DNA of 64,000 nt. It comes from SAR92 clade bacterium H921 (GTDB lineage Bacteria > Pseudomonadota > Gammaproteobacteria > Pseudomonadales > Porticoccaceae). Shown piece after piece: positions 1 to 64,000 of this stretch. The stretch is from NCBI GenBank assembly GCA_025153755.1, contig JAOALD010000003.1:434001-498000 (forward strand), read 5' to 3'. The notes under the pieces were generated by a model, which was not told the origin of the DNA, ran no database searches, and saw only the letters and a list, made by a program, of their open reading frames with translations. Position 1 is the first letter of the stretch. Each line of letters begins with the position of its first letter. Made by a program: the position numbers and the translations under genes.

Positions 1-544
1 CACTTAATAATTCCATGAACTTTTCGTCCCACAAGGTTTAAAAATGTCGGTAATGGTAGAGACTATTTGCCTGTAATAAAAATAGCGCGCTAGGTTTTAG
101 TGGCTCCCTTACAGCTAACACCGGTTAGATGGCGCAACTTTGGATTGCAAGAGAGGTTGAGTTAACAACCGCGTTATTATTGGAACTACCCAACCCTACA
201 AAAGCGGCTCACTTTTTAAATCGCGAGTGTTGTGAGGGTCCTTCATCATAGATCTTTTAAGTCCAACTAGTTTTCTAGTCCGCCGAGCTCGCCATTTAAG
301 TCGCATTTGAAACATGTGCAGATGGGCCTACCATGGAACGGCGAGTTAGTTGCGATTATTGATATTTTGACGGCAGCCATTCTACTTATGACCGACTGGA
401 CTCAGTTTGCCGAATTGTAGCCTCCAAAACCCATATAACTCCGATATACTCAGTTTGCAGCAAAAATAGTATAATGACATAGGTAATGCCACTATAATGG
501 CGGAGTAGTGACTGACAAATAATCGTTTAATTTAGGGATAAGTT
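1..544. other. Intergenic leader region, no supported gene
   Basis: No recognisable gene is seen before the acyl-CoA synthetase. A 40-codon open frame exists at 129-251 (+) but has no clear ribosome site or family resemblance, so it is not called. A TATAAT hexamer lies at 470-475, about 70 bases before the first start codon, without a good -35 match, and may be the promoter of the downstream + strand genes. The remainder shows many stop codons on both strands. Confidence 0.4.
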
Positions 545-2353
545 ATGAGTAAAATTATCGAATTCTTCCGCGTAGTCTGGGACTTTCTCAGAGCCGCGCC
601 TGTGTTGATACTTTTTAAGCCCCCGCTAGATGAAGCCAAAACTTCGTTGGGATTGATGTTTCAGACTACCGCCGCCAAGTTTCCACAGAAATCAGCTGTT
701 ATCTGTGAGGGCAAGGAGCTCAATTGGTCGCAGTTTAATGCCTTAACCAATCAGTTTGCTCACAGCCTCAAGCAGCAGGGTGTTTCTCGGGGCGACTGTG
801 TGGCCGTATTGATTGAGAACCGCATTGAATTACTGTGTAGTGTGTTTGCGTTAGCCAAAATTGGAGCCACCGCGGGCATGATCAATACCGGCCTTACCGA
901 CCGTCCACTGGCTCATTGTATTAGTAAAATAAATTCGAAAAAATGCCTTGTAGGTCAGGAGTTACTATCTTCAGTTACCGATGTCAAAAGCGGGCTTGAC
1001 CTCAAAGATAAGGATTATCTGTGGGTAAGGGATCTTCAGACGCAACAGGTAGCACCGAGCTGGGCTACTGACTTTAGCGCTACCTTAGCTGAGATGCCTA
1101 CTGACAATCTTCCCGAGACCGATGATATTGCCGCAGGTGAAATCGCTCTATACATCTTTACCTCTGGAACCACGGGCCTGCCAAAACCAGCTATTGTCTA
1201 TCATCGTAAGATTATGTCTGCGGCCAAGCCTTACTCTAAGGCGGGTTTCCATGCCAAATCCTCAGACCGTATGTATATCTGTCTGCCCCTTTATCATGCT
1301 ACAGGGTTTTTATTAGGCATTGGCAGCTGCCTCTACTCTGGCGCCTCCATGTTCATACGTCGGCGCTTTTCAGCCACTCAGTTTTGGCCAGAGGTACAGG
1401 AACATCAAACAACATTATTTATCTATGTGGGCGAACTATGTCGCTATCTAGCCATGGCCCCAGCTTGCCCAGAGGAGAAAAATAACCCTCTTAAAACTAT
1501 GCTTGGTAATGGTCTGCGCCCGGATGTTTGGAATATATTCCGCAATCGCTTTGGGGTTAAACGCATTACGGAAATTTATGGCTCCAGTGAGGGCAATGTC
1601 ACCTTGCTGAATATTCTTAATAAAGACTCAACTATTGGCACTGGCTCTGTAGTGGTGATGCTGGTGAAATATGATATTGACAGTGATGAAATTGTGCTGG
1701 ATGAAAATGGAAAAGTGATCGAAGTGGAGCCTGGCGAAGCCGGCCTGATGCTGGGCCTAATTGATGATCGCTTTAAGTTCGATGGCTATAAAAGTGCTGA
1801 GGCAACCAATGACAAAATATTGACTGATCTGCGTGAACCTGGGGACCGCTGGTTTAATACCGGTGACCTGATTCGCGTTGTCGATGTAGGTTTTGCGATG
1901 GGATTGCCCCATTACCAGTTTGTTGATCGAGTAGGTGATACCTTCCGCTGGCGAGCAGAAAATGTATCAACTAACGAGGTAGGCGAGATTCTTAATGCCT
2001 GCGATCAGATTGAAATAAGTAATGTCTATGGTGTGGATATTCCTGGCGCCGAAGGTAAAGCAGGTATGGCAGCGATTACCCTCATTCCGGGACAGCAGTT
2101 TGATGTCGCAGAATTTACTGAGTTTGTCGATCGTGAACTGCCCGCCTTTGCTCGTCCAGTATTTGTGCGTATTGAGCAGGAACAGGATACGACCGGTACA
2201 TTTAAGCTGTTTAAAGGCAATCTTAAACAACAAAGCTATCACCTAGATCAGATTGATGAGCCTATTTATGTGCGCCAGCCAAGGTCCGAACAATATCAAT
2301 TACTGGACCGCGAATTTTATGAGCAGTTAATCAGTGGCAGTGCCGGATACTAA
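545..2353 (+). CDS. Long-chain acyl-CoA synthetase, FATP/FadD-like (AMP-binding family)
   Basis: ATP-dependent activation of long or very long chain fatty acids to acyl-CoA. The 602-residue protein has a hydrophobic N-terminus (about residues 8-25), the AMP-binding P-loop motif FTSGTTGLPKP near residues 204-214, the YGSSEG adenine motif near 344, and RWFNTGDL near 435. The C-terminal TGTFKLFK segment (about 547-554) is typical of the FATP/SLC27-like branch rather than classical FadD. An AGGGA ribosome site precedes the ATG by about 6 bases. The gene is followed after 6 bases by a crotonase and then an SDR on the same strand, suggesting a small lipid-degradation operon. The exact substrate chain length cannot be read from sequence. 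Confidence 0.88.
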   Translation: MSKIIEFFRVVWDFLRAAPVLILFKPPLDEAKTSLGLMFQTTAAKFPQKSAVICEGKELNWSQFNALTNQFAHSLKQQGVSRGDCVAVLIENRIELLCSVFALAKIGATAGMINTGLTDRPLAHCISKINSKKCLVGQELLSSVTDVKSGLDLKDKDYLWVRDLQTQQVAPSWATDFSATLAEMPTDNLPETDDIAAGEIALYIFTSGTTGLPKPAIVYHRKIMSAAKPYSKAGFHAKSSDRMYICLPLYHATGFLLGIGSCLYSGASMFIRRRFSATQFWPEVQEHQTTLFIYVGELCRYLAMAPACPEEKNNPLKTMLGNGLRPDVWNIFRNRFGVKRITEIYGSSEGNVTLLNILNKDSTIGTGSVVVMLVKYDIDSDEIVLDENGKVIEVEPGEAGLMLGLIDDRFKFDGYKSAEATNDKILTDLREPGDRWFNTGDLIRVVDVGFAMGLPHYQFVDRVGDTFRWRAENVSTNEVGEILNACDQIEISNVYGVDIPGAEGKAGMAAITLIPGQQFDVAEFTEFVDRELPAFARPVFVRIEQEQDTTGTFKLFKGNLKQQSYHLDQIDEPIYVRQPRSEQYQLLDREFYEQLISGSAGY

Positions 2354-2359
2354 AATTTA

Positions 2360-3046
2360 ATGACTACAATGCATTTACAACGTCGTGACGATGTTCATAT
2401 TCTAACACTGACCAATGCTGACAGAGGCGGAGATAACCGCTTTACTACAGAGGTGATACACGAATATTTAGCGGCACTTGATACTGTTGAACAGTATCAA
2501 GGCAACACCGCCTTGCTCCTGACTTGCGAGCATGAGAAAACCTTTTGTACTGGTATTAACCTGGACTGGCTTCCCCAGCAGAACCAAACCGAGCACCAGG
2601 AATTTATCGCCACCTTTGAGACACTGCTCTGCCGCTTTGCTCTACTCAATGCGCCTACTGTGGTCTGTGTTAATGGCAATGCCTACGCCGGTGGCGCTAT
2701 TTTGGCAAGTGCCGCGGATTTCCGCGTCATGCGCTCTGATCGCGGACGCTTCTGCTTCCCAGAAGTAAATATCAAAATACCTTTTTCACCGGTGACCAAC
2801 GCCATCGTGCAGACACTACCCAATAAGCAAGCACTGAAAAATATGATGCTCACCGGGGTTGCTCACACTGGCCAGGAATGTGTTGACTTACACATTGTCG
2901 ATGCTATTTATCCAGTGGATTCTCTACAGACGGCGGCGCTCGACTTGGCTCGAACATTAGCCAGTAAAGATCGTAGAACTTACACCACTATTCGCAATCT
3001 GATGAGATCAGATATTCGCTCCCACTTAAATATTTTAACTCAATAA
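2360..3046 (+). CDS. Enoyl-CoA hydratase/isomerase (crotonase) family protein
   Basis: Crotonase fold enzyme acting on enoyl-CoA intermediates. The 228-residue length is short for the family (usually about 260). The oxyanion-hole stretch GNAYAGGAILASAADFRV and the FPEVNI segment carrying an acidic residue resemble delta3,delta2-enoyl-CoA isomerases (ECI type) more than hydratases, but this is only a resemblance. It starts 6 bases after the acyl-CoA synthetase stop with no clear Shine-Dalgarno; a second ATG lies 9 bases downstream. Translation is probably coupled to the upstream gene. Position between a synthetase and an SDR fits fatty acid breakdown. Confidence 0.82.
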   Translation: MTTMHLQRRDDVHILTLTNADRGGDNRFTTEVIHEYLAALDTVEQYQGNTALLLTCEHEKTFCTGINLDWLPQQNQTEHQEFIATFETLLCRFALLNAPTVVCVNGNAYAGGAILASAADFRVMRSDRGRFCFPEVNIKIPFSPVTNAIVQTLPNKQALKNMMLTGVAHTGQECVDLHIVDAIYPVDSLQTAALDLARTLASKDRRTYTTIRNLMRSDIRSHLNILTQ

Positions 3047-3060
3047 CATCAGGAGAAAAC

Positions 3061-3825
3061 ATGGCTACCAACCTATTTGATCTAACCGGTAAAGTTGCCC
3101 TTGTCACCGGCGCTAGCCGAGGAATCGGTGAATCCATCGCTAAATTACTAGCAGAGCAAGGGGCCCATGTAATCGTCTCCAGCCGAAAGGTTGATGGCTG
3201 CCAAGCGGTAGCCGATGCTATTACCGCTGCCGGCGGCAGTGCTGAAGCGCTACCATGCCACGTGGGCAATATGGGAGATATTGAGAGCTGCTTTGCGCTG
3301 ATTAAGCAGACGCACGGCAAACTGGACATTCTGATTAATAATGCAGCTACCAACCCCTACTTTGGTCATATTCTCGATACTGATCTAGGCGCCTATACCA
3401 AGACAGTTGATGTGAATATTCGCGGTTATTTCTTTATGTCTGTCGAAGCCGGCAAGATGATGCGTGACAATGGTGGTGGGACAATTGTCAATACGGCCTC
3501 CATCAACGCCTTACAACCAGGACCTATGCAAGGAATATATTCAATTACCAAAGCCGCTGTAGTCAATATGACTAAAGCGTTTGCCAAGGAATGCGGTGGC
3601 ATGGGAATTCGAGTCAATGCACTGTTACCAGGTATGACCAAAACTCAGTTTGCCAGCGCCCTGTTTAGCGATGAGAAAATTTATAAGCAGGCAATGGCTA
3701 CGATCCCAATGCATCGTCATGCCGAGCCAGATGAAATGGCTGGGACAGTATTATATCTAGTGTCCAATGCAGGCAGCTATACCAATGGTGAATGTATTGT
3801 TGTAGATGGCGGCTTAACACTTTGA
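3061..3825 (+). CDS. SDR family oxidoreductase
   Basis: NAD(P)-dependent short-chain dehydrogenase of 254 residues. The sequence shows the cofactor glycine motif TGASRGIG (residues 17-24), NNAA near 90, the catalytic YxxxK pair (Y160, K164) and a C-terminal NGECIVVDGG segment typical of classical SDRs. A strong AGGAG ribosome site precedes the ATG. It ends the + strand trio with the acyl-CoA synthetase and crotonase, so a 3-hydroxyacyl-CoA or alcohol substrate is plausible, but the family is too broad to name it. A hairpin follows at 3862-3892. Confidence 0.87.
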   Translation: MATNLFDLTGKVALVTGASRGIGESIAKLLAEQGAHVIVSSRKVDGCQAVADAITAAGGSAEALPCHVGNMGDIESCFALIKQTHGKLDILINNAATNPYFGHILDTDLGAYTKTVDVNIRGYFFMSVEAGKMMRDNGGGTIVNTASINALQPGPMQGIYSITKAAVVNMTKAFAKECGGMGIRVNALLPGMTKTQFASALFSDEKIYKQAMATIPMHRHAEPDEMAGTVLYLVSNAGSYTNGECIVVDGGLTL

Positions 3826-3861
3826 CGCTTTCTTAAAGCGATCTAATAAGTGGCAACAAAA

Positions 3862-3892
3862 AAGCACGGCGCATGTGAATGTGTCCGTGCTT
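3862..3892. terminator. Hairpin between convergent genes
   Basis: AAGCACGG and CCGTGCTT form an 8-bp stem with a 15-base loop between the SDR (+) and the sulfatase (-). An A-run lies before it and TTAATTTA after it, so it could terminate transcription from either side. Confidence 0.6.
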
Positions 3893-3918
3893 AATTTAGG
3901 TTGGGTGAAACTGTTCGC

Positions 3919-5607
3919 CTAATTGGGCCAGTAGATAAACTCATCGCCCTCTTCATAGATCTCGTTGCTGGTCTTATCGATCAACTGCGGCGCATTAAAC
4001 ACACTGGGCCAAAGGGGCTCGGCCTGTTCCCTATTATGAATCGCCAACAATGCCTCAAGCTCAGCTACCTTGGCGCTATTATTTGAGGCCAGATTGGTCT
4101 GTTCTGTAGGATCTGTTGCCAAATTAAATAGCCACTTGGCCATTGGCGCAGATTGCGGTAGATGGGACTGCTCGGCACGAATTAACTTCCAACCCGCATG
4201 AAGTACTGCTTGGTGATGACCTTCCCTCCAAAACAGAGTTTGATGAGGCACTCCGGATAAGTCTTTGCGAATATAAGGCAGTAGATCAACGCCATCTATT
4301 TTGCGATCAAGGGGTAGCGCAGCGCCAGCTGCTGCTGCAATAGTGCTGAAAATATCATTGTGATGAATCGGCGCTTCCAAAGTAGTACCAGCATTAATCT
4401 GGGCCGGCCATCTCGCCATAAACGGCACGTGAGTGCCACCTTCAAAATGATTGAGCTTCCAGCCACGATAGGGCTTATTTATATTGGGTAACCCGATGTA
4501 ACCCGCGCCGCCATTATCACTAGTAAAAATAATCAAAGTATTTTCAGCCAGACCATTCTCCTCCAATGCCAGGGTTACTCTGGCAACACTGCGATCCAAT
4601 GCGCGAATCATAGATGAGTAAACCCGCAGGCGATGATCGGTAATATGAGATAGAGCATCGTAGTCTTCACGAGTGGCCTGCAATGGATTGTGGATACCCC
4701 AGTGGGCTAGATATAAAAAAAACGGACGATTTCGATTATTTTCAATCACTTTGACCGCTTCATCTGTGTAGTAGTCAGTCAAATAACCTTTGGGTTGGAA
4801 TTTCTCATCAGGCTCACCGAGGCCATTGAAAGTCACAGCGTAGGTACCGGTGGCCCAGATCATGCGATCGACGCGATCACCTTCCACTCTGGCATTGATG
4901 GCATTTGGATGATCCTCTGGCAGGTATAGAGTTCCCTTTAATTCTAGACTGTCATCAAAACCCTGCTTGGTTGCCACCATGTCACTTACGGAACCTAGGT
5001 GCCATTTACCCACATGGGCGGTGTAATAACCCTGCTGTTTGAGTACTTCAGCAATAGTGAGCTCTGAGCCTGGTAGGCCCAAAGTCTGCAGGGGCTTCAT
5101 AGTTGCGGCTCTCGCCTCATCCAAAAAAAACGGAATCTTGCTAGGTTCTATCTCCTCCATCCAACGGAAGATTGTCACCCCTGTTTTATAAAATGGCGTA
5201 AATTCAAAACCAAATCGGGTGGAATAACGACCGGTCATGATAGAGGCTCGAGATGGCGCGCAAACTGCATTGGCCGCATAGCCATTAGTAAAGGTCACGC
5301 CCTGCTTGGCTAAGGCGTCAATACTGGGAGTTTGTAATGTGCCATCACCAGCACCACCGTTGTACAACGAGATATCGTTGAAGCCCATATCATCAGCGAC
5401 AATAAGCACAATATTCGGAGGCCTGTCGGCGGGTGCTTCGACTGCCATATCCGGCCCCTCTGACCAGTCTGTAGCACGGTTTTCTGCAATCGGACTGGTT
5501 AACGCCAACAGTTTAGGAGCACCCCAAACCAACAGCTCTACGCGATTTTGCCAACCGGTAAAGCCAGCAATAGCTACCAGAAAAATAAAAGTAAATAGTT
5601 TTTTCAT
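3919..5607 (-). CDS. Arylsulfatase-type sulfatase, membrane-anchored or secreted
   Basis: Type I sulfatase that hydrolyses sulfate esters. Residues 1-20 form a hydrophobic signal/anchor, so it should act in the periplasm or at the membrane. The calcium-binding ADD (D72, D73) and the formylglycine signature CAPSR (C116 to R120) followed by ASIMTGR are intact, so the enzyme needs a formylglycine-generating enzyme encoded elsewhere. Length is 562 residues, normal for the arylsulfatase A-like group. Its start overlaps the stop of the upstream DUF2855 gene by 4 bases, indicating translational coupling. Substrate is unknown; sulfated polysaccharide or sulfolipid are possibilities, and the lipid-gene context slightly favours the latter. 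Confidence 0.9.
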   Translation of the reverse strand: MKKLFTFIFLVAIAGFTGWQNRVELLVWGAPKLLALTSPIAENRATDWSEGPDMAVEAPADRPPNIVLIVADDMGFNDISLYNGGAGDGTLQTPSIDALAKQGVTFTNGYAANAVCAPSRASIMTGRYSTRFGFEFTPFYKTGVTIFRWMEEIEPSKIPFFLDEARAATMKPLQTLGLPGSELTIAEVLKQQGYYTAHVGKWHLGSVSDMVATKQGFDDSLELKGTLYLPEDHPNAINARVEGDRVDRMIWATGTYAVTFNGLGEPDEKFQPKGYLTDYYTDEAVKVIENNRNRPFFLYLAHWGIHNPLQATREDYDALSHITDHRLRVYSSMIRALDRSVARVTLALEENGLAENTLIIFTSDNGGAGYIGLPNINKPYRGWKLNHFEGGTHVPFMARWPAQINAGTTLEAPIHHNDIFSTIAAAAGAALPLDRKIDGVDLLPYIRKDLSGVPHQTLFWREGHHQAVLHAGWKLIRAEQSHLPQSAPMAKWLFNLATDPTEQTNLASNNSAKVAELEALLAIHNREQAEPLWPSVFNAPQLIDKTSNEIYEEGDEFIYWPN

Positions 5608-6686
5608 AGCACCACCATTAGGCCTTGGCTTGGAGCGATTTGATTATCTAGTAACCGAGCCCAGTGATCGGCCAAACTGTCTGCACCATAAACCCACTCA
5701 ATATTAATATCAGCCGCCACTCGCTCAGCTACTTCGGCACTAGCGATCATAGCTCTAGCCATAGCAACCCCGGGACCCCATTCCTTATTGCGCTTTTCGA
5801 TTTGCCCAGGTGCAAAAAAGAATCGTGGACGAGCTCCAGGTAGATCTCCTACCTTCCCTCCCTCTTGCCAATGACTCGCACCCACCATACAGCTCTCTAC
5901 TATATTTTCGCCCACATGATTGTGCAGATTAATTGTGAGCCGCGCATCACCAGACATATCTATATAAGCGGTGGGCAATAGGGGATCGATCTGCGCTTCA
6001 TTTTGGTAAGGCACTACCTGGTCGCAACAACCCAAATTTTTAACAAACTCCACATTTCTCGGTGAGGTAACACCAATTATTGACTGACTAATCTGCTTGT
6101 CATTGCGTAGCATCTGAGCCAGACCAAAACCGGTCTTGGAAGAGACGGATCCAATCACCACCTGCTGGGCGCCGAAAAAATCATTGTCGATAAGATAGTC
6201 GTAAATCAGATAGGAGGTCATAAACAATGGAAACAGCAGACAGCGCTCGTTCTCCATTCTTTGCAAAAACTCTGGCTCGGCTTTGGTGCGGCGAAATTGG
6301 TTGTAGACCATTGGCAACTGACGACGGTGTTCGACTATATCAATAAAGTAATCCGCTCGAATGTTGCCTGGAGTAAGCACAGCATGGCTAGCCATAGGAA
6401 AGTAACCCCACAGACGATCACCCACTGGAATATCGCCACATTTGGATGTGGTCACAGTTGCACAGCCCCATACCGGAACTATGCCCCAACTCCCTTCCGC
6501 TGGATAAAACTGCCAGTAGCCAATGCTGTCGCCTGTAACCGCATAGCTGACGTTATTGGCGGTGAGACCAAACTTGTCGATGGCCACCAAAATCTGACCG
6601 TCAGCTAAGTCCCCTACCTGGAAAGTGACCTGCTTAGTCTTGGTTATATCCTTGCGGTTAATCCACAGTGAAGTGCAATCTGTCAT
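5604..6686 (-). CDS. DUF2855 family protein
   Basis: A 360-residue protein resembling the DUF2855 family, which has a distant likeness to medium-chain dehydrogenase/reductase proteins: an N-terminal GroES-like portion (GDRLWGYFP near 95-105) and a middle region (VVIGSVSSKTGFG) resembling a nucleotide-binding loop. No zinc-binding cysteine/histidine set is obvious. Function is not established. It is the first gene of a two-gene transcription unit, its stop overlapping the sulfatase start by 4 bases, so the two proteins are probably made together. It has no signal peptide, so it would be cytoplasmic whereas its partner is exported. Confidence 0.75.
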   Translation of the reverse strand: MTDCTSLWINRKDITKTKQVTFQVGDLADGQILVAIDKFGLTANNVSYAVTGDSIGYWQFYPAEGSWGIVPVWGCATVTTSKCGDIPVGDRLWGYFPMASHAVLTPGNIRADYFIDIVEHRRQLPMVYNQFRRTKAEPEFLQRMENERCLLFPLFMTSYLIYDYLIDNDFFGAQQVVIGSVSSKTGFGLAQMLRNDKQISQSIIGVTSPRNVEFVKNLGCCDQVVPYQNEAQIDPLLPTAYIDMSGDARLTINLHNHVGENIVESCMVGASHWQEGGKVGDLPGARPRFFFAPGQIEKRNKEWGPGVAMARAMIASAEVAERVAADINIEWVYGADSLADHWARLLDNQIAPSQGLMVVL

Positions 6687-7118
6687 CGGTGTGCCCTTAA
6701 TTACCTAAGTATCATAATCTGTATATTATGGCATCATATATGACATAATAATCAAGAGCAACGGTCTCAGATAATGTGCTCAAATAAGCCCACTACTCAG
6801 GCTGAATATTTCTGGCGGGGGAAATTTACCACTAAGAGGGAAAGCAGGATGCCTTGGGGCGCGCGCAAGAGTCGAACCCTGGACACATATTAACCTTAAC
6901 TGAGCCCACAACACCAAGCTGGATTTTCTCCATCTTGGCAATCCAGGATAACGACCATGGGTACATTGAGTTGAATAGTCAACAGGGTTTTCAACTACTG
7001 GACCTACCCAAAGCTAGACGCCGAGCAAAACATCCGCCTAGGAAGGCACATTTAATTCTTACCTAGTTGCTTTTAAAATAGCTGCCCGCTACTAAAATTT
7101 AGAGGGCCTCAATTTTAA
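6687..7118. other. Intergenic region with a possible tRNA-like remnant
   Basis: No supported gene. The stretch 6855-6908 on the minus strand carries pieces like a tRNA T-loop (GTCGAACCC) and D-arm (AACTGAGC) in the right order but about 15 bases too close together and without matching stems, so at best it is a degraded tRNA. A 70-codon TTG-initiated frame at 6854-7066 has no recognisable product. The first 60 bases are the AT-rich upstream region of the DUF2855 gene. Confidence 0.35.
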
Positions 7119-8078
7119 TCAAGCCAATCTGATTTTCGCGTTTTCATACTCCGCAGACAATCGATCCACTAATGCCTGGGTAGTCTGGATCGATTTGACA
7201 GCGCCAATACCTTGGCCGCAGCCCCAAATATCTTTCCAAGCCTTGGATTCAGAATCACTGCCAGAACCAAAGCTCATTTTTGATGCATCACTGGTAGGAA
7301 GATTGGCTGGGTCTAGGCCGGCAGCCTCAATCGAAGGCTTTAGGTAATTACCAGACACTCCAGTAAACAGGTTGCTCAGCACAATATCGTCAGCACTATT
7401 ATCGACAACAGACTGTTTGTATCCCTGTACAGCATTAGCCTCATCAGTAGCAATAAATGCCGACCCTATATAAGCGAGATCGGCACCCATGGCTTGGGAA
7501 GCCAGAACTGCATCACCATTGGCGATAGATCCCGACAGTAAAAGAGGCCCATCAAACCACTCGCGAATCTCTTGCACCAATGCAAAAGGAGAGAGCGGCC
7601 CGGCATGCCCACCAGCACCGGCTGCAACAGCAATAACGCCATCGGCACCCTTGGCAATAGCTTTTTTAGCGAAAGTATTATTAATGATGTCATGCAGTAC
7701 TATGCCACCGTAGGAGTGAACTGCCTCATTGACAAATTCTTTTGCACCAAGGGAGGTAATAACAATAGGAACCTTCCACTTTACACACATCTCCACATCA
7801 TGCTGCAGACGATCATTAGAAGAATGAACAATTTGGTTTACCGCAAATGGTGCCGAAGGTGCGTCAGGATTCTCAGCATCGTACTGGGCAAGCTCGGTAG
7901 TTATTTTCTCCAGCCAGCGGTCTAGCTCTTCTGCAGGACGTGCATTTAGCGCAGGGAAAGAACCTACAATCCCTGCCTTGCACTGGGCTATTACTAGGTC
8001 AGGATTAGAAATGATAAAAAGCGGCGCGGCGATAACAGGCAGTCTTAGACGTTCAGACAAAATCGGGGGTAAAGACAT
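7119..8078 (-). CDS. Nitronate monooxygenase / 2-nitropropane dioxygenase-like FMN protein
   Basis: FMN-dependent TIM-barrel protein of the NMO/NPD family, about 319 residues. Family marks include the N-terminal RLRLPVIAAPL, the AAGAGGHAGP flavin/catalytic loop (about residues 150-160, with the histidine proposed as catalytic base) and the later GADLAYIGSAFIAT phosphate-binding segment. The ATG at 8078 is preferred to a GTG one codon earlier because AGGAA lies at suitable distance. Annotated relatives include nitronate monooxygenases and enoyl-ACP-reductase-like flavoproteins, so the physiological substrate is uncertain. It stands alone between the DUF2855 region and the Rieske oxygenase, on the same strand as both. 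Confidence 0.83.
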   Translation of the reverse strand: MSLPPILSERLRLPVIAAPLFIISNPDLVIAQCKAGIVGSFPALNARPAEELDRWLEKITTELAQYDAENPDAPSAPFAVNQIVHSSNDRLQHDVEMCVKWKVPIVITSLGAKEFVNEAVHSYGGIVLHDIINNTFAKKAIAKGADGVIAVAAGAGGHAGPLSPFALVQEIREWFDGPLLLSGSIANGDAVLASQAMGADLAYIGSAFIATDEANAVQGYKQSVVDNSADDIVLSNLFTGVSGNYLKPSIEAAGLDPANLPTSDASKMSFGSGSDSESKAWKDIWGCGQGIGAVKSIQTTQALVDRLSAEYENAKIRLA

Positions 8079-8249
8079 CACAGGTTCCTTTAATGGGGTC
8101 TTGGGATTTCAAATAAAAATGGGGCTAATAAATTCTTTGTATAAGATACGAAGGTATTATGCTACCGGATGTCAAAAACTTTAATCTAACTGGGATTCAC
8201 CATGCAATAGTAAAATGGCGGTTATAGGCATTTTATATAGTCCTGCGCA

Positions 8250-9383
8250 CTACTGCTTTTCCAAATGGGCAGTCAAATGTTGATGAAAATTAATAATCGC
8301 CTTCTCAAAATAGCCAAAGGTAAAGTGACTGTTGGCTTGACTAACTAAAGACATCTGAATAGCTCGAGCTGCTTCACGATCTTCCTCCTGTCCAAATTCA
8401 TTGACGAATTGGACGTCACGTTGGGCCTCCTCCAAGGTGATTTCACACCCTTTACTGCGACCATTAATCAAGCGATAAACCACCCACTTTGAGCTGATTG
8501 GACTCAGCGGCTCAACAATTACCAGAGTGGAGTGTTTAGACAACACCGCGATACTAGCATTGGGGAACAGGTGGTAAACAGCGGTTACGGTACCGTCAAT
8601 ACGACGCTGACTAGGCTCAATATCTCTGAGTTTTTCAATCCGCCGAAAAGGAAAGATAACCCGAGAATTGGCCCCAAAGGTCTCGACTAAATTGATGTTA
8701 TCGAAGCCATAGGGATAGAAGCTCGTTTTGTGCAGCGACCTAATATGATAACCCTCTAGCAAGGTTTCGGTGAGCAGTTTCCAGTTAGCTTTATCAGTCA
8801 TTTCGCCATGCTCAAAATAGACTTGCGCAGGCGTAAAGTAATCCAGACAGTCTTTTAGCATGTCCGGCGTTATCTTCCCCTGTTGCAGTACATAGACGAT
8901 ACCGCCTTTTTCTTCGGCGCTCACCTCCACCAGACCATGCTGCTCAATATCTATACTGGGAAAACCATCTTGCCCAGGGACAGTCTTAAGAGCGCCCTCA
9001 AGGTTGTAGGTCCAGGCGTGATAGGGACATACGAAGGCTCTCGAGCAACCACTACCCTTGGCCACCTGCATACCACGGTGGCGGCAGGCATTGATAAAGG
9101 CCCGTACCTGACCATCTAGACCGCGAACAACCACTAGCGGCGTACCAGCGGCACTGCGAGCGATAAAGCTGCCCTTCTCCGGCAGAGCAGCTGAGGGGCA
9201 AAAGGGAACGGGTAGTCGTTTTAATAGAGCGACTTCAGCCTCAAAACGCTCCTGAGATTGATAATGAACCACTGGCTCACGCCAGACGGTATCGCCAACA
9301 TCTGTAGTGCCGTTATCGATATGGGTAAAGATGCGCTCGATAACCTGTTGTTCACTCAGTAAGGACCGATTATTTTCCTGCAT
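8250..9383 (-). CDS. Rieske non-heme iron oxygenase, alpha subunit
   Basis: Aromatic-ring-hydroxylating dioxygenase-type alpha subunit of 377 residues. The Rieske [2Fe-2S] ligands are C100-x-H102 and C119-x-x-H122. The mononuclear iron site is represented by H213 and H218 in GYHIRSLHKTSF, with D335 a candidate third ligand. There is no adjacent reductase, ferredoxin or small beta subunit, so electrons must come from proteins elsewhere, and it is likely homomeric like carnitine/choline monooxygenase or ketosteroid oxygenase relatives. The substrate is not readable. The lipid-rich context suggests a hydrophobic or quaternary-amine substrate, which is inference only. Confidence 0.88.
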   Translation of the reverse strand: MQENNRSLLSEQQVIERIFTHIDNGTTDVGDTVWREPVVHYQSQERFEAEVALLKRLPVPFCPSAALPEKGSFIARSAAGTPLVVVRGLDGQVRAFINACRHRGMQVAKGSGCSRAFVCPYHAWTYNLEGALKTVPGQDGFPSIDIEQHGLVEVSAEEKGGIVYVLQQGKITPDMLKDCLDYFTPAQVYFEHGEMTDKANWKLLTETLLEGYHIRSLHKTSFYPYGFDNINLVETFGANSRVIFPFRRIEKLRDIEPSQRRIDGTVTAVYHLFPNASIAVLSKHSTLVIVEPLSPISSKWVVYRLINGRSKGCEITLEEAQRDVQFVNEFGQEEDREAARAIQMSLVSQANSHFTFGYFEKAIINFHQHLTAHLEKQ

Positions 9384-9539
9384 TGTAGCGCCCTAATCTT
9401 ATTTAAAGAGACGGAGCAATTTTAACCAGCGCCATCGTTTTAATTAAAGCCTAGCAGTTGATTGGCAATACAAAACACCAATTGATGACTTGGTAGTACT
9501 TTAGGCGCCTGCAGTAATTCCACTAAATCGAAGTTAAAA

Positions 9540-9570
9540 AAAATCCCCCACATAAGATGTGGAGGATTTA
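9540..9570 (-). terminator. Terminator of tRNA-Ala
   Basis: The arms AAATCC-CC-CACAT and ATGTG-GA-GGATTT form a near-perfect hairpin immediately downstream (minus strand) of the tRNA-Ala gene. The T-rich end on the minus strand follows at about 9535-9542, as expected for a rho-independent terminator. Confidence 0.65.
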
Positions 9571-9575
9571 AATAA

Positions 9576-9651
9576 TGGTGGAGCCTAGCGGGATCGAACC
9601 GCTGACCTCAACACTGCCAGTGTTGCGCTCTCCCAGCTGAGCTAAGGCCCC
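9576..9651 (-). tRNA. tRNA-Ala (anticodon GGC)
   Basis: On the minus strand the 76 bases fold as a full cloverleaf: acceptor GGGGCCT pairing with AGGCTCC (one G-T pair), D-arm AGCTCAGCTGGGAGAGC, anticodon stem CAACA/TGTTG around loop CTGGCAG (anticodon GGC), T-arm with GGTTCGATCC, and an encoded CCA 3' end. A hairpin terminator follows. Confidence 0.97.
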
Positions 9652-9770
9652 AAAAAAGGAAGCCGCATAATAGGGATCGGCCGACAGCAAGTCAAGTCTA
9701 TTTCCCTCTTCTATAGGCCTTACAGGCGGCTCCCTAGCAAACTCTAAACAGCAAGGAGTAGGCTTCGAGG

Positions 9771-11024
9771 TTAGGCATTTAGTCCATCATCGACCTTTGG
9801 CTGGATAGCATCTTCGCGCAAGATCACAAACCACATCATCAAGTTGCTGACGCACAAGTAAAGTAACCCAGTATTGAATAGAGCACTGCTAATCAAAGCT
9901 GTCTTGAAAAGACTGAAGATAATAACCAGAGTCACACATAGACGTATAGCTTCCATAATTCTCACATGCCCACCACCATCTAGCACCATACCAATAACCA
10001 CCACGGTTATTATCTGGACAATTGTTGTGCCAAATATTAGCCAATAGGACCCTTCCAACAAATGTAATGAGGTCCAAAAATAGAGTCCCGAAACAAGTAA
10101 GTACTGGACAAAAATAACTAGATTCGAAGAGACACTCAACTGCCGGTTGTATTTCTCAAACTGCTCTAAATTGGTTTTTTGTTGAGGATATCTTGCGGCC
10201 ATATCCTCGGGCCGCCAACCGGTTTTAGCCCAGAAAATGCGCAGCTTATCGCGCCATAATTTGGTTCGCCATGCATCGCTCAACATGGTGACAAAAATAT
10301 GGACATTAGCCCAGGCCGGATTCCAGCTACGCAATGGCACACGAATGCCATAAATTGGTGCTTCCTGATAATCTTCTTCTTTGAAGGTGCCAAAAAGACG
10401 GTCCCAGACAATGAGAACACCGCCGTAGTTTTTATCGATATATTGCTCATTCTGAGCATGGTGGACCCTATGGTTAGAGGGTGTAATCAAAAACCACTCC
10501 AATACCCCGAGTTTTGGAATATGCTGGCTGTGCACCCAAAACTGGTAGATCAGATGGGCCGAGGCAATGCTGACATACATAGCAATAGGCATGCCCAAAA
10601 TAAAGCAGGGAATAAAGAAGATCCAGGTGGTAAAAAAGCTGGTGCTGGTTTGGCGCAGTGCAGTGCTTAGATTATAGTCCTCGCTCTGGTGATGCACCAC
10701 ATGGGAGCCCCAAAAGAACTGGCGCTCATGACTAATCCGGTGAAACCAATAATACAAAAAATCATAGATCAGCAGACCAACTATCCAGTGGCCAGTATTT
10801 TGACTATCGAACAATCCCAGAGAATAGTGCTGTTCTATTTTAACAAAGACAATATAACCAACACTTAGAAAGATAAATTTGGTAACCACACTTAGCAGAC
10901 CAAGACTTAGACTATTGATGCTGTCATTGAACCTATAGGTATTCTTACCTTTAAGCCAGCCCCAGCAAAACTCTAGCACAATAAGTGCTATAAAGACGGG
11001 TACGGCATAGGGGACAAAATTCAT
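9771..11024 (-). CDS. Sterol desaturase / fatty acid hydroxylase family, alkylglycerol-monooxygenase-like
   Basis: Integral membrane di-iron hydroxylase of 417 residues with several hydrophobic segments in the N-terminal half and a second set near the C-terminus (about 310-405). The three histidine clusters are present: HRISH (H95, H99), HVVHH (H108, H111, H112) and HRVHH (H185, H188, H189). The stretch after the second cluster, EDYNLSTALRQ, is the hallmark of the alkylglycerol monooxygenase (AGMO/TMEM195)-like branch, which cleaves ether lipids. Activity as a true ether-lipid monooxygenase is inferred. It is monocistronic as far as can be seen, with tRNA-Ala downstream and gltX upstream on the same strand. 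Confidence 0.85.
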   Translation of the reverse strand: MNFVPYAVPVFIALIVLEFCWGWLKGKNTYRFNDSINSLSLGLLSVVTKFIFLSVGYIVFVKIEQHYSLGLFDSQNTGHWIVGLLIYDFLYYWFHRISHERQFFWGSHVVHHQSEDYNLSTALRQTSTSFFTTWIFFIPCFILGMPIAMYVSIASAHLIYQFWVHSQHIPKLGVLEWFLITPSNHRVHHAQNEQYIDKNYGGVLIVWDRLFGTFKEEDYQEAPIYGIRVPLRSWNPAWANVHIFVTMLSDAWRTKLWRDKLRIFWAKTGWRPEDMAARYPQQKTNLEQFEKYNRQLSVSSNLVIFVQYLLVSGLYFWTSLHLLEGSYWLIFGTTIVQIITVVVIGMVLDGGGHVRIMEAIRLCVTLVIIFSLFKTALISSALFNTGLLYLCVSNLMMWFVILREDAIQPKVDDGLNA

Positions 11025-11117
11025 GACACACCTTTTTAAATTACATTTTTGGCATGCTTAAATACTAGCACCTCTCACACCGAAATGCTGAATATTCAAT
11101 ATGGCTAGTTGATGGGT

Positions 11118-12599
11118 TTATTCCAACTGCTGATAAGCTTTTTCCAACTTTTTAAGTTTCTTTTTACCTACACCACCTAGCAAGTCGATAGCGTAACGTA
11201 ACCGCGCGCGGGACATATCGGCGCCCAACAAATTCATTGAGTCTATAACCGAGATTGACGCGCTACTGCCGGCAATGGCAATAAATAACGGAGCAAGAAA
11301 TGGCTTGAGCTTTAATTCCATGGCGTCGGCAATGGTTTTTAGGGCATCAAAGATATTGTCCCGGTCCCAGTGCTGCACAGATTCTAATCGCCATAGGGCA
11401 AATTGCAGCACCTCTAATAGCTGGTCTTCGTTCATTCCCCCCGACTTTAGATCTTCTTCGGTAATAGGCAACATACCTGATACCAGATAATTACCTAGGG
11501 GTGCCAGATCAGAAAAGGTTTCCATACGCTGACGAGCAAAGGGTAGAAAGGCTTTCAAGGTATCGCGGTTAAGCGCCCAATCATGCAGACGATCAGCCAA
11601 CTGCTCATCACTTAGGTCTTCGCGTATCCACATTCCATTTAGCCAACTGAGCTTCTCGACATCAAACACTGGACCACCCAGAGACACTCGCTTGATATCA
11701 AACACCTCGAGCATCTGCTCGAGGGTAAATTTCTCACGCTCATCGGGCATGGACCATCCCATGCGACCTAAATAATTAAGTAGTGCTTCAGGCAAATAAC
11801 CCATACGCTGGTAATAGAGGATACTGGTAGGATTTTTACGTTTGGACAACTTACTCTTGTCGACATTGCGCAGCAACGGCAGATGACAGAATACCGGACA
11901 GTCCCAACCAAAATATTGGTACAGTAAAATATGCTTTGGGGCAGAATTAATCCACTCTTCGCCACGAATCACATGGCTAATTTCCATAAGATGATCATCT
12001 ACCACATTGGCGAGGTGATAGGTTGGCATACCGTCCGCTTTAAGAAGAATCTGCAGGTCAATCTGTGTCCAATCAATACTAATCTCGCCACGCAGCATAT
12101 CGGTAAAAGTACACTGCCCTGCCCTTGGTACTTTCATACGCACAACATGAGGCTCACCCGCTACCAGACGCTCAGAGGCCTGTGAATCAGTCAGATGCAT
12201 ACAGTGACCGTCATAGCCAAGTTGCTCCTTATTTTCCATTTGGGTTTTGCGCAGTTCATCAAGTCGCTCTGAAGTACAGAAACAACGAAAAGCGTGGCCG
12301 CTAGCAAGAAGTTGATCTGCATGTTGGCGATAGATATCCGACCGTTCGCTCTGACGGTAGGGTCCTTTTTCGCCACCTTTATCCGGGCCTTCGTCCCAAT
12401 CAAGCCCCAACCAATGGAGTGCATCAAGAATAGCTTTCTCGGATCCCGCTGTGGATCTAGCTTGATCTGTATCTTCGATACGCAATAGAAACTGGCCGCC
12501 GAGACTTTTGGCAAATACCATATTGAATAGGGCCACATAGGCAGTGCCGACATGGGGGTCGCCAGTCGGAGAAGGGGCGATACGGGTACGAACAGTCAT
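11118..12599 (-). CDS. gltX: Glutamyl-tRNA synthetase
   Basis: Class I aminoacyl-tRNA synthetase charging tRNA-Glu in the cytoplasm. The HIGH-equivalent motif [13 protein letters not shown] is at residues 9-21 and the KMSKS-equivalent KLSKRK lies near 247-252. Length (493 residues) is normal for bacterial GltX, with the C-terminal anticodon-binding helical domain from about residue 330. It starts at an ATG directly at the conserved [14 protein letters not shown]-terminus. No second partner gene is adjacent. Confidence 0.96.
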
Positions 12600-12742
12600 T
12601 TAGTCTTCCAAAAATTAACACACTTTAATATTAACCTCATTATACGGGTTCTAACGCGCCTTCTGTCACTATCTATCGAGTCTCCGTAAAAAAAACTATG
12701 AGCTTGAATATTTAGGCTAAATTAATAGGACAATATCAATAT

Positions 12743-12752
12743 TGGTATACCA
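12743..12752. promoter_or_regulatory. TGGTATACCA palindrome upstream of usp gene
   Basis: A perfect 10-bp palindrome TGGTATACCA about 165 bases upstream of the universal stress gene. The same half-site TTGGTAT recurs in the larger inverted repeat 63 bases further on, suggesting a repeated binding site for one regulator. The regulator is not identified. Confidence 0.4.
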
Positions 12753-12814
12753 GCCATAGCCAAAAACCATGGAAAATCACCTCTACAGATCAATGTATAT
12801 CTTGGTTATACTGT

Positions 12815-12846
12815 TTTGGTATGATTTAATTACAGAACATACCAAA
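12815..12846. promoter_or_regulatory. TTTGGTATG...CATACCAAA inverted repeat
   Basis: Two perfect 9-base arms, TTTGGTATG (12815-12823) and CATACCAAA (12838-12846), separated by 14 AT-rich bases, lie 69-100 bases before the universal stress gene start. No T-run follows, and it sits upstream of a gene, so an operator is more likely than a terminator. It shares TTGGTAT with the palindrome at 12743-12752. Confidence 0.5.
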
Positions 12847-12915
12847 TGAGCATATATTTACTATTTTTGCCTATGCTTAAGCAATTTAAGACAGTGAGAT
12901 ATCAAGGAGAGCACA

Positions 12916-13743
12916 ATGTCTGAACAAGAAAAATTCTTTGTAGTCGTCAACCCAACGCTTGACGAACATGTTGCCTTAGATCGGGCTATTATTACCGCCC
13001 AACTGATGACGCCACGGCCTAAAATTTATGTCTTCGTTGCCATTGACCACGATAGTGTCGATATGAGTCCGAGCAATGATAATATTTATCGCAATACTGA
13101 CTGGTTTGATGAACAGATCCACAGCCGCCTTAAAGACGCTGGTCTTGAATATCAGATCGAAATTTCCTGGAGCGATCATTGGCAGAAAGCCATCATGCAC
13201 TCTGCGGAAAAGGTTGGTGCCACGCGTATTATTATTCGTGCGGGTAAGCCTAAAACAAGTAGCCGCTTTGGATTTACCGAAAACAAATGGAAACTATTTA
13301 AACGCGCCCTGTGCCCCATACTACTGGTTCGAGATGGCGCGGCACCAGCACGAAAAGTGGTGTTGGCTGCGGTAAATTTTCAGGCGAATCGAGACCAGCA
13401 ACAAAAGCTCAATAGTAATATTCTAGCTAGGGGTAAGGCGCTGGCAGACAGTTATGGCGCTGATTTTCATGTGGTCAATGCCTATCTCGACTCAATGCTC
13501 TACCCTGACAGAGGACGGCTAGCGAGAGAAACTGGCTTGGATTCACAGAATATCCATGTGGTTCAAGGCTACACAGATGAAGCCATTGCCAAGGTTGCAA
13601 AAGAGGTGAGTGCCGATGTGGTACTGATTGGAACCCTAGGTCAAAAAGGCATGACAAAAACCATTCGGGGTAACACAGCCGACCGAGTTATATCAGCACT
13701 GGATGTCGATGTGGTGGTCATTAACTCTGAGTATGAGAGCTAA
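12916..13743 (+). CDS. Tandem-domain universal stress protein (UspA family)
   Basis: A 275-residue protein made of two UspA-like domains (about residues 1-145 and 150-275), similar to E. coli UspE-type tandem proteins. The second domain carries the ATP-binding pattern G-x2-G-x9-G-N/S/T, seen as GTLGQKGMTKTIRGNTADR near residues 238-256. The first domain keeps the fold pattern but a less clear nucleotide motif. Such proteins support survival under stress or low oxygen; specific role here is unknown. It is a single-gene unit with a hairpin terminator at 13772-13803 and unusual inverted repeats upstream. A good AAGGAGA ribosome site supports the start. Confidence 0.9.
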   Translation: MSEQEKFFVVVNPTLDEHVALDRAIITAQLMTPRPKIYVFVAIDHDSVDMSPSNDNIYRNTDWFDEQIHSRLKDAGLEYQIEISWSDHWQKAIMHSAEKVGATRIIIRAGKPKTSSRFGFTENKWKLFKRALCPILLVRDGAAPARKVVLAAVNFQANRDQQQKLNSNILARGKALADSYGADFHVVNAYLDSMLYPDRGRLARETGLDSQNIHVVQGYTDEAIAKVAKEVSADVVLIGTLGQKGMTKTIRGNTADRVISALDVDVVVINSEYES

Positions 13744-13771
13744 TAAAACACCTCATCTAAGGATTGCCAAC

Positions 13772-13803
13772 AAAAAGGGAGGAGTTCGCCCTCTCCCTTT
13801 TTT
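13772..13803 (+). terminator. Rho-independent terminator after usp gene
   Basis: AAAAAGGGAG, a short GC-containing loop, then CTCCCTTTTTT: a compact hairpin followed by a six-T run, 28 bases after the stop codon of the universal stress gene. Confidence 0.85.
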
Positions 13804-13886
13804 GTGACCTATTGTTGGTTTTTTTCTGAACCTAACGGTCATCTGTAATACATGTATTGATATCCACCAAGAAACTGTAATGTTAG

Positions 13887-14663
13887 CTAGACTAACTGGC
13901 GTACTTCTGAAGTCTGAGCACACTGACTCGATATGGTTTGCTGATCCAATATTTTTATACGCCCAGTCACAATGCTGCCAGACTCACCGGCTACAACTCG
14001 CAGTTCGCTAAAAATACAGCCTGACATCTCATTGGCCGCTCGACGCTGTAGCACGGCATTATTTCCCAGTTGTAGATCGAAGGCTGTGCCTGATAACACT
14101 ACTCTAAGATCAACAACCTCAATCACAGGGGACCTATCTGGAACCTGCAATACATTAAATAACACCTGCCCAACAACTAACTCAATTTTGAGTGTTTCAA
14201 TACTATAATTATTATTTGACTTGGTGGCGATATGCAGGTGTAGCAATGAGCTATCAGACAAAACCAAGTTGGGCTGTTCTCTCGGGATAATTTGATAGTG
14301 ATTTTTTGCGAGGGGCAAAAGCGATATGTTTAATATAGCACTGAGTATTACTAAGATGGCAACTACAAAAAGGCATGCCCAAATAAGTTTCCTTTTCCGA
14401 TGTTGACGCCATGCTAATTGTTTAGCTGTATGCTGGTTGAATTTTGGGGCAAGGCGCTTAACTTCATCTAGTGCCCAGGGCTTAAGCTCATCCATCTGAT
14501 CACTCTGATGACTAAAATCAGGTTTGACTTTTTGCTGATGTAAACATTCTTCACTCCAGCAACTAGCGAATTTGCTCTCAGTATCACTTTTATCCTGAGC
14601 CTTTAAGCAAACCGGCCATTTAGACAGTATCTTTCTAAAATTAATACTCGTAACCTTGACCAT
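13887..14663 (-). CDS. FecR-like anti-sigma / regulatory membrane protein
   Basis: A 258-residue protein with a cytoplasmic N-terminal part, one membrane segment (about residues 93-115) and a periplasmic part resembling the FecR domain: GQVLFNVLQVPDRSPVIEV followed by the GTAFDLQ strand that matches the family's GTxFxV pattern. The start overlaps the upstream ECF sigma gene by 23 bases, so both are co-translated and this protein probably controls that sigma factor. Unlike most FecR systems there is no TonB receptor gene next to it. The N-terminus holds two cysteines near 35-40 and does not clearly match the usual FecR N-terminal domain. Confidence 0.68.
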   Translation of the reverse strand: MVKVTSINFRKILSKWPVCLKAQDKSDTESKFASCWSEECLHQQKVKPDFSHQSDQMDELKPWALDEVKRLAPKFNQHTAKQLAWRQHRKRKLIWACLFVVAILVILSAILNISLLPLAKNHYQIIPREQPNLVLSDSSLLHLHIATKSNNNYSIETLKIELVVGQVLFNVLQVPDRSPVIEVVDLRVVLSGTAFDLQLGNNAVLQRRAANEMSGCIFSELRVVAGESGSIVTGRIKILDQQTISSQCAQTSEVRQLV

Positions 14664-15213
14664 CGAAGCGACGAAACTCCGCAGTAGCCTGCATGATTCG
14701 GACCCGAGCGAGCTTTATATGCTCCTCTACTGAGCGATCAGAGAGGGCTAACTTTTTGGCAATCGCGCGGCAACTAAGTCCTTCGAATCGATACAATAAG
14801 AATATGTAGCGCGTCTTTTCTGAGAGATGCACCAATGAATCTTTAATTGTTTCTACCTTTAACTCACCTAAAAGACTTTCATAGACTGACCGACCTTCAA
14901 AGTCTGTCGCCTGCGCATAATCCTGAGCGCTCGCAGCCTGGCGCTTGCACAACACATTGATAGCCAATCTCACTGCCATATTGAAAAGATAACTGCGGAG
15001 ATTGCCATCGTCTCGGTTGTGCTTAAGACGGCATAGCCTCTGAAACGCGTGCTGTGCGATCTCTTCAGCTACATCTTTATTGTCCATTTTACTAACCAGC
15101 AATCGGCGTAATTCATCTGATATGTCTCGATACAAGTTAGTCCGCTCATCGCTAATACCTTTCCCATTAATTCCCTCAATCTGTACCTCTAGGTCTTCCT
15201 TAGTGTTACGCAA
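14641..15213 (-). CDS. ECF-type RNA polymerase sigma factor (FecI-like)
   Basis: A 190-residue sigma-70 family protein of the extracytoplasmic-function type. Region 2 spans about residues 25-95 (QHAFQRLCRLKHNRDDGN...SYLFNMAVRLA) and region 4 about 130-180, with a helix-turn-helix GLSCRAIAKKLALSDRSVEEHI. It is followed, with a 23-base overlap, by a FecR-like membrane protein, the expected anti-sigma partner. No iron-siderophore receptor or transporter adjoins it, so the signal and regulon are unknown. The gene is divergent from the molybdenum hydroxylase genes, which could be a target; that is inference. Confidence 0.88.
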   Translation of the reverse strand: MRNTKEDLEVQIEGINGKGISDERTNLYRDISDELRRLLVSKMDNKDVAEEIAQHAFQRLCRLKHNRDDGNLRSYLFNMAVRLAINVLCKRQAASAQDYAQATDFEGRSVYESLLGELKVETIKDSLVHLSEKTRYIFLLYRFEGLSCRAIAKKLALSDRSVEEHIKLARVRIMQATAEFRRFDGQGYEY

Positions 15214-15593
15214 TCTGTCTCTCCCAAATCCTTTTTGCCAACGCCAATCTCGCAGTTAGCATCTGCTGAGCATCCTTGTCCCAGCCAGAAACTTCTCTCA
15301 AAACGAACTCAGTCACTAAAGTTGATACTTTGCCATATATTGTTAGAGCACATAGGTGTGTTTTACTTGATCATCCAGAAAATTTAGCTTTGTATGATGT
15401 AGATCAAGCCTTTTGCTAGCTAAGCAAAATATATGAGATACTAAAATTTAAGCCGGAGTTGTGAGCACAAAATGGTGGCTGAACAAACCTAAATATTCCC
15501 TGCGTATCGAGGGGCATCCCGCGCTAATACCAGCAACTTTAGATGTCCTCATATGCAATAGGGTAACACTCAAAAAATAATGGGATTGCTTAA
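15214..15593. other. Divergent promoter region, sigma factor / molybdenum hydroxylase
   Basis: A 380-base AT-rich gap with no supported gene. It holds a near-consensus FNR/Anr-type site at 15394-15407 (annotated separately), whose GATCAAG arm also forms a 7-bp inverted repeat with CTTGATC at 15366-15372. A TACTAAAATTTAA sequence at 15439-15451 recurs elsewhere in the window. The ribosome site for the + strand gene is weak (GGGATT). Confidence 0.4.
15394..15407. promoter_or_regulatory. FNR/Anr-like box
   Basis: ATGAT-GTAG-ATCAA matches the FNR/Anr consensus TTGAT-N4-ATCAA at nine of ten positions. It lies about 190 bases before the [2Fe-2S] subunit gene and about 180 before the sigma factor gene, a long distance for direct activation, so function is uncertain. 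Confidence 0.35.
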
Positions 15594-16124
15594 ATGGTAG
15601 AGCTTATTGTCAATAATGTACTGCAGAAGATAGACGTCGAACCAGACACTCCCCTGCTGTGGGTAGTGCGCGATGATCTTAAGCTCATGGGCACCAAATT
15701 TGGCTGCGGAATCGCCCAATGTGGCGCCTGTACTGTGCATGTCAACGGCACGCCAATACGCTCCTGCGTGACTCCAGTGTCCTCGGTCGTCGGCAAAACT
15801 ATTACCACCATTGAAGGCATCGCTGATTCAACTAAAGGAACCGAATTGCACGTGGTACAGCAAGCTTGGATCGATCATCAGGTAGCACAGTGTGGCTACT
15901 GTCAGTCGGGGCAAATAATGTCAGCAGTCGCTCTTTTAGAGCGCAATCCAACACCGAACGATAGCGAGATTGACGCCGCAATGTCCGGCAATGTTTGTCG
16001 ATGTGGCATGTACGGACGCATCAAGGCTGCTATTAAGTCTGCGTCAAATCAGGTGCAAATGTATCAACCAGAGGCAATGGCAGCCCCAAGCGATTCAGGC
16101 ATCGAGGAGAATAACAATGGGTAA
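15594..16124 (+). CDS. [2Fe-2S] subunit of molybdenum hydroxylase (IorA/CoxS type)
   Basis: Small iron-sulfur subunit of a xanthine-oxidase-family enzyme, 176 residues. The plant-type [2Fe-2S] cluster ligands are C38, C43, C46 and C58; the second cluster uses C100, C103, C135 and C137 (CGYC and CRC motifs). It passes electrons from the molybdenum site to an external acceptor. The stop overlaps the start of the large subunit by 8 bases (ATGGGTAA). Closest family is the two-subunit isoquinoline 1-oxidoreductase/aldehyde dehydrogenase type lacking an FAD subunit. The C-terminal tail after residue 155 is longer than minimal members. Confidence 0.92.
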
Positions 16125-18342
16125 GTGGACACGCAGGGCCTTTATTGCCAGCGGCACACTAGTGGGTGGTGGTCTATTAGTGGGTGTTGGTGTTGGCGTG
16201 GCGATCCGCCCCGGGCATCGTACCCCAGAACTGGCGAAAATCGTTGAATCTGGTGACGAGGTACTAGTCAATGCCTGGGTCAAGATACTCCCCGATAACA
16301 GTATAAAAGTCATTGTCCCTCACTCGGAAATGGGTCAAGGTGTTCATACTGCATTGCCAATGATGTTGGCCGATGAGATGGACGCAGACTGGTCGACTGT
16401 TTCAATGGAACAGGCTCCTGCACACCCAGAATATGCTACTTTTCACCTTGCACGACACGTTATTCTGCCCGGAAAGGTACCTGGCATCGTAGAAGATACA
16501 TTAACCGGTGTTTTCCTAAAAGCTTCAGAAATTATGTCTCTTCAAATTACGGGAGGGAGCTTTTCGGTGCGCTCTACTGGGCAACTCGGCATGCGTACTG
16601 CAGGTGCCGCGGCTCGAGAAATGTTAATTAACGCTGCTGCTGAAGAGTGGCAGGTTCCGGCATCCGAAATACGCGCACAAAACAGCTATTTGCACCATGA
16701 TGCTTCTAAACGTTCAGCGCCTTTTGCCAATTTCGCCAAATTAGCTGCTTCGCTAAAAGGGCCAGAGCAGCCCACATTGAAGACACCTGATCAGTTCAAA
16801 ATCATGGGGCAGTCTGTTGAACGGCTGGACATCCCGCCGAAGGTTGATGGCAGTGCCGTGTTTGGTACCGATATCGACTTGCCCGGCATGAAATACGCGG
16901 CCGTAAAAGCGGCTCCGGTATTTGGTAGCACAGTGGTCTCAATAGACTCGGCGGCGGCGGAAAAAATGAAAGGCGTCATTAAAATAGTCAATCTAGATAC
17001 CGGTGTTGGCGTCATCGCGGACAGCTACTGGCAAGCCACGAAAGCATTACAAAGTGTCCTTGTAACCTACACTGAAAGTGCGGCTAATAAATTAAGTACT
17101 GCAGGCATGTTTGAACAATTTGGGCAAGATATGGATGCAGCTGTTGCCAATGGCAAAGAACAAGAAGACTTTGTCAAAGGAGATGCACGTGGCACCCTAG
17201 CTCAATCGGACAATGTAGTTGAAGCCGAATACAGAGTACCATTTTTAGCTCACGCTACTATGGAACCCATGAATTGTACTGCCTGGGTGCATGATGGTCA
17301 GGTTGAGCTCTGGGCAGGTCTGCAGAACCCTCTTGGCACACGAGATTTTATTGCAAATAAATTCGGCTATGAGACTGACAAGGTAACTATTCACAACGTC
17401 TACCTAGGCGGTGGCTTTGGTCGACGAACTCTGCCCGACTACCCGCAGCAAGGTGTGCAACTGGCAAATGCCTTGCCCGGCGTTCCAGTCAAAATGATCT
17501 GGTCTCGTGAAGAAGATATACAACAGGATCACTATCGTCAGGCTGTGATAAGCAGGTTTAAGGCAGGCCTCGATGAATCGGGCACGCCAATTAGCTGGGA
17601 AAATCAGTTTATCGATAAACATGATCCCGTGGAAGCACCGTATATCCCCTACGCAATTGACAACCAATTTATTCACTATACTAGTAGCCCAACCCACGTA
17701 CCCTTTGGTGCTTGGCGCAGTGTAGATCATTCACAACATGCCTTCTTTACCGAATCGTTTATTGATGAATTGGCTGCAGTAGCAGGCAAGGATCCCTATC
17801 ATTACCGTCGCGATCTGTTGGCTGAAGAGCCGCGCATTCGCAAGGTTCTAGATAGCGCGGCAAAAATGGCGGGTTGGGGGAAATCTATGCCAGCTCATTG
17901 GGCTCAAGGTATTGCACTACAAAGTTCTTTTAATACCATAGTGGCTCAGGTCGTTGACATCGATATGAGCAGCGGAAAACCGCGTGTTGATAAAGTGTTT
18001 TGTGCCGCAGACGCTGGCTTTGTGATTAGTCCAGATGGGTTTATTGCGCAGATGGAAAGCGGAATTGTATTCGGGCTAACGGCGGCTTTGTACGGCGATA
18101 TAACGCTAAAGGATGGAGCCATTGTCGAGAGTAATTTTCACAATTACAAGATGGTGCGCATGAATAACTCGCCTGACATCGAGGTGAAAATTATCAACAG
18201 CGGAGAACCAATGGGAGGAGCTGGGGAACCCGGTACACCACCAATTGCGCCAGCAGTAACCAATGCTATTTTTGCGGCGACAGGAAAGCGTATCCGTGAA
18301 CTTCCTACATCTAAGCATGATGGCAGTTACTCTTTATCCTAG
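16117..18342 (+). CDS. Molybdopterin-binding large subunit (IorB-type aldehyde/isoquinoline oxidoreductase)
   Basis: Large subunit of a molybdenum hydroxylase, 741 residues from the ATG at 16117. That start is chosen over an in-frame upstream ATG (15970) because GAGGAGA precedes it and the protein then begins with a twin-arginine signal (TRRAFIASG plus a Gly/Val-rich hydrophobic run, residues 5-30), indicating export by Tat. Cofactor-binding GGGFGRR lies near residue 430 and the catalytic glutamate region [10 protein letters not shown] near 700. With the [2Fe-2S] subunit it should form a periplasmic dehydrogenase for aldehydes or N-heterocycles, probably feeding a cytochrome. The substrate is not readable. 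Cofactor supply could come from the moa/moe operon at 53-58 kb. Confidence 0.9.
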
Positions 18343-18429
18343 GCCAGACTGCGCCTAGAAGCTTGGGCTCGCTCAAGAACACATTATAGAGCGCTCAGCG
18401 CCCCCGATCCGGGGTATTACTGGGAGATA

Positions 18430-19209
18430 CTACCAGTTGTCGCGGCGCGCCCTAAGTGCAGTAAAAACCTCCCTGTCAGTGTTCGACTCACAGCTGAGTT
18501 CAGCTCTTAATTCAATGCTGGCAAGGCGGAAAAAGGTATTAATTTTGCGTTCATCACCTATGCAGGTCGTTATTGGATTTACCGGGTCATTATCCTCAAT
18601 GGCGCGAGTAAGCCATATTTGTGCATCGTGATTTTCCGGCTCAATGCTGAGAGTAAAGCGCAGGTTATTCTCCAGATATTTGTGGCCCGGATAAATAATG
18701 ACACTGTCATTGAGACCATGGAACTGTTGCACAACCGTATCGTACAGAACATCAACATCACCGCCACCACGACAGTGACCCACGCCGGCGTTAAATAATG
18801 TATCACCGGTAAATACCGCTGTGGCTATACCCTGGTCAAGTACCAAGAAACAGAGGTGAGCCATAGTGTGTCCCGGAGTATCAAGTACCTTTAATTCAAC
18901 CCCATTATCTAGGGCAATCAGCTCTCCAGCATTTAATACGCGACTGAGTCCGGGAATTTTTCCCTGCCCATTGACGTGGGCCCAGACCTCACAGCCATGC
19001 TCCGCTACCAGTGGTTCATTACCTTGCACATGGTCCCAGTGCTCATGGGTGTTAATAATGGCTTTGAGACTGAGATTGTTGGCGGCTAACAAACGATTAG
19101 TGATAACTTCATCCCAGGGATCTATCGCAATAGCGCTGCCATCGCTAAGTTCAAGAAGATACGTAAAATTATCTAGCACGCTTTGTGTGTAGACCTGATG
19201 GATTTTCAT
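18430..19209 (-). CDS. gloB: Hydroxyacylglutathione hydrolase (glyoxalase II)
   Basis: Metallo-beta-lactamase-fold hydrolase of 259 residues that converts S-lactoylglutathione to lactate and glutathione, the second step of methylglyoxal detoxification. The binuclear metal motif THEHWDH (H55, H57, D59, H60) is complete, with further ligands in GHTMAH, FTGDTLF and YPGHKY. The C-terminal helical portion characteristic of glyoxalase II (residues about 175-259) is present and ends in RARRDNW. The gene is monocistronic and lies convergent to the molybdenum hydroxylase. Confidence 0.93.
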   Translation of the reverse strand: MKIHQVYTQSVLDNFTYLLELSDGSAIAIDPWDEVITNRLLAANNLSLKAIINTHEHWDHVQGNEPLVAEHGCEVWAHVNGQGKIPGLSRVLNAGELIALDNGVELKVLDTPGHTMAHLCFLVLDQGIATAVFTGDTLFNAGVGHCRGGGDVDVLYDTVVQQFHGLNDSVIIYPGHKYLENNLRFTLSIEPENHDAQIWLTRAIEDNDPVNPITTCIGDERKINTFFRLASIELRAELSCESNTDREVFTALRARRDNW

Positions 19210-19347
19210 CGCTGACCTCTTAAATATATATGTGCTAGTCTAAAGCAAGATTCTCTCATGCGACAGCTTGCCCGGACCGACTGCTTCAGGCGGCGGTGAT
19301 AGGCTGTGTTAATGACTATTTTTAACTCGCGAGGGAGGGAGTAAAAA

Positions 19348-19423
19348 TGGTGGGCCGTCCGCGACTCGAACGCGGGACCAGCGGATTAAAAGTCCGATGC
19401 TCTACCAACTGAGCTAACGGCCC
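19348..19423 (-). tRNA. tRNA-Lys (anticodon TTT)
   Basis: The minus strand folds as a 76-base cloverleaf: acceptor GGGCCGT paired with ACGGCCC, D-arm AGCTCAGTTGGTAGAGC, anticodon loop CTTTTAA in stem TCGGA/TCCG-type pairing, T-arm GTTCGAGTC and encoded CCA. It follows queC by 39 bases, the same order seen in Pseudomonas-type genomes. Confidence 0.97.
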
Positions 19424-19462
19424 TCAGAGGAGGTGCGTATCATACTGACCAGCTATCAAAAT

Positions 19463-20143
19463 TCAAGCGTTATTTTGATATCTAGTAGGGTCTTTTATAC
19501 CGGCCTCGTAAAAACCCTGTGCGCGCAACCGACAGCTATCGCATCTGCCGCAAGCAAGGCCCTCTAGACTGGCCTGATAGCAAGAAACTGTCTGACTATA
19601 ATCAACCCCCAGCGCCATACCCGCTTGTACTATCTCGCCTTTAGTGAAATTAATCAACGGAGCATGAATAGATAATTTACTACCCTCCACACCGGCCCTG
19701 GTTGCCAGATTAGCCACCGCCTCAAAAGCGTTAATATATTCCGGACGGCAGTCTGGGTAGCCAGAATAATCAACCGCGTTGACCCCCAGAAAAATATCAT
19801 TAGCACCCAAAACTTCGGCCCAGCCCAATGCAATTGATAGAAATACGGTATTGCGCGCAGGCACATATGTAACAGGGATCCCCGGTGTTTCATGTTCTGG
19901 AACATCGATACTACTATCTGTCAATGCTGAACCCCCTATGGTGCCAAGATCTAACTTAACCACCTTATGAGAATGTACTGTCATTGATTCAGAAATACGT
20001 TGCGCGGCGACTAACTCAGAACGATGGCGCTGACCATAGTCGAAGCTAAGCGTATAGCAGTCATAGCCCTGGCTCATTGCCATAGCGACAACTGTGGTTG
20101 AGTCGAGCCCTCCGGAGACTAGAATAACGGCTTTTTTGGACAT
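19463..20143 (-). CDS. queC: 7-cyano-7-deazaguanine synthase
   Basis: ATP-dependent conversion of 7-carboxy-7-deazaguanine (CDG) to preQ0 in queuosine biosynthesis, cytoplasmic. The 226-residue protein starts with the PP-loop SGGLDSTT (residues 10-17) and ends with the zinc-binding cysteines C-x8-C-x2-C-x2-C in [17 protein letters not shown]. It is 9 bases downstream of queE, which makes its substrate, so the two form the terminal part of the ruv-tol-que gene run. Confidence 0.97.
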
Positions 20144-20152
20144 GCTTATAAC

Positions 20153-20803
20153 CTAGTGACCGGGCTTATCGCCCCAAATGAATTTATGAGTTTGCAGCTG
20201 CATCCTGACATTCAGTCTGTCAGCTAGGATCCACTCGGCCAACTGCTTGGGGGCTAGCTCTCCTTGGCTGGGTGAAAACAGTATTTCATTAACTTTTCCA
20301 GATAACTGCAATTCGTCGATTTTCAGGCAGCACCAGTCGTAGTCCTGACGATTGCAGATCACAAATTTGATTTCGTCATGAGGCAATAGATATTCCATAT
20401 TGGTATACAGATTGCGACTTACCTCACCTGAACCTGGTGTTTTTAAATCAACAATTTTGTATACCCGGGGATCCACATCCTGAATCGGCATGGCGCCGCT
20501 AGTTTCTAGAGACACTCGATAACCTTGGTCACACAGATTCTGAAGTAACTCAACACATTGTGGCTGTGCCAGAGGTTCGCCCCCTGTAACAGTGACATGC
20601 CTAGCGCCATAGATTGCTACTGTTGCCATAATTTCTGACAACGTCAGCTTACTTCCCCCTTCAAAAGCATAGGCTGTATCACAATAGCCACAGCGCAATG
20701 GACAGCCTGTCAGGCGCACAAAAACCGTAGGCAAACCAGTGGTACTGGTTTCACCTTGCAGGGAATGGAAGATTTCAGTAATACGTAATGAGATGTCGGA
20801 CAT
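20153..20803 (-). CDS. queE: 7-carboxy-7-deazaguanine synthase
   Basis: Radical SAM enzyme converting 6-carboxytetrahydropterin (CPH4) to 7-carboxy-7-deazaguanine. From the ATG at 20803 it has 216 residues; a TTG 18 bases upstream is less likely because family members begin near SDISLRITEIF. The iron-sulfur cysteines are C34, C38 and C41 (CPLRCGYC), and TGGEPL supplies the SAM-binding glycine motif. It lies 36 bases downstream of cpoB and directly before queC on the same strand. Confidence 0.96.
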   Translation of the reverse strand: MSDISLRITEIFHSLQGETSTTGLPTVFVRLTGCPLRCGYCDTAYAFEGGSKLTLSEIMATVAIYGARHVTVTGGEPLAQPQCVELLQNLCDQGYRVSLETSGAMPIQDVDPRVYKIVDLKTPGSGEVSRNLYTNMEYLLPHDEIKFVICNRQDYDWCCLKIDELQLSGKVNEILFSPSQGELAPKQLAEWILADRLNVRMQLQTHKFIWGDKPGH

Positions 20804-20839
20804 TGGCCTGATTCTTAGCAAGCGACTAACATGTAGCCG

Positions 20840-21634
20840 CTAAAAGTTATTATTCAGATAGCTCTGAGCTTTTTTAGCGGCGCTGCCACCACTCTGCGCG
20901 GTGATTTCAAGTAGCTCAAGGGCCCGTTTATCATCACCTAGTTGATGATATATCTTACCCAACTTGAAGCTAGCATCCATAGCTTTGCCATGCGTGGCAT
21001 GCTCCTCAACAACGGCGGTAAATGACTGTCGAGCCGCTTCGTCCTGCCCCTGCAGAAGATATATTTCGCCCAACCAATAATGGGCATTAGCGGCGTAAGG
21101 GCTAGCGGGAAAGTCAACAATATGCTGCTTAAACGCTAGTGCGGCACCTTCAATATCACGTTGTTTAAGCAATAAATCTGAGGCCTCGTCATAGTTGGCT
21201 TTCATTGAGGCTATTTCGGCCGGAGATGCTAATGCAGACTGTCCATTGGTCGCCGCCCACGGCTCAGGGGCAGCCGACTGAGGCACTACCTGACCTACAG
21301 TGGGTGGTTGCTTATCAGGCCCTGCAGCAAGCACTGAACTGAGACGCCTATCTAGATCCAAGTAGTCATCCATCTGGCGTTGCTTAACCTGCTGCAGCTC
21401 ATAGCGAAGCTCCTCCACCAGACCACGTAGCATCTGTACTTCTTCTTGCAAAACCTGAGACTGGTAATAACTTTCACCAGCTACCTGCACATCGGCGGTA
21501 CTGATGACCTTGTTCTCAAAAGACTGCCTAGTTGTAATTTGGGTACTTAAATCAACAACTGGTGTTGCGTCTTGACTAATAACCATAGCCGAATATAGAG
21601 ACAGTAATACCACAAGTACATAGTTTGATTTCAT
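20840..21634 (-). CDS. cpoB: Tol-Pal system coordinator CpoB (YbgF)
   Basis: Periplasmic protein of 264 residues that links the Tol machine with peptidoglycan synthesis at division. A signal peptide covers residues 1-20, a coiled-coil with heptad leucines lies at about 60-95 (trimerisation), and three TPR-like repeats occupy residues 140-262 (YDEASDLLLKQRDIEGAALA, PYAANAHYWLGEIYLLQGQ, GKAMDASFKLGKIYHQLGD). It follows pal in the usual order, but after a 135-base gap containing a strong hairpin. Confidence 0.93.
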   Translation of the reverse strand: MKSNYVLVVLLSLYSAMVISQDATPVVDLSTQITTRQSFENKVISTADVQVAGESYYQSQVLQEEVQMLRGLVEELRYELQQVKQRQMDDYLDLDRRLSSVLAAGPDKQPPTVGQVVPQSAAPEPWAATNGQSALASPAEIASMKANYDEASDLLLKQRDIEGAALAFKQHIVDFPASPYAANAHYWLGEIYLLQGQDEAARQSFTAVVEEHATHGKAMDASFKLGKIYHQLGDDKRALELLEITAQSGGSAAKKAQSYLNNNF

Positions 21635-21723
21635 GATGAATTAGCAACTTCCCAGTTTATTCCATATACAGCAACGGCCAGAGTCACCATGACCCCAGCC
21701 GCGCTAGTTGTAGTCTTACAGAC

Positions 21724-21750
21724 TCTAGACAGCGCTTTAGCGCATCTAGA
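21724..21750 (-). other. Intra-operon hairpin between pal and cpoB
   Basis: TCTAGA-CA-GCGC, loop TTTA, GCGC-A-TCTAGA forms a stable stem in the 135-base gap between pal and cpoB. No T-run follows on the minus strand, so it is not a canonical terminator. It may act as an RNA processing or stability element that sets pal/cpoB stoichiometry. Confidence 0.5.
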
Positions 21751-21769
21751 CCATTGAGGCCTACGAGTA

Positions 21770-22258
21770 TTACTTCAGTTCAACTCGACGGTTCAAAGAC
21801 CAGGCGCCGTCGTTGCTGCCATAGGATGCCGCTCGCTCTTCACCATAGCTGATAACTTCGATCAAGCCAGCTGAGACGCCCTGCATTACCATGAACTCTT
21901 TTACGGCATTGGCGCGGCGCTCACCTAGAGCCATGTTGTACTCGCGAGTACCACGCTCATCGGCATGGCCTTCGAGACGAACACTGCGAGGGCTGCTATT
22001 CAACGCTGCCGCGTGTTCCAGCAAAGCAGCACGAGATTCAGGCTTGAGCAGGGCCTTGTCATAGTCGAAGTAGAACACAGTGTCAGCTCCACTTGCCATG
22101 TCCATTGCACTATCTTCAATAGCGCTGGTATCGACCTGCCCTGTCTGTACTGTAGTGTCTTCAATATCAGTGCTTTGGTCAGTAGGAGCTGAGCTACAGC
22201 CCGCCAGCACCATGGATAAAGATACTGCCACGAAACTAATTCTATTAAATTTAATCAT
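21770..22258 (-). CDS. pal: Peptidoglycan-associated lipoprotein Pal
   Basis: Outer-membrane lipoprotein that binds peptidoglycan and TolB. The 162-residue precursor has a signal peptide with lipobox LAGC (cysteine 21), a Ser/Thr/Asp-rich linker, and an OmpA-like domain (about residues 55-162) with the diaminopimelate-binding pattern GHADERGTREYN and ALGERRANAVKEF. Located between tolB (56-base gap) and cpoB in the standard tol-pal order. Confidence 0.97.
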   Translation of the reverse strand: MIKFNRISFVAVSLSMVLAGCSSAPTDQSTDIEDTTVQTGQVDTSAIEDSAMDMASGADTVFYFDYDKALLKPESRAALLEHAAALNSSPRSVRLEGHADERGTREYNMALGERRANAVKEFMVMQGVSAGLIEVISYGEERAASYGSNDGAWSLNRRVELK

Positions 22259-22314
22259 TGTTAACTCCTGCTAACGTCTGTAGTTGAAATAACCTTTTGA
22301 GTGTACTGAATTCT

Positions 22315-23604
22315 TTAGCGTAAATACGGTGACCATGCTGGCTCACGCACATCTCCTTTCTTTGCTGGTAGTACATAGCGCACCCCAGCGTCTAGTGAAA
22401 CCGCCGCCAATACTCCACGGTCACCCTGCTTAGTTGCGTACATTAACATAGCTCCATTGGGTGCAACAGTAGGAGATTCATCTAATCTTGTCTCTGTGAG
22501 TTCAATCAGCCTACCAGTTACCAGATCAAATGAGGCTACATGGAAGGTACTTGAGGCTCTATGAATCAACGCCAGCGTCCGCCCGTCCGGTGCCAAACTG
22601 GCGCGAGCATTGTAATTTCCTCTGAACGTTAGGCGTTGCGTGGCTTTGCTGGCAACATTTAACTTGTATATCTGCGGTGTGCCACCACGGTCAGAGGTAA
22701 ATAGTAGATTTTTTCCGTCGGGCATCCAGGTCGGCTCAGTATCGATAGCGAAATGACGTGTCAAACGAGTGAACTTGTTACTCTGTAAATCCAGCATATA
22801 AATTTCGGGGTTGCCGTCTTTACTCAGCACCAAAGCCATTTTTTTTCCATCTGGTGACCAGGAGGGTGCCCCATTGAGACCACTAAAATCGGTCAGCTGC
22901 TGCCGAGACGCATTAACTAAATTCTGACGAAAGATCGCCGGGCGGCCAGTCTCAAAAGAGACGTAAGCCAGCTCTTTTCCGTTGGGAGACCATGATGGAG
23001 ACATAATAGGCTCTGGGGATTCAAGCATTAATTTCTCTCTGGCACCATCGGCATCGGACACATGGAGGCGGTATACATATTTACCGTTCTCAAGATTAGC
23101 GGTCACGTAGGCCAAACGGGTTGAAAATGCGCCTCGAATACCCGTAATTTCTTGATAAATTTTGTCACTGATCAGATGGGCTAGGTCCCGCATCTGACTT
23201 TTGGTGCCACTGACCCGATGATTGAATTCGGTCTTCTGCGCGGTCACATTGAGTAGGCTGAAATCTAGCCGATAACGATCTTCCTCTATGAGAGCCATTG
23301 ACCCTACAACTAGGTATTCTGCTCCTAGCATACGCCAGTCGCGATAATAAACATCTTTGCTAAAGGCGGGAAAAGCCAGCATATCGCGACGCGGAATCGC
23401 GGAAAATAATCCGCTTCGCTTTAAGTCTGCTTCGACAATTCTTCCTATATCCTCTTTTATCTGAATGCCATTTAAGGCTATTGGTGATATGGCAACAATT
23501 GTCGGCTTGTCATTACCCTGGGTCACTCTAATCACCAACTCACTCCATGCGCTACTAGGCAGTGCCAGCAATAGCAAGATGCAAATTCTGTTTATCCGGC
23601 TCAA
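22315..23604 (-). CDS. tolB: Tol-Pal translocation protein TolB
   Basis: Periplasmic protein of 429 residues with a cleavable signal peptide (about residues 1-21), an N-terminal alpha/beta domain and a six-bladed beta-propeller marked by repeats such as SPSWSPNGKELAYVS, APSWSPDGKKMALV and EPTWMPDGKNLLFTS. It shuttles between Pal and the TolA complex during outer-membrane constriction. The gene lies 17 bases after tolA. Confidence 0.97.
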   Translation of the reverse strand: MSRINRICILLLLALPSSAWSELVIRVTQGNDKPTIVAISPIALNGIQIKEDIGRIVEADLKRSGLFSAIPRRDMLAFPAFSKDVYYRDWRMLGAEYLVVGSMALIEEDRYRLDFSLLNVTAQKTEFNHRVSGTKSQMRDLAHLISDKIYQEITGIRGAFSTRLAYVTANLENGKYVYRLHVSDADGAREKLMLESPEPIMSPSWSPNGKELAYVSFETGRPAIFRQNLVNASRQQLTDFSGLNGAPSWSPDGKKMALVLSKDGNPEIYMLDLQSNKFTRLTRHFAIDTEPTWMPDGKNLLFTSDRGGTPQIYKLNVASKATQRLTFRGNYNARASLAPDGRTLALIHRASSTFHVASFDLVTGRLIELTETRLDESPTVAPNGAMLMYATKQGDRGVLAAVSLDAGVRYVLPAKKGDVREPAWSPYLR

Positions 23605-23621
23605 TGTGATTTCTCCATTAT

Positions 23622-24329
23622 CTAAAGACGTAGATCTCGCGGACTAAAGGCAACATCTACCTCACGGAAGCGCCGCTCAAACATCTCTGGCGCCATCTGC
23701 TGTAATTCAAAAAACTGCTCTGCCTTAAACGCCGCCTGCTCCACCGAGCGATCAAAGGCTATATCACCACTTGATAGCAACACTGTGACCCCTACTACTC
23801 GGCCGGTAGGAACCAACTGCATGCGAATCACTGTCTCCATATCACGCCTGGCACTGGGCGGCCTACTCCAGTTCTCAGAGAGCCTCTGCTGAATGACCTG
23901 ACGATAGCTATTGGCAATGCGATCATCCTCTTGGGCATTAATCTGAGCCTCTTCTTCAGCCAAGGTTTTAGCAAATTCAGTTGCAATACGCTTACGCTCC
24001 GCTTCTGCCGCTTGCTTTTTCTCTAATGCTTCAGCTTTTAATGCCTGTTCTTGCTGTCTCTTGAGGGCAGCAGCCTTTTGCTTTTGTACCGCGCGACGCT
24101 GGTCGGCCTCTCGTTTTTTTCTCGCTGGATCTATCTTGGGTTTGACAGGCCTGTCTATCTGACGTTTTTTCTTTGGCGCCAATTCAACTAGCTTAGCCTC
24201 GATAAATTGTGGCTGCATAACTATCCGCTCAGTCGTTGGTTGCCAGTTAACTAGCAGAGCGCCTACCACCAACACATGCACTGCAATACTGACTAAAACG
24301 GCGGCTGCATAGCTAAGGAAGTTACCCAT
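23622..24329 (-). CDS. tolA: Tol-Pal energy transducer TolA
   Basis: Inner-membrane anchored protein of 235 residues: one N-terminal membrane segment (about residues 8-28), a Lys/Ala/Glu/Gln-rich helical domain (about 50-130) and a C-terminal globular TolA/TonB-like domain (about 135-235, ending with RFREVDVAFSPRDLRL). The helical domain is much shorter than in E. coli (about 420 residues in total there), similar to other marine relatives. It begins 1 base after tolR's stop, so the genes are translationally linked. Confidence 0.93.
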   Translation of the reverse strand: MGNFLSYAAAVLVSIAVHVLVVGALLVNWQPTTERIVMQPQFIEAKLVELAPKKKRQIDRPVKPKIDPARKKREADQRRAVQKQKAAALKRQQEQALKAEALEKKQAAEAERKRIATEFAKTLAEEEAQINAQEDDRIANSYRQVIQQRLSENWSRPPSARRDMETVIRMQLVPTGRVVGVTVLLSSGDIAFDRSVEQAAFKAEQFFELQQMAPEMFERRFREVDVAFSPRDLRL

Positions 24330-24330
24330 A

Positions 24331-24753
24331 TCAGCGACTGGGAGGCTCCGTTACCAGTCCCACTGCTGGCGCCCCAGCCAACTGTAGTTCACTCATTAAA
24401 TTGACCACCACACCATAGTCTACAGAGCTGTCGCCCCAAACCAATATAGGTGTTTTAGGCTTTTGCCGTAGCACTTTGGCAACTCTATCTTTAATCACGG
24501 AAAGTGCTCTGGCTTCATTGGCACCTTTAATATCTATCCAATAACTGCCATCGGCCTTAATGGACACAATAAACGGTTCCTGATCCTTGGTATCCATAGG
24601 CGCAGAGTTGGCATCTGGCAACTCAACCTTAACCCCCTGCATTAAAAGCGGTGCGGTAATCATAAATACCACGAGTAATACCAAGGTCACATCAATGTAG
24701 GGAACGACATTGATCTCAGCGACTAGCTTACGTTTTGCTTTTCTGTGCTTCAC
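24331..24753 (-). CDS. tolR: Tol-Pal proton channel subunit TolR
   Basis: ExbD/TolR family protein of 140 residues. One membrane segment near residues 17-37 contains the conserved aspartate (NVVPYIDVTLVLLVVFM, D22) needed for proton-driven energisation; the rest is periplasmic. It forms the inner-membrane motor with TolQ, whose gene ends 29 bases upstream. Confidence 0.96.
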   Translation of the reverse strand: MKHRKAKRKLVAEINVVPYIDVTLVLLVVFMITAPLLMQGVKVELPDANSAPMDTKDQEPFIVSIKADGSYWIDIKGANEARALSVIKDRVAKVLRQKPKTPILVWGDSSVDYGVVVNLMSELQLAGAPAVGLVTEPPSR

Positions 24754-24782
24754 AAATTCGGCCTCAGAATCTTAAGCGCAAA

Positions 24783-25478
24783 TTAGCGCGAGTGGACTTG
24801 GCGGTGCAAGATGCTAGAAAACTCGTCCGAAAAAGTCTCATAATTGCCATTGATTACCTCAACCTGAGCGGCGTAGCGATTGTAGGCGATGACGGCAGGA
24901 ATGGCGGCAAAGAGCCCCATAGCTGTTGCAATTAACGCCTCAGAGATACCCGGAGCCACGGTTGCCAATGTGGCCTGTTGCACCATCGCAAGGCCACGGA
25001 AGGAATTCATAATGCCCCAAACTGTACCAAACAGGCCTATGTAGGGGCTTACGGAGGCAACACTAGCCAAAAAGGGTAGATTGGTGCTAAGTTTTTCCTC
25101 TTCCCGTGAAAGTGCTACCCGCATAGCGCGGTCAGTACCTTCCATCACCGCATCAGGGTCTGCTTTGTCAGTCTGCGCTAGCCGGTTAAATTCACGAAAC
25201 CCAGCATGAAAAACATTTTCAATACCATCCACTGGGCCCTGTTCTTGAGTTTGATCATTCAGATCCTGATAGAGCTGGTTCAAATCTATACCCGACCAAA
25301 AGGTATCTTCAAACTCTCTAAAACTGCGCAGAGCACCGTTTAAAAACAATGCACGCTGGACAATCATGATCCACGACAGCACTGACATCAGGAATAAGGT
25401 GGCCATGACCAATTGCACCAGCAAACTGGCATTGGTAATAAGCGCTACTATGGACAGGTTTTCTTCATTCACCAGCAT
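24783..25478 (-). CDS. tolQ: Tol-Pal proton channel subunit TolQ
   Basis: MotA/TolQ/ExbB family protein of about 231 residues with three membrane segments (about residues 17-37, 130-155 and 170-192) including the conserved SVSPYIGLFGTVWGIM stretch. An ATG at 25478 is used; a TTG at 25487 would add three residues and is also possible because GGAG is only 3 bases from the ATG. It follows ybgC almost directly, and begins the tolQRAB-pal-cpoB series. Confidence 0.95.
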   Translation of the reverse strand: MLVNEENLSIVALITNASLLVQLVMATLFLMSVLSWIMIVQRALFLNGALRSFREFEDTFWSGIDLNQLYQDLNDQTQEQGPVDGIENVFHAGFREFNRLAQTDKADPDAVMEGTDRAMRVALSREEEKLSTNLPFLASVASVSPYIGLFGTVWGIMNSFRGLAMVQQATLATVAPGISEALIATAMGLFAAIPAVIAYNRYAAQVEVINGNYETFSDEFSSILHRQVHSR

Positions 25479-25489
25479 AAACTCCAAGT

Positions 25490-25891
25490 TCAGCCAAGTT
25501 GGCTATTTAAGATTGTATACATGTCTTTTGGCATGCCCTTCGGACGTTTGCTCTGCACATCTATACAGGCCACTTTAACACTCCCCTCAACCAGTAATTC
25601 GTCCCCTCGTAACACCTGTTGGGTCATTTCAAAGGTAACTCTTGTGGCCTTACTGAGCACCGCTGTTACTACTATTTCATCATCTAGAGTCGCAGGGCTA
25701 TGATACTTGACCGCTACTTCGTGCACGACAAATTGCAGACCACCAAACAAGGCTGGCTTATCAAAACCTAGACTTCGCATTAATTCAGTACGCGCCCTTT
25801 CCATGAATTTTAAATAATTGGCGTAAAACACAATGCCACCGGCGTCTGTATCTTCAACATAGACTCGAATCGGTAGACGATAATCAATCAT
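25490..25891 (-). CDS. ybgC: Tol-Pal-associated acyl-CoA thioesterase YbgC
   Basis: Hot-dog fold thioesterase of 133 residues, 4-hydroxybenzoyl-CoA thioesterase family. The catalytic aspartate lies in the conserved [18 protein letters not shown] segment near residues 12-29. In E. coli it acts on short/medium acyl-CoA or acyl-ACP and is encoded at the head of the tol-pal operon, as here. Its start overlaps the ruvB stop by 8 bases, so the ruv and tol genes are joined in one unit. Confidence 0.95.
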
Positions 25892-26921
25892 CTAGCGCAT
25901 CCATCTGTTCTTGCGGCCGCTTGGGACTTTTTAAACCAAAATGTTCATAGGCCATGCGGGTTGCCATGCGCCCTCTTGAGGTACGCATCAGATACCCCTG
26001 TTGAATCAGGTAGGGTTCTAGGACATCTTCAATGGTCCCTCGCTCTTCGCTCAGGGCGGCTGCTAGGCTGTCCACTCCCACTGGGCCACCATCAAACTTT
26101 TCCATCAGCATCAGCAACAGGCGTCTGTCCATGTGATCAAAACCACTTTCATCCACATTGAGCATATTTAGCGCAGCATCAGCGATATCAGCAGTGATAC
26201 TGCCGTCGCCTTTCACCTCGGCGTAATCTCGTACTCGGCGCAACAGCCGATTGGCAATTCGCGGCGTACCACGGGAACGACAGGCGACTTCTTTAGCGCC
26301 GCCGGCATCTATGGAAACCTCTAAAATAGAGGCTGCGCGAGTAACAATACTGGTAAGATCAGCAACCGAGTAGAATTCTAATCGTTGCACAATACCAAAG
26401 CGATCACGCAAAGGTGATGTTAGCAACCCGGCTCTAGTGGTTGCGCCAACCAGGGTGAAGGGCGGCAAATCCAACTTAATGGAACGGGCCGCTGGGCCCT
26501 CACCAATAACAATATCTAACTGATAATCTTCTAGTGCAGGGTAGAGGATTTCCTCGACAACGGGGCTTAAACGATGAATTTCATCAATAAATAGTACATC
26601 GCCAGCTTCGAGATTAGTGAGTAGCGCCGCAAGATCGCCTGCCTTCTCCAATACTGGGCCCGAGGTGGTTTTTAGGTCGACCTGCATCTCGTTGGCAATA
26701 ATATGCGCGAGTGTGGTTTTTCCCAAACCTGGGGGGCCAAAAACTAGGGTATGGTCAAGGGGTTCCGCGCGCTTGCGCGCCGCTTCAATAAAAATATGCA
26801 ACTGCTCTTTAACCACCGGTTGGCCAACATAGTCAGCCAGCGAAATAGGTCGAAGCGCGCGATCAAAGCGCTCTTCACTAACGGAAATATCTGCGGAAAT
26901 AAGTCGATCAGGTTCTATCAT
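25884..26921 (-). CDS. ruvB: Holliday junction branch migration helicase RuvB
   Basis: AAA+ motor of the RuvABC resolvasome, 345 residues from the ATG at 26921; another ATG 15 bases upstream is possible, but the family N-terminus IEPDRLIS begins here. Walker A is [11 protein letters not shown] (about residues 56-66), Walker B DEIHRLS (about 110-116), followed by the sensor GATTRAG and a C-terminal winged-helix domain. It is downstream of ruvA by about 70 bases and overlaps ybgC. Confidence 0.97.
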
Positions 26922-26992
26922 CGGGCGCCATCTCAAGTTTGTCTGTAAGCATACCTTGATGGCTTTAAATTATCACTAGCTTTACTGGCTTG

Positions 26993-27589
26993 CTACTTAG
27001 ACACCATGCTCTTTAGGGCGGCTCTAATCAACTGTTCAGCGCTAGAGATATCATCTCCAGCCGCTCGACTTACCATCTTAGCCGCATCCTGAGGTTTGTA
27101 ACCCAATGCAATTAATGCACTTTCCGCCTCCTGCGTTAAATCTGGCTTTGGAGTCACAGCGCCACCAGAGGTAACCTCCCCATCAATATCGCCAACTCGA
27201 TCGCGCATTTCAATCACTAGCCGCTCGGCTGTCTTTTTGCCCACCCCTGGCAACTTGACCAGAGTACCGACATCATTGTTATGTACACAGATAGCGAACT
27301 CACTCGCAGACATCCCAGACAGAATTGCCAGAGCCATCTTTGGCCCTACCCCGTTCACCTTAATTAGATGACGAAACATTGTTCTTTCGGCGAGTTGCGC
27401 AAAACCGTATAACTGTTGAACATCTTCGCGCACCACAAAATGGGTATGCAATATAACCGTCTCACCCTTGTCAGGAACGGCAAAAAAAGTACTCAATGAG
27501 ACCAGTACTTCGTAGCCAACACCTTGAACATCAACCAGTAGGTCCGGTGCCTGCTTGTCTATTACTACGCCTTGGAGTCGTCCGATCAT
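26993..27589 (-). CDS. ruvA: Holliday junction DNA-binding protein RuvA
   Basis: A 198-residue protein with the three RuvA domains: OB-fold (residues 1-65), tandem helix-hairpin-helix (about 66-140; VNGVGPKMALAIL and LPGVGKKTAERLV), flexible linker, and the C-terminal domain that contacts RuvB (ALIALGYKPQDAAKMV). It binds four-way junctions and loads RuvB. Located 40 bases after ruvC. Confidence 0.97.
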   Translation of the reverse strand: MIGRLQGVVIDKQAPDLLVDVQGVGYEVLVSLSTFFAVPDKGETVILHTHFVVREDVQQLYGFAQLAERTMFRHLIKVNGVGPKMALAILSGMSASEFAICVHNNDVGTLVKLPGVGKKTAERLVIEMRDRVGDIDGEVTSGGAVTPKPDLTQEAESALIALGYKPQDAAKMVSRAAGDDISSAEQLIRAALKSMVSK

Positions 27590-27629
27590 GGTCTAACTGT
27601 CTCTGTTATTAAAACGATGTTGTTATTGC

Positions 27630-28154
27630 TTATTTCAGTCGGCCACGAGCATAGCCTTTGACACCAGACTGGGCCAATGCAGACTGAGTCCCTAGGCTAT
27701 GACCATGACAAATAGCTACTGCCAGCGCATCTGCGGCATCTTCTGTGGGCGCTTCCGAGAGCCGCAGTAACTGCACAATCATCATCTTTACCTGAGACTT
27801 ATCGGCACTACCGGTGCCCACTACGGCTAATTTAACACTGCGCGCTGAGTATTCTCCAACATCTAGACCGGCATTCCCCGCTGCAACTATTGCAGCGCCC
27901 CGCGCCTGCCCTAATTTAAGCGCTGAACTCGGGTTGTGAGCTAAAAAGACCTCTTCGATCCCCATATGTTTGGGCTTGTACTGGCCAATAATTTGGCTCA
28001 CCCCATCAAAGATAATATGTAAGCGCTGAGGAAGAGACTTTTCCGGCAGACGAATAATACCACTGGTCACATAGTTAATTTTACTGCCCACCATATCGAT
28101 GATGCCGTAGCCGGTGCGCCTTGATCCTGGATCAATACCTATTATTCGTGTCAT
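27630..28154 (-). CDS. ruvC: Crossover junction endonuclease RuvC
   Basis: Holliday junction resolvase of 174 residues. The first acidic catalytic residue is in IGIDPGSRRTGYG (D7), the second in GIEEVFLA (near residue 67), and the C-terminal pair in PTEDAADALAVAICH. First gene of the ruvCAB set; a hairpin terminator at 28299-28325 separates it from the gene upstream. Confidence 0.97.
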   Translation of the reverse strand: MTRIIGIDPGSRRTGYGIIDMVGSKINYVTSGIIRLPEKSLPQRLHIIFDGVSQIIGQYKPKHMGIEEVFLAHNPSSALKLGQARGAAIVAAGNAGLDVGEYSARSVKLAVVGTGSADKSQVKMMIVQLLRLSEAPTEDAADALAVAICHGHSLGTQSALAQSGVKGYARGRLK

Positions 28155-28298
28155 TTAATTAATTGAGCTCCGATTTGTCAGGGAGTGTTGCAATGGACGC
28201 TAAAAGAGTCAACCTCTTTACCTGTTGCAAATCACATCAAGCAACCCGACCTTAGCCATACAGATAGGTACAATATTAACTTTAAACGCCCATAAAAA

Positions 28299-28325
28299 AG
28301 CCCTCAGTAGCCAATACTGAGGGCT
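28299..28325 (-). terminator. Rho-independent terminator after the Ala/Glu/Lys-rich gene
   Basis: On the minus strand AGCCCTCAGTA, a 5-base loop and TACTGAGGGCT form an 11-bp stem followed by TTTTTATG, 28 bases after the stop codon of the low-complexity gene. This separates it from ruvCAB transcriptionally. Confidence 0.88.
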
Positions 28326-28352
28326 CATAAAAGGCCACCATTAGGCGGTGTA

Positions 28353-28955
28353 TTAGGCGTCTTTTTTAGCTGGCGCTTTTTTAGGTGCTGCTTTCGGCTT
28401 AGCTTTAGCTTTAGCTTTAGCTTTAGGAGCAGCTTTTTCCTTAGGTTTGGCTTTAGGTTTAGCTTTTGCCTTGGGCTTTTCCTCTACAGCGGGAGCCGAT
28501 TCTTCGGCCGCCGGAGCCTCCTCTACCACAGGCGTTGCCTCTTCTGCTGCCGGAGCTTCCTCTGCAGCAGGAGCCGCTTCTTCGGCCGCTGGAGCGGCCT
28601 CTACCGCAGGCGCTGCTTCTTCTGCTGCCGGAGCCGCTTCTTCTGCTACCGGGGTTTCTTCTGCCGGAGCCTCCTCTACCGCAGGGGTTGGTTCTTCTGG
28701 TGCCGGGGCTTCCTCTGCTACCGGGGTTTCTTCCGCCGGAGCCTCCTCCACAACGGGAGTAGCAGTTTCACTAGTTTCTTCAACTACTTCATCAGGAACT
28801 GGCGCAACAGCAACTGCTTTGATGAGACCTTCTGCCAGTAAAATAGCAACTTTTTCGTCAGCATTTACCCAGTTTTTACTAGCGTTCTTGACCGCGTATC
28901 GGCCAGAGGTTTTTTGGTAAACGGTATATTCTTTAGTTTTCTTTATAACTTTCAT
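28353..28955 (-). CDS. Low-complexity protein: conserved N-terminal domain, Ala/Glu/Pro repeats, histone-H1-like basic tail
   Basis: A 200-residue protein of unknown function in three parts. Residues 1-48 look folded (KTSGRYAVKNASKNWVNADE, then KVAILLAEGLIKAV), and I recall similar short N-termini in other gammaproteobacterial hypothetical proteins. Residues about 55-155 are an acidic, degenerate repeat of EEAPAAEE and EEAPAEETPVA units. Residues about 158-199 are a Lys/Ala/Pro tail (KAKAKPKAKPKEKAAPKAKA) like bacterial histone-H1-type nucleoid proteins. The tail could bind DNA, RNA or ribosomes while the acidic segment masks it; this is inference. It has its own strong terminator. It occupies the aspS-ruvC gap where many relatives carry yebC. 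Confidence 0.75.
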   Translation of the reverse strand: MKVIKKTKEYTVYQKTSGRYAVKNASKNWVNADEKVAILLAEGLIKAVAVAPVPDEVVEETSETATPVVEEAPAEETPVAEEAPAPEEPTPAVEEAPAEETPVAEEAAPAAEEAAPAVEAAPAAEEAAPAAEEAPAAEEATPVVEEAPAAEESAPAVEEKPKAKAKPKAKPKEKAAPKAKAKAKAKPKAAPKKAPAKKDA

Positions 28956-29036
28956 CGGTATTTCCTCTTTTGATTACTCGTTTGAGTGAATGTTTCTATC
29001 GTTTAACAACTTACTGTTTTTAACACTTAAAAGGCT

Positions 29037-30806
29037 CTAATCTTCTTTTTTACGCAGCCGAATATTCAAATCTCGTAACTGAGTTGAATCCACAGCAGAG
29101 GGCGCATCTGTTAACAGACAGGCCGCAGACTGGGTTTTCGGAAATGCGATAACATCGCGAATACTGTCGGTACCCACCATAAGCATAATCAGCCTATCCA
29201 AGCCAAAGGCTAAACCACCATGAGGCGGGGCACCATACTGCAGGGCATCAAGTAGAAAGCCAAACTTCTCCCGTTGCTCTTCAACCGATATCTTTAACAC
29301 ATCGAATACTGCTGCCTGCATGACCTGGTCGTGGATACGAATAGAGCCACCACCCAACTCACAGCCATTGAGGACCATATCATAGGCGCGGGAAAGAGCT
29401 TTTGCCGGATCTGCCTGCAACTCTTCAATCGAGCACGAGGGTGCGGTAAAAGGATGGTGCAATGGGGTTAGGCCGCCATCAGAGGTGGTTTCGAACATGG
29501 GGAAATCAACCACCCACAACGGTGCCCATTCTCTGGTGTAGAGATTTAAGTCTTCACCGATTTTGCAACGCAGTGCACCCAGCGCTTCGGACACCACCTG
29601 TGCCTGGTCTGCGCCAAAGAAGACAATATCGCCATTTTGCGCATTCAGTCGCTGCATAATATTCATTGTTACTGCATCACCGAGGAACTTAATAATCGGT
29701 GACTGAAGTCCCTCTATACCTGTCTCAATGGCATTTACCTTTATCCAAGCCAAACCCTTGGCACCATAAATACCAACAAACTTTGTGTAATCGTCTATCT
29801 GCTTGCGCGATATCTCTACACCACCTGGTACCCTTAGGGCGGTGACGCGGCAGGTTGGGTCATTAGCCGGACCAGCAAATACCTTAAATTCAATATCTTT
29901 AAGTAGATCTTTGATTTCGACCAGTTCCAAGGGAATGCGCAAATCTGGCTTGTCCGAACCGTACTTGGCCATCGCATCTGCATAGGTCATTCGTGGAAAT
30001 GCATCAAATTCAACGCCCATATGCTCTTCAAATATGCCACGAATCATATTTTCCGTGGTCGCCATGATGTCCTGCTCATCAATAAACGAAGCTTCTATAT
30101 CAATCTGAGTAAATTCTGGCTGACGATCAGCACGCAGATCTTCATCGCGAAAACACTTAGCTATCTGATAGTAGCGATCAAAGCCAGCTATCATTAGCAT
30201 CTGCTTAAATAACTGAGGTGATTGCGGCATAGCAAAAAACTGCCCCGGATGGGTACGCGATGGGATCAAATAATCTCGCGCGCCCTCTGGTGTGGCACGG
30301 GTCATTATTGGGGTCTCAATATCCAGGAAACCATCATTTACAAGATAGTTACGTATGCTAGAGGTAATCTTAGAGCGAAATCGCAGGCTGTTTTGCATCT
30401 GGCTGCGACGCAAATCCATGTAACGATATTTCAGACGCACATCTTCACCTACGGTAATGTGGTCGTCTAACTGAAATGGCGGGGTGACTGCAGCGTTTAA
30501 AATATCTAGCTCAATGCCGTAGACTTCAATTTCACCAGTATCCATATTTGGATTTACAGTCGCCTCACTGCGCGCGCGAACCCTACCTGTAACCCTCAAT
30601 ACATACTCAGAGCGAACTTTGTCGGCCTGCTCGAAAAACTCACCGGCATCAGAATCAAAAACTACCTGAACAACGCCCTCTCGGTCTCGCAGATCGAGAA
30701 ATATAACACCCCCATGATCACGACGACGATCAACCCAGCCGCAGAGGGTAATCTGTTCATCAATATTGGTGCTTCTAACCAGTCCGCAATAGGTAGTCCG
30801 ATACAT
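29037..30806 (-). CDS. aspS: Aspartyl-tRNA synthetase
   Basis: Class II synthetase of 589 residues (E. coli AspS is 590). The start at 30806 is chosen because the conserved N-terminus [10 protein letters not shown] begins there; an upstream in-frame ATG would add 13 atypical residues. OB-fold anticodon domain at residues 1-105 ([19 protein letters not shown]), class II core with motif 2 [16 protein letters not shown] near 215-230, a bacterial GAD insertion (about 290-420), and motif 3 GLAFGLDRL near 525. It may be the non-discriminating Asp/Asn type, which cannot be judged by eye. Confidence 0.97.
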
Positions 30807-30857
30807 CAGTAATTTTTTCCTGCTCTGTAGTTTAAAATGCACCATAGGTGCGTTACT

Positions 30858-31124
30858 TTATTCCGTCGTGGCCGCTGGTGTCGCCTTATTATCACCAGAG
30901 GTCTTGGCGGCGTTATTGGCTTCGCTGAGATTCTTTTTCTTACCGCTTTTAAAGTCGGTTTCGTACCATCCCCCGCCACTGAGTCGAAACCCTGCTGCCG
31001 ATATCTGCTTATGCAACTCAGGTTGAGTACATTGAGGACATTGCGTTAACGGATCGTCATTCATTTTCTGCAATGCTTCAAGCTCGTGGCCACAGGCCTT
31101 ACAGCGGTACTCATAAATTGGCAT
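30858..31124 (-). CDS. FmdB family zinc-ribbon protein
   Basis: Small regulatory-type protein of 88 residues starting at MPIYEYRC, the universal FmdB N-terminus; an ATG 9 bases earlier is in frame but atypical. Zinc-ribbon cysteines are in CKACG and CPQC (about residues 9-12 and 36-39). The C-terminal half is Lys/Ala/Thr-rich and probably disordered. It lies directly upstream of aspS on the same strand, the common arrangement in gammaproteobacteria. Function is unknown beyond possible nucleic acid binding. Confidence 0.88.
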   Translation of the reverse strand: MPIYEYRCKACGHELEALQKMNDDPLTQCPQCTQPELHKQISAAGFRLSGGGWYETDFKSGKKKNLSEANNAAKTSGDNKATPAATTE

Positions 31125-31359
31125 AGTGTCCAAACCTCGGCCTTGGGGCTAAAAAACGCCGCATTATACATCAGCCTTTGCGGCAGGCGAATGCTAAATA
31201 AACCACTGTGAATAGCCCGAGATTAAAAAAATCACAAAAACATCTCTTATTCATGGCGCTCCAGCAAATCAAGGGCTATAAATCAAGGTACTGATCAGAC
31301 CACTCGCGGTAAATCAGGATTGACGTTAACTGGATAACCAAATTATAAAGGATTATAAA

Positions 31360-31764
31360 ATGGCCCCATCAAAAGGCATTGTAAAGACAAATGCGCCAAT
31401 AAAAAATAAAGTTGTCGGCGCCACAGCAGTTACTCCAATTCGCGAGTCTGCTGCCGTATCCGAGCGCTTCCGCAAGACCGAGATTGTCAATGAACTAGCC
31501 ATTAATACTGGCCTCAATCGGAGGCAAATCAGCGCGGTTCTAGACGAACTATCGCTGCTGGTGCATCGCCATGTGAAAAAGACTGCGGTGGGCGAGTTTA
31601 TTCTCGCTGGCTTGATAAAGATAATCACTGTGAAAAAGCCCGCCACAAAAGCGCGTACGGGCATTAACCCATTTACCGGCAAAGAGACTACCTTCAAGGC
31701 AAAGCCTGCTGTTACCGCCGTAAAGGTCTATGCGCTCAAAGGTCTAAAGGATATGGCCAACTAA
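31360..31764 (+). CDS. HU-like DNA-binding protein
   Basis: A 134-residue basic protein related to the HU/IHF family. Residues about 37-134 carry the HU pattern: FRKTEIVNELAINTGLNRRQ helix pair, then GEFILAGLIKIITVKKPATKA and the DNA-arm sequence ARTGINPFTGKE, which is the HU arm signature (RxGxNPxTGxE). Compared with classical 90-residue HU it has a 36-residue basic N-terminal extension. It probably bends or packages DNA. Its stop codon overlaps the stop of the convergent HIT gene by 3-4 bases. It is monocistronic with a 226-base upstream gap. Confidence 0.82.
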   Translation: MAPSKGIVKTNAPIKNKVVGATAVTPIRESAAVSERFRKTEIVNELAINTGLNRRQISAVLDELSLLVHRHVKKTAVGEFILAGLIKIITVKKPATKARTGINPFTGKETTFKAKPAVTAVKVYALKGLKDMAN

Positions 31765-32201
31765 GCAGGGTTAACATAATCACAGGTAGCTGAAAGATCA
31801 CTCCCTAACTGGGTTTGCAAAGCTGACACAACAGCTAGTAGTTGGCTGTCACTGTAACTGATCGCTGGCACAGCACCCCAGACAGGCCCAGGCCAGGCCG
31901 CATCAGTAGTGGTTCTGGCAACATGGTGCATATGTAACTGAGGTACTTTATTTCCTATGGTTGCAATATTTAGTTTGTCTGGGCTGTAGAGAGTGTGCAT
32001 TGCCTCTGCCAATAGGCACGACTCATGGAGTAGCTGATGACGATCGCTACCACTGAGCTGATAGATCTCTTCTATATCGGCGCACCTGGGCACTAGAATA
32101 GTCCAAGGATAGTTAGCATCTTTACTCAATAACAGCAGACTCAGAGGAAACTCCCCCACTAACAACGTATCTGCCTTTAATCTGTCATGTAGTTGAAACA
32201 T
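31761..32201 (-). CDS. HIT domain protein
   Basis: Histidine-triad superfamily nucleotide hydrolase/transferase of 146 residues. The motif QLHMHHVAR (about residues 99-107) approximates the HxHxHxx signature but with adjacent H-H spacing (H-M-H-H), typical of the HIT/DUF-like branch annotated as 'HIT family protein' in gammaproteobacteria. N-terminal LLLLSKDANYPWTILVPR resembles the substrate-binding strand of Hint-type proteins. Its physiological substrate is unknown. It is divergent from proS and convergent, with overlapping stops, to the HU-like gene. Confidence 0.82.
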   Translation of the reverse strand: MFQLHDRLKADTLLVGEFPLSLLLLSKDANYPWTILVPRCADIEEIYQLSGSDRHQLLHESCLLAEAMHTLYSPDKLNIATIGNKVPQLHMHHVARTTTDAAWPGPVWGAVPAISYSDSQLLAVVSALQTQLGSDLSATCDYVNPA

Positions 32202-32297
32202 CTGCTTTCACTATTTTGTCTTTGCCCTGTACCGCGACCGAAAGGCACCGTAAAATGCCCGCTTTAAACTCACACAACCAATAGTGTAAAAGAAACC

Positions 32298-34022
32298 ATG
32301 CGCGCCAGCCAATACCTGCTTACCACCAAAAAAGAATCTCCCGCCGATGCCGAGGTAATCAGTCATAAACTGATGCTGCGCGCAGGTATGATTCGCAAAG
32401 TCGCCTCAGGCCTTTATTCTTGGTTGCCAATGGGGCTACGAGTATTCCGCAAGGTAGAAGCCATAGTTCGCGAAGAGATGGACCGCGCAGGTGCTCTGGA
32501 ATTAATGATGCCTGTGGTACAGCCAGCCGATCTGTGGGAAGAGTCGGGCCGCTGGGGTCAGTTCGGACCTGAACTGTTGCGCATTAAAGATCGTCATGAT
32601 CGTGATTTCTGCCTAGGCCCTACCCATGAGGAAGTGATCACCGATATTATCCGCAACGAAATTAACAGCTATAAGCAGTTGCCGGCTAATTTCTATCAGA
32701 TACAAACTAAATTTCGCGATGAGCGCCGCCCACGCTTTGGCGTCATGCGCACCAGAGAATTTTGCATGAAAGATGCGTACTCTTTCCATGAAAATGCTGA
32801 ATCATTACAGCAGACTTACGACAAAATGTTTGAAACCTATTCCTGCATATTCGAACGCACAGGCCTTGTATTCCGCGCAGTCCTTGCCGATACAGGTAGT
32901 ATTGGTGGCAGCCACTCACATGAATTTCATGTACTTGCAGAGTCAGGCGAAGATGCCATTGTGTTCTCCTCAGAAAGTGACTATGCCGCCAATATCGAAA
33001 AAGCCGAGGCCATGGCACCTAAGGGAAGTGCGGCTTCAGCAACCGCAGAGATGGCTGAACTCGCGACTCCAGGGGTTCACACAATCTCTGAACTGTGCGA
33101 TTTTATGGGTACCGACTCATCAAATACATTAAAAGCGCTGATTGTTAGCGCTGACACCAATGAGGGGACAACGCAACTCTATGGCCTAATGGTGCGTGGC
33201 GATCATGATCTCAATGAAGTCAAAGCCCAACACGCTCTCGGACTCAAAACAGAGATCACCTTTGCCACTGAGGCGCAGATAAAGGCCACATTAAACTGTT
33301 CACCTGGCTCACTGGGTCCAGTTAACCTAGATCTACCTACGGTTGTAGATCACAGTGCCGCTCAGCTTAGTGACTTTGTCTGTGGCGCTAACCGAGACGG
33401 CTACCATCTAACTGGGGTCAACTGGAGTCGTGACTGCGGGGAATTCAGGATTGCTGATATTCGCAATGTGGTAGCTGGTGATGCGAGCCCAGATGGCAAA
33501 GGCGTGCTTGAAATTAAGCGGGGAATTGAAGTGGGACATATTTTCCAACTCGGTACCAAATACAGTGAGGCTATGAAAGCTACGGTGCTGGATGAAAATG
33601 GCAAAGAGCAATTTATGAGTATGGGCTGTTATGGCATTGGCGTTAGCCGCATAGTAGCCGCAGCTATTGAGCAGAATAATGATGACAATGGCATTATTTG
33701 GCCCGATGCAATCGCTCCTTTTCAAATAGCGCTTGTGCCGATCAATATGCACAAGTCCGAGCGAGTTAGGGCTACCTGCGAAGCCTTGTATAAAAAACTT
33801 AGTACTGCAGGTTATGAGGTTTTATTCATGGACGAACCCAAGGCGCGCCTGGGCGGTATGCTCGCCGATATCGAACTAATTGGTATCCCTCATCGCATCG
33901 TAATTGGAGACAGAGGACTTGAGGGAGGCACTGTTGAATATCGCAATCGTCGGGAATCAGAAAACCAACACATAGCGATGGATGAGCTGCATGACTTTAT
34001 TGCCAATAGCGTTGTTAAATGA
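32298..34022 (+). CDS. proS: Prolyl-tRNA synthetase, bacterial type with editing domain
   Basis: Class II synthetase of 574 residues. N-terminal catalytic region has motif 2 [19 protein letters not shown] near residues 137-155; the YbaK-like INS editing domain is inserted at about 225-400 ([10 protein letters not shown] to DYKHLTG-like region); motif 3 [10 protein letters not shown] lies near 445; the anticodon-binding domain is at 470-570. Length is typical of the E. coli type. It is preceded by an 96-base gap from the divergent HIT gene and stands alone. Confidence 0.97.
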
Positions 34023-34310
34023 TTTGCAAGGCGTATCGAAAACTTCGAACCTTAGTTAACTAGGGCGCTCAATTATAGCCGCCCTAGAAACCCACCCTTT
34101 TAACCATTCCTCAAATGCTGCAGTCTGTTCAGGGTCATTGCGCCCTCCTGTAGCAACGATTCTGCCTGACATGGTGCTAATATAGGTCGATATCTAAGTG
34201 CAGATGAGCCTGACAATGCAATAGTACCTCTACCACTTCAGGTCTAGTGCAGCCTGCCCCAAGGTTCTGCTAGAATCTAGTCGATAGTGGGTAGAACGGA
34301 GGGAAGATAG

Positions 34311-35102
34311 ATGTCAAAAAATATCGAGCAGTCCCCAGAGCAGTTGCGTCAATTAATCCGCAGTGGCGAACATCAGGGCAATACCTCTGGATTTTGTCAG
34401 GGGTTTGTACAGTGTAATTTGGTTATTTTACCGGCCGAAAATGCCGCCGACTTTTTAGAATTTTGTGAATTAAACCCCAAGTCCTGCCCTCTAATCGCTA
34501 TGTCGGAACCAGGTGAAGGCAATATCGCTAAGCTTGGTGCTGATCTAGATATTCGCACCGATATCCCGAGATACAAAGTGTTTGAAAATGGCCTTGTGAC
34601 CAGCGAGGTAAATGATATCTCATCACTTTGGCGTGATGATCTGGTGGCTTTCTTACTCGGCTGCTCATTTTCATTTGAAGAAGCACTATTAGCCAATGGC
34701 CTAGAGGTTCGCAATGTTACCGAGGAGCGAAATGTGCCGATGTATATCACTGACATCGACTGCGTTCCCGCCGGACCCTTTGGTGGCAAAATGGTTGTCA
34801 GTATGCGCCCCTTCGTCCCGGCTGACGCCCTCCGTGCTGCAGAAATATGTGCGCGGTTCCCCGCAGTCCATGGCGAACCAATCCACTATGCCAATCCGCA
34901 AGATATTGGGGTTACAGATATTGCTCAACCTGACTATGGCGATGCGGTAACTATTAAAAAAGGTGAGCATCCTTTATTTTGGGCCTGTGGAGTGACACCG
35001 CAGGTGGCAATCGAAGCGGCCAAGCTGCCCTTTTGCATTACCCACAGTCCAGGATGCATGCTGGTAACTGATATGAAGAATAGTGACCTGGCTGTGAATT
35101 GA
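34311..35102 (+). CDS. DUF1445 family protein, D-glutamate cyclase N-terminal-domain homologue
   Basis: A 263-residue putative hydro-lyase of the DUF1445 family, a family also found as the N-terminal half of mammalian D-glutamate cyclase (DGLUCY), which converts D-glutamate to 5-oxo-D-proline. Family landmarks seen: [11 protein letters not shown] (about residues 28-38), [12 protein letters not shown] (77-88), [13 protein letters not shown] (114-126), [19 protein letters not shown] (144-162), FWACGVTPQ (223-231) and [11 protein letters not shown] (243-253). GGAGGGAAG gives a strong ribosome site. It opens the same-strand run with 5-oxoprolinase genes and a DUF4392 gene (the other DGLUCY half), which strongly suggests a role in D-glutamate/5-oxoproline metabolism. 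Confidence 0.88.
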
Positions 35103-35200
35103 TACCACCTACTTCCTGCGGCCACAAACAAGGCTGCGAGTTACCCAGAACAATTGCAACAGATTAAAAATATTACAAAAATAACCGTTAAGGAAATAAT

Positions 35201-35935
35201 ATGTCATTACGTTTAAATTGTGATCTCGGCGAAAGCTTCGGCGCTTGGAAAATGGGCCTCGATGATCAAGTAATGCCATTTATTGACCAGGCAAACATAG
35301 CCTGCGGTTTTCATGCCGGCGATCCAATCGTGATAAAGAACACGCTGCTCTCTGCCAAGCGCCATAATGTTATGGTTGGCGCACATCCTAGCTACCCAGA
35401 CCTTGCTGGCTTTGGTCGTCGTTCGATGAAACTCCCGGCCACAGAAATTATTGCCATAGTTGAGTACCAAATAGCCGCGCTGGCGGGCATGGCAGAAAAT
35501 ATTGATACGCCTATCACCTATGTCAAACCCCATGGGGCCCTGTATAACGACATGATGGCTAATGGCCATATTCGAAGTGCAATTATGGAGGCAATCGCCG
35601 GATCACATTTACCTCTGGCTTTTATGCTACAAGCAACTCCGGAGGCTGAGACACATCGCCAAGAGGCCGAAATGTTTGGCCTCGAAGTTATGTTTGAAGC
35701 CTTCGCTGATCGTTGTTATGACGACAATGGAGCACTGTTATCAAGGGCTAAAGAAGGTGCGGTGCACAGTAGAGAAAAAATGCTCGCTCAAGTAGCTCAG
35801 CTAAAAAATGACAGTAGCGTCACCACTGTCAGCGGCCATAGGCTAGAGCTACAGGCTGATTCACTCTGTGTGCATGGCGACAATCTCGAAGGGGTTAGTG
35901 CAATCGAAGAGATTCGCCAACTTGTCAACTCATGA
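35201..35935 (+). CDS. pxpA: 5-oxoprolinase subunit A (LamB/YcsF family)
   Basis: Component of the bacterial ATP-dependent 5-oxoprolinase PxpABC that opens 5-oxo-L-proline (pyroglutamate) to L-glutamate. The 244-residue length and motifs match the LamB/YcsF family: LNCDLGESFGAW (residues 4-15), ANIACGFHAGDP (30-41), GAHPSYPDLAGFGRR (60-74), YVKPHGALYNDM (107-118) and EAFADRCYDDNG (about 166-177). An AAGGAA ribosome site precedes the ATG. Its stop overlaps pxpB's start by 4 bases, as do the next two junctions, so four proteins are translated from tightly coupled frames. Confidence 0.95.
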   Translation: MSLRLNCDLGESFGAWKMGLDDQVMPFIDQANIACGFHAGDPIVIKNTLLSAKRHNVMVGAHPSYPDLAGFGRRSMKLPATEIIAIVEYQIAALAGMAENIDTPITYVKPHGALYNDMMANGHIRSAIMEAIAGSHLPLAFMLQATPEAETHRQEAEMFGLEVMFEAFADRCYDDNGALLSRAKEGAVHSREKMLAQVAQLKNDSSVTTVSGHRLELQADSLCVHGDNLEGVSAIEEIRQLVNS

Positions 35936-36627
35936 CTGACCAACAATACACAATCTCCATTGCCGGAGAGAACTCACTCATTGTTTACTTTGCCGACAAA
36001 CCAACTCCGACCATCGCCGCGCATATTGCTCAAACTGCCCAACAGTTACGCGACTCTATTGCTCAGGTATTGATTGATCTAGTGCCATCCTATGGCTCAT
36101 TGCTGGTCATCTACAATCCTCTGCAAACTGATCACTATGCTGTTCGTGCTGCTATTCGCCAGACTCTGAGTAATCTAACCGCCCATAACCGTCAAACAGA
36201 GGGCTCATTAGTTAGCCTGCCGGTCTACTATGGTGTCGAAGCAGGACCGGACCTACAGGCATTAGCGGACAGGGCAGGACTCACCACAGAGCAAGTTATT
36301 AGCATACATCAGCAGACTGAATACCGTGTGTATGCCATAGGCTTTGCTCCTGGCTTTGCCTATCTGGGTGAAGTGGATCCACGTATTGCAACTCCCAGAC
36401 TTGCCACACCAAGACCGAAGGTGCCCCGCGGCGCTGTTGCGATAGCCGACCGCCAAACTGCCGTCTATCCCGCACAGTCCCCCGGGGGCTGGAATCTGAT
36501 TGGCCTGTGTCCAAAGCGTATGTTTGATCCGCATGCCACACCCAACATGCCGATTCAAGTTGGTGATCGCGTGCGCTTTACAGCCATAGATAAACAACAG
36601 TTTCTAGATCTGGGTGGGGAACTATGA
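35932..36627 (+). CDS. pxpB: 5-oxoprolinase subunit B (KipI/allophanate hydrolase subunit 1-like)
   Basis: A 231-residue KipI-family protein that acts with PxpA and PxpC. The family signature VYAIGFAPGFAYLGEVDPRI (about residues 131-150) followed by TPRPKVPRGAVAIADRQTAV is intact, and the end region GWNLIGLCPKRMFDP fits. It overlaps pxpA and pxpC by 4 bases on either side. The usual bacterial order is often pxpB-pxpC-pxpA; here pxpA comes first. Confidence 0.95.
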   Translation: MTDQQYTISIAGENSLIVYFADKPTPTIAAHIAQTAQQLRDSIAQVLIDLVPSYGSLLVIYNPLQTDHYAVRAAIRQTLSNLTAHNRQTEGSLVSLPVYYGVEAGPDLQALADRAGLTTEQVISIHQQTEYRVYAIGFAPGFAYLGEVDPRIATPRLATPRPKVPRGAVAIADRQTAVYPAQSPGGWNLIGLCPKRMFDPHATPNMPIQVGDRVRFTAIDKQQFLDLGGEL

Positions 36628-37577
36628 GCGGTCTAAGAGTTCTTCAACCCGGGATCCTCAGCCTACCTCAAGACAGCGGGCGATTTGGTATGCACGGCAT
36701 AGGCTTAACAACGGGGGGGCCTTTGGACTGTAATGCCTTTCGTTGGGCAAATCGTCTGTGTGGCAATGACCAGTCCGTTAGTGTTATTGAAGTGACTATT
36801 GGTGGCTTGATATTAGAGTCATTGGTTAAAACAACGATCGCATTAACTGGCGCTAAGATACCGTTGATGATTAACAAAAAACCCGTAGCACTATGGCAAA
36901 CTCATGGGGTAAATCCAGGTGATAGAATTGAACTTGGTTTCGCCACAGCGGGCAGTCGCGGCTATCTGGCTGTTGCCGGAGGTTTTGCGATTGCGCCAAT
37001 TTTTAACAGCGCGTCAACAGTGCACCGTGAATCTCTGGGCGGACTATGCCAAGATGGCAGCCAATTACAAGCTGGCCAACTACTCCCCTGTCACCAGTTA
37101 AAGAAACACCTACTTGATCACAGAATACCCCCTCATCTTGTGCCCGATTATACTGGTAACAGTGCTCTTTTAAGAGTGGTACTAGGCTATCAACAAAACG
37201 CCTTTACCAGCCTACAAAAGCAATTATTCTTTACCTCGCACTATAAGGTAAGCGCAAGCAGCGACCGCATGGGCTATCGCCTTGAGGGTGCCAATATAGC
37301 CCCGAGTATCGATGGTATTCTGTCTGAAGGTATATGTATGGGCGCTATTCAAGTACCCGCAGATGGCCAACCCATCATTTTACTCAATGACCGCCAAACC
37401 ATTGGTGGCTATCCCAAGCTGGGGTCAGTATTCTCGCTGGACATAGGCGCGCTCGCGCAGCTTGTGCCCGGTGGCATAGTTAATTTTGAAACTATTAGCA
37501 TGGATCAGGCACATAACTTGCTCGCGTTATATGAGCATAAATTCAATAGTACTCAACTACAATTAGTCGCTAAATGA
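36624..37577 (+). CDS. pxpC: 5-oxoprolinase subunit C (KipA / biotin-dependent carboxyltransferase family)
   Basis: A 317-residue member of the KipA/allophanate hydrolase subunit 2 family. Landmarks: VLQPGILSLPQDSGRFG (about residues 5-21), the GGPLDCNAFRWANRLCGN stretch (30-47), SRGYLAVAGGF (about 110-120), SDRMGYRLEG (about 213-222) and PADGQPIILLNDRQTIGGYP (about 247-266). With PxpB it forms the KipIA-like complex that couples ATP use to ring opening. Coupled by 4-base overlaps to pxpB and to the DUF4392 gene. Confidence 0.95.
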   Translation: MSGLRVLQPGILSLPQDSGRFGMHGIGLTTGGPLDCNAFRWANRLCGNDQSVSVIEVTIGGLILESLVKTTIALTGAKIPLMINKKPVALWQTHGVNPGDRIELGFATAGSRGYLAVAGGFAIAPIFNSASTVHRESLGGLCQDGSQLQAGQLLPCHQLKKHLLDHRIPPHLVPDYTGNSALLRVVLGYQQNAFTSLQKQLFFTSHYKVSASSDRMGYRLEGANIAPSIDGILSEGICMGAIQVPADGQPIILLNDRQTIGGYPKLGSVFSLDIGALAQLVPGGIVNFETISMDQAHNLLALYEHKFNSTQLQLVAK

Positions 37578-38434
37578 GTTATCTACGTATCAGCCAGCAG
37601 ATCGAGGATTTGCTCACCGCACGCAATCTGCGCCACATGCAAACTCTGCAAGCTGCGTTGAGTCCAGGCTACTATTATCGCGCCGCTCAGATGCTGCACA
37701 ATATTAGCGGCCATGTCTTAATTGGTACCGGCTTCCCAGTTAACCATACCTATGAAACCGACGGTCCGGTTGGCGCAATAGCACTTTACCGAGCATTAGA
37801 GTCTCTAGGTGCAACCCCCATAATAGTATGTGGTGCTCCATTGGCAGATGTCATAAATGATGATTTTCGTGTACACAAAATCACCGTAGGTGAACCGCAA
37901 ATAAGTGTTCGTGAAGCACAGCTGGCGATCAATGAATACCAGCCGAATTTAGTTATCTCAATCGAACGCCCCGGCATGGCGGCCGATGGTAATTATTACA
38001 ATATGCGTGGTGAAAACATTAGTGCGCGCTGTGCCAGTTTTGATTATTTCCTTAATCTGGCCAACTGCCCAACCATAGCTATAGGTGATGGAGGCAATGA
38101 AATTGGTATGGGCAATATTACAGATAGTCTAAAAGATCTTGATATAATATCGTCGGCTACTCGCTGTGATGAACTGTTAATTGCCGATGTATCCAACTGG
38201 GGAGCCCATGGATTACTGGCAATGCTATCCGTTATCTCAGGAACAGATATGCTTGCCGAATGGGATAATTTAGCCATTTTAGGCTACCTCTCCGAGCGCG
38301 GCAGCGTCGATGGCGTGACTAGACAAAACACCTTGACCGAAGATGGATTAAACGCTGACATTAGCGAGCAACTGATTGATGAGCTGAAAAAAATAATACA
38401 AAAATCACTACAACAGGAAATTATTCTGAATTAA
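37574..38434 (+). CDS. DUF4392 protein, D-glutamate cyclase C-terminal-domain homologue
   Basis: A 286-residue protein of the DUF4392 family, the domain forming the C-terminal half of mammalian D-glutamate cyclase DGLUCY. Conserved segments are GTGFPVNHTYETDGPVGA (about residues 51-68), SIERPGMAADGNYYNMRGE (about 131-149) and IAIGDGGNEIGMGNI (about 168-182). The start codon overlaps the pxpC stop by 4 bases, so it is translationally coupled to 5-oxoprolinase. Together with the DUF1445 gene at the head of the run it reconstitutes both DGLUCY halves as separate proteins. Whether one or both are needed for cyclisation in bacteria is not known to me. Confidence 0.88.
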   Translation: MSYLRISQQIEDLLTARNLRHMQTLQAALSPGYYYRAAQMLHNISGHVLIGTGFPVNHTYETDGPVGAIALYRALESLGATPIIVCGAPLADVINDDFRVHKITVGEPQISVREAQLAINEYQPNLVISIERPGMAADGNYYNMRGENISARCASFDYFLNLANCPTIAIGDGGNEIGMGNITDSLKDLDIISSATRCDELLIADVSNWGAHGLLAMLSVISGTDMLAEWDNLAILGYLSERGSVDGVTRQNTLTEDGLNADISEQLIDELKKIIQKSLQQEIILN

Positions 38435-38554
38435 CAATGTTTAGCGAGATTTTCTGTTGAATAGAATAAAAAAGGTAGTGATTATCAGGCTAATTTACTT
38501 TGTGTATACATCATCTCACTGCTACCATTTGAGCCACTTTTTTAAGGCAACAAT

Positions 38555-39412
38555 ATGAGTATTGCATTTTTAGATGGCACCTATTTACCGCTGGAGGAGG
38601 CCAAAATATCCCCCATGGATAGAGGGTTTTTATTTGGTGATGGTATTTATGAGGTAGTGCCCTCCTATGCTGGAAACATGGTTGGCTTTGCTCCACATAT
38701 TGCGCGAATGCAAGATGGCTTGGCTGCGGTGGGAATTAATCTAGACTGGTCTGAGACTGACTGGGCTGAACTGTGTAACCGCCTTATCAATGAAAATGGT
38801 GCAGGCAACCTAGGTATCTATTTACATGTAAGTCGAGGCGCAGACAGCAGGAGGTTTCATGGTTTTCCAGTGAATATTGCGCCTACCGTATTTGCCTTTG
38901 CTTTTGATATTCCGCCACCGCCAGTAGCAGATAAAGCTCGAGCCAACAGTTACAGAGTATCTAGCGCTCGAGATCTTCGCTGGGAGCGCTGCCAGATTAA
39001 ATCTACTGCTCTGCTTGGCAATGTACTTCATTTTCAGCAGGGCTATGAAAACGGCCACGATGAAACAATTCTGTTCAATGCCAATAATGAACTCACCGAA
39101 GCCAGTGCCTGCAATGCATTTATTGTCAAAAATGGTACTGTTATTACACCTCCATTAGACAATCAATTATTGGCCGGCATTACCCGACATATTGTTCTCG
39201 ACATACTGCGCAGAGACGGCTCTATTGCTGTCGAGGAGCGCGTAGTCACCATGGACGAAGTAACCAGTGCAGATGAAGTCTGGATCACCAGTTCCTCAAA
39301 AGAAATTGCCCCAGTAATAGAGATCGATGGCGTTGCGGTTGGCGACGGTAAAGTCGGCGATGTATGGCTTGCCGCTCAGGCTCTATACTCTGCTGGTAAG
39401 TTTAACTACTGA
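38555..39412 (+). CDS. D-amino-acid aminotransferase (class IV PLP enzyme)
   Basis: Fold-type IV aminotransferase of 285 residues, D-alanine aminotransferase type. The start region AFLDGTYLPLEEAKISPMDR is followed by the class-typical GFLFGDGIYEV (about residues 28-38), the catalytic PLP lysine lies in CQIKSTALLGN (about K148), and ELTEASACNAFIV (about 182-194) binds the cofactor. It interconverts D-alanine and 2-oxoglutarate with pyruvate and D-glutamate. Branched-chain L-aminotransferase activity is an alternative, but proximity to alanine racemase and D-glutamate cyclase homologues supports D-specificity. It begins 120 bases after the DUF4392 gene. Confidence 0.87.
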   Translation: MSIAFLDGTYLPLEEAKISPMDRGFLFGDGIYEVVPSYAGNMVGFAPHIARMQDGLAAVGINLDWSETDWAELCNRLINENGAGNLGIYLHVSRGADSRRFHGFPVNIAPTVFAFAFDIPPPPVADKARANSYRVSSARDLRWERCQIKSTALLGNVLHFQQGYENGHDETILFNANNELTEASACNAFIVKNGTVITPPLDNQLLAGITRHIVLDILRRDGSIAVEERVVTMDEVTSADEVWITSSSKEIAPVIEIDGVAVGDGKVGDVWLAAQALYSAGKFNY

Positions 39413-39450
39413 AGTTTAATAACCAAAGAAACAAATTAGGCAACCAGAGC

Positions 39451-40533
39451 ATGTCCAGACCTACCAAGGCAACTATTGACCTGCAGGCACTGCACCATAA
39501 CTTTCAATTAGCGCAGTCACTGGCGCCACAATCAAAAACTATTGCCATGGTAAAAGCTAATGCCTACGGCCATGGTGCGATTGAAGTAGCTGAGGCTCTG
39601 TCCGATATTGCGCCGGCGTTTGGTGTCGCCTGTATCGAAGAAGCTCTCAATCTTCGTGCCGCAGGTATTTCCAATCCAATCCTATTGCTAGAAGGTACAT
39701 TTAGTAGCGATGAAGTCGCCATTGCCGCCCAACATAGATTTTGGCTGATGGTAGAAAATCATCCACAAAAAGATGCTATTTTAACTGCTAATATCTCACA
39801 CCCAGTGGATGTTTGGCTTGGGGTAGACACTGGTATGCATCGCTTAGGCTTCCAACCTGAAGATATTGCAGATGTTTATAAAGCTCTGAAGGCAAGTCGC
39901 AATGTCAGCGAGCAGATCGTGGTTAGCTCCCACTTTGCCTGTGCCGATGACCTCGAGAAGCAGACCACCGATAAACAAATAGAATGCTTTGATGCCTGCA
40001 TGCCCAGTGACCCGAACGCCCTATCCAGTTTGGCAAACTCCGCCGCAATTTTAGCTTGGCCACAGGCCCAGCGCGACTGGCAACGTCCCGGTTATATGCT
40101 CTATGGTGGCTCGCCATTCAGGGTAGCTCAAAAAAATGCAGATCAATTACAAGCAGTTATGTCTTTTGAGTCTGCAGTGATCTCAGTGCGAAGCATTGCC
40201 GCCGGAGAATCTGTTGGTTACACAGGCAACTGGACCGCCCAGCGTGAATCTACCATTGCCACGATTACTGTGGGCTATGGCGACGGCTACCCGCGACAGG
40301 CGCCCAACGGTACTCCTGTGCTGGTAAATGGTCAGCGTTGTCCATTGGTCGGTCGCGTATCTATGGATATGATCACGGTTGATGTTACCGATCTCCCTGA
40401 GGCGAGAATTGGCGCAGCGGTCGAACTTTGGGGCCAAACCCTATCTGTCGATGAAGTGGCGCAAGCCTGTGGCACTATCGGCTATGAACTACTGACCAGA
40501 ATGCCCGCTAGAGTGCCGCGCATCTATAGCTAA
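39451..40533 (+). CDS. alr: Alanine racemase
   Basis: PLP-dependent fold-type III racemase of 360 residues. The PLP lysine is in AMVKANAYGHG (K34 region), the substrate-facing tyrosine is in SVGYTGNW (about residue 255), and GYGDGYPR (about 272-279) and GRVSMDMITVDVT (about 298-310) are typical. It makes D-alanine for peptidoglycan or racemises D-alanine to L-alanine for catabolism. It lies 38 bases after the D-amino-acid aminotransferase, so the latter use is favoured here; whether another alr exists elsewhere is unknown. Confidence 0.95.
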   Translation: MSRPTKATIDLQALHHNFQLAQSLAPQSKTIAMVKANAYGHGAIEVAEALSDIAPAFGVACIEEALNLRAAGISNPILLLEGTFSSDEVAIAAQHRFWLMVENHPQKDAILTANISHPVDVWLGVDTGMHRLGFQPEDIADVYKALKASRNVSEQIVVSSHFACADDLEKQTTDKQIECFDACMPSDPNALSSLANSAAILAWPQAQRDWQRPGYMLYGGSPFRVAQKNADQLQAVMSFESAVISVRSIAAGESVGYTGNWTAQRESTIATITVGYGDGYPRQAPNGTPVLVNGQRCPLVGRVSMDMITVDVTDLPEARIGAAVELWGQTLSVDEVAQACGTIGYELLTRMPARVPRIYS

Positions 40534-40668
40534 CCAATTTTAGGCTGAGATATGATTGTGGCTAATACTACTCATGGTCGATAGCCTCTTCCCTAAAAAC
40601 TGCTGCTAATATTTCATGTCAACCAAGGGCACCCTGATCAGATAATCATAGCTACCATCTGCCCTTAA

Positions 40669-42480
40669 CTAAGCCCCTGAATAACGACGTAATATATCTA
40701 AAAACTCACCGCCATATTTTTCTAACTTGTTGTTTCCTACGCCATTGATGCGCAGCATCTCACTCGTAGAGGTGGGCAAGGTATCGAGCATCTCTTTTAA
40801 GGTGGCATCATGAAAGATAACATAGGGCGGTACATTATATTCTTCCGCCAGAAATTTCCTGCATTCTCGCAGTTCATCCCATAGCTCTTTGTCTTCAGGG
40901 AGTATCTGGGGTCTGTTTGTAGACTTGGTTCCTGACTTTTTTCTGGATGGCGCTTTTAGCTCTTCTATTTGCAAATGCAGTGGCTGCCGGCCTTTTAAAA
41001 CTGGACGGCATAGGTCTGTGAGCTGAAGCGCGCTGTAGCCTTCAATGTCGACACGCAATAAGCCGCGCACGACCAGCTGACGAATCACTGAGCGCCACTG
41101 GGCCTCGTGGATATCTGAGCCTATACCGAAGGTGCTTAGTTGCTGATGCTGATGTTGCGTCACCTTCTCGGTCTCTTTGCCGAGCAATACATCAATCACA
41201 TGCATGGCACCAAAGCGCTGGCCGGTTCGATAAATACAGGAGAGCAGCTTCTGGGCGGCCTCGGTAGCATCCCAAGTCTGCGGGGGTATCTGACAATTAT
41301 CGCAGTTGCCGCATTGTTCTGGGGCCTGGTCAGCAAAATAATTAAGCAATACTTTGCGCCTACAACTGGTGACTTCGCAGAGGCCAAGCATAGCATCCAG
41401 TTTGTGGCGCTCGGCCCGTTTAAATTGTTCGGCACCCTCGGAGTTTTGTGCCATTTGTTGCAGCCGCACCACATCTTGAAGGCCATAGATCATCCAGGCA
41501 TCAGCGGGCTGTCCATCGCGGCCAGCGCGGCCAGTTTCTTGATAATAGGCTTCGATACTTTTGGGCAGATCCAAATGAGCCACAAAGCGTACATCCGGTT
41601 TGTCGATGCCCATGCCAAAGGCAATGGTGGCTACAATAATTACTCCGTCTTCGCGCAAAAATCGATTCTGATGAGTATGCCGCAATTCCGCTGGCAGACC
41701 GGCATGATAAGGCAAAGCGGTAAAACCCTGCTGGGTTAGCCAGGCCGCGGTGTCTTCGACTTTTTTACGCGACAGACAGTAAATAATGCCCGCTTCTTTA
41801 GTGCGTGGCTTTAAAAAGTCCAACAGTTGTTTTTTGGCGATTGTTTTATTGGCGATTGCATAGCGAATATTGGGACGATCAAAACCGCTGATAAAGGCAT
41901 TTGCATCGATGAGTGACAGTCTCTCAATAATTTCTTGGCGGGTGCGCAAATCGGCAGTGGCAGTCAGGGCAATCCTTGGGATGCTGGGAAAGCATTCTTG
42001 CAATAGGCTCAAAGACAGATAGTCAGAGCGAAAATCGTGACCCCATTGCGACACACAGTGGGCTTCATCAATAGCAAATAGTGCCAACTTGCAGCGGCCT
42101 AGCAAATCCAAAGTATAGTTCTGGATCAGTCGCTCTGGCGCGATGTACAGCAGATCTAGAGCCCCTGATAGCAACTGCTGTTCAATGCTAGCCTGTTGCC
42201 TGTGATCGAGACTAGAGTTTAAAAAAGCGGCCCTTACCCCCAGTTGTTGCATTGCATCGACCTGATCCTGCATCAACGCTATCAAGGGTGAAATAATAAT
42301 ACCTACACCCTCCAGTAACAACGAGGGAATTTGATAACACAGTGATTTTCCGCCGCCGGTTGGCATTAAAACTAAGGCATTATTACCAGCACTCACATGG
42401 TCAATAATCTCTGCCTGATCACCACGGAAACTTTTGTAACCATATAGATTGTTTAAGATCTCCAAGGCATTTTGAGGCAT
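40669..42480 (-). CDS. recQ: ATP-dependent DNA helicase RecQ
   Basis: 3'-5' superfamily 2 helicase of 603 residues. Walker [13 protein letters not shown] (about residues 40-51), [14 protein letters not shown] (about 138-151), motif [13 protein letters not shown] (about 313-323), a zinc-binding RQC cysteine cluster (C...CGNCDNC near 375-392) and the C-terminal HRDC domain (about 525-603) are all present, giving full family length. It unwinds recombination intermediates. The gene is convergent with alr and single. Confidence 0.97.
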
Positions 42481-42825
42481 AGTTAATTTACATGTAATAG
42501 TGATTTACAGGAGTTTGCTAGACACCCATGGAGCATTGACCTATTGTATAGCCACCGCTACCCTCAGCCAACCATCAGCACGCTTGGACTACATAAAAAA
42601 ACCAAGCAGCGCACACACCCAGTATCGACCTTTGCATTGAACTACTCCCACAATGCCAATAGCCTGATCAGGGTAGCCCTAAACATTGTCACCAGCCTCT
42701 GGTTTTTTATAGGCGGCGGCTCCATGGTTAAAGGCTTTGCCTCCAGTTAATCAATTGCCGCCGACTAACAAAAAAGGGCCTGCAGATGCAGACCCCTTTT
42801 ACACTTACATATCTTTGACAAGGCA
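42481..42825. other. Intergenic region between recQ and the beta-oxidation cluster
   Basis: A 345-base stretch between recQ (transcribed away) and the end of the minus-strand beta-oxidation cluster. It contains a terminator at 42771-42800. A 68-codon TTG-initiated frame at 42544-42750 (+) ends in a hydrophobic stretch of about 20 residues (RVALNIVTSLWFFIGGGSMV) but has no ribosome site or recognised family, so it is not called. Confidence 0.4.
42771..42800 (-). terminator. Terminator of the acyl-CoA degradation cluster
   Basis: AAAAAGGG-CCTGC, loop AGAT, GCAG-ACCCCTTTT forms a hairpin which on the minus strand is followed by CCCTTTTTTGTT, 25 bases after the stop of the quinone-oxidoreductase-like gene. 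Confidence 0.8.
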
Positions 42826-43803
42826 CTAGTCCATAGACAAAATAACTTTACCCTTAGCCCTGCGCTCAGAAATAGACGCAAATGCCGACTTATAGTCATC
42901 CAGAGAATACACCTCCGTCACCAACGGAGAAAACTGGCCGCCATCTATCATAGCGATCAACTCATCAAAGTTTTGACGCGACTCCATGGGAGATCTCGCA
43001 GCCCAGGCACCCCAGAAAACGCCGACTAGAGAAGCACCTTTTAGCAAACACAGATTAAGTGGTATTTTAGGGATAGGGCCAGAGGCAAAACCAATCACGA
43101 GAAAACGTCCATTCCAGGCAATAGCTCTAAACGCCTGCTCAGAGAAATCACCGCCAACAGGGTCATAGATCACATCCGCGCCCTTGCCGCCGGTAAGTTC
43201 TTTAACCTTATCTTTTAGGTTTTCCTCAGAATAATTAATACGTAAATCAGCACCTGCTTCACAGGCAAAATCTAACTTCTCTTCGGAGCTAGCTGCTGCG
43301 ATAACCTTTACACCCATCGCCTTAGCTATCTGAATGGTCGCAATACCCACCCCGCCAGCTGCGCCCAATACCAGCAATGTCTCGCCGGGCTGAATATTTG
43401 CCTGCTGTTTTAATGCGTAGTAGGAAGTACCATAGGTAATCGCAAAACCAGCGGCCTGCTCAAAAGACATAGTCTCCCCCATACCGAAGGAACCGTGTTC
43501 TGAGGCAACACATTGCTCAGAAAAACCGCCAATTTGCAGCGTCGAAATAACCTTGTCGCCAACCTTGTGACTAACAACACCCTCGCCCACCCCAGTTACA
43601 ATACCAGCAACTTCTGCACCGGGAATAAACGGGAGCTCCGGTTTAAATTGATACTTTCCCTGAACCGTTAAGACATCGGGGAAGTTAACCCCAGCAGCTT
43701 TAATGTCAACCAGAATCTCACCTTTACCTGGTGTCGGTACTGAGCGCTCTTCAAGCACTAAATTTTCGGTAGGTCCAAACTCATTACAGACTAACGCTTT
43801 CAT
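42826..43803 (-). CDS. NADPH:quinone oxidoreductase-like MDR family protein
   Basis: Medium-chain dehydrogenase/reductase of 325 residues, zeta-crystallin/Qor-like. The start at 43803 is used because the conserved N-terminus KALVCNEFGPTENLVLEER begins there; the longer open frame upstream runs through the neighbouring SDR. The NADPH-binding AAGGVGIATIQIAKAMG (about residues 150-166) is intact and catalytic zinc cysteines are absent, as in quinone or enoyl reductases. It is the last gene of a minus-strand cluster with an SDR and three acyl-CoA dehydrogenases, so an enoyl-CoA substrate is plausible. Confidence 0.88.
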   Translation of the reverse strand: MKALVCNEFGPTENLVLEERSVPTPGKGEILVDIKAAGVNFPDVLTVQGKYQFKPELPFIPGAEVAGIVTGVGEGVVSHKVGDKVISTLQIGGFSEQCVASEHGSFGMGETMSFEQAAGFAITYGTSYYALKQQANIQPGETLLVLGAAGGVGIATIQIAKAMGVKVIAAASSEEKLDFACEAGADLRINYSEENLKDKVKELTGGKGADVIYDPVGGDFSEQAFRAIAWNGRFLVIGFASGPIPKIPLNLCLLKGASLVGVFWGAWAARSPMESRQNFDELIAMIDGGQFSPLVTEVYSLDDYKSAFASISERRAKGKVILSMD

Positions 43804-43816
43804 AATTTTGCCCTTG

Positions 43817-44737
43817 TTAATTATTATTCTTGGTGAAATATTCAACCGCCTTAGCGATAAATTTATTAGTCTGCTGGAATCCGCCAACAAGCACCTGCTC
43901 TCCATCAGGGTTGTCAATTCCATCAATCTGAGCGCGGACATTTTCTGGAGTCTGTTGCTCCGGCGGCAGATAAATACCATCGGTCTCATAGATATGGGTG
44001 CGCGCATAACCACCGGCACCAGCGCAGAGAATAGAGCGATTCGGTGCCTCTGAATCGCACAGAGTTAACAGTCCGGCCGTCACTGATGCAACAGTCATAA
44101 GTTCCGAATGCTCATCAGTAACAAGTCCCTCTAGCATACGAGTGCCGGCAGTTGGCGACAAACAGTTAACCTTTACATTGTATTTTTCACCCTCTATACA
44201 CAGGGTGTTCATCAGACCAACTACAGCCATTTTGGCAGCGCCATAGTTTGCCTGACCAAAGTTACCATACATGCCGCTGGATGAAGTAGTCATTACAATA
44301 CGGCCATAACCCTGCTCACGCATTAATTCCCACACCGCTTTTGAACAGTTAGCAGAGCCCATTAGATGAACATCAACAACTAACTGGAAGTCTGCCATGT
44401 CCATTTTCACAAAACTTTTATCGCGTAAAATACCCGCATTATTAATCAGGATATCAACTCTACCCCATTTCTCGACGGCCTGAGCCACCATGGCATTAAC
44501 TTCATCCATCTTGGCGACATTAGCACTGTTGGCGATAGCTTCGCCGCCAGATGCTTCAATGATAGCCACTGTTTCCAACGCTGCCTCACTAGAGACTCCG
44601 TCACCATTAACTGAACCACCTAAGTCATTGACCAAAACCTTGGCTCCACGAGCGGCTAATGCCACCGCATGCGATCGACCCAGACCATTGCCCGAGCCAG
44701 TTACTATAGCCACCTGTCCGTCATAACGAATAGTCAT
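43817..44737 (-). CDS. SDR family 3-hydroxyacyl-CoA dehydrogenase-like protein
   Basis: Short-chain dehydrogenase of 306 residues, similar to the dehydrogenase domain of peroxisomal multifunctional enzyme type 2 (HSD17B4). Seen are TGSGNGLGRSHAVALAARGA (residues 13-32), the family-specific VNDLGGSVNGDG (37-48), NNAGILRDKSF (about 95-105) and YGAAKMAVVG (catalytic Y and K near 158-162). The C-terminal extension beyond residue 250 matches that subgroup. It likely oxidises 3-hydroxyacyl-CoA intermediates. Thirteen bases separate it from the downstream MDR gene. Confidence 0.88.
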   Translation of the reverse strand: MTIRYDGQVAIVTGSGNGLGRSHAVALAARGAKVLVNDLGGSVNGDGVSSEAALETVAIIEASGGEAIANSANVAKMDEVNAMVAQAVEKWGRVDILINNAGILRDKSFVKMDMADFQLVVDVHLMGSANCSKAVWELMREQGYGRIVMTTSSSGMYGNFGQANYGAAKMAVVGLMNTLCIEGEKYNVKVNCLSPTAGTRMLEGLVTDEHSELMTVASVTAGLLTLCDSEAPNRSILCAGAGGYARTHIYETDGIYLPPEQQTPENVRAQIDGIDNPDGEQVLVGGFQQTNKFIAKAVEYFTKNNN

Positions 44738-44772
44738 TATTGCTTCTCCTGCAATTGTAATTGGGGTTGAGA

Positions 44773-45987
44773 TTAGCGGTACTGGTTTAGCTCACGACGA
44801 GCAATAACCATACGATGCACTGCATCTGGGCCATCAGCAAAACGCAAGGTGCGCTGCTGGCCGTACCAGATTGCCAGAGGTGTATCCTGTGACAGGCCAA
44901 TACCACCGTGCATCTGCATGGCCTCATCAATAATTTTTAGCGCCATAGTCGGGGCAGCCACTTTAATCATTGAGATAAAAGGCTGGGCCGCATCTGTGCC
45001 TTCATGATCCATTAACCAGGCTGCTTTAAGACAGAGCAGACGGGTCATTTCGATCTCAATACGGGCCTGAGCAATAATGTCTGCATTGGCGCCGAGCTTA
45101 GCTAGGGGGCGACCAAAGGCTTCACGATTCAAAGATCGCTCGCACATCAATTTAAGCGCAGCTTCGGCCAGACCCAGTGAGCGCATACAGTGATGAATAC
45201 GACCGGGGCCCAAACGACCCTGAGCAACTTCAAAACCTCGGCCTTCGCCAAGAATCAAATTTTCTTTGGGCACACGAACATCGGTAAAGCGCATGTGCAT
45301 GTGGCCATGAGGCGCATCGTCAATATTATAAATCTGCATAGGTCGAAGGTTTTTAACACCCGGAGTATCAAAGGGCACCAACACCTGACTGTGCTTTGCA
45401 TGACGAGGGCCATTAGGATTGGTGTTTACCATCACAATCATAATTTTACACCTCGGATCACCAGCACCAGAGATCCAGATCTTTTCGCCATTGAGGACCC
45501 ATTCATCGCCATCGGCGACACAGGACATAGCAATATTAGTCGCATCAGATGAGGCCACAGCAGGCTCTGTCATGGCATAGGCAGAGCGAATCTCACCAGC
45601 TAAAAGAGGCTTTAACCAGGTCTCCTTTTGCTCCTCCGTGCAAAAGCGCGCTAGCACTTCCATATTCCCTGTATCTGGCGCCGCACAGTTAAACACTTCA
45701 GGAGCAAGGTGCGAGCGGCCAGTCTCTTGGGCAATATAAGCATACTCGACAGTATTAAGACCATAGCCACCCTCGAAATGGGTAAGAAAGAAATTCCACA
45801 GGTTTTTGGCTTTTGCTTTGCTCTTTAGCCCTTCCAAAATTTCTGTCTGGCGATCAGTAAAGGTCCAACGGTCGCCTTTAGAAATTTCCTCGTGGTACTC
45901 ATGCTCAAGTGGTAAAATCTCTGTGTCTATAAAATGTTTTACTTCTTCAAGTATAGGTTTAACCTTGTCACTAATACCTAAATCCAT
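44773..45987 (-). CDS. Acyl-CoA dehydrogenase, ACAD10/11-like
   Basis: FAD-dependent acyl-CoA dehydrogenase of 404 residues. FAD/substrate-binding features include YAMTEPAVASSDATNI (about residues 136-151), NGEKIWISGAGDPRCKI (about 165-181), the domain segment MQMHGGIGLSQDTPL (about 357-371) and the C-terminal RFADGPDAVHRMVIARREL, which is typical of the ACAD10/11 subgroup rather than short/medium-chain enzymes. It introduces a 2,3 double bond in acyl-CoA. The third of three acyl-CoA dehydrogenases in this cluster. Confidence 0.92.
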   Translation of the reverse strand: MDLGISDKVKPILEEVKHFIDTEILPLEHEYHEEISKGDRWTFTDRQTEILEGLKSKAKAKNLWNFFLTHFEGGYGLNTVEYAYIAQETGRSHLAPEVFNCAAPDTGNMEVLARFCTEEQKETWLKPLLAGEIRSAYAMTEPAVASSDATNIAMSCVADGDEWVLNGEKIWISGAGDPRCKIMIVMVNTNPNGPRHAKHSQVLVPFDTPGVKNLRPMQIYNIDDAPHGHMHMRFTDVRVPKENLILGEGRGFEVAQGRLGPGRIHHCMRSLGLAEAALKLMCERSLNREAFGRPLAKLGANADIIAQARIEIEMTRLLCLKAAWLMDHEGTDAAQPFISMIKVAAPTMALKIIDEAMQMHGGIGLSQDTPLAIWYGQQRTLRFADGPDAVHRMVIARRELNQYR

Positions 45988-46028
45988 TGCTTTTATCCTT
46001 ATGGTCTGAAAGTTTATGTATTTTTGTT

Positions 46029-47168
46029 CTAGTAGCCACTTAAAAGTGCAAAACGGTCTGTATGGTAACTATTATCCCCGAACATAATCTGTGCGGATCG
46101 TGCCCTTTTTATAAAGAAGCCGATATCATATTCATCGGTCATGCCAATACCACCATGCATCTGAATCGCTTCGTTGGTTGCTAACTCGGCAATCTCGCAA
46201 AGCTTGGCCTTAGCAATACTGGCTAGAGCCGGTGACTTATCGTCACCCTCGTCGATTGATTGCAAAGCTTTTAGCACCACCGATTTACAGAGCTCAACCT
46301 CACTCCACCAATGGGCAGCTCGATGCTGCAGGGCCTGAAATGAACCAATTAAAACACCAAATTGTTTGCGCTCTTTAAGGTACTGGAGTGTCACATCAAA
46401 AGTCTCTTGAGCAATACCTAACAGCTCTGCTGCAAGATAAATATTTCCAGCGTCCAACGTGGCGCTAAGCGCGTTAAAACCATAACCCTCAGCGCCAAGC
46501 AATCCAGACTCAGCCACCTCTACATTATTAAAGCTTATCTCCGCATAGTTACGAGTGTCGGTCATTACAGTCCGATCCACTCCGATTCCTGTAGCTGTGC
46601 GATCGACAACAAACAGGCTAATACCAGTCATATCTCCGGGCTCGCCCCCTGTTCGTGCCGCTACAATCAGTTTATCGGCGGTGCTCCCATCGGCAACAAA
46701 GCGTTTGGCTCCATTAAGAACATAGCCGCCTTCTCGTTTGGTTGCAGTCATACTTATCTGCGTTGGTGCGTGATGAATTTTTTCATCTATAGCCAGTGCG
46801 GTAGTGATTTCACCTCTGGCAATGGCTCCTAATAGTTCTGATTTCTGCGCTTCATTACCCGCCGAATTAATCGCAGTGACACCTAAAATTGCTGTGGCAA
46901 ACAGCGGTGAGGCTGTTAGAGTCCGACCGCTTTGCTCAACAATCTGCCCCATTCCCACATGGCCAAACCCTAGGCCACCACAGGCCTCCGGAACCAATAT
47001 TGCAGCCCAGCCCATATCAACCATTTGTGACCATAGATTATCTGCATAGCCAGTTTGACTGCCTGCATCGCGTTGCTTGCGTAATTCTGCCAGGGGGGCA
47101 AATTCAGCTAAAAACCCCTGAGCTGATTCTTTGAGCATCTGCTGCTCTTCATTTAAAACTAGCGCCAT
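46029..47168 (-). CDS. Acyl-CoA dehydrogenase, probably the partner subunit of a heteromer
   Basis: A 379-residue acyl-CoA dehydrogenase family protein with N-terminal helical domain (LNEEQQMLKESAQGFLAEFA), middle beta domain and C-terminal MHGGIGMTDEYDIG. Near the C-terminus, where many family members have an EGT/EGG glutamate, this protein reads IMFGDNSYHT, so that catalytic base is missing. The adjacent gene at 47211 keeps the glutamate. Such adjacent unequal pairs form alpha2beta2 enzymes in steroid and cholate side-chain degradation in actinobacteria and proteobacteria; that this pair does so is inference. Confidence 0.87.
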   Translation of the reverse strand: MALVLNEEQQMLKESAQGFLAEFAPLAELRKQRDAGSQTGYADNLWSQMVDMGWAAILVPEACGGLGFGHVGMGQIVEQSGRTLTASPLFATAILGVTAINSAGNEAQKSELLGAIARGEITTALAIDEKIHHAPTQISMTATKREGGYVLNGAKRFVADGSTADKLIVAARTGGEPGDMTGISLFVVDRTATGIGVDRTVMTDTRNYAEISFNNVEVAESGLLGAEGYGFNALSATLDAGNIYLAAELLGIAQETFDVTLQYLKERKQFGVLIGSFQALQHRAAHWWSEVELCKSVVLKALQSIDEGDDKSPALASIAKAKLCEIAELATNEAIQMHGGIGMTDEYDIGFFIKRARSAQIMFGDNSYHTDRFALLSGY

Positions 47169-47210
47169 AGTTCTGTACCTTTCAATTCTGTTGGTGCTCT
47201 CGCCACCATT

Positions 47211-48389
47211 CTAGCCGAGGCCGAGGATATTTTTGGCAATCACATTTAGCTGAACTTCTGAGGTTCCCCCTTCGATTGAGTTACCTTTGGTGCGCAGCCA
47301 GGTGCGAGGCAACCAACCATTAATAGCCGCTTCGCCATCCCATATCATGCCATCGCTACCGTTAATTTTAAGCAGAGTTTCAAAACGTCGTTTGTTGAGT
47401 TCAGTACCGTAATACTTCAACATTGCCGAGGTAGCGCCTACACCGCTGCCGGATTTAACTTCGTCGGTTACGCGCTCTGCGGTCAATGCGAAACAGGCGC
47501 CGTCAATTTCCCACTTTGCGACTTCAGCTCGCAGCATTGGATTATTCATACGACCCTGCTCAACACCCAATACTCGAGATGCCGTCTGGCTCATAGTTTC
47601 AGCGCCCGCCTCAGACATACCCATACCGCCGATCATTTCGCGCTCATGAGTTAGTAAATATTTAGCAATAGTCCAGCCCTGGTTTATCTCGCCCACCACC
47701 TGATCTTTTTCAACACGCACATCATCAAGAAAGGTTTCACAAAATGGTGAACTACCAGAAATTAGTTTTATCGGCTTGGGAGTGACACCCGGCGTCAACA
47801 TATCGAATAACACCAAACTTATACCCATCTGTTTCTTAGCTTCGGAATCAGTGCGCAGTAAACAGAACATCCAGTCAGCTTTATCACCATAAGAGGTCCA
47901 AACTTTTTGGCCATTGGCGATAAAGTGATCCCCTCGGTCTTCACCCTTAGACTGCAAGCCGGCCAGATCCGAGCCAGCGCCCGGTTCAGAATAGCCCTGA
48001 CACCAGCGAATCTCACCACGAACAATCGGTGGCAAATGCTGCTGCTTGAGCGCCTCTGAGCCGAATTTAAGCAGTGCCGGACCAATCATCCAGATACCGA
48101 AACTATCGAGCGGCGAGCGGGCGTTGATACGAGACATCTCTTCTCGCAAAATTTTGTGCTGAGCTTTGTCCAAACCTCCGCCACCATATTCCGTTGGCCA
48201 ATCTGGTGCTGTCCAGCCTTTAGCACCCATACGCTCCATCCATTGTTGCTGTTCTTTACTCTCGAAAGTAAAATTACGACCGCCCCAACACATGCCCTCG
48301 CCACCTTTGACAGGTTCGCGCATTGATGGGGGGCAGTTTTCTTCTAGCCAATCCCTAGTTTGTTGCCTGAAAGTTTGTAAATCAGTCAC
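47211..48389 (-). CDS. Acyl-CoA dehydrogenase with intact C-terminal glutamate
   Basis: A 392-residue acyl-CoA dehydrogenase. Motifs: WCQGYSEPGAGSDLAGLQ (about residues 125-142) and NGQKVWTSYGDKADW (about 152-166) for FAD/substrate, and the C-terminal NSIEGGTSEVQLN carrying the catalytic-type glutamate. It begins with GTG preceded by GGGAGA. It is the first gene of the minus-strand cluster, divergent from tesB, and forms a likely heteromeric pair with the gene 42 bases downstream. Confidence 0.92.
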   Translation of the reverse strand: MTDLQTFRQQTRDWLEENCPPSMREPVKGGEGMCWGGRNFTFESKEQQQWMERMGAKGWTAPDWPTEYGGGGLDKAQHKILREEMSRINARSPLDSFGIWMIGPALLKFGSEALKQQHLPPIVRGEIRWCQGYSEPGAGSDLAGLQSKGEDRGDHFIANGQKVWTSYGDKADWMFCLLRTDSEAKKQMGISLVLFDMLTPGVTPKPIKLISGSSPFCETFLDDVRVEKDQVVGEINQGWTIAKYLLTHEREMIGGMGMSEAGAETMSQTASRVLGVEQGRMNNPMLRAEVAKWEIDGACFALTAERVTDEVKSGSGVGATSAMLKYYGTELNKRRFETLLKINGSDGMIWDGEAAINGWLPRTWLRTKGNSIEGGTSEVQLNVIAKNILGLG

Positions 48390-48637
48390 TATAGTCTCCC
48401 GCTGAGTCGCCTGATATGAAGAATAAGGAATCTCAATAAAGTCGTGTTTTGCAAGGTATTATTAATAAATTGAACTTACAGTATGTTATTATATCTTTCA
48501 AGTATAACTCTATAAAATACGGGTATTTGCGTGGCTTATAAAGGCATTTCAGGTACCCTAACGGCATTCGTAACAAGCCTGACAAAGTTATACAAAAACG
48601 GGTATCAAAGATCGCCAAAAATCAGGAAGCATACCAA
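48390..48637. other. Divergent promoter region acyl-CoA dehydrogenase / tesB
   Basis: A 248-base AT-rich region between two divergent lipid genes. It contains a bipartite element at 48480-48509 that recurs upstream of the double-TetR regulator gene (annotated separately). No gene is supported inside it. Confidence 0.6.
48480..48509 (+). promoter_or_regulatory. Bipartite element shared with the double-TetR promoter
   Basis: AGTATGTTATT (48480-48490), nine bases, then AAGTATAACT (48500-48509). The same two blocks, eight bases apart, occur at 52540-52512 on the minus strand before the double-TetR gene. The second block contains a TATAAC -10-like hexamer (48503-48508) pointing to tesB. The two AGTAT cores are direct repeats 21 bases apart. 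It is best read as a regulated promoter/operator common to both sites. Confidence 0.6.
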
Positions 48638-49525
48638 ATGAGTAAAGCGCTACAGCAATTACTGGATGTTCTATCACTGGAAAAAATTGATACTAACATT
48701 TATCGCGGAGTCACACCTGAAACTACCAACAAGCGAGTATTTGGTGGCCAGGTATTTGCCCAAGCCATGCGTGCAGCCCAAGACACGGTAGATCAGGAAC
48801 GTATGGTCCACTCCCAGCACGCCTACTTTTTGCGCCCTGGTGACCCCATGCTACCGATTCTTTATGAGGTTGATGCAATCCGCGACGGCGGTTCTTTTAC
48901 AACCCGCCGCGTGGTGGCCTCCCAGCGCGGTAAGGCTATATTCAATACCGAACTCTCATTTCAAATAATGGAGTCGGGGTTATCTCACCAAGCAGATATG
49001 CCCAACTGCGTGGGACCGGAGGGACTCGAAGACGACAGCGTGCGCTGGGCCAAACTAGCACTCTTAATGGCGGAGAAAGACAAAAAAAGATCCAGTATTA
49101 ATCGGCCATCCTTGCGTCCAATACAGATACGCTCCGTGAATCCGGTGGACTATCAAAACCCTGAGCCTAGAGCTCCTGAACAGCTTGTTTGGATCAAGGC
49201 ATCAGCCTCCTTAAAAGAAATGGGCGTAGCGGAAGACCCAGGGTTACATAGAGCAATTCTTGCCTATGCCTCAGACTTTAATCTGATGGGCACCTCAATG
49301 CTTCCCCATGGAGTCAGCTTTATGAATCCTAAGCTACAGCCTGCCTCGTTAGATCACTGCATTTGGTTTCACGATGAATTTAAAACCGATGAGTGGTTGC
49401 TCTATGTGATGGACAGCCCTCGCTCTAGCCATTCCCGCGGGCTGAGCCGCGGGTCTTTCTTTAGCCGCGACGGTCGTCTAGTCGCTAGTACCATCCAAGA
49501 AGGTTTGATACGCCTACATCAATGA
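48638..49525 (+). CDS. tesB: Acyl-CoA thioesterase II
   Basis: Double hot-dog thioesterase of 295 residues that hydrolyses medium and long acyl-CoA to free acid and CoA. Typical TesB features are RVFGGQVFAQAMRAA (about residues 33-47), the HSQHAYFLRPGDP stretch (about 58-70) and the C-terminal active-site region SLDHCIWFHDEF (aspartate near residue 244) followed by SPRSSHSRGLSRGSFFS. It is divergent from the acyl-CoA dehydrogenase cluster and shares with the regulator gene a bipartite upstream element. Confidence 0.94.
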   Translation: MSKALQQLLDVLSLEKIDTNIYRGVTPETTNKRVFGGQVFAQAMRAAQDTVDQERMVHSQHAYFLRPGDPMLPILYEVDAIRDGGSFTTRRVVASQRGKAIFNTELSFQIMESGLSHQADMPNCVGPEGLEDDSVRWAKLALLMAEKDKKRSSINRPSLRPIQIRSVNPVDYQNPEPRAPEQLVWIKASASLKEMGVAEDPGLHRAILAYASDFNLMGTSMLPHGVSFMNPKLQPASLDHCIWFHDEFKTDEWLLYVMDSPRSSHSRGLSRGSFFSRDGRLVASTIQEGLIRLHQ

Positions 49526-49586
49526 GCAATCGCGTCGCCGAATACAAATGGTGCCACCTCAAAGTAGTTACTGAGCGATATCTGAA

Positions 49587-50015
49587 CTAGCCCTTATTCA
49601 CTAAAACTGCTTCTAGTGCCTGTCTTAGCGACGCTGGAATGGCGACCGACTTAGCGCTAGCACGATCGACAAAGACATGGGTAAAGGTACCCTCCGCTGA
49701 TGCTGTGGCTTGCCCCTGCTGAAAAATTGCAATGCCATATTCCACAGAACTATTGCCCAGCTTATTGACTCTAAAACCCGCCTCAATAGCCTGTGGGTAG
49801 GCGATTGGTGATCTGTATTGGCAGGACGATGCAACCACAAAACCAATAATATCGCTGCTATGAATATCCAAGCCACCCTCTTCGATTAGGTACTTGTTCG
49901 CTACCGAATCAAAATAGCTGTAATACACAACATTGTTTACATGGCCATAAATGTCATTGTCCATCCATCGGGTGGTAATGTCGGTAAAGTATGGGTAGCT
50001 GGTACGTTTAGTCAT
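49587..50015 (-). CDS. Hot-dog acyl-CoA thioesterase (4HBT family)
   Basis: Single hot-dog domain protein of 142 residues, 4-hydroxybenzoyl-CoA thioesterase/YbgC-like. The catalytic-type aspartate and helix start are in TTRWMDNDIYGHVNNVVYYS (about residues 16-35). The ATG at 50015 is used; a TTG one codon earlier abuts the upstream stop. It begins 3 bases after the iron alcohol dehydrogenase gene, so the two are co-transcribed. Substrate is unknown. Confidence 0.88.
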   Translation of the reverse strand: MTKRTSYPYFTDITTRWMDNDIYGHVNNVVYYSYFDSVANKYLIEEGGLDIHSSDIIGFVVASSCQYRSPIAYPQAIEAGFRVNKLGNSSVEYGIAIFQQGQATASAEGTFTHVFVDRASAKSVAIPASLRQALEAVLVNKG

Positions 50016-50018
50016 CAA

Positions 50019-51176
50019 TTAAAACGCCTTTTGGTAGATTGCGAGCGCGTCTTCATGGCTGACATCCCGCGGATTGTTCACTAATAAGCGCTGTTGCAAC
50101 ATGGCCTCATCTGCCAACATTTCTATATCAGCGTGCGCAATATTCATCTGACGCAGCTGGGTCGGTAAACCGAAGTCTTCGGCCAAACTTAAAAAATAGG
50201 TCGCCAAGAGCTCCGAAACCTCAAGCTGATCGATGGGTAAAACTGCATTAGGCATAATAATGGCGGCTAGTTCCCTGTAGTTGTGTCCTGCATTAGGGGC
50301 ATTAAATCGCAACACATGGGGTAGTACCAGAGAGTTACTGAGGCCATGGGGAATATGATAATTACCTCCCAATGGATAGGCTAATGCATGAACGGCAGCC
50401 ACCGGTGCATTGGCAAATGCCTGACCTGCCAGCATAGCACCCAATAACATAGCTTCTCGTGCCACAACATTTGTGCCCTGCTTAACTGCAACTTCAATAT
50501 TGCCAGCCATTAGCCGCAGTGCTTCACGAGCCAACATATCGGACAATGGGTTTTTTTTATGCCGGCTGGTAAATGCCTCTATCGCGTGTACCATAGCATC
50601 AATGCCAGTAGCGGCAGTGACCGCTGGCGGTAAACCTATAGTAAGGGTTGCATCGAGAATTATTTTATCGGCCAGTAATGTGCGACTTACCACACCGGCC
50701 TTGGTGGTTTCGCCCGTAGTAATAATTGACACCATGGTCGCCTCAGAACCAGTGCCCGCAGTAGTCGGTACCTGAATCAAAGGCAATCGCCCACTGGTAA
50801 TCTGATCGACTCCATAAATATCTGTCAGTGACTGCTGGCCTTTAATTAATACCGCTAGCAACTTAGCAACGTCCATAGAGCTCCCGCCGCCAAAACCGAT
50901 CACCCCGTCACAGCCAAATTCTTGCGCGGCAACAACTGCATCTGTCACTACAGATTCAGGCGGATCAGCAACAACATCGGAGTAAATACTGAGAGTCACA
51001 TGATTCGACTCAAGATTTTTAATCGCCCCGTCTAGAAGGCCAAGCTGAACAATACCTGGGTCAGTAACAATGAGCACCCGTTGCATACCCATAGCCGCAG
51101 TTATATCACCAAGCCGCTGGGAGGTTTCTGCGCCAACCAGCACATCGGGAACCACACTGAAAGAAAATTCATTCAT
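50019..51176 (-). CDS. Iron-containing alcohol dehydrogenase
   Basis: Type III (iron-dependent) alcohol dehydrogenase of 385 residues. GFGGGSSMDVAKLLAVL (about residues 95-111) binds NAD(P), and the metal ligands fall in GIDAMVHAIEAFTSRHKKN (about 190-210, aspartate/histidine) and in GNYHIPHGLSNSLVLPHVL (about 275-293). It oxidises or reduces an unidentified alcohol/aldehyde. It is transcribed with the hot-dog thioesterase and lies directly downstream of the double-TetR gene (34-base gap), so it may be in the same regulated unit. Confidence 0.92.
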   Translation of the reverse strand: MNEFSFSVVPDVLVGAETSQRLGDITAAMGMQRVLIVTDPGIVQLGLLDGAIKNLESNHVTLSIYSDVVADPPESVVTDAVVAAQEFGCDGVIGFGGGSSMDVAKLLAVLIKGQQSLTDIYGVDQITSGRLPLIQVPTTAGTGSEATMVSIITTGETTKAGVVSRTLLADKIILDATLTIGLPPAVTAATGIDAMVHAIEAFTSRHKKNPLSDMLAREALRLMAGNIEVAVKQGTNVVAREAMLLGAMLAGQAFANAPVAAVHALAYPLGGNYHIPHGLSNSLVLPHVLRFNAPNAGHNYRELAAIIMPNAVLPIDQLEVSELLATYFLSLAEDFGLPTQLRQMNIAHADIEMLADEAMLQQRLLVNNPRDVSHEDALAIYQKAF

Positions 51177-51210
51177 AGACTGTCACCCCTTTTTCACTCT
51201 TATTAAAAGT

Positions 51211-52482
51211 TTACTTTGCCGACAAACCATTGATAAACAGATGGAAATAAGATGCAGATAATTCAGGAGCATTTGCATTCGCTACCCATTCCGCCAGATT
51301 AGCACTTGCTTCTACGGCACCTGACAGGACATGCTGGGCTACATCTGCATCTATTTTGCGCAATGTACTATCATCAAAGCCCTGACGAATATAGGCACCT
51401 AGTTTTCCACTATTTGTTTTTGTCTCTTTTAAAATCTTTTTACGGTGCTCTTCATCTAAAGATGGCAACGATCTATACCGAATTAGCGGCCCCTGGTCGG
51501 TAAACTGAACATTAAATAAATAGCGTAAAGACAACTCAACTTTCTTAAGTCCTGTCACTTCAACTGTTCCTGCCGCAGTGAGTAGGTTTTTTTCAACGGT
51601 CAACGTACGGTTGAAACATTGATATAAAAGCTCTTCTTTATTTTTTATATGATAGTAAAAAGCGCCTTTTGTCACATCTAGCAGGCTGGCAATCTCATCT
51701 AGGGAAGTACCTTTAAAACCTTTTTGATTAAACTGAGTTGTACCAACTCGACAAAAGGCTTCGCGCTTTAAACGATTTTGAAAACCGCGGTCAAAGCTAT
51801 CCAATGATAGGTTGCTGGGTTCGGGAAATTCAATATCACTAAACTCATGATGTTGCTGTGATAAACCATTCACCAAAATATCCAGCACTGCTTTAATTAT
51901 GGGCTCAGGGTTAGTGGCATGGGAGCGCTTAAGCCAGACGGGAAACCACTGCGGAATAGCAAAAATACCTGTACAGATAACTGCCGGATCGAGATTTTCA
52001 ATTACACCTTCTTCAATACCCTGGCTGACCATTTTTTTACACAGGTCAAACACCTCCTGCCACCGGTTTTTAATATCTGCGGCATGGGCTTCATCCAACG
52101 AAGATATTTCAGCGAGCATAGCAAAATGAGGTGCTACTCCATTTAAAGCTTTAACATATTGATCAAAATGCCCCTGCACCATAGCCACAATTTTTTCTAA
52201 CCCATTGCCCTCTAACGCAGCCGCCTGCTGTGCCTGAGCCAGCCACATATCGCAGCTAGAGACATAGCATTGATAAATTAAATCCTCTTTGGTTTTTACA
52301 TAGTAGTAGACGCAGGTTTTAGTCAGCTTCATGCTATTGGCAATATCGGTCAATGTTGTGGCTCGAGACCCCTGCCAATTAAATAGACCGGCGGCTTCAG
52401 ATAGGATCGACTGAAATTTGCGTTGGCGTTGATAACCTTTGGAAAACGGAGACCTCGCACTGTTGGTAATAATTGAGCTCAT
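51211..52482 (-). CDS. Fused double TetR/AcrR transcriptional regulator
   Basis: A 423-residue protein, about twice the length of a usual TetR regulator, with two DNA-binding domains. The first helix-turn-helix lies near residues 38-70 (TTLTDIANSMKLTKTCVYYYV), the second near 255-290 (TSLDEIASLLDVTKGAFYYHI); each is followed by a helical ligand-type domain. The halves are related but clearly different. It is therefore a covalent pseudo-dimer or a two-effector repressor. Neighbouring lipid genes and the shared upstream element suggest that it regulates itself and acyl-CoA genes, with an acyl-CoA ligand as a guess. No ribosome site is evident. Confidence 0.9.
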   Translation of the reverse strand: MSSIITNSARSPFSKGYQRQRKFQSILSEAAGLFNWQGSRATTLTDIANSMKLTKTCVYYYVKTKEDLIYQCYVSSCDMWLAQAQQAAALEGNGLEKIVAMVQGHFDQYVKALNGVAPHFAMLAEISSLDEAHAADIKNRWQEVFDLCKKMVSQGIEEGVIENLDPAVICTGIFAIPQWFPVWLKRSHATNPEPIIKAVLDILVNGLSQQHHEFSDIEFPEPSNLSLDSFDRGFQNRLKREAFCRVGTTQFNQKGFKGTSLDEIASLLDVTKGAFYYHIKNKEELLYQCFNRTLTVEKNLLTAAGTVEVTGLKKVELSLRYLFNVQFTDQGPLIRYRSLPSLDEEHRKKILKETKTNSGKLGAYIRQGFDDSTLRKIDADVAQHVLSGAVEASANLAEWVANANAPELSASYFHLFINGLSAK

Positions 52483-52511
52483 TAATTCGGCTTATGCTTT
52501 CTTAGTTCAAT

Positions 52512-52540
52512 AGTTATACTTAGGAGAAGAATAACATACT
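52512..52540 (-). promoter_or_regulatory. Bipartite element upstream of the double-TetR gene
   Basis: On the minus strand AGTATGTTATT, eight bases, then AAGTATAACT. The TATAAC in the second block is a good -10 and would start transcription about 24 bases before the ATG at 52482. A TTGAGT lies 19 bases upstream of that hexamer. Both blocks match the element at 48480-48509, supporting autoregulation by the encoded protein. Confidence 0.6.
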
Positions 52541-52552
52541 CAACTACTAGTA

Positions 52553-53311
52553 CTACAGTGCAGTGTAAACCATTTTTACCGAGGCGATGACCAGCACAGC
52601 CGCAAGTATTTTCCGCAAGGTTAGCGATGAGGCTCGATGAGTTACAAGCGCCGCCCCAAATAGACAGCCGACAAAGGCGGCAACTACCAACCATCCTGCC
52701 CCCATAGGCCATGGTTGGCCGCTAAAAGCATAGCCCGCCATGCCACTAATGGAATTAAGTAATATGAAACCTGCGGCTACGGCCGTACTCTGGCGAATCG
52801 AGCACCAACCAAATATCAATACAATTGGGCTTAAAAATACACCACCGCCGATACCGGTTAGACCTGCCGAGAAGCCAAGAATCGCGCCCACCAGCAAAAC
52901 CACAATCATGGGTGGCTGATGAGTCGACTCAACGACCTTGTTGGTCAAAAGCATACGTGCAGCTGCTAACAGCAGCATAAGGCCAACCAATAACTGATAA
53001 GGCTCAGCATCAATTTTGATTAGACCCCCAATAAAAGCCAATGGCGTAGAAGCTATGACCAACGGCCAAAACAAGTTGTACGGCATTAGTTTATAAGGTT
53101 GCAATCGGTATAGCAGCCACGAGGTTACAACAACATTCATTAATAATGCCGCGGGTCGCATTTCTTCAGGCAATAACCCCCACAGCGCCATCGCGGCCAG
53201 ATATCCCGATGCGCCACCATGGCCCACGGAGGAGTAAAGTACGGCCATAAGGCAGATAGTAATAAGCAGTATAATGGGGTATTGAAAAGCAAAAATTGTC
53301 TCGAGAGCCAC
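52553..53311 (-). CDS. TauE/SafE family transporter
   Basis: Membrane protein of 252 residues with about seven or eight hydrophobic segments, and family-typical LYSSVGHGGASGYLAAMAL (about residues 26-44) and GFSAGLTGIGGGVFLSPIVL (about 140-159) repeats. The TauE/SafE family exports sulfite, sulfoacetate or related anions. It is the last gene of the molybdenum cofactor operon, 5 bases after moaA, so export or import of an oxyanion or sulfur compound linked to cofactor synthesis is possible but unproven. Confidence 0.87.
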   Translation of the reverse strand: MALETIFAFQYPIILLITICLMAVLYSSVGHGGASGYLAAMALWGLLPEEMRPAALLMNVVVTSWLLYRLQPYKLMPYNLFWPLVIASTPLAFIGGLIKIDAEPYQLLVGLMLLLAAARMLLTNKVVESTHQPPMIVVLLVGAILGFSAGLTGIGGGVFLSPIVLIFGWCSIRQSTAVAAGFILLNSISGMAGYAFSGQPWPMGAGWLVVAAFVGCLFGAALVTHRASSLTLRKILAAVLVIASVKMVYTAL

Positions 53312-53316
53312 AGGCG

Positions 53317-54321
53317 TTAGCCTCCGGTCATATTCATAAATCGCACAATATCAACTTGCTCTGGGTCAAAGTAATGGCGTTCTGGTTTGTTGGCGATAGC
53401 CGCCACAATTTTGGTTTTTAATAACTCATTATCACCCGGATGGGCTCGTAATATTTCACGTAAATCTAAGCTGTGTTCGTTACCCAAGCAAAGCAGTAGA
53501 CGGCCCTCTGCAGTCATTCTCACTCGATTGCAGGACTCACAAAAATTATTCGACATGGGTGAGATAAAGCCAATCTTAGACTGACTATTCGCTACAGATA
53601 CATATCGTGAGGGGCCGCCAGTGGTTTCCGCACTGTCGACTAGCGTAAATTCTTTAGCCAGCTGTTGACGGACTTGGCTACTGGTAATCTGTGTATTGAC
53701 TCGTTCATGAGAGGTGATTTCTCCTAAAGGCATTTCTTCAATAAATGAAATGTCCATACCTCGATCTACGGCAAAGTGTGCCAGATCGAGCACCTCATCA
53801 TCATTAAAACCAGCGAGAATAACCGCGTTTAATTTGATTTTTTTAAATTGCGCTGAAGCTGCGGCGTCAATACCCGCCACAACCTGATCCAAATCACCCA
53901 CACGAGTAAGCTCTTTAAACCGGTCGCGCCTTAGGCTATCTATACTGATGTTAATCCTAGACATGCCCGCATCTTTTAGGGGCTGCGCCATCGTGGGTAG
54001 ATACACACCATTGGTTGTCATAGTCAGTTCATCAAGGCCAGGTAAGCGGGCTATCGAACTAACTAGTTTAAGAATATCACGTCTAATAAGTGGCTCGCCG
54101 CCGGTTAAACGAATCTTACGCACGCCTAACTCCACAAACGCGACGGCTGTATCGCGGACCTCTTCAAGACTCAATATCTGTCGCCTTGGCAAAAACGTCA
54201 TATCCTCTGCCATGCAGTAGTTGCAGCGAAAATTACAGCGATCAGTTACCGACAGACGCAAGTAATCTACAGTGCGCCCAAAGGGGTCAATAAGAGGTGC
54301 CCTGTGTCCTAATGTATTCAA
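53317..54321 (-). CDS. moaA: GTP 3',8-cyclase (molybdenum cofactor biosynthesis)
   Basis: Radical SAM enzyme of 334 residues catalysing the first step of molybdopterin synthesis, GTP to 3',8-cyclo-7,8-dihydro-GTP. The N-terminal cluster is C-x3-C-x2-C in CNFRCNYC (about residues 29-36); the C-terminal cluster cysteines appear in FCESCNRVR and later LLLCLGN (about 260-280). It does not end in the usual GG exactly but in NMTGG, which does match MoaA's C-terminal GG. It is 24 bases downstream of moeA. Confidence 0.96.
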   Translation of the reverse strand: MNTLGHRAPLIDPFGRTVDYLRLSVTDRCNFRCNYCMAEDMTFLPRRQILSLEEVRDTAVAFVELGVRKIRLTGGEPLIRRDILKLVSSIARLPGLDELTMTTNGVYLPTMAQPLKDAGMSRINISIDSLRRDRFKELTRVGDLDQVVAGIDAAASAQFKKIKLNAVILAGFNDDEVLDLAHFAVDRGMDISFIEEMPLGEITSHERVNTQITSSQVRQQLAKEFTLVDSAETTGGPSRYVSVANSQSKIGFISPMSNNFCESCNRVRMTAEGRLLLCLGNEHSLDLREILRAHPGDNELLKTKIVAAIANKPERHYFDPEQVDIVRFMNMTGG

Positions 54322-54345
54322 CGTCTGCTCTGGGATTTAAGTGTA

Positions 54346-55542
54346 TTAGTAGGCATAGGGTAACACATCAACCAAATCGCCCACCTCGATAGATTGGTCA
54401 GTATTTTGCCTAATAAAGACCTCTCCCCAACAGGCTGAAGACATAACGCCGCTGCTCTGGTTGGGATATATCTCCACGCCTTCGTTGGTCAAACGGCCAC
54501 GTAAATAGACCTCTCGACTCTCTCCCGTTTTATTAAACTGAGCAATAGCTTTTAGAGTCTGTGGCTGAGTATCTACGACACCTTGGGCCGCCAATAAAAA
54601 TGGCCGAGCGAGAATCATAAACGTGGTAAAAACCGATGCCGGATTACCTGGCAATCCAATGAAGGGTACGTTTTCTACATGACCAAAAGCTATGGGCTTA
54701 CCCGGCTTAATCGCTACCTTCCAAAACTCTACCGCCCCGAGCTGAGCCACTGCTGACTTAACGTGGTCTTCTGCACCTACCGAAACACCACCCGCGCTGA
54801 TAATCACGTCCCCGCGCATAGCCGCGTTTCTCAGTATATGCTGAGTCGCCGCCTGACGATCCGGAACCACACCCAGATCCACGGGAATCATACCCAATGA
54901 CTTTATGAGGCCTATCAATGTTGCTCGATTAGAGTTGTAAATTTGTCCAGGCTGCAGGGGTAGCCCAGGTTCAACAAGTTCATCGCCAGTAGAGAAAATA
55001 GCTACCTTAAATGGCTTGAATACATCTACCCTATCTACACCAATAGATGCCAGCAGACCCATCTCCTGAGCACGAAGTCGGGTGCCGGTCTTTACAATAA
55101 CCCGACCCGCCTGAATATCCTGTCCCTGACAGCGGACGTTACTACCTTTTGGGGGCGGGTTATCAATTCTGACTGTGCCTGCGATCTCTTTACAATTTTC
55201 TTGTATCGCCACGGTATCTGCACCAGCAGGAATCTCGCCTCCAGTGAAGATACGCACTGCAGTCCCAGAGGCTAGTGATTGTGGTGCCGTTCCCGCAGGT
55301 ATACGTTGACTTACCGCCAATTTGAATGCTTTTGTCTGTCCATCGGCAGCACAATAGGCATAGCCATCCATCGCGCTATTTGCTGCCGGTGGCACATCAA
55401 TAGTGGAAGTGACATCTACAGCGCATATCCGGCCAAGGGCTTCAGTCACAGGCACCGACTCACGCCCCGCACGCTGGCGCTCCTTGGCCAGCGGCTGGGC
55501 CTTAGCAACCAGCTTTTTTACTGCATTAGAAACCGTTCGCAT
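54346..55542 (-). CDS. moeA: Molybdopterin molybdenumtransferase
   Basis: Inserts molybdate into adenylylated molybdopterin. A 398-residue MoeA with typical [13 protein letters not shown] (about residues 49-61), [14 protein letters not shown] (about 97-110), [10 protein letters not shown] (about 185-194) and the molybdopterin-binding [16 protein letters not shown] (about 250-265) and GLPGNPAS (about 300). Located between moaB and moaA in the same direction. Confidence 0.96.
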
Positions 55543-55554
55543 TTATTGAGACTT

Positions 55555-56088
55555 TTACCGGACATGTTGAACAAAATTACAGGGTTGAAAGCTACTGTCT
55601 AACTGCTCACGAATAATACCATGCCACGCAGTTTTGCAGGCTCCAGTTGAGCCTGGCACACAAAACACAGCTGTATTGTTTGACAGCCCCGCCAAGCATC
55701 GGGATTGCACGGTAGAGGTGCCAATTTCATCGTAAGACAGCTGACGGAATAGCTCACCAAAGCCTTCAATATGTTTGTCAAATAACGGTGATAGGGCTTC
55801 GGGAGTACTATCTCGGCCAGTAAATCCAGTCCCGCCTGTGGTTATAATAACCTCAACTTCAGGGTCAGCAATCCAGGCCGACACAATAGCGCGCATCCGA
55901 TAGACATCGTCAATTACTAACTTGCGATCAGCAAGATGATGCCCCTCTTCCTCCAGTGCTTGCTGTAAAAAGCTACCGCTAGAATCCGTCTCCAAACTAC
56001 GCGTATCGGAAACAGTGAGCACTGCAATTTTAACAAAGCGTCTTGGCGCTGATGCATCATGAGCCACTAACTTATTACTCCCATTCAT
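55555..56088 (-). CDS. moaB: Molybdenum cofactor biosynthesis protein B
   Basis: A 177-residue MoaB/MogA-type molybdopterin adenylyltransferase. Seen are [15 protein letters not shown] (about residues 24-38), [17 protein letters not shown] (about 85-101) and a C-terminal [18 protein letters not shown] (about 144-161), all typical of MoaB. No separate mogA is present, so this protein probably does the adenylylation step. Twelve bases from moeA. Confidence 0.93.
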
Positions 56089-56131
56089 TTATTTTCGGTC
56101 TTTAAAATTTTTCAACCTACCACTTGCTGAG

Positions 56132-56881
56132 CTACAGCTTCTGACCACTGCAAACAGCACATTGGGATTTGGCCAGAGAACGCAGATTGAGCCATCGAGC
56201 GTCCTTGCCATCGTACCGCAGCACCTCGCCGTGACTATCAAAAAAACCCAACAACATACGCATCGCCATGGTCGCTTGCAAACTACCTATGGTTCCAAGC
56301 ACTGGACCAACAACGCCAGCATTGGCACAATTTGTTAATGGTTCAGCGGAGTCTCGGTCGATAATACAGTTTAGGCACAGTTTACTATGCCGAGCAAAGT
56401 CAAAACCTATTAATTGACCTTCCCAACCAATAGCCGAACCGGTCACAAACCCTATACCCTGCCGCTGACAATACTCATTTAACATATGCCGAGCTGCCAA
56501 ATTATCGGTGCAATCAATAACGATACTGTAATCCTGTGACAGGGTCTGAGTCGATATCATTTCGGGGTAGGTAGTAATATCCAATTCGGGGTTTAGGCCA
56601 CTAAGTACCGCTTTTGCACAATCAACCTTTAAATGACCACAGTCTTCGGTTTGGTATAACACCTGACGCTGCAAATTACTGACATCCACAGTATCCCCAT
56701 CACAGATAGATATGTGACCAATGCCCGCTGCCGTCAGATAAAGGCTCACTGGGCATCCCAGCCCGCCTAAGCCCACAATTAATACATGGGCATTGAGCAG
56801 TTTCTCCTGTCCCTGTTGGCCAATGTCATCCATAAGTAGGTGACGGCTGTAGCGTATAAACTGGCGGTCAGTTAAAGACAT
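56132..56881 (-). CDS. moeB: Molybdopterin-synthase adenylyltransferase
   Basis: E1-like enzyme of 249 residues that adenylates the MoaD C-terminus for sulfuration. ATP-binding GLGGLGCPVSLYLTAAG (about residues 37-53), DGDTVDVSNLQRQVLY (about 61-76) and DCTDN (about 125-129) are intact, with zinc cysteines in CLNC (about 176-179) and CAVC near the C-terminus. It overlaps mobA's end by 10 bases. ThiF is an alternative for such proteins, but the moa/moe context decides. Confidence 0.92.
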   Translation of the reverse strand: MSLTDRQFIRYSRHLLMDDIGQQGQEKLLNAHVLIVGLGGLGCPVSLYLTAAGIGHISICDGDTVDVSNLQRQVLYQTEDCGHLKVDCAKAVLSGLNPELDITTYPEMISTQTLSQDYSIVIDCTDNLAARHMLNEYCQRQGIGFVTGSAIGWEGQLIGFDFARHSKLCLNCIIDRDSAEPLTNCANAGVVGPVLGTIGSLQATMAMRMLLGFFDSHGEVLRYDGKDARWLNLRSLAKSQCAVCSGQKL

Positions 56882-57459
56882 AGCAAGCGCTCTGCCTCCT
56901 CTAGATCAGCTAGGTTGTTGACATTAAAAAATGGGTTAACCCCCTGCTCTGGCCAATCCAGATACACCGCATTTAGACTCGCCATTAATGGCTTAAAGCC
57001 GCCGTTATGTTTGACTAATAGCGACTCCTCAACTGCGGAGGTTACTCGCTTGTGCCACAGAGAAAAGGTTGGCTGAGCATAGCCCTGGTAGCGCACATAG
57101 GCGATGTCAGCATCTGCTGCGACGATCTCTCGGTAGAGCGCCGCCACTAAATCACCTGGAATGAAAGGTCCATCACAGGGCGTCATCATTAAATATCGGG
57201 CGCTGGACAATTTATCACTAATCAGAGCACTGTAGAGCCCCACCAACGGCCCCTTAAAACCCTCAACCTGGTCGGCAATAGCATTATCACCGCAGATAGC
57301 CTTTTCTCCATTCACCAACAGTTTATCTACCTGGGGTGTCAATTTGGCAACCACATGATCTAACAGTGTGCGACCTGCCAACACAGCCTGCACCTTATTG
57401 ATCGAGCCCATACGACTAGACCGACCGGCCGCCAGAACAACGCCATCAGCATCAATCAT
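56872..57459 (-). CDS. mobA: Molybdenum cofactor guanylyltransferase
   Basis: Attaches GMP to molybdopterin, giving the bis-MGD cofactor. The protein has 195 residues from the ATG at 57459, chosen because it overlaps the moaE stop by 8 bases (ATGATTGA) and precedes the nucleotidyltransferase motif GVVLAAGRSSRMGSINK (residues 5-21). The product-site MMTPCDGPFI lies near 94-103. The presence of MobA implies that the organism has DMSO-reductase/formate-dehydrogenase-type enzymes in addition to the xanthine-oxidase-type enzyme at 15.6-18.3 kb. Confidence 0.93.
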   Translation of the reverse strand: MIDADGVVLAAGRSSRMGSINKVQAVLAGRTLLDHVVAKLTPQVDKLLVNGEKAICGDNAIADQVEGFKGPLVGLYSALISDKLSSARYLMMTPCDGPFIPGDLVAALYREIVAADADIAYVRYQGYAQPTFSLWHKRVTSAVEESLLVKHNGGFKPLMASLNAVYLDWPEQGVNPFFNVNNLADLEEAERLLCL

Positions 57460-57916
57460 CAGTCGACCATCGGTCTCTCGCTGCCTGATCACTGCTCTTA
57501 CTTTCGACCCAATATTGCTGCCCGTTTTGATCGACTTTCTTCCAAAAAGTGGCTTTTGTTTTTAGATAATCCATGACAAACTGCGCAGCCTCAAAGGCAT
57601 CGCTACGATGCTGACTGGCCACTCCTACAAACACAATTTGGTCACTGGGCAATAACTTACCCACTCTATGGATCACAGTTATACCAATTAGATCCCAGCG
57701 CATTTCCGCCTGATCGACAATGCCTTGCAAGAGAGATTCGGTCATACCCGCGTAATGCTGCAATGTCAGGGAGTTAATTGACTGCTGTTGTTCAAGATCC
57801 CTTACCAGCCCCGAAAAGGTCACCACAGCTCCCACAGATGCCTTCAGCTGACGCAATAACTGGTACTCCGCCGCCAAATCAAAGTCCTGTGTTTGAATAC
57901 GAATTGTGGAAATCAT
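57452..57916 (-). CDS. moaE: Molybdopterin synthase catalytic subunit
   Basis: A 154-residue MoaE subunit which, with MoaD-thiocarboxylate, sulfurates cPMP to molybdopterin. Conserved stretches are VVTFSGLVRDLEQ (about residues 33-45), ITVIHRVGKLLPSDQIVFVGV (split family motif, about 78-98), SQHRSDAFEAAQFVMDYLK (about 100-118) and the catalytic-lysine region TKATFWKK. A GTG 6 bases upstream of the ATG is a possible alternative start. Overlaps mobA by 8 bases. Confidence 0.95.
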   Translation of the reverse strand: MISTIRIQTQDFDLAAEYQLLRQLKASVGAVVTFSGLVRDLEQQQSINSLTLQHYAGMTESLLQGIVDQAEMRWDLIGITVIHRVGKLLPSDQIVFVGVASQHRSDAFEAAQFVMDYLKTKATFWKKVDQNGQQYWVESKSSDQAARDRWSTDD

Positions 57917-57922
57917 TACCAC

Positions 57923-58171
57923 TTAACCGCCAGTTACCGGTGGTAAAAATGCCAACTCAGCGCCATCGACAATAGGATGATCCCAATCCACAATCATTTG
58001 ATTTAACGAGATCAGCACCTGTGGCTGAGATAGCTCATAGACTAATTGAGGATGGCCCGCCGCCAGCCCATCGCGCACAGCAGCGGGCGTCAAGCCATCG
58101 ACTGCATCAATACTGGTAGACAGGCCCGTAGCAAAATCACCCAGACGACCAAAAAATAATAGTTTGATCAT
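57923..58171 (-). CDS. moaD: Molybdopterin synthase sulfur carrier subunit
   Basis: Ubiquitin-fold sulfur carrier of 82 residues beginning IKLLFFGRLGDF and ending in PPVTGG, the C-terminal diglycine that becomes a thiocarboxylate. The start at 58171 is 2 bases after the moaC stop and fits the family N-terminus; a longer frame upstream would overlap moaC. Directly precedes moaE, its partner. Confidence 0.95.
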   Translation of the reverse strand: MIKLLFFGRLGDFATGLSTSIDAVDGLTPAAVRDGLAAGHPQLVYELSQPQVLISLNQMIVDWDHPIVDGAELAFLPPVTGG

Positions 58172-58173
58172 GA

Positions 58174-58647
58174 TTAAACCCCGGCAGACCAATCGCCGGA
58201 TTTTCCGCCGGTTTTATTCAACAGCTTAGTCTCGCCAATTATCATGCCCTTATCGATCCCTTTACACATGTCATAGACCGTTAATGCAGCCACCGAGGCT
58301 GCCGTTAGAGCTTCCATCTCAACACCGGTTTTACCCGTAGTTTTACATTGGGTGGTGATAATTAAGCAATGGCCCTGCAACTCGATATCCACAGTGATTT
58401 TGGCCAGCGGCAATGGATGGCAGAGGGGAATTAAATCACTGCATTTTTTGCCTCCCTGAATCCCCGCAATACGAACGGTAGCCAGTAAATCACCTTTGGG
58501 TAGCCTATCGTCAGTAATGGCTGTCACAATCTCTGCGGTTAGCTGAACTTCGGACTGGGCAACGGCCGTGCGCGCCGTATCCTGTTTAGCAGATACATCC
58601 ACCATATGAGCTTCGCCACGGGCATTTAAGTGAGTCAGTTTTGACAT
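58174..58647 (-). CDS. moaC: Cyclic pyranopterin monophosphate synthase
   Basis: Converts the MoaA product to cPMP. The 157-residue protein has the MoaC signatures [16 protein letters not shown] (about residues 17-32), [13 protein letters not shown] (about 72-84), [20 protein letters not shown] (about 108-127) and [21 protein letters not shown] (split, about 128-148). It heads the moaC-moaD-moaE-mobA-moeB-moaB-moeA-moaA-tauE unit. The 87-base upstream gap shows no molybdenum-cofactor riboswitch that I can recognise. Confidence 0.97.
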
Positions 58648-58734
58648 AGGATTTGTACAACCATCGCAGTGCTTAGAAGGTCATTATTATGGCAAACTCT
58701 GGCCCAGTGTTACATGTTTTAATCCCAACTAGAG

Positions 58735-59403
58735 CTATAAAAAAGTAGCGATTTTATCCAGAGGCAAGCGCTTGATATCCGGTACCATATTATCCTTTTT
58801 AGGATAGCCCACTACCAACAACAAAAATGGCCGCTCGTGACTGGGGCGCTCAAGAATCTCGGTCAAAAACTTCATGGGGCTGGGTGTATGGGTCAAGGTA
58901 CCCAGTCCCGCCTGATGTAGGGCCGTAATTAACAGACCAGTAGCAATGCCCACGGACTCAGAGGTGTAGTAGTTCTTATGTTTGCCACCATACTTATCTA
59001 TGCTGGCTTTCTTTAAAAATATCGCAATTAATGCTGGCGCAGTTTCCAAAAATGGCTTGTTCGCATCAGTACCCAGAGGTGCCAATGCATTGAGCCACTC
59101 CTCAGACGCGCGATTTTCATAGAGTTCTCGCTCCTCGATCTCAGCCGCCAAGCGAATCTCTCGTTTTATTGTCGGATCCTGCACTACTACAAAGTGCCAA
59201 GGTTGCATATTGGCACCACTAGGTGCGGTACCTGCGGCCAATATCGCATCTTCCAGCACAGATGTCGGAATAGGCCTATCTGAGAAATCACGAATGGAAC
59301 GGCGCTTGGACATCTGCTGATAAAAGTCCCTGGCCCGCTGTCCCATAGTGGCCTCCTCCTGAGGGCAAAAGTCCAAGGGAATAAATTGATCAGTTTTATT
59401 CAA
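58735..59403 (-). CDS. Nitroreductase family FMN oxidoreductase
   Basis: A 222-residue flavoprotein of the nitroreductase family, BluB/iodotyrosine-deiodinase-like in form: KRRSIRDFSDRPIP (about residues 33-46) for FMN phosphate, GTAPSGANMQPWHFVVVQD (about 57-75) and later GIATGLLITALHQAGLGTL (about 152-170). It reduces an unidentified substrate with NAD(P)H. It lies 87 bases upstream of moaC on the same strand, so it may or may not be co-transcribed with the cofactor operon. Confidence 0.88.
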   Translation of the reverse strand: MNKTDQFIPLDFCPQEEATMGQRARDFYQQMSKRRSIRDFSDRPIPTSVLEDAILAAGTAPSGANMQPWHFVVVQDPTIKREIRLAAEIEERELYENRASEEWLNALAPLGTDANKPFLETAPALIAIFLKKASIDKYGGKHKNYYTSESVGIATGLLITALHQAGLGTLTHTPSPMKFLTEILERPSHERPFLLLVVGYPKKDNMVPDIKRLPLDKIATFL

Positions 59404-59471
59404 CGCAGTTTACTCTTCTTTTTTTAACAGTATATCCTGCTTACCATTCATGAGGGCATCAAGTTGATTGA

Positions 59472-60203
59472 TTAAAACCAGGCGCTAATACCTAACAACA
59501 ACTGTAACTCATCAGTTTTTTCTCCAGCACTGTGAGCAAATTCTGCGCTATTGCCAAAACGTTTAGCCCAGGTCATACCAATATAGGGAGCCAACTGACG
59601 ATCAATCTCATAGCGCAGCCGCAATCCTGCATGTAAATCAGATAGGCCAGAGCCTACACCCAAATCCATATTATTTTGACCGTAGAGATTCATTTCAATC
59701 TGAGGACTAAGAATTAATCGCTGTGTAAACAACAGTTCATACTCAGCCTCCAAACGTATTGCAGTATCGCCACTTTCACCCACAAAAAGCGCTGTTTCCA
59801 CTTGAAAAAAATAAGGTGCCAAACCCTGCAACCCAATCATAGCCCAGCCGCGAGTGGGGCTTGGTTCTATATCCCAGCGCATCCCCATCTGGATATCCCA
59901 ATATGGCGTCAGAGCTCTGCTGTATAGCGCCTGCACCTCAGCCTCTTCAATGTCTCCGGCCTCAGATTCGGTCTCAACTTTAAACCAAAACTTATTTAAG
60001 TCTTGGCCAATCCAACCCTGTCCTTTTAGCACTAAGGGGCTGTGACTATCGCTATTGTGTACCTCAAGATGATCAATAATAATTCTGCTCAATACTGGAT
60101 TATCGTTATTGCCCGCGGCAAAGGCCACAATCGGAACAGACACAATCAACAGAAGCATCGGCGCAGTTATCAGCCGTCGGATCTTACAATTTAATAGCTT
60201 CAT
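59472..60203 (-). CDS. copB: Copper resistance protein B (outer membrane)
   Basis: CopB/PcoB-like protein of 243 residues with a signal peptide (about residues 1-29) and a beta-barrel type C-terminus. Characteristic segments are GQGWIGQDLNKFWFKVETES (about 60-79), EVQALYSRALTPYWDIQMGMR (split, about 86-106), LRLRYEIDRQLAPYIGMTW (about 198-216) and the final aromatic residue F. The Met-rich copper-binding N-terminus seen in many CopB proteins is missing, so this is a short version. It follows copA by 11 bases. Confidence 0.92.
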   Translation of the reverse strand: MKLLNCKIRRLITAPMLLLIVSVPIVAFAAGNNDNPVLSRIIIDHLEVHNSDSHSPLVLKGQGWIGQDLNKFWFKVETESEAGDIEEAEVQALYSRALTPYWDIQMGMRWDIEPSPTRGWAMIGLQGLAPYFFQVETALFVGESGDTAIRLEAEYELLFTQRLILSPQIEMNLYGQNNMDLGVGSGLSDLHAGLRLRYEIDRQLAPYIGMTWAKRFGNSAEFAHSAGEKTDELQLLLGISAWF

Positions 60204-60214
60204 TTTAGCTTCTC

Positions 60215-62089
60215 TCAGCTTACTCGCACTTCACGAAACATAGCCATCATGTGGTATGTCATGTGACAGTGAAAAGCCCAGCGTCCAACAGTATCCGCGG
60301 TAACCAGACAACTGATTTTGGATCCGGGCTGAACAATTATCGTATGCTTACGCGGAATATAATCTGGGTCTCCGGTTTCAAGCTCGCTCCAAAGTCCATG
60401 CAAATGCATCGGATGGCTCATCATGGTGTCATTGACAAGGATTATGCGAACACGCTCCCCCTGCTCCAACTGCAATGGCTCCGCATCGATAAACTTGGTG
60501 CCATTGATCGACCACATGTAACGGCTCATATTACCGGTAAGATGCAGCTCAATTTCACGACTGGGTTGTCTGGTATCTGACGTTGGGTAGAGATTCTTAA
60601 TATCTCCATAGGTCAAGACACGACGTCCGTATTGCTGTTGATGATCACGCAACCCAATACCTGGGTCAGACAGACCGGAGACTGGCCTCTCGACCCGCAT
60701 ATCTACATGGGGCCCGAATTCCCGCGCCCCATGGGTAATTTTACCTACACTGCCAAAACCAGCTTTACCCGGTGCCTCTGTGCCATCGTAACGAGCATTC
60801 CCAATGGCGTGCATACCAGCCATGTTGTGCATACCAGCCATGTTGTGCATACCAGCCATGTTGTGCATACCAGCCATGTTGTGCTGACTGTGATCCATAG
60901 CGGCCATCTTTCTATCCTCACCCATAGAATACTGACTATGGTCCATACCCATATCCCGATGACCAAGGGTTGGGGCCCTGTCCATTGTCGGAATCTGTGC
61001 GCTTAAACTGGCGTCCGCGGTCAATGTGCCACGGGTAAAACCACTGCGATCAATACTCTGCGCAAATAGGGTGTAGGCTCGATCATCACGAGGTTCAACA
61101 ATCACATCGTAGGTCTCAGCCACACCGATACGAAATTCATCGACAGTTACTGGCTGAATATTCTGTCCGTCACTGGCCACCACCGTCATCTTTAATCCGG
61201 GAATGCGCACATCAAAAATACTCATGGAGGAACCATTAATAATACGCAGCCGCACCTTATCACCGGCATTAAACATGCCCACCCAACCCTCATCAGGGGT
61301 AAGCCCATTCATCAGGTAGGTGTAGGTGTACCCAGTCACATCGGCGATATCTGTATCGCTCATGCGCATTTGATTCCACATTGCGCGATCTTTCCATGTC
61401 TCTGTCAAACCTTTGGCCTTAATGTCTTGCTTTAGATCCCATACGGTACGTTCACGAAAATTGTAATAATGGCTCAGCTTTTTTAACTTGGCATAGATAT
61501 CACTCGGCTCTTCATCAGACCAGTCGGACAGCATCACTACATGCTCAGTATCATAGCTGACCGGGTCAGTATCCTTAGGATCAACAATAATCGCGCCATA
61601 CATACCTCTAGGCTCCTGGAACCCCGAATGGCTGTGGTACCAATAGGTGCCGCTCTGCTTAACATCAAACTCATATTGAAATGTCTGGCCTGGCTTAATA
61701 CCGGCAAAGCTAAGCCCTGGGACACCATCCATGTTGGTGGGCAGTAAAATTCCATGCCAGTGAATAGAACTGTCCTCCCTGAGATTATTAGTTACTCGTA
61801 ATGTCACGCGCTCACCCTCACGCCACCGCAACACAGGCCCAGGTAGAGATCCATTGATCGTCATAGCCACACTATTTTTGCCGGTAAAGTTAACCGCTTG
61901 ATAACCGATTTGAAGATCAAATTCATTGCCCCGCGACTTATTTAGTGCTGTCGGAACAGCCGATGACGCGATAGAACAAACCGGCGTTAATCCAAGGCAG
62001 ACGCCACTTGCTGCAACACCAGTAACAAATCGACGACGGGACATTGTCGACGACTTGAGTAATTTAGATTGGGTAGAAATATCGTTCAT
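60215..62089 (-). CDS. copA: Copper-resistance multicopper oxidase
   Basis: Periplasmic CopA/PcoA-type oxidase of 624 residues. The start at 62089 follows a GAGG ribosome site; residues 16-40 form a twin-arginine signal (SRRRFVTG). Copper ligands: HWHG (about residues 99-102), YWYHSHSG (about 139-146), HPMHLHGLW (about 566-574) and HCHMTYHMMAM (about 609-619). A Met/His-rich insert (about residues 378-427) includes four exact NMAGMH units. It oxidises Cu(I) and sequesters copper. It is transcribed with copB; no copC or copD is adjacent. Confidence 0.95.
   Translation of the reverse strand: MNDISTQSKLLKSSTMSRRRFVTGVAASGVCLGLTPVCSIASSAVPTALNKSRGNEFDLQIGYQAVNFTGKNSVAMTINGSLPGPVLRWREGERVTLRVTNNLREDSSIHWHGILLPTNMDGVPGLSFAGIKPGQTFQYEFDVKQSGTYWYHSHSGFQEPRGMYGAIIVDPKDTDPVSYDTEHVVMLSDWSDEEPSDIYAKLKKLSHYYNFRERTVWDLKQDIKAKGLTETWKDRAMWNQMRMSDTDIADVTGYTYTYLMNGLTPDEGWVGMFNAGDKVRLRIINGSSMSIFDVRIPGLKMTVVASDGQNIQPVTVDEFRIGVAETYDVIVEPRDDRAYTLFAQSIDRSGFTRGTLTADASLSAQIPTMDRAPTLGHRDMGMDHSQYSMGEDRKMAAMDHSQHNMAGMHNMAGMHNMAGMHNMAGMHAIGNARYDGTEAPGKAGFGSVGKITHGAREFGPHVDMRVERPVSGLSDPGIGLRDHQQQYGRRVLTYGDIKNLYPTSDTRQPSREIELHLTGNMSRYMWSINGTKFIDAEPLQLEQGERVRIILVNDTMMSHPMHLHGLWSELETGDPDYIPRKHTIIVQPGSKISCLVTADTVGRWAFHCHMTYHMMAMFREVRVS
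60811..60882 (-). repeat. Four perfect 18-bp tandem repeats in copA
   Basis: The unit GCATACCAGCCATGTTGT (+ strand) is repeated four times without a mismatch. In copA it encodes four NMAGMH hexapeptides. Perfect identity including third codon positions suggests recent slippage expansion. Confidence 0.97.
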
Positions 62090-62597
62090 AACAAACCTCA
62101 AAATCGTGTACACACAGGCTAGACTTATGTGCTGTCAGGGACTTTCGTTTAATGCGTTGCAATCTTTTCCTGTGAGTCTCACTCAATCTATCAGAGCCCT
62201 AAAACATATCGAACAGAACTCCCTACGAAGTAAGGTTAGCATATATTCAGCTATTTCGAAGTTCGGCCGTACTGAACATTATTAGCAATATAATTCTAAT
62301 GGCGAATTACACTGCCGAGTGCTACTGTTATTCAGACGACGAATACCTGCCTGTAGCGGCATTAGCACTCAGTTAGCAGCATTTAAACTCAGCCGCTTTT
62401 TGAGCCATAGGGGACATCAAACCCAGGCTGCCGAGGCATAATTTATACTAGCTGATTAACTCTTACCTTGAGAATTAATATAGCCTACCATGCAGGAGGG
62501 TACCTTGATAACAGATGTGAAGCTAAAGACTAAGATGAGTTAACCGAATCCTATCATCTCACCAATCATACACAGAGCTAAAGCATGGAATGGAAAA
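62090..62597. other. Divergent region copA / aminotransferase
   Basis: About 508 bases separating copA (-) and an aminotransferase gene (+). No gene is firmly supported and no recognisable CueR or CopR box was found by eye. At 62494-62543 an AGGAGGG ribosome-like sequence is followed, after 4 bases, by a TTG and 12 codons ending in TAA, a possible leader peptide for the aminotransferase. Confidence 0.35.
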
Positions 62598-63758
62598 ATG
62601 CATCTATTACAAAATCCAATTAGATCAGAGGAGCTACTGGCAAAAACAATTAGTATAACCCATCGCTTTTACGCCTCTTCCTCTGAACCACTTGGACACA
62701 GTGAACTGATAAAACTTGCCGAGCAACAGGGCGAGCATGAGCTGATTGAACGCTTTAACCACCATTCTCTGGGTTACGCTGATAATGGTGGTAGCTTGGA
62801 TGTACGAGAAGAAATTGCACAACTTTATCACGACAACATTAGCGCGGATAATATTGTTGTTTTTCCCGGGGCCCAGACCGGCATGACCTTGACGGCCCGT
62901 GCATTGTTGCATCCTGGCGATCACGCAATCATTGTCACGCCAAGCTACCAATCCCTGGAGGACAGTGCAAAATTAGCGGGTTGCGAGGTCACCCGAGTAG
63001 CTCTGAGTCCAGATCAAAACTGGCTGTTAAGTATTGCCGCGATCGAGGCGTCCATAAAGAGCAATACCAAATATATTGCCCTCAATGACCCGCACAATCC
63101 ATCCGGCGCCCTACTAGATGCTGAGACCAAAACAGCCCTATGTAGCTTAGCGGAAAAGCATCAGCTGTTAATTTTATCCGACGAGGTCTATAGGATGTTA
63201 GAGATCGAGCCAAACCTGCGCTCCCCATCCATGGCTGATATTTCAGCAAATGCGCTCGCTTTAAGTACCATGTCCAAACCCTGGGGAGCCGGGGGTACAG
63301 GCATAGGCTGGATCGCCTGCCAAGACCTTAGTCTCTGTGAAAAACTACGCAGAGCTCAACATATCTACGCAGTGTGCTTTTCTCGCGCAGGTGAGATACA
63401 AGCGATGATGGTACTGCGATGTTCTGACCAGATTATCAATAAGAATCTGAATATTATTAAGACAAATTTAAAGTTACTTGAACAATATTTTGCCGTCAAT
63501 GATGACCTTTTCGAATGGATACGCCCCAGGGCCGGAGGCACTGGCTTTGTAAAATTCAAAGGCCCTATAGACGCCAACCGCTTGGCGAGTGATTTACTGG
63601 TTCAGGGAATATTAATATTTCCGCCATCCATTTTTGATTGTGAAGATTCACTGAGCCAGTATTTTCGTATCGGCTTCAGTCGCACCACCATGCCAGCAGC
63701 CCTAGAAGCCTTCGCACAGTATATCGATCAGCAGCGTACGATTTGGGCCCAGCAGTGA
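62598..63758 (+). CDS. PLP-dependent class I/II aminotransferase
   Basis: Fold-type I aminotransferase of 386 residues. Features: VFPGAQTGMTLTARALLHPGD (split, about residues 90-110) for PLP phosphate, LNDPHNPSGALLD (about 158-170), ILSDEVYRML (about 192-201), and the PLP lysine in STMSKPWGAGGTGIGW (K near 228). The C-terminal substrate arginine is in FRIGFSR. It resembles arginine/capreomycidine-type or aspartate-type enzymes, but the substrate cannot be assigned. Its stop overlaps the next gene's GTG start, so the two are coupled. Confidence 0.87.
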   Translation: MHLLQNPIRSEELLAKTISITHRFYASSSEPLGHSELIKLAEQQGEHELIERFNHHSLGYADNGGSLDVREEIAQLYHDNISADNIVVFPGAQTGMTLTARALLHPGDHAIIVTPSYQSLEDSAKLAGCEVTRVALSPDQNWLLSIAAIEASIKSNTKYIALNDPHNPSGALLDAETKTALCSLAEKHQLLILSDEVYRMLEIEPNLRSPSMADISANALALSTMSKPWGAGGTGIGWIACQDLSLCEKLRRAQHIYAVCFSRAGEIQAMMVLRCSDQIINKNLNIIKTNLKLLEQYFAVNDDLFEWIRPRAGGTGFVKFKGPIDANRLASDLLVQGILIFPPSIFDCEDSLSQYFRIGFSRTTMPAALEAFAQYIDQQRTIWAQQ

Positions 63759-64000
63759 AAATATTAAGTAAAGATACCGACCTAATCGAGCTGTTAACCG
63801 ATGCGGAAAAAGCTGCCTATATCGATCCCCAATCGACATCTCATGACCAGGCCAATATTGTCAGCAAGACCATTCGAATGGATTTTGATTCTCCGGCTTC
63901 AGGAAATTTAAAAATAACTGCTAGCTATAAGATTGGCACAGACCATTTCGTCATTACATTCCTCTCCCAACTTCAATCACCTGAAAGTAATGAACTGCAA
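63755..64000 (+). CDS. Unknown protein, truncated by the window end
   Basis: An open frame begins with GTG at 63755, overlapping the aminotransferase stop by 4 bases (GTGA), and runs 82 codons to the window edge without a stop. The visible part starts VKILSKDTDLIELLTDAEKA and contains mixed alpha/beta-type sequence such as LKITASYKIGTDHFVITFLS. I do not recognise a family. The overlap indicates translational coupling with the aminotransferase, so it likely acts in the same pathway. Confidence 0.6.
   Translation, partial: MKILSKDTDLIELLTDAEKAAYIDPQSTSHDQANIVSKTIRMDFDSPASGNLKITASYKIGTDHFVITFLSQLQSPESNELQ

Follow-up and report, generated by a model that had tools for sequence, protein, structure and literature searches.

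The window analyzed here, a 64,000-nucleotide stretch of the SAR92 clade bacterium H921 genome, carries the following cluster:

34311..35102, + strand, DUF1445 protein (PF07286, D-Glu_cyclase; 263 aa; Pfam 210.8 bits, cut-off 25)
35201..35935, + strand, pxpA, 5-oxoprolinase subunit A (244 aa; PF03746 LamB/YcsF, 288.3 bits; NF003816, 331.6 bits, cut-off 213)
35932..36627, + strand, pxpB, 5-oxoprolinase subunit B (231 aa; PF02682, 235 bits; TIGR00370, 165.4 bits, cut-off 145.55)
36624..37577, + strand, pxpC, 5-oxoprolinase subunit C-like (317 aa; PF02626, 273.9 bits)
37574..38434, + strand, DUF4392 protein (PF14336, GLUCM-like_C; 286 aa; Pfam 242.7 bits, cut-off 27.9)
38555..39412, + strand, class IV aminotransferase, D-amino-acid-transaminase-like (285 aa; PF01063, 172.4 bits)
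39451..40533, + strand, alr, alanine racemase (360 aa; TIGR00492, 376.4 bits, cut-off 168)

The Pfam matches of the five genes from 34311 to 38434 all exceed their curated cut-offs, bearing out the coordinates, strand, and family names that a sequence-only reading had given to the DUF1445-pxpABC-DUF4392 run; the profile searches place both outer proteins within the DUF1445 and DUF4392 families. The extent proposed by that reading was correct for these genes but ended too early, as the transaminase and alr continue the cluster. The DUF1445 protein also matched NCBIfam NF003969 ("putative hydro-lyase"; 395.8 bits, cut-off 324), and its relatives with solved structures are 3DB9 and 2PIF. The PxpA and PxpB family models are satisfied (NF003816 and TIGR00370), while PxpC is above the cut-off for TIGR00724 (241.7 bits, cut-off 230.2) and below that for NF045499 PxpC_5OPro (201.9 bits, cut-off 500).

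The three 4-base overlaps previously noted as tying DUF4392 to pxpABC all read ATGA (35932-35935, pxpA/pxpB; 36624-36627, pxpB/pxpC; 37574-37577, pxpC/DUF4392), and DUF1445 is uncoupled from pxpA by a 98-base gap. DUF1445 and DUF4392 are separate genes 2.5 kb apart, with no single two-domain polypeptide, and a genome search recovered one copy of each. Promoter-like sites show no excess (10 versus 11.7 expected); terminator-like sites number 11 versus 5.9 expected, and the + strand of the gap separating DUF4392 from the transaminase has none of them.

Conservation and co-occurrence

A search with the DUF4392 protein led to 23 contigs, on which we found DUF1445 in 21, PxpA in 22, PxpB in 22, PxpC (at least in part) in 23, and the transaminase in 22; gene order was the same throughout, and the missing genes coincide with contig ends (L037, L038, and L046). 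The sequence-only reading had proposed searching for this neighborhood in other genomes, and the order DUF1445-pxpABC-DUF4392-transaminase indeed recurs across several families of Gammaproteobacteria, on which basis a chance neighborhood was rejected. The 112 genomes counted from the same family are related, so co-occurrence counts across them cannot be treated as independent trials. Both DUF genes occur in 48 of the 112, neither in 57, and one alone in 7. All 7 of these loci run into contig ends, and we rejected them as exceptions for that reason; judged by gene content, the two genes are present or absent together wherever the family locus is not cut, which backs the functional bond between separate cyclase halves that had been proposed.

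The other genes of the cluster combine more freely. Ten loci in the same genus (one of them a single contig) carry pxpABC-transaminase-alr without either DUF gene, and four genomes of the family have transaminase-alr alone. At L147 and L148 the DUF genes are adjacent with no pxp within the stretch read, two Pseudoalteromonas loci (L141 and L155) have the pair with PxpA and without PxpBC, and L150 has it with PxpBC and without PxpA. Pseudoalteromonas was absent from a plasmid search with PxpC among the 60 of 742 records listed; main chromosomes lay outside that search, and PxpBC could be encoded elsewhere on the replicons. PxpC and DUF4392 are fused in 14 of 54 genomes, for which the most economical account on the tree takes two changes. 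Around distant DUF4392 proteins (∼28 to 36% identity), none of 9 loci had DUF1445 or pxp within the sequence read.

Metal site and relationship to DGLUCY

A PDB search identified 4DWZ, 4FC5, and 5GKX (TON_0340 and like chains; E ∼1e-36) as structural relatives of the DUF4392 protein, and in the alignment its residues E61, D63, E131, D172, E176, and D257 correspond to E59, D61, E115, D157, E161, and D246 of TON_0340, whose metal-binding residues are named in PMC5132392. In an alignment of 69 relatives, each of these six acids is kept in 60 or 61 of the 61 near rows and in 7 or 8 of the 8 distant ones, and only gaps depart from this, so that by alignment the protein retains the metal site. TON_0340 of Thermococcus onnurineus (PDB 4DWZ and 5GL2-5GL4) differs from the cluster protein in being archaeal and characterized alone, with its natural substrate undefined; the available text of PMC5132392 describes a weak Mn2+-dependent phosphatase in vitro, reports no other activity, and gives DUF1445 as missing from archaea.

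The sequence-only reading had connected the two DUF families to mammalian DGLUCY (C14orf159/9030617O03Rik), and the available text of PMC5339696 and PMC5132392 confirms that this protein has both domains in the order DUF1445 then DUF4392. By profile and alignment, the two cluster proteins are the DGLUCY domains as separate proteins, here encoded by two genes with pxpABC between them and with DUF4392 sometimes fused to PxpC instead of DUF1445. According to the available text of PMC5339696, DGLUCY acts on D-glutamate and has no glutamate racemase activity, and DUF4392 resembles in sequence a protein annotated as Asp/Glu/hydantoin racemase. Split bacterial GLUCM homologs were counted in a gut-microbiome survey (GLUCM_HUMAN, 6 split and 0 full-length; PMC11580864), whose available text gives counts, whereas the link to pxpABC, the transaminase, and MurI comes from the present analysis.

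The transaminase and MurI

D-Amino-acid transaminases (D-AAT) are the best NCBIfam models for the class IV aminotransferase, but its scores fall below the cut-offs (233.6 of 320 and 218 of 277.45), as do those of the transaminases of four relatives; the D-AAT assignment is therefore a claim only that it works like one. The canonical D-AAT motifs are F26, Y31, [VA]33, and [KRPT]35, RxH as motif 2, and xYxQ at position 88 (PMC10003956, Table 2). The window enzyme fits with F/Y/V/P and RFH and has YLH in place of canonical YxQ. Across 76 transaminase frames, motif 1 is F/Y/V/P in 70 (6 unmatched), motif 2 is RxH in 68 and KxH in 7 (1 unmatched), and the position-88 motif is YxH in 49 and YxQ in 26 (1 unmatched).

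The H921 genome has no TIGR00067 (MurI) match, and PF01177 reaches merely 24.6 bits there (cut-off 31), while MurD is present at 416 bits; the genome is 98% complete, so MurI could lie in an assembly gap. MurI is over the cut-off in 0 of 50 genomes of the genus (G386 has a match of 35.1 bits, under the cut-off), and a transaminase ortholog is present in 47 of the 50, two with interrupted frames. At the family level, where 46 of 112 genomes have MurI over the cut-off, 38 have MurI without the transaminase, 60 the transaminase without MurI, 8 both, and 6 neither. A different Asp/Glu racemase replacing MurI across the genus was rejected, as PF01177 is over the cut-off in only 4 of the 50 genomes. 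A weak PF01177 match of ∼50 positions (18.6 to 26.9 bits, below the cut-off), apparently to the same gene throughout, occurs in 43 genomes, and the 24.6-bit match of H921 belongs to this set.

Of the 48 family genomes with both DUF genes, 7 also have MurI over the cut-off, and one more, G441, matches it partially. Outside the family, MurI is over the cut-off in 6 of 18 genomes that carry the cluster; among the remaining 12, a weak racemase-family match below the cut-off (20.9 to 42.2 bits) occurs in 10, and completeness is given for 2. Loss of MurI is therefore no requirement for the cluster. Since MurI was not found in H921 while MurD is present, the transaminase and Alr may supply cell-wall D-glutamate, and we consider it likely that they stand in for MurI. 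In the sources as available, a D-amino acid transaminase is said to complement glutamate racemase loss (in the title of a cited paper), and a murI dat double deletion is described in a paper on an S. aureus D-glutamate auxotroph. Such systems, with Dat/D-AAT backing up or replacing MurI, likewise draw D-glutamate from a transaminase and Alr, but the present case concerns a Gram-negative lineage with no MurI over the cut-off and a putative cyclase beside the transaminase.

A proposed D-glutamate/5-oxoproline unit

These observations make a D-glutamate role of the cluster likely, and DUF1445 and DUF4392 likely form a two-subunit, Mn2+-dependent D-glutamate cyclase. That a cyclase-type D-glutamate enzyme works within a D-glutamate unit seems to us rather probable, and for our main reading, in which the genes together serve as a single D-glutamate/5-oxoproline unit centered on cell-wall D-glutamate, we estimate a probability of about 0.5. 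Alr would convert L-alanine to D-alanine, from which the transaminase would make D-glutamate with 2-oxoglutarate in place of MurI. The transaminase reaction is reversible and lacks the gating that MurI has, and for this reason we propose that surplus D-glutamate is locked up: the cyclase pair would store it as 5-oxo-D-proline, and PxpABC would use ATP to reopen 5-oxoproline on demand. This valve is a tentative account of the exact role, with odds clearly short of even; PxpABC might alternatively open 5-oxo-L-proline formed unaided from L-glutamate.

The sequence-only reading had D-glutamate cyclized and 5-oxoproline then opened, which is unsupported as worded: acting on one enantiomer, cyclase and PxpABC make a futile, ATP-burning loop unless they are separated in time, and the pathway is incomplete because it reopens the same lactam. 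Its interpretation as a whole is thus partly supported, with the split-cyclase claim gaining support. In the available text of PMC13274462, PxpABC is described for 5-oxo-L-proline, which arises spontaneously; the ring form is favored (Keq [L-Glu]/[5-OP] of ∼0.035), and PxpBC are assumed to phosphorylate 5-oxoproline before PxpA opens the ring and dephosphorylates.

Two known systems offer comparisons. The Bacillus subtilis control genome matches PF07286, and we take its ycsI to be DUF1445; DUF4392, in contrast, was not found in the search of that genome. The B. subtilis pxpABC operon shares ycsI and the Mn2+ importer YcsG/MntG, and the available text of PMC10448178 does not name a transaminase or alr in it. 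DgcN/DgcA of Pseudoalteromonas sp. CF6-2 also belong to marine D-glutamate metabolism, and the CF6-2 record carries a partial version of the DUF/pxp cluster. Catabolism of D-glutamate in that strain reportedly follows an N-acetylation route whose genes are unrelated to the cluster.

Alternative explanations

D-Glutamate in peptidoglycan is gamma-linked to diaminopimelate, and D-glutamate cyclase (EC 4.2.1.48) accepts D-glutamate derivatives. The DUF pair could instead be a gamma-D-glutamyl cyclotransferase salvaging peptidoglycan D-glutamate, which we regard as unlikely though worth weighing: the pair would release 5-oxo-D-proline from gamma-D-Glu-mDAP, PxpABC would yield D-glutamate, the transaminase would drain this to 2-oxoglutarate and D-alanine, and the alanine would return to use through Alr, giving every gene a use and removing the futile loop. 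Salvage-type neighbors occur at three of the four loci read from five other gammaproteobacterial DUF4392 genomes in a phylum sample, namely a kinase-MurQ fusion (TIGR00274 at 425.6 bits in L148 and 419.7 in L149, cut-off 302; kinase and SIS domains in L150), NamZ (all three), GH3 (L148 and L150), an RpiR regulator (L148 and L149), a sodium:solute symporter (L148 and L150), and an FAD/Fe-S oxidase (L148). Of five Pseudoalteromonas records, the two that were read (L141 and L155) likewise have GH3 and FAD/Fe-S oxidase genes next to the pair, and in HTCC2207 (L040) a gene with a lytic transglycosylase domain lies directly upstream of DUF1445, with a homolog in the same place in L035. However, L147 has no such neighbor: the five genes scanned there encode AceK, a PLP enzyme, aspartokinase, alkaline phosphatase, and peptidase M1. 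No salvage-type gene was seen among the window frames scanned either (of the 51 frames with at least 180 aa, 19 were covered, together with two shorter ones). L147 and L148 lack pxp in the stretches read, the Pseudoalteromonas loci lack PxpBC, and L150 lacks PxpA, and our literature search found, in the texts available, no report of the pair acting on gamma-D-glutamyl peptides. The full version is more doubtful again: a two-subunit Mn2+ cyclotransferase acting on muropeptides, a D-specific PxpABC, a transaminase and Alr both draining and, in reverse, making all D-glutamate after MurI loss, and an animal DGLUCY descended from a bacterial salvage enzyme and kept to clear bacterial D-glutamate. 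If true, this route would be previously undescribed.

The Mn2+-dependent phosphatase activity of TON_0340 in vitro (PMC5132392), the PxpBC and PxpA roles assumed in PMC13274462, and the overlap or fusion of DUF4392 with PxpC would suit a DUF4392 protein that is a fourth, phosphatase-type part of 5-oxoprolinase, dephosphorylating gamma-glutamyl phosphate after PxpBC/PxpA. We set this improbable reading lower because DUF4392 tracks DUF1445, its strict partner, more closely than pxp: pxpABC lacks DUF4392 at 10 loci of the genus, and DUF4392 lacks pxp in the stretches read of L147 and L148. PxpA is itself assumed to dephosphorylate (PMC13274462), and DGLUCY converts D-glutamate (PMC5339696). It would take a still less probable inversion, in which D-glutamate is cyclized, one DUF protein racemizes the lactam C-alpha, and PxpABC delivers L-glutamate, to make the first-proposed pathway productive and allow D-glutamate catabolism. 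The resemblance of DUF4392 to an annotated racemase fits this, but DGLUCY showed no glutamate racemase activity (PMC5339696, whose available text makes no mention of 5-oxoproline racemization), the transaminase already serves D-glutamate removal, and L147 and L148 lack pxp. Least probable is that PxpABC carries out ordinary 5-oxo-L-proline repair in an operon that just happens to include two D-glutamate genes as well; pxpA is often present without the DUF genes (in 29 of the 112 genomes of the family) and 5-oxo-L-proline does form spontaneously (PMC13274462), but the order kept across several families, the overlapping starts, and the PxpC-DUF4392 fusions argue against it.

Implications

The name DGLUCY comes from mouse work, and the literature examined, as available, holds no account of the roles of its two domains; for DUF4392 the metal site is solved and there is no agreement on the substrate. 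The bacterial version, two small proteins amid D-amino-acid genes, makes the enzyme tractable. SAR92 is an abundant marine clade, and the gene content described here suggests that it makes cell-wall D-glutamate without MurI. The cluster hints at an unstudied handling of D-glutamate in SAR92 and is a candidate route for the D-glutamate of marine organic matter.

Organization of the gene cluster

The sequence-only reading described a DUF1445 gene and a DUF4392 gene, the two domains of mammalian D-glutamate cyclase (DGLUCY), enclosing the 5-oxoprolinase genes pxpABC, and our profile searches confirm the positions, + strand, and family names of all five genes, each of which exceeds its Pfam cut-off (the current Pfam names are D-Glu_cyclase for PF07286 and GLUCM-like_C for PF14336). 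The three stop/start overlaps joining pxpA-pxpB-pxpC-DUF4392 are likewise present, all ATGA, at 35932, 36624, and 37574, while a gap of 98 bases separates DUF1445 from pxpA. Each DUF family was found in single copy in the 2.57-Mb genome. Directly downstream on the same strand, beyond the span first described, lie a class IV aminotransferase and then an alanine racemase:

34311-35102, +, DUF1445
35201-35935, +, pxpA
35932-36627, +, pxpB
36624-37577, +, pxpC
37574-38434, +, DUF4392
38555-39412, +, class IV aminotransferase, D-AAT-like (best NCBIfam models are D-amino-acid transaminases, below their cut-offs)
39451-40533, +, alr, alanine racemase (NCBIfam/Pfam profile searches)

The aminotransferase matches the canonical D-AAT motif, as tabulated in PMC10003956, at F, Y, V, P, and RxH and has YLH in place of YxQ; because the fit is partial and the D-AAT models score below cut-off, we name it D-AAT-like.

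Conservation and modularity

A search for this neighborhood across genomes, as the sequence-only reading proposed, shows that the context recurs: with the window DUF4392 protein as query and one genome per species, 23 contigs were returned from Porticoccaceae, Bermanella, Marinomonas, Colwellia, other Oceanospirillaceae, and further Gammaproteobacteria and Proteobacteria. PxpA, PxpB, and the transaminase are each present on 22 of the 23 and DUF1445 on 21, with contig ends accounting for all absences, and alr adjoins the transaminase on 10; these loci were picked by DUF4392 similarity, and the counts show constancy of context, not frequency. In genome samples that include our own genome, DUF4392 is rare in the class (3/369) and phylum (10/398) and present in 54 of the 112 genomes of its family, the Porticoccaceae.

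Both DUF genes occur in 48 of these family genomes and neither in 57, with DUF4392 alone in 6 and DUF1445 alone in 1, although these counts come from related genomes and Fisher values on them overstate independence. The seven single-DUF genomes are ruled out as exceptions, since all seven loci read hit contig ends; of the 48, a few carry DUF1445 and DUF4392 on different contigs. PxpA is found in 79 family genomes, 29 of which lack both DUFs, and ten genus loci (one from a single-contig genome) consist of pxpABC-transaminase-alr without either DUF. Transaminase-alr stands by itself at four other family loci. DUF1445 adjoins DUF4392 at two loci of relatives (L147 and L148), where the sequence read contains no pxp, and two Pseudoalteromonas loci (L141, 6453-9688; L155, 13457-16697) carry DUF1445-PxpA-DUF4392-transaminase with no PxpB or PxpC at the locus. 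The converse set, DUF1445 and DUF4392 with PxpB and PxpC and no PxpA, is found at L150 (5686-10017). From this co-occurrence and the loci with either set by itself, we conclude that DUF1445 and DUF4392 behave in evolution as a single unit and the pxp genes as a second one. At L125, pxpABC adjoins alr in a family genome (G372) that carries MurI but neither DUF gene nor a transaminase orthologue; the open PxpA frame there spans 1183 aa.

Metal site and fusions of DUF4392

In TON_0340, an archaeal DUF4392 protein, the metal site comprises Glu59, Asp61, Glu115, Asp157, Glu161, and Asp246, five of which contact two Mn2+ directly; that study (PMC5132392) reports low phosphatase activity and does not establish a natural substrate. 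The window equivalents by alignment are E61, D63, E131, D172, E176, and D257, and the six acids are kept, gaps excepted, in 61 near and 8 distant aligned rows (rows spanning <190 positions were left out). None of nine distant DUF4392 loci read has DUF1445 or pxp. The genes next to DUF4392 at some of them encode alanine racemase together with RidA, an Asp/Glu racemase together with a transaminase, or transporters for amino acids. On a Bradyrhizobium elkanii plasmid (L146, 6770-10349), two DUF4392 genes flank an annotated, putative selenocysteine synthase gene, the set lying between amino-acid ABC transporters.

Of the 54 family genomes with DUF4392, 14 encode it in a single frame with PxpC, two of these (G370 and G371) being cut by contig ends; beyond these, G392 and G406 have frames of sufficient length for a fusion, judged by length only. 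On an unrooted DUF4392 tree of 59 rows, from which short-match rows and loci outside our locus list were excluded, well-supported branches force two changes among the 13 fused rows, the simplest reading being that the fusion would have arisen twice separately. All 13 fused rows keep all six acids.

Distribution of MurI and the possible source of D-glutamate

Glutamate racemase (MurI, TIGR00067) exceeds its cut-off in 46 of the 112 family genomes and in none of the 50 of the genus; our own genome has no TIGR00067 match by profile search, and one congener (G386) has a match below cut-off. PF01177 exceeds its cut-off in 4 of the 50 genus genomes, our own not among them, and MurD in 103 of the 112 family genomes (416 bits in our own). 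A frame in our own genome (G000:C1:642844-642987) matches about 50 positions of PF01177 at 24.6 bits, below cut-off, with similar frames in 42 other genus genomes.

Transaminase orthologues (best E under 1e-60) occur in 68 family genomes, 8 with MurI and 60 without, while 38 have MurI without the transaminase and 6 have neither; among the 70 better genomes, 4 have both, 39 the transaminase without MurI, 24 MurI without the transaminase, and 3 neither. Of the 48 family genomes with both DUFs, 7 also have MurI and 41 do not, one of the latter (G441) showing a partial match. Among 25 cluster-bearing genomes, 7 of which duplicate genus genomes already counted, MurI exceeds its cut-off in 6; outside the family the figure is 6 of 18. 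MurI loss among cluster bearers is thus common but not required. Since 10 of the remaining 12 genomes have a weak racemase-family match below cut-off, another racemase is possible in those 10.

Two congeners that gave no MurI match have interrupted transaminase frames (L126, 6932-7799, in G425; L089, 6018-6882, in G426), which would point to an error in sequencing or to a different source of D-glutamate; in G425, a second transaminase copy and DUF4392 are interrupted as well. Five congeners (G414, G421, G391, G386, and G384) carry a second transaminase elsewhere in the genome, 56 to 58% identical to that in the window. One 93% complete family genome (G431) has neither MurI nor a transaminase orthologue.

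Proposed role of the cluster

We favor reading the cluster as a D-glutamate unit, in which D-glutamate would come from Alr and the transaminase in lineages that have lost MurI, any surplus would be removed by the split cyclase as 5-oxo-D-proline, and PxpABC would reopen the lactam. Glutamate cyclization is energetically favorable (Keq [L-Glu]/[5-OP] of ~0.035, as quoted in PMC13274462), and a cyclase together with an ATP-driven oxoprolinase on one enantiomer is futile unless the two are apart in time or substrate. A bolder proposal sidesteps this loop: DUF1445 and DUF4392 may free muropeptide D-glutamate as 5-oxo-D-proline. It would also account for the cell-wall salvage genes beside the cluster at L148, L149, and L150, namely a fusion of a kinase with MurQ (above the TIGR00274 cut-off in L148 and L149, and with kinase and SIS domains in L150), NamZ at each of the three loci (truncated in L148 and L150, where the sequence read ends), GH3 (L148 and L150), and an RpiR-type regulator (L148 and L149). 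A sodium:solute symporter (L148 and L150) and an FAD/Fe-S oxidase (L148) are also present. GH3 and an FAD/Fe-S oxidase occur at both Pseudoalteromonas records read (L141 and L155) of five listed. The five neighbors scanned at L147 include no such salvage genes, and two short stretches read from G811, the fifth other gammaproteobacterium with DUF4392 in the phylum sample, gave no DUF1445 or pxp match.

In HTCC2207 (L040; SAR92 clade, Porticoccaceae by taxonomy), the neighbors are a prolyl-tRNA-synthetase-like gene and a lytic-transglycosylase-domain gene, and downstream of alr (11014-15378) come a regulator of the Lrp/AsnC type and PutA, which takes proline to glutamate. Homologues of this last pair hold the same position at six SAR92-type loci (L035-L040), where the window has RecQ. 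The B. subtilis pxp operon includes a Mn2+ importer (PMC10448178), which is consistent with a Mn2+ enzyme or may be unrelated.

The gene arrangement seen by the sequence-only reading is correct and better supported than its author knew, and the pathway it drew, D-glutamate cyclization followed by 5-oxoproline opening, stands in part only. Titles and abstract openings yielded no description of a DUF1445-pxpABC-DUF4392 cluster, most subscription papers being beyond reach, and no literature on SAR92 and glutamate racemase was found. That a D-AAT can replace MurI is already known, and a murI dat double deletion is on record. A preprint (PMC11580864) lists 6 split homologues of human GLUCM among bacteria; the split has thus been published, in the form of a count. 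The cluster is a new arrangement of known families, and its proposed D-glutamate role is testable.
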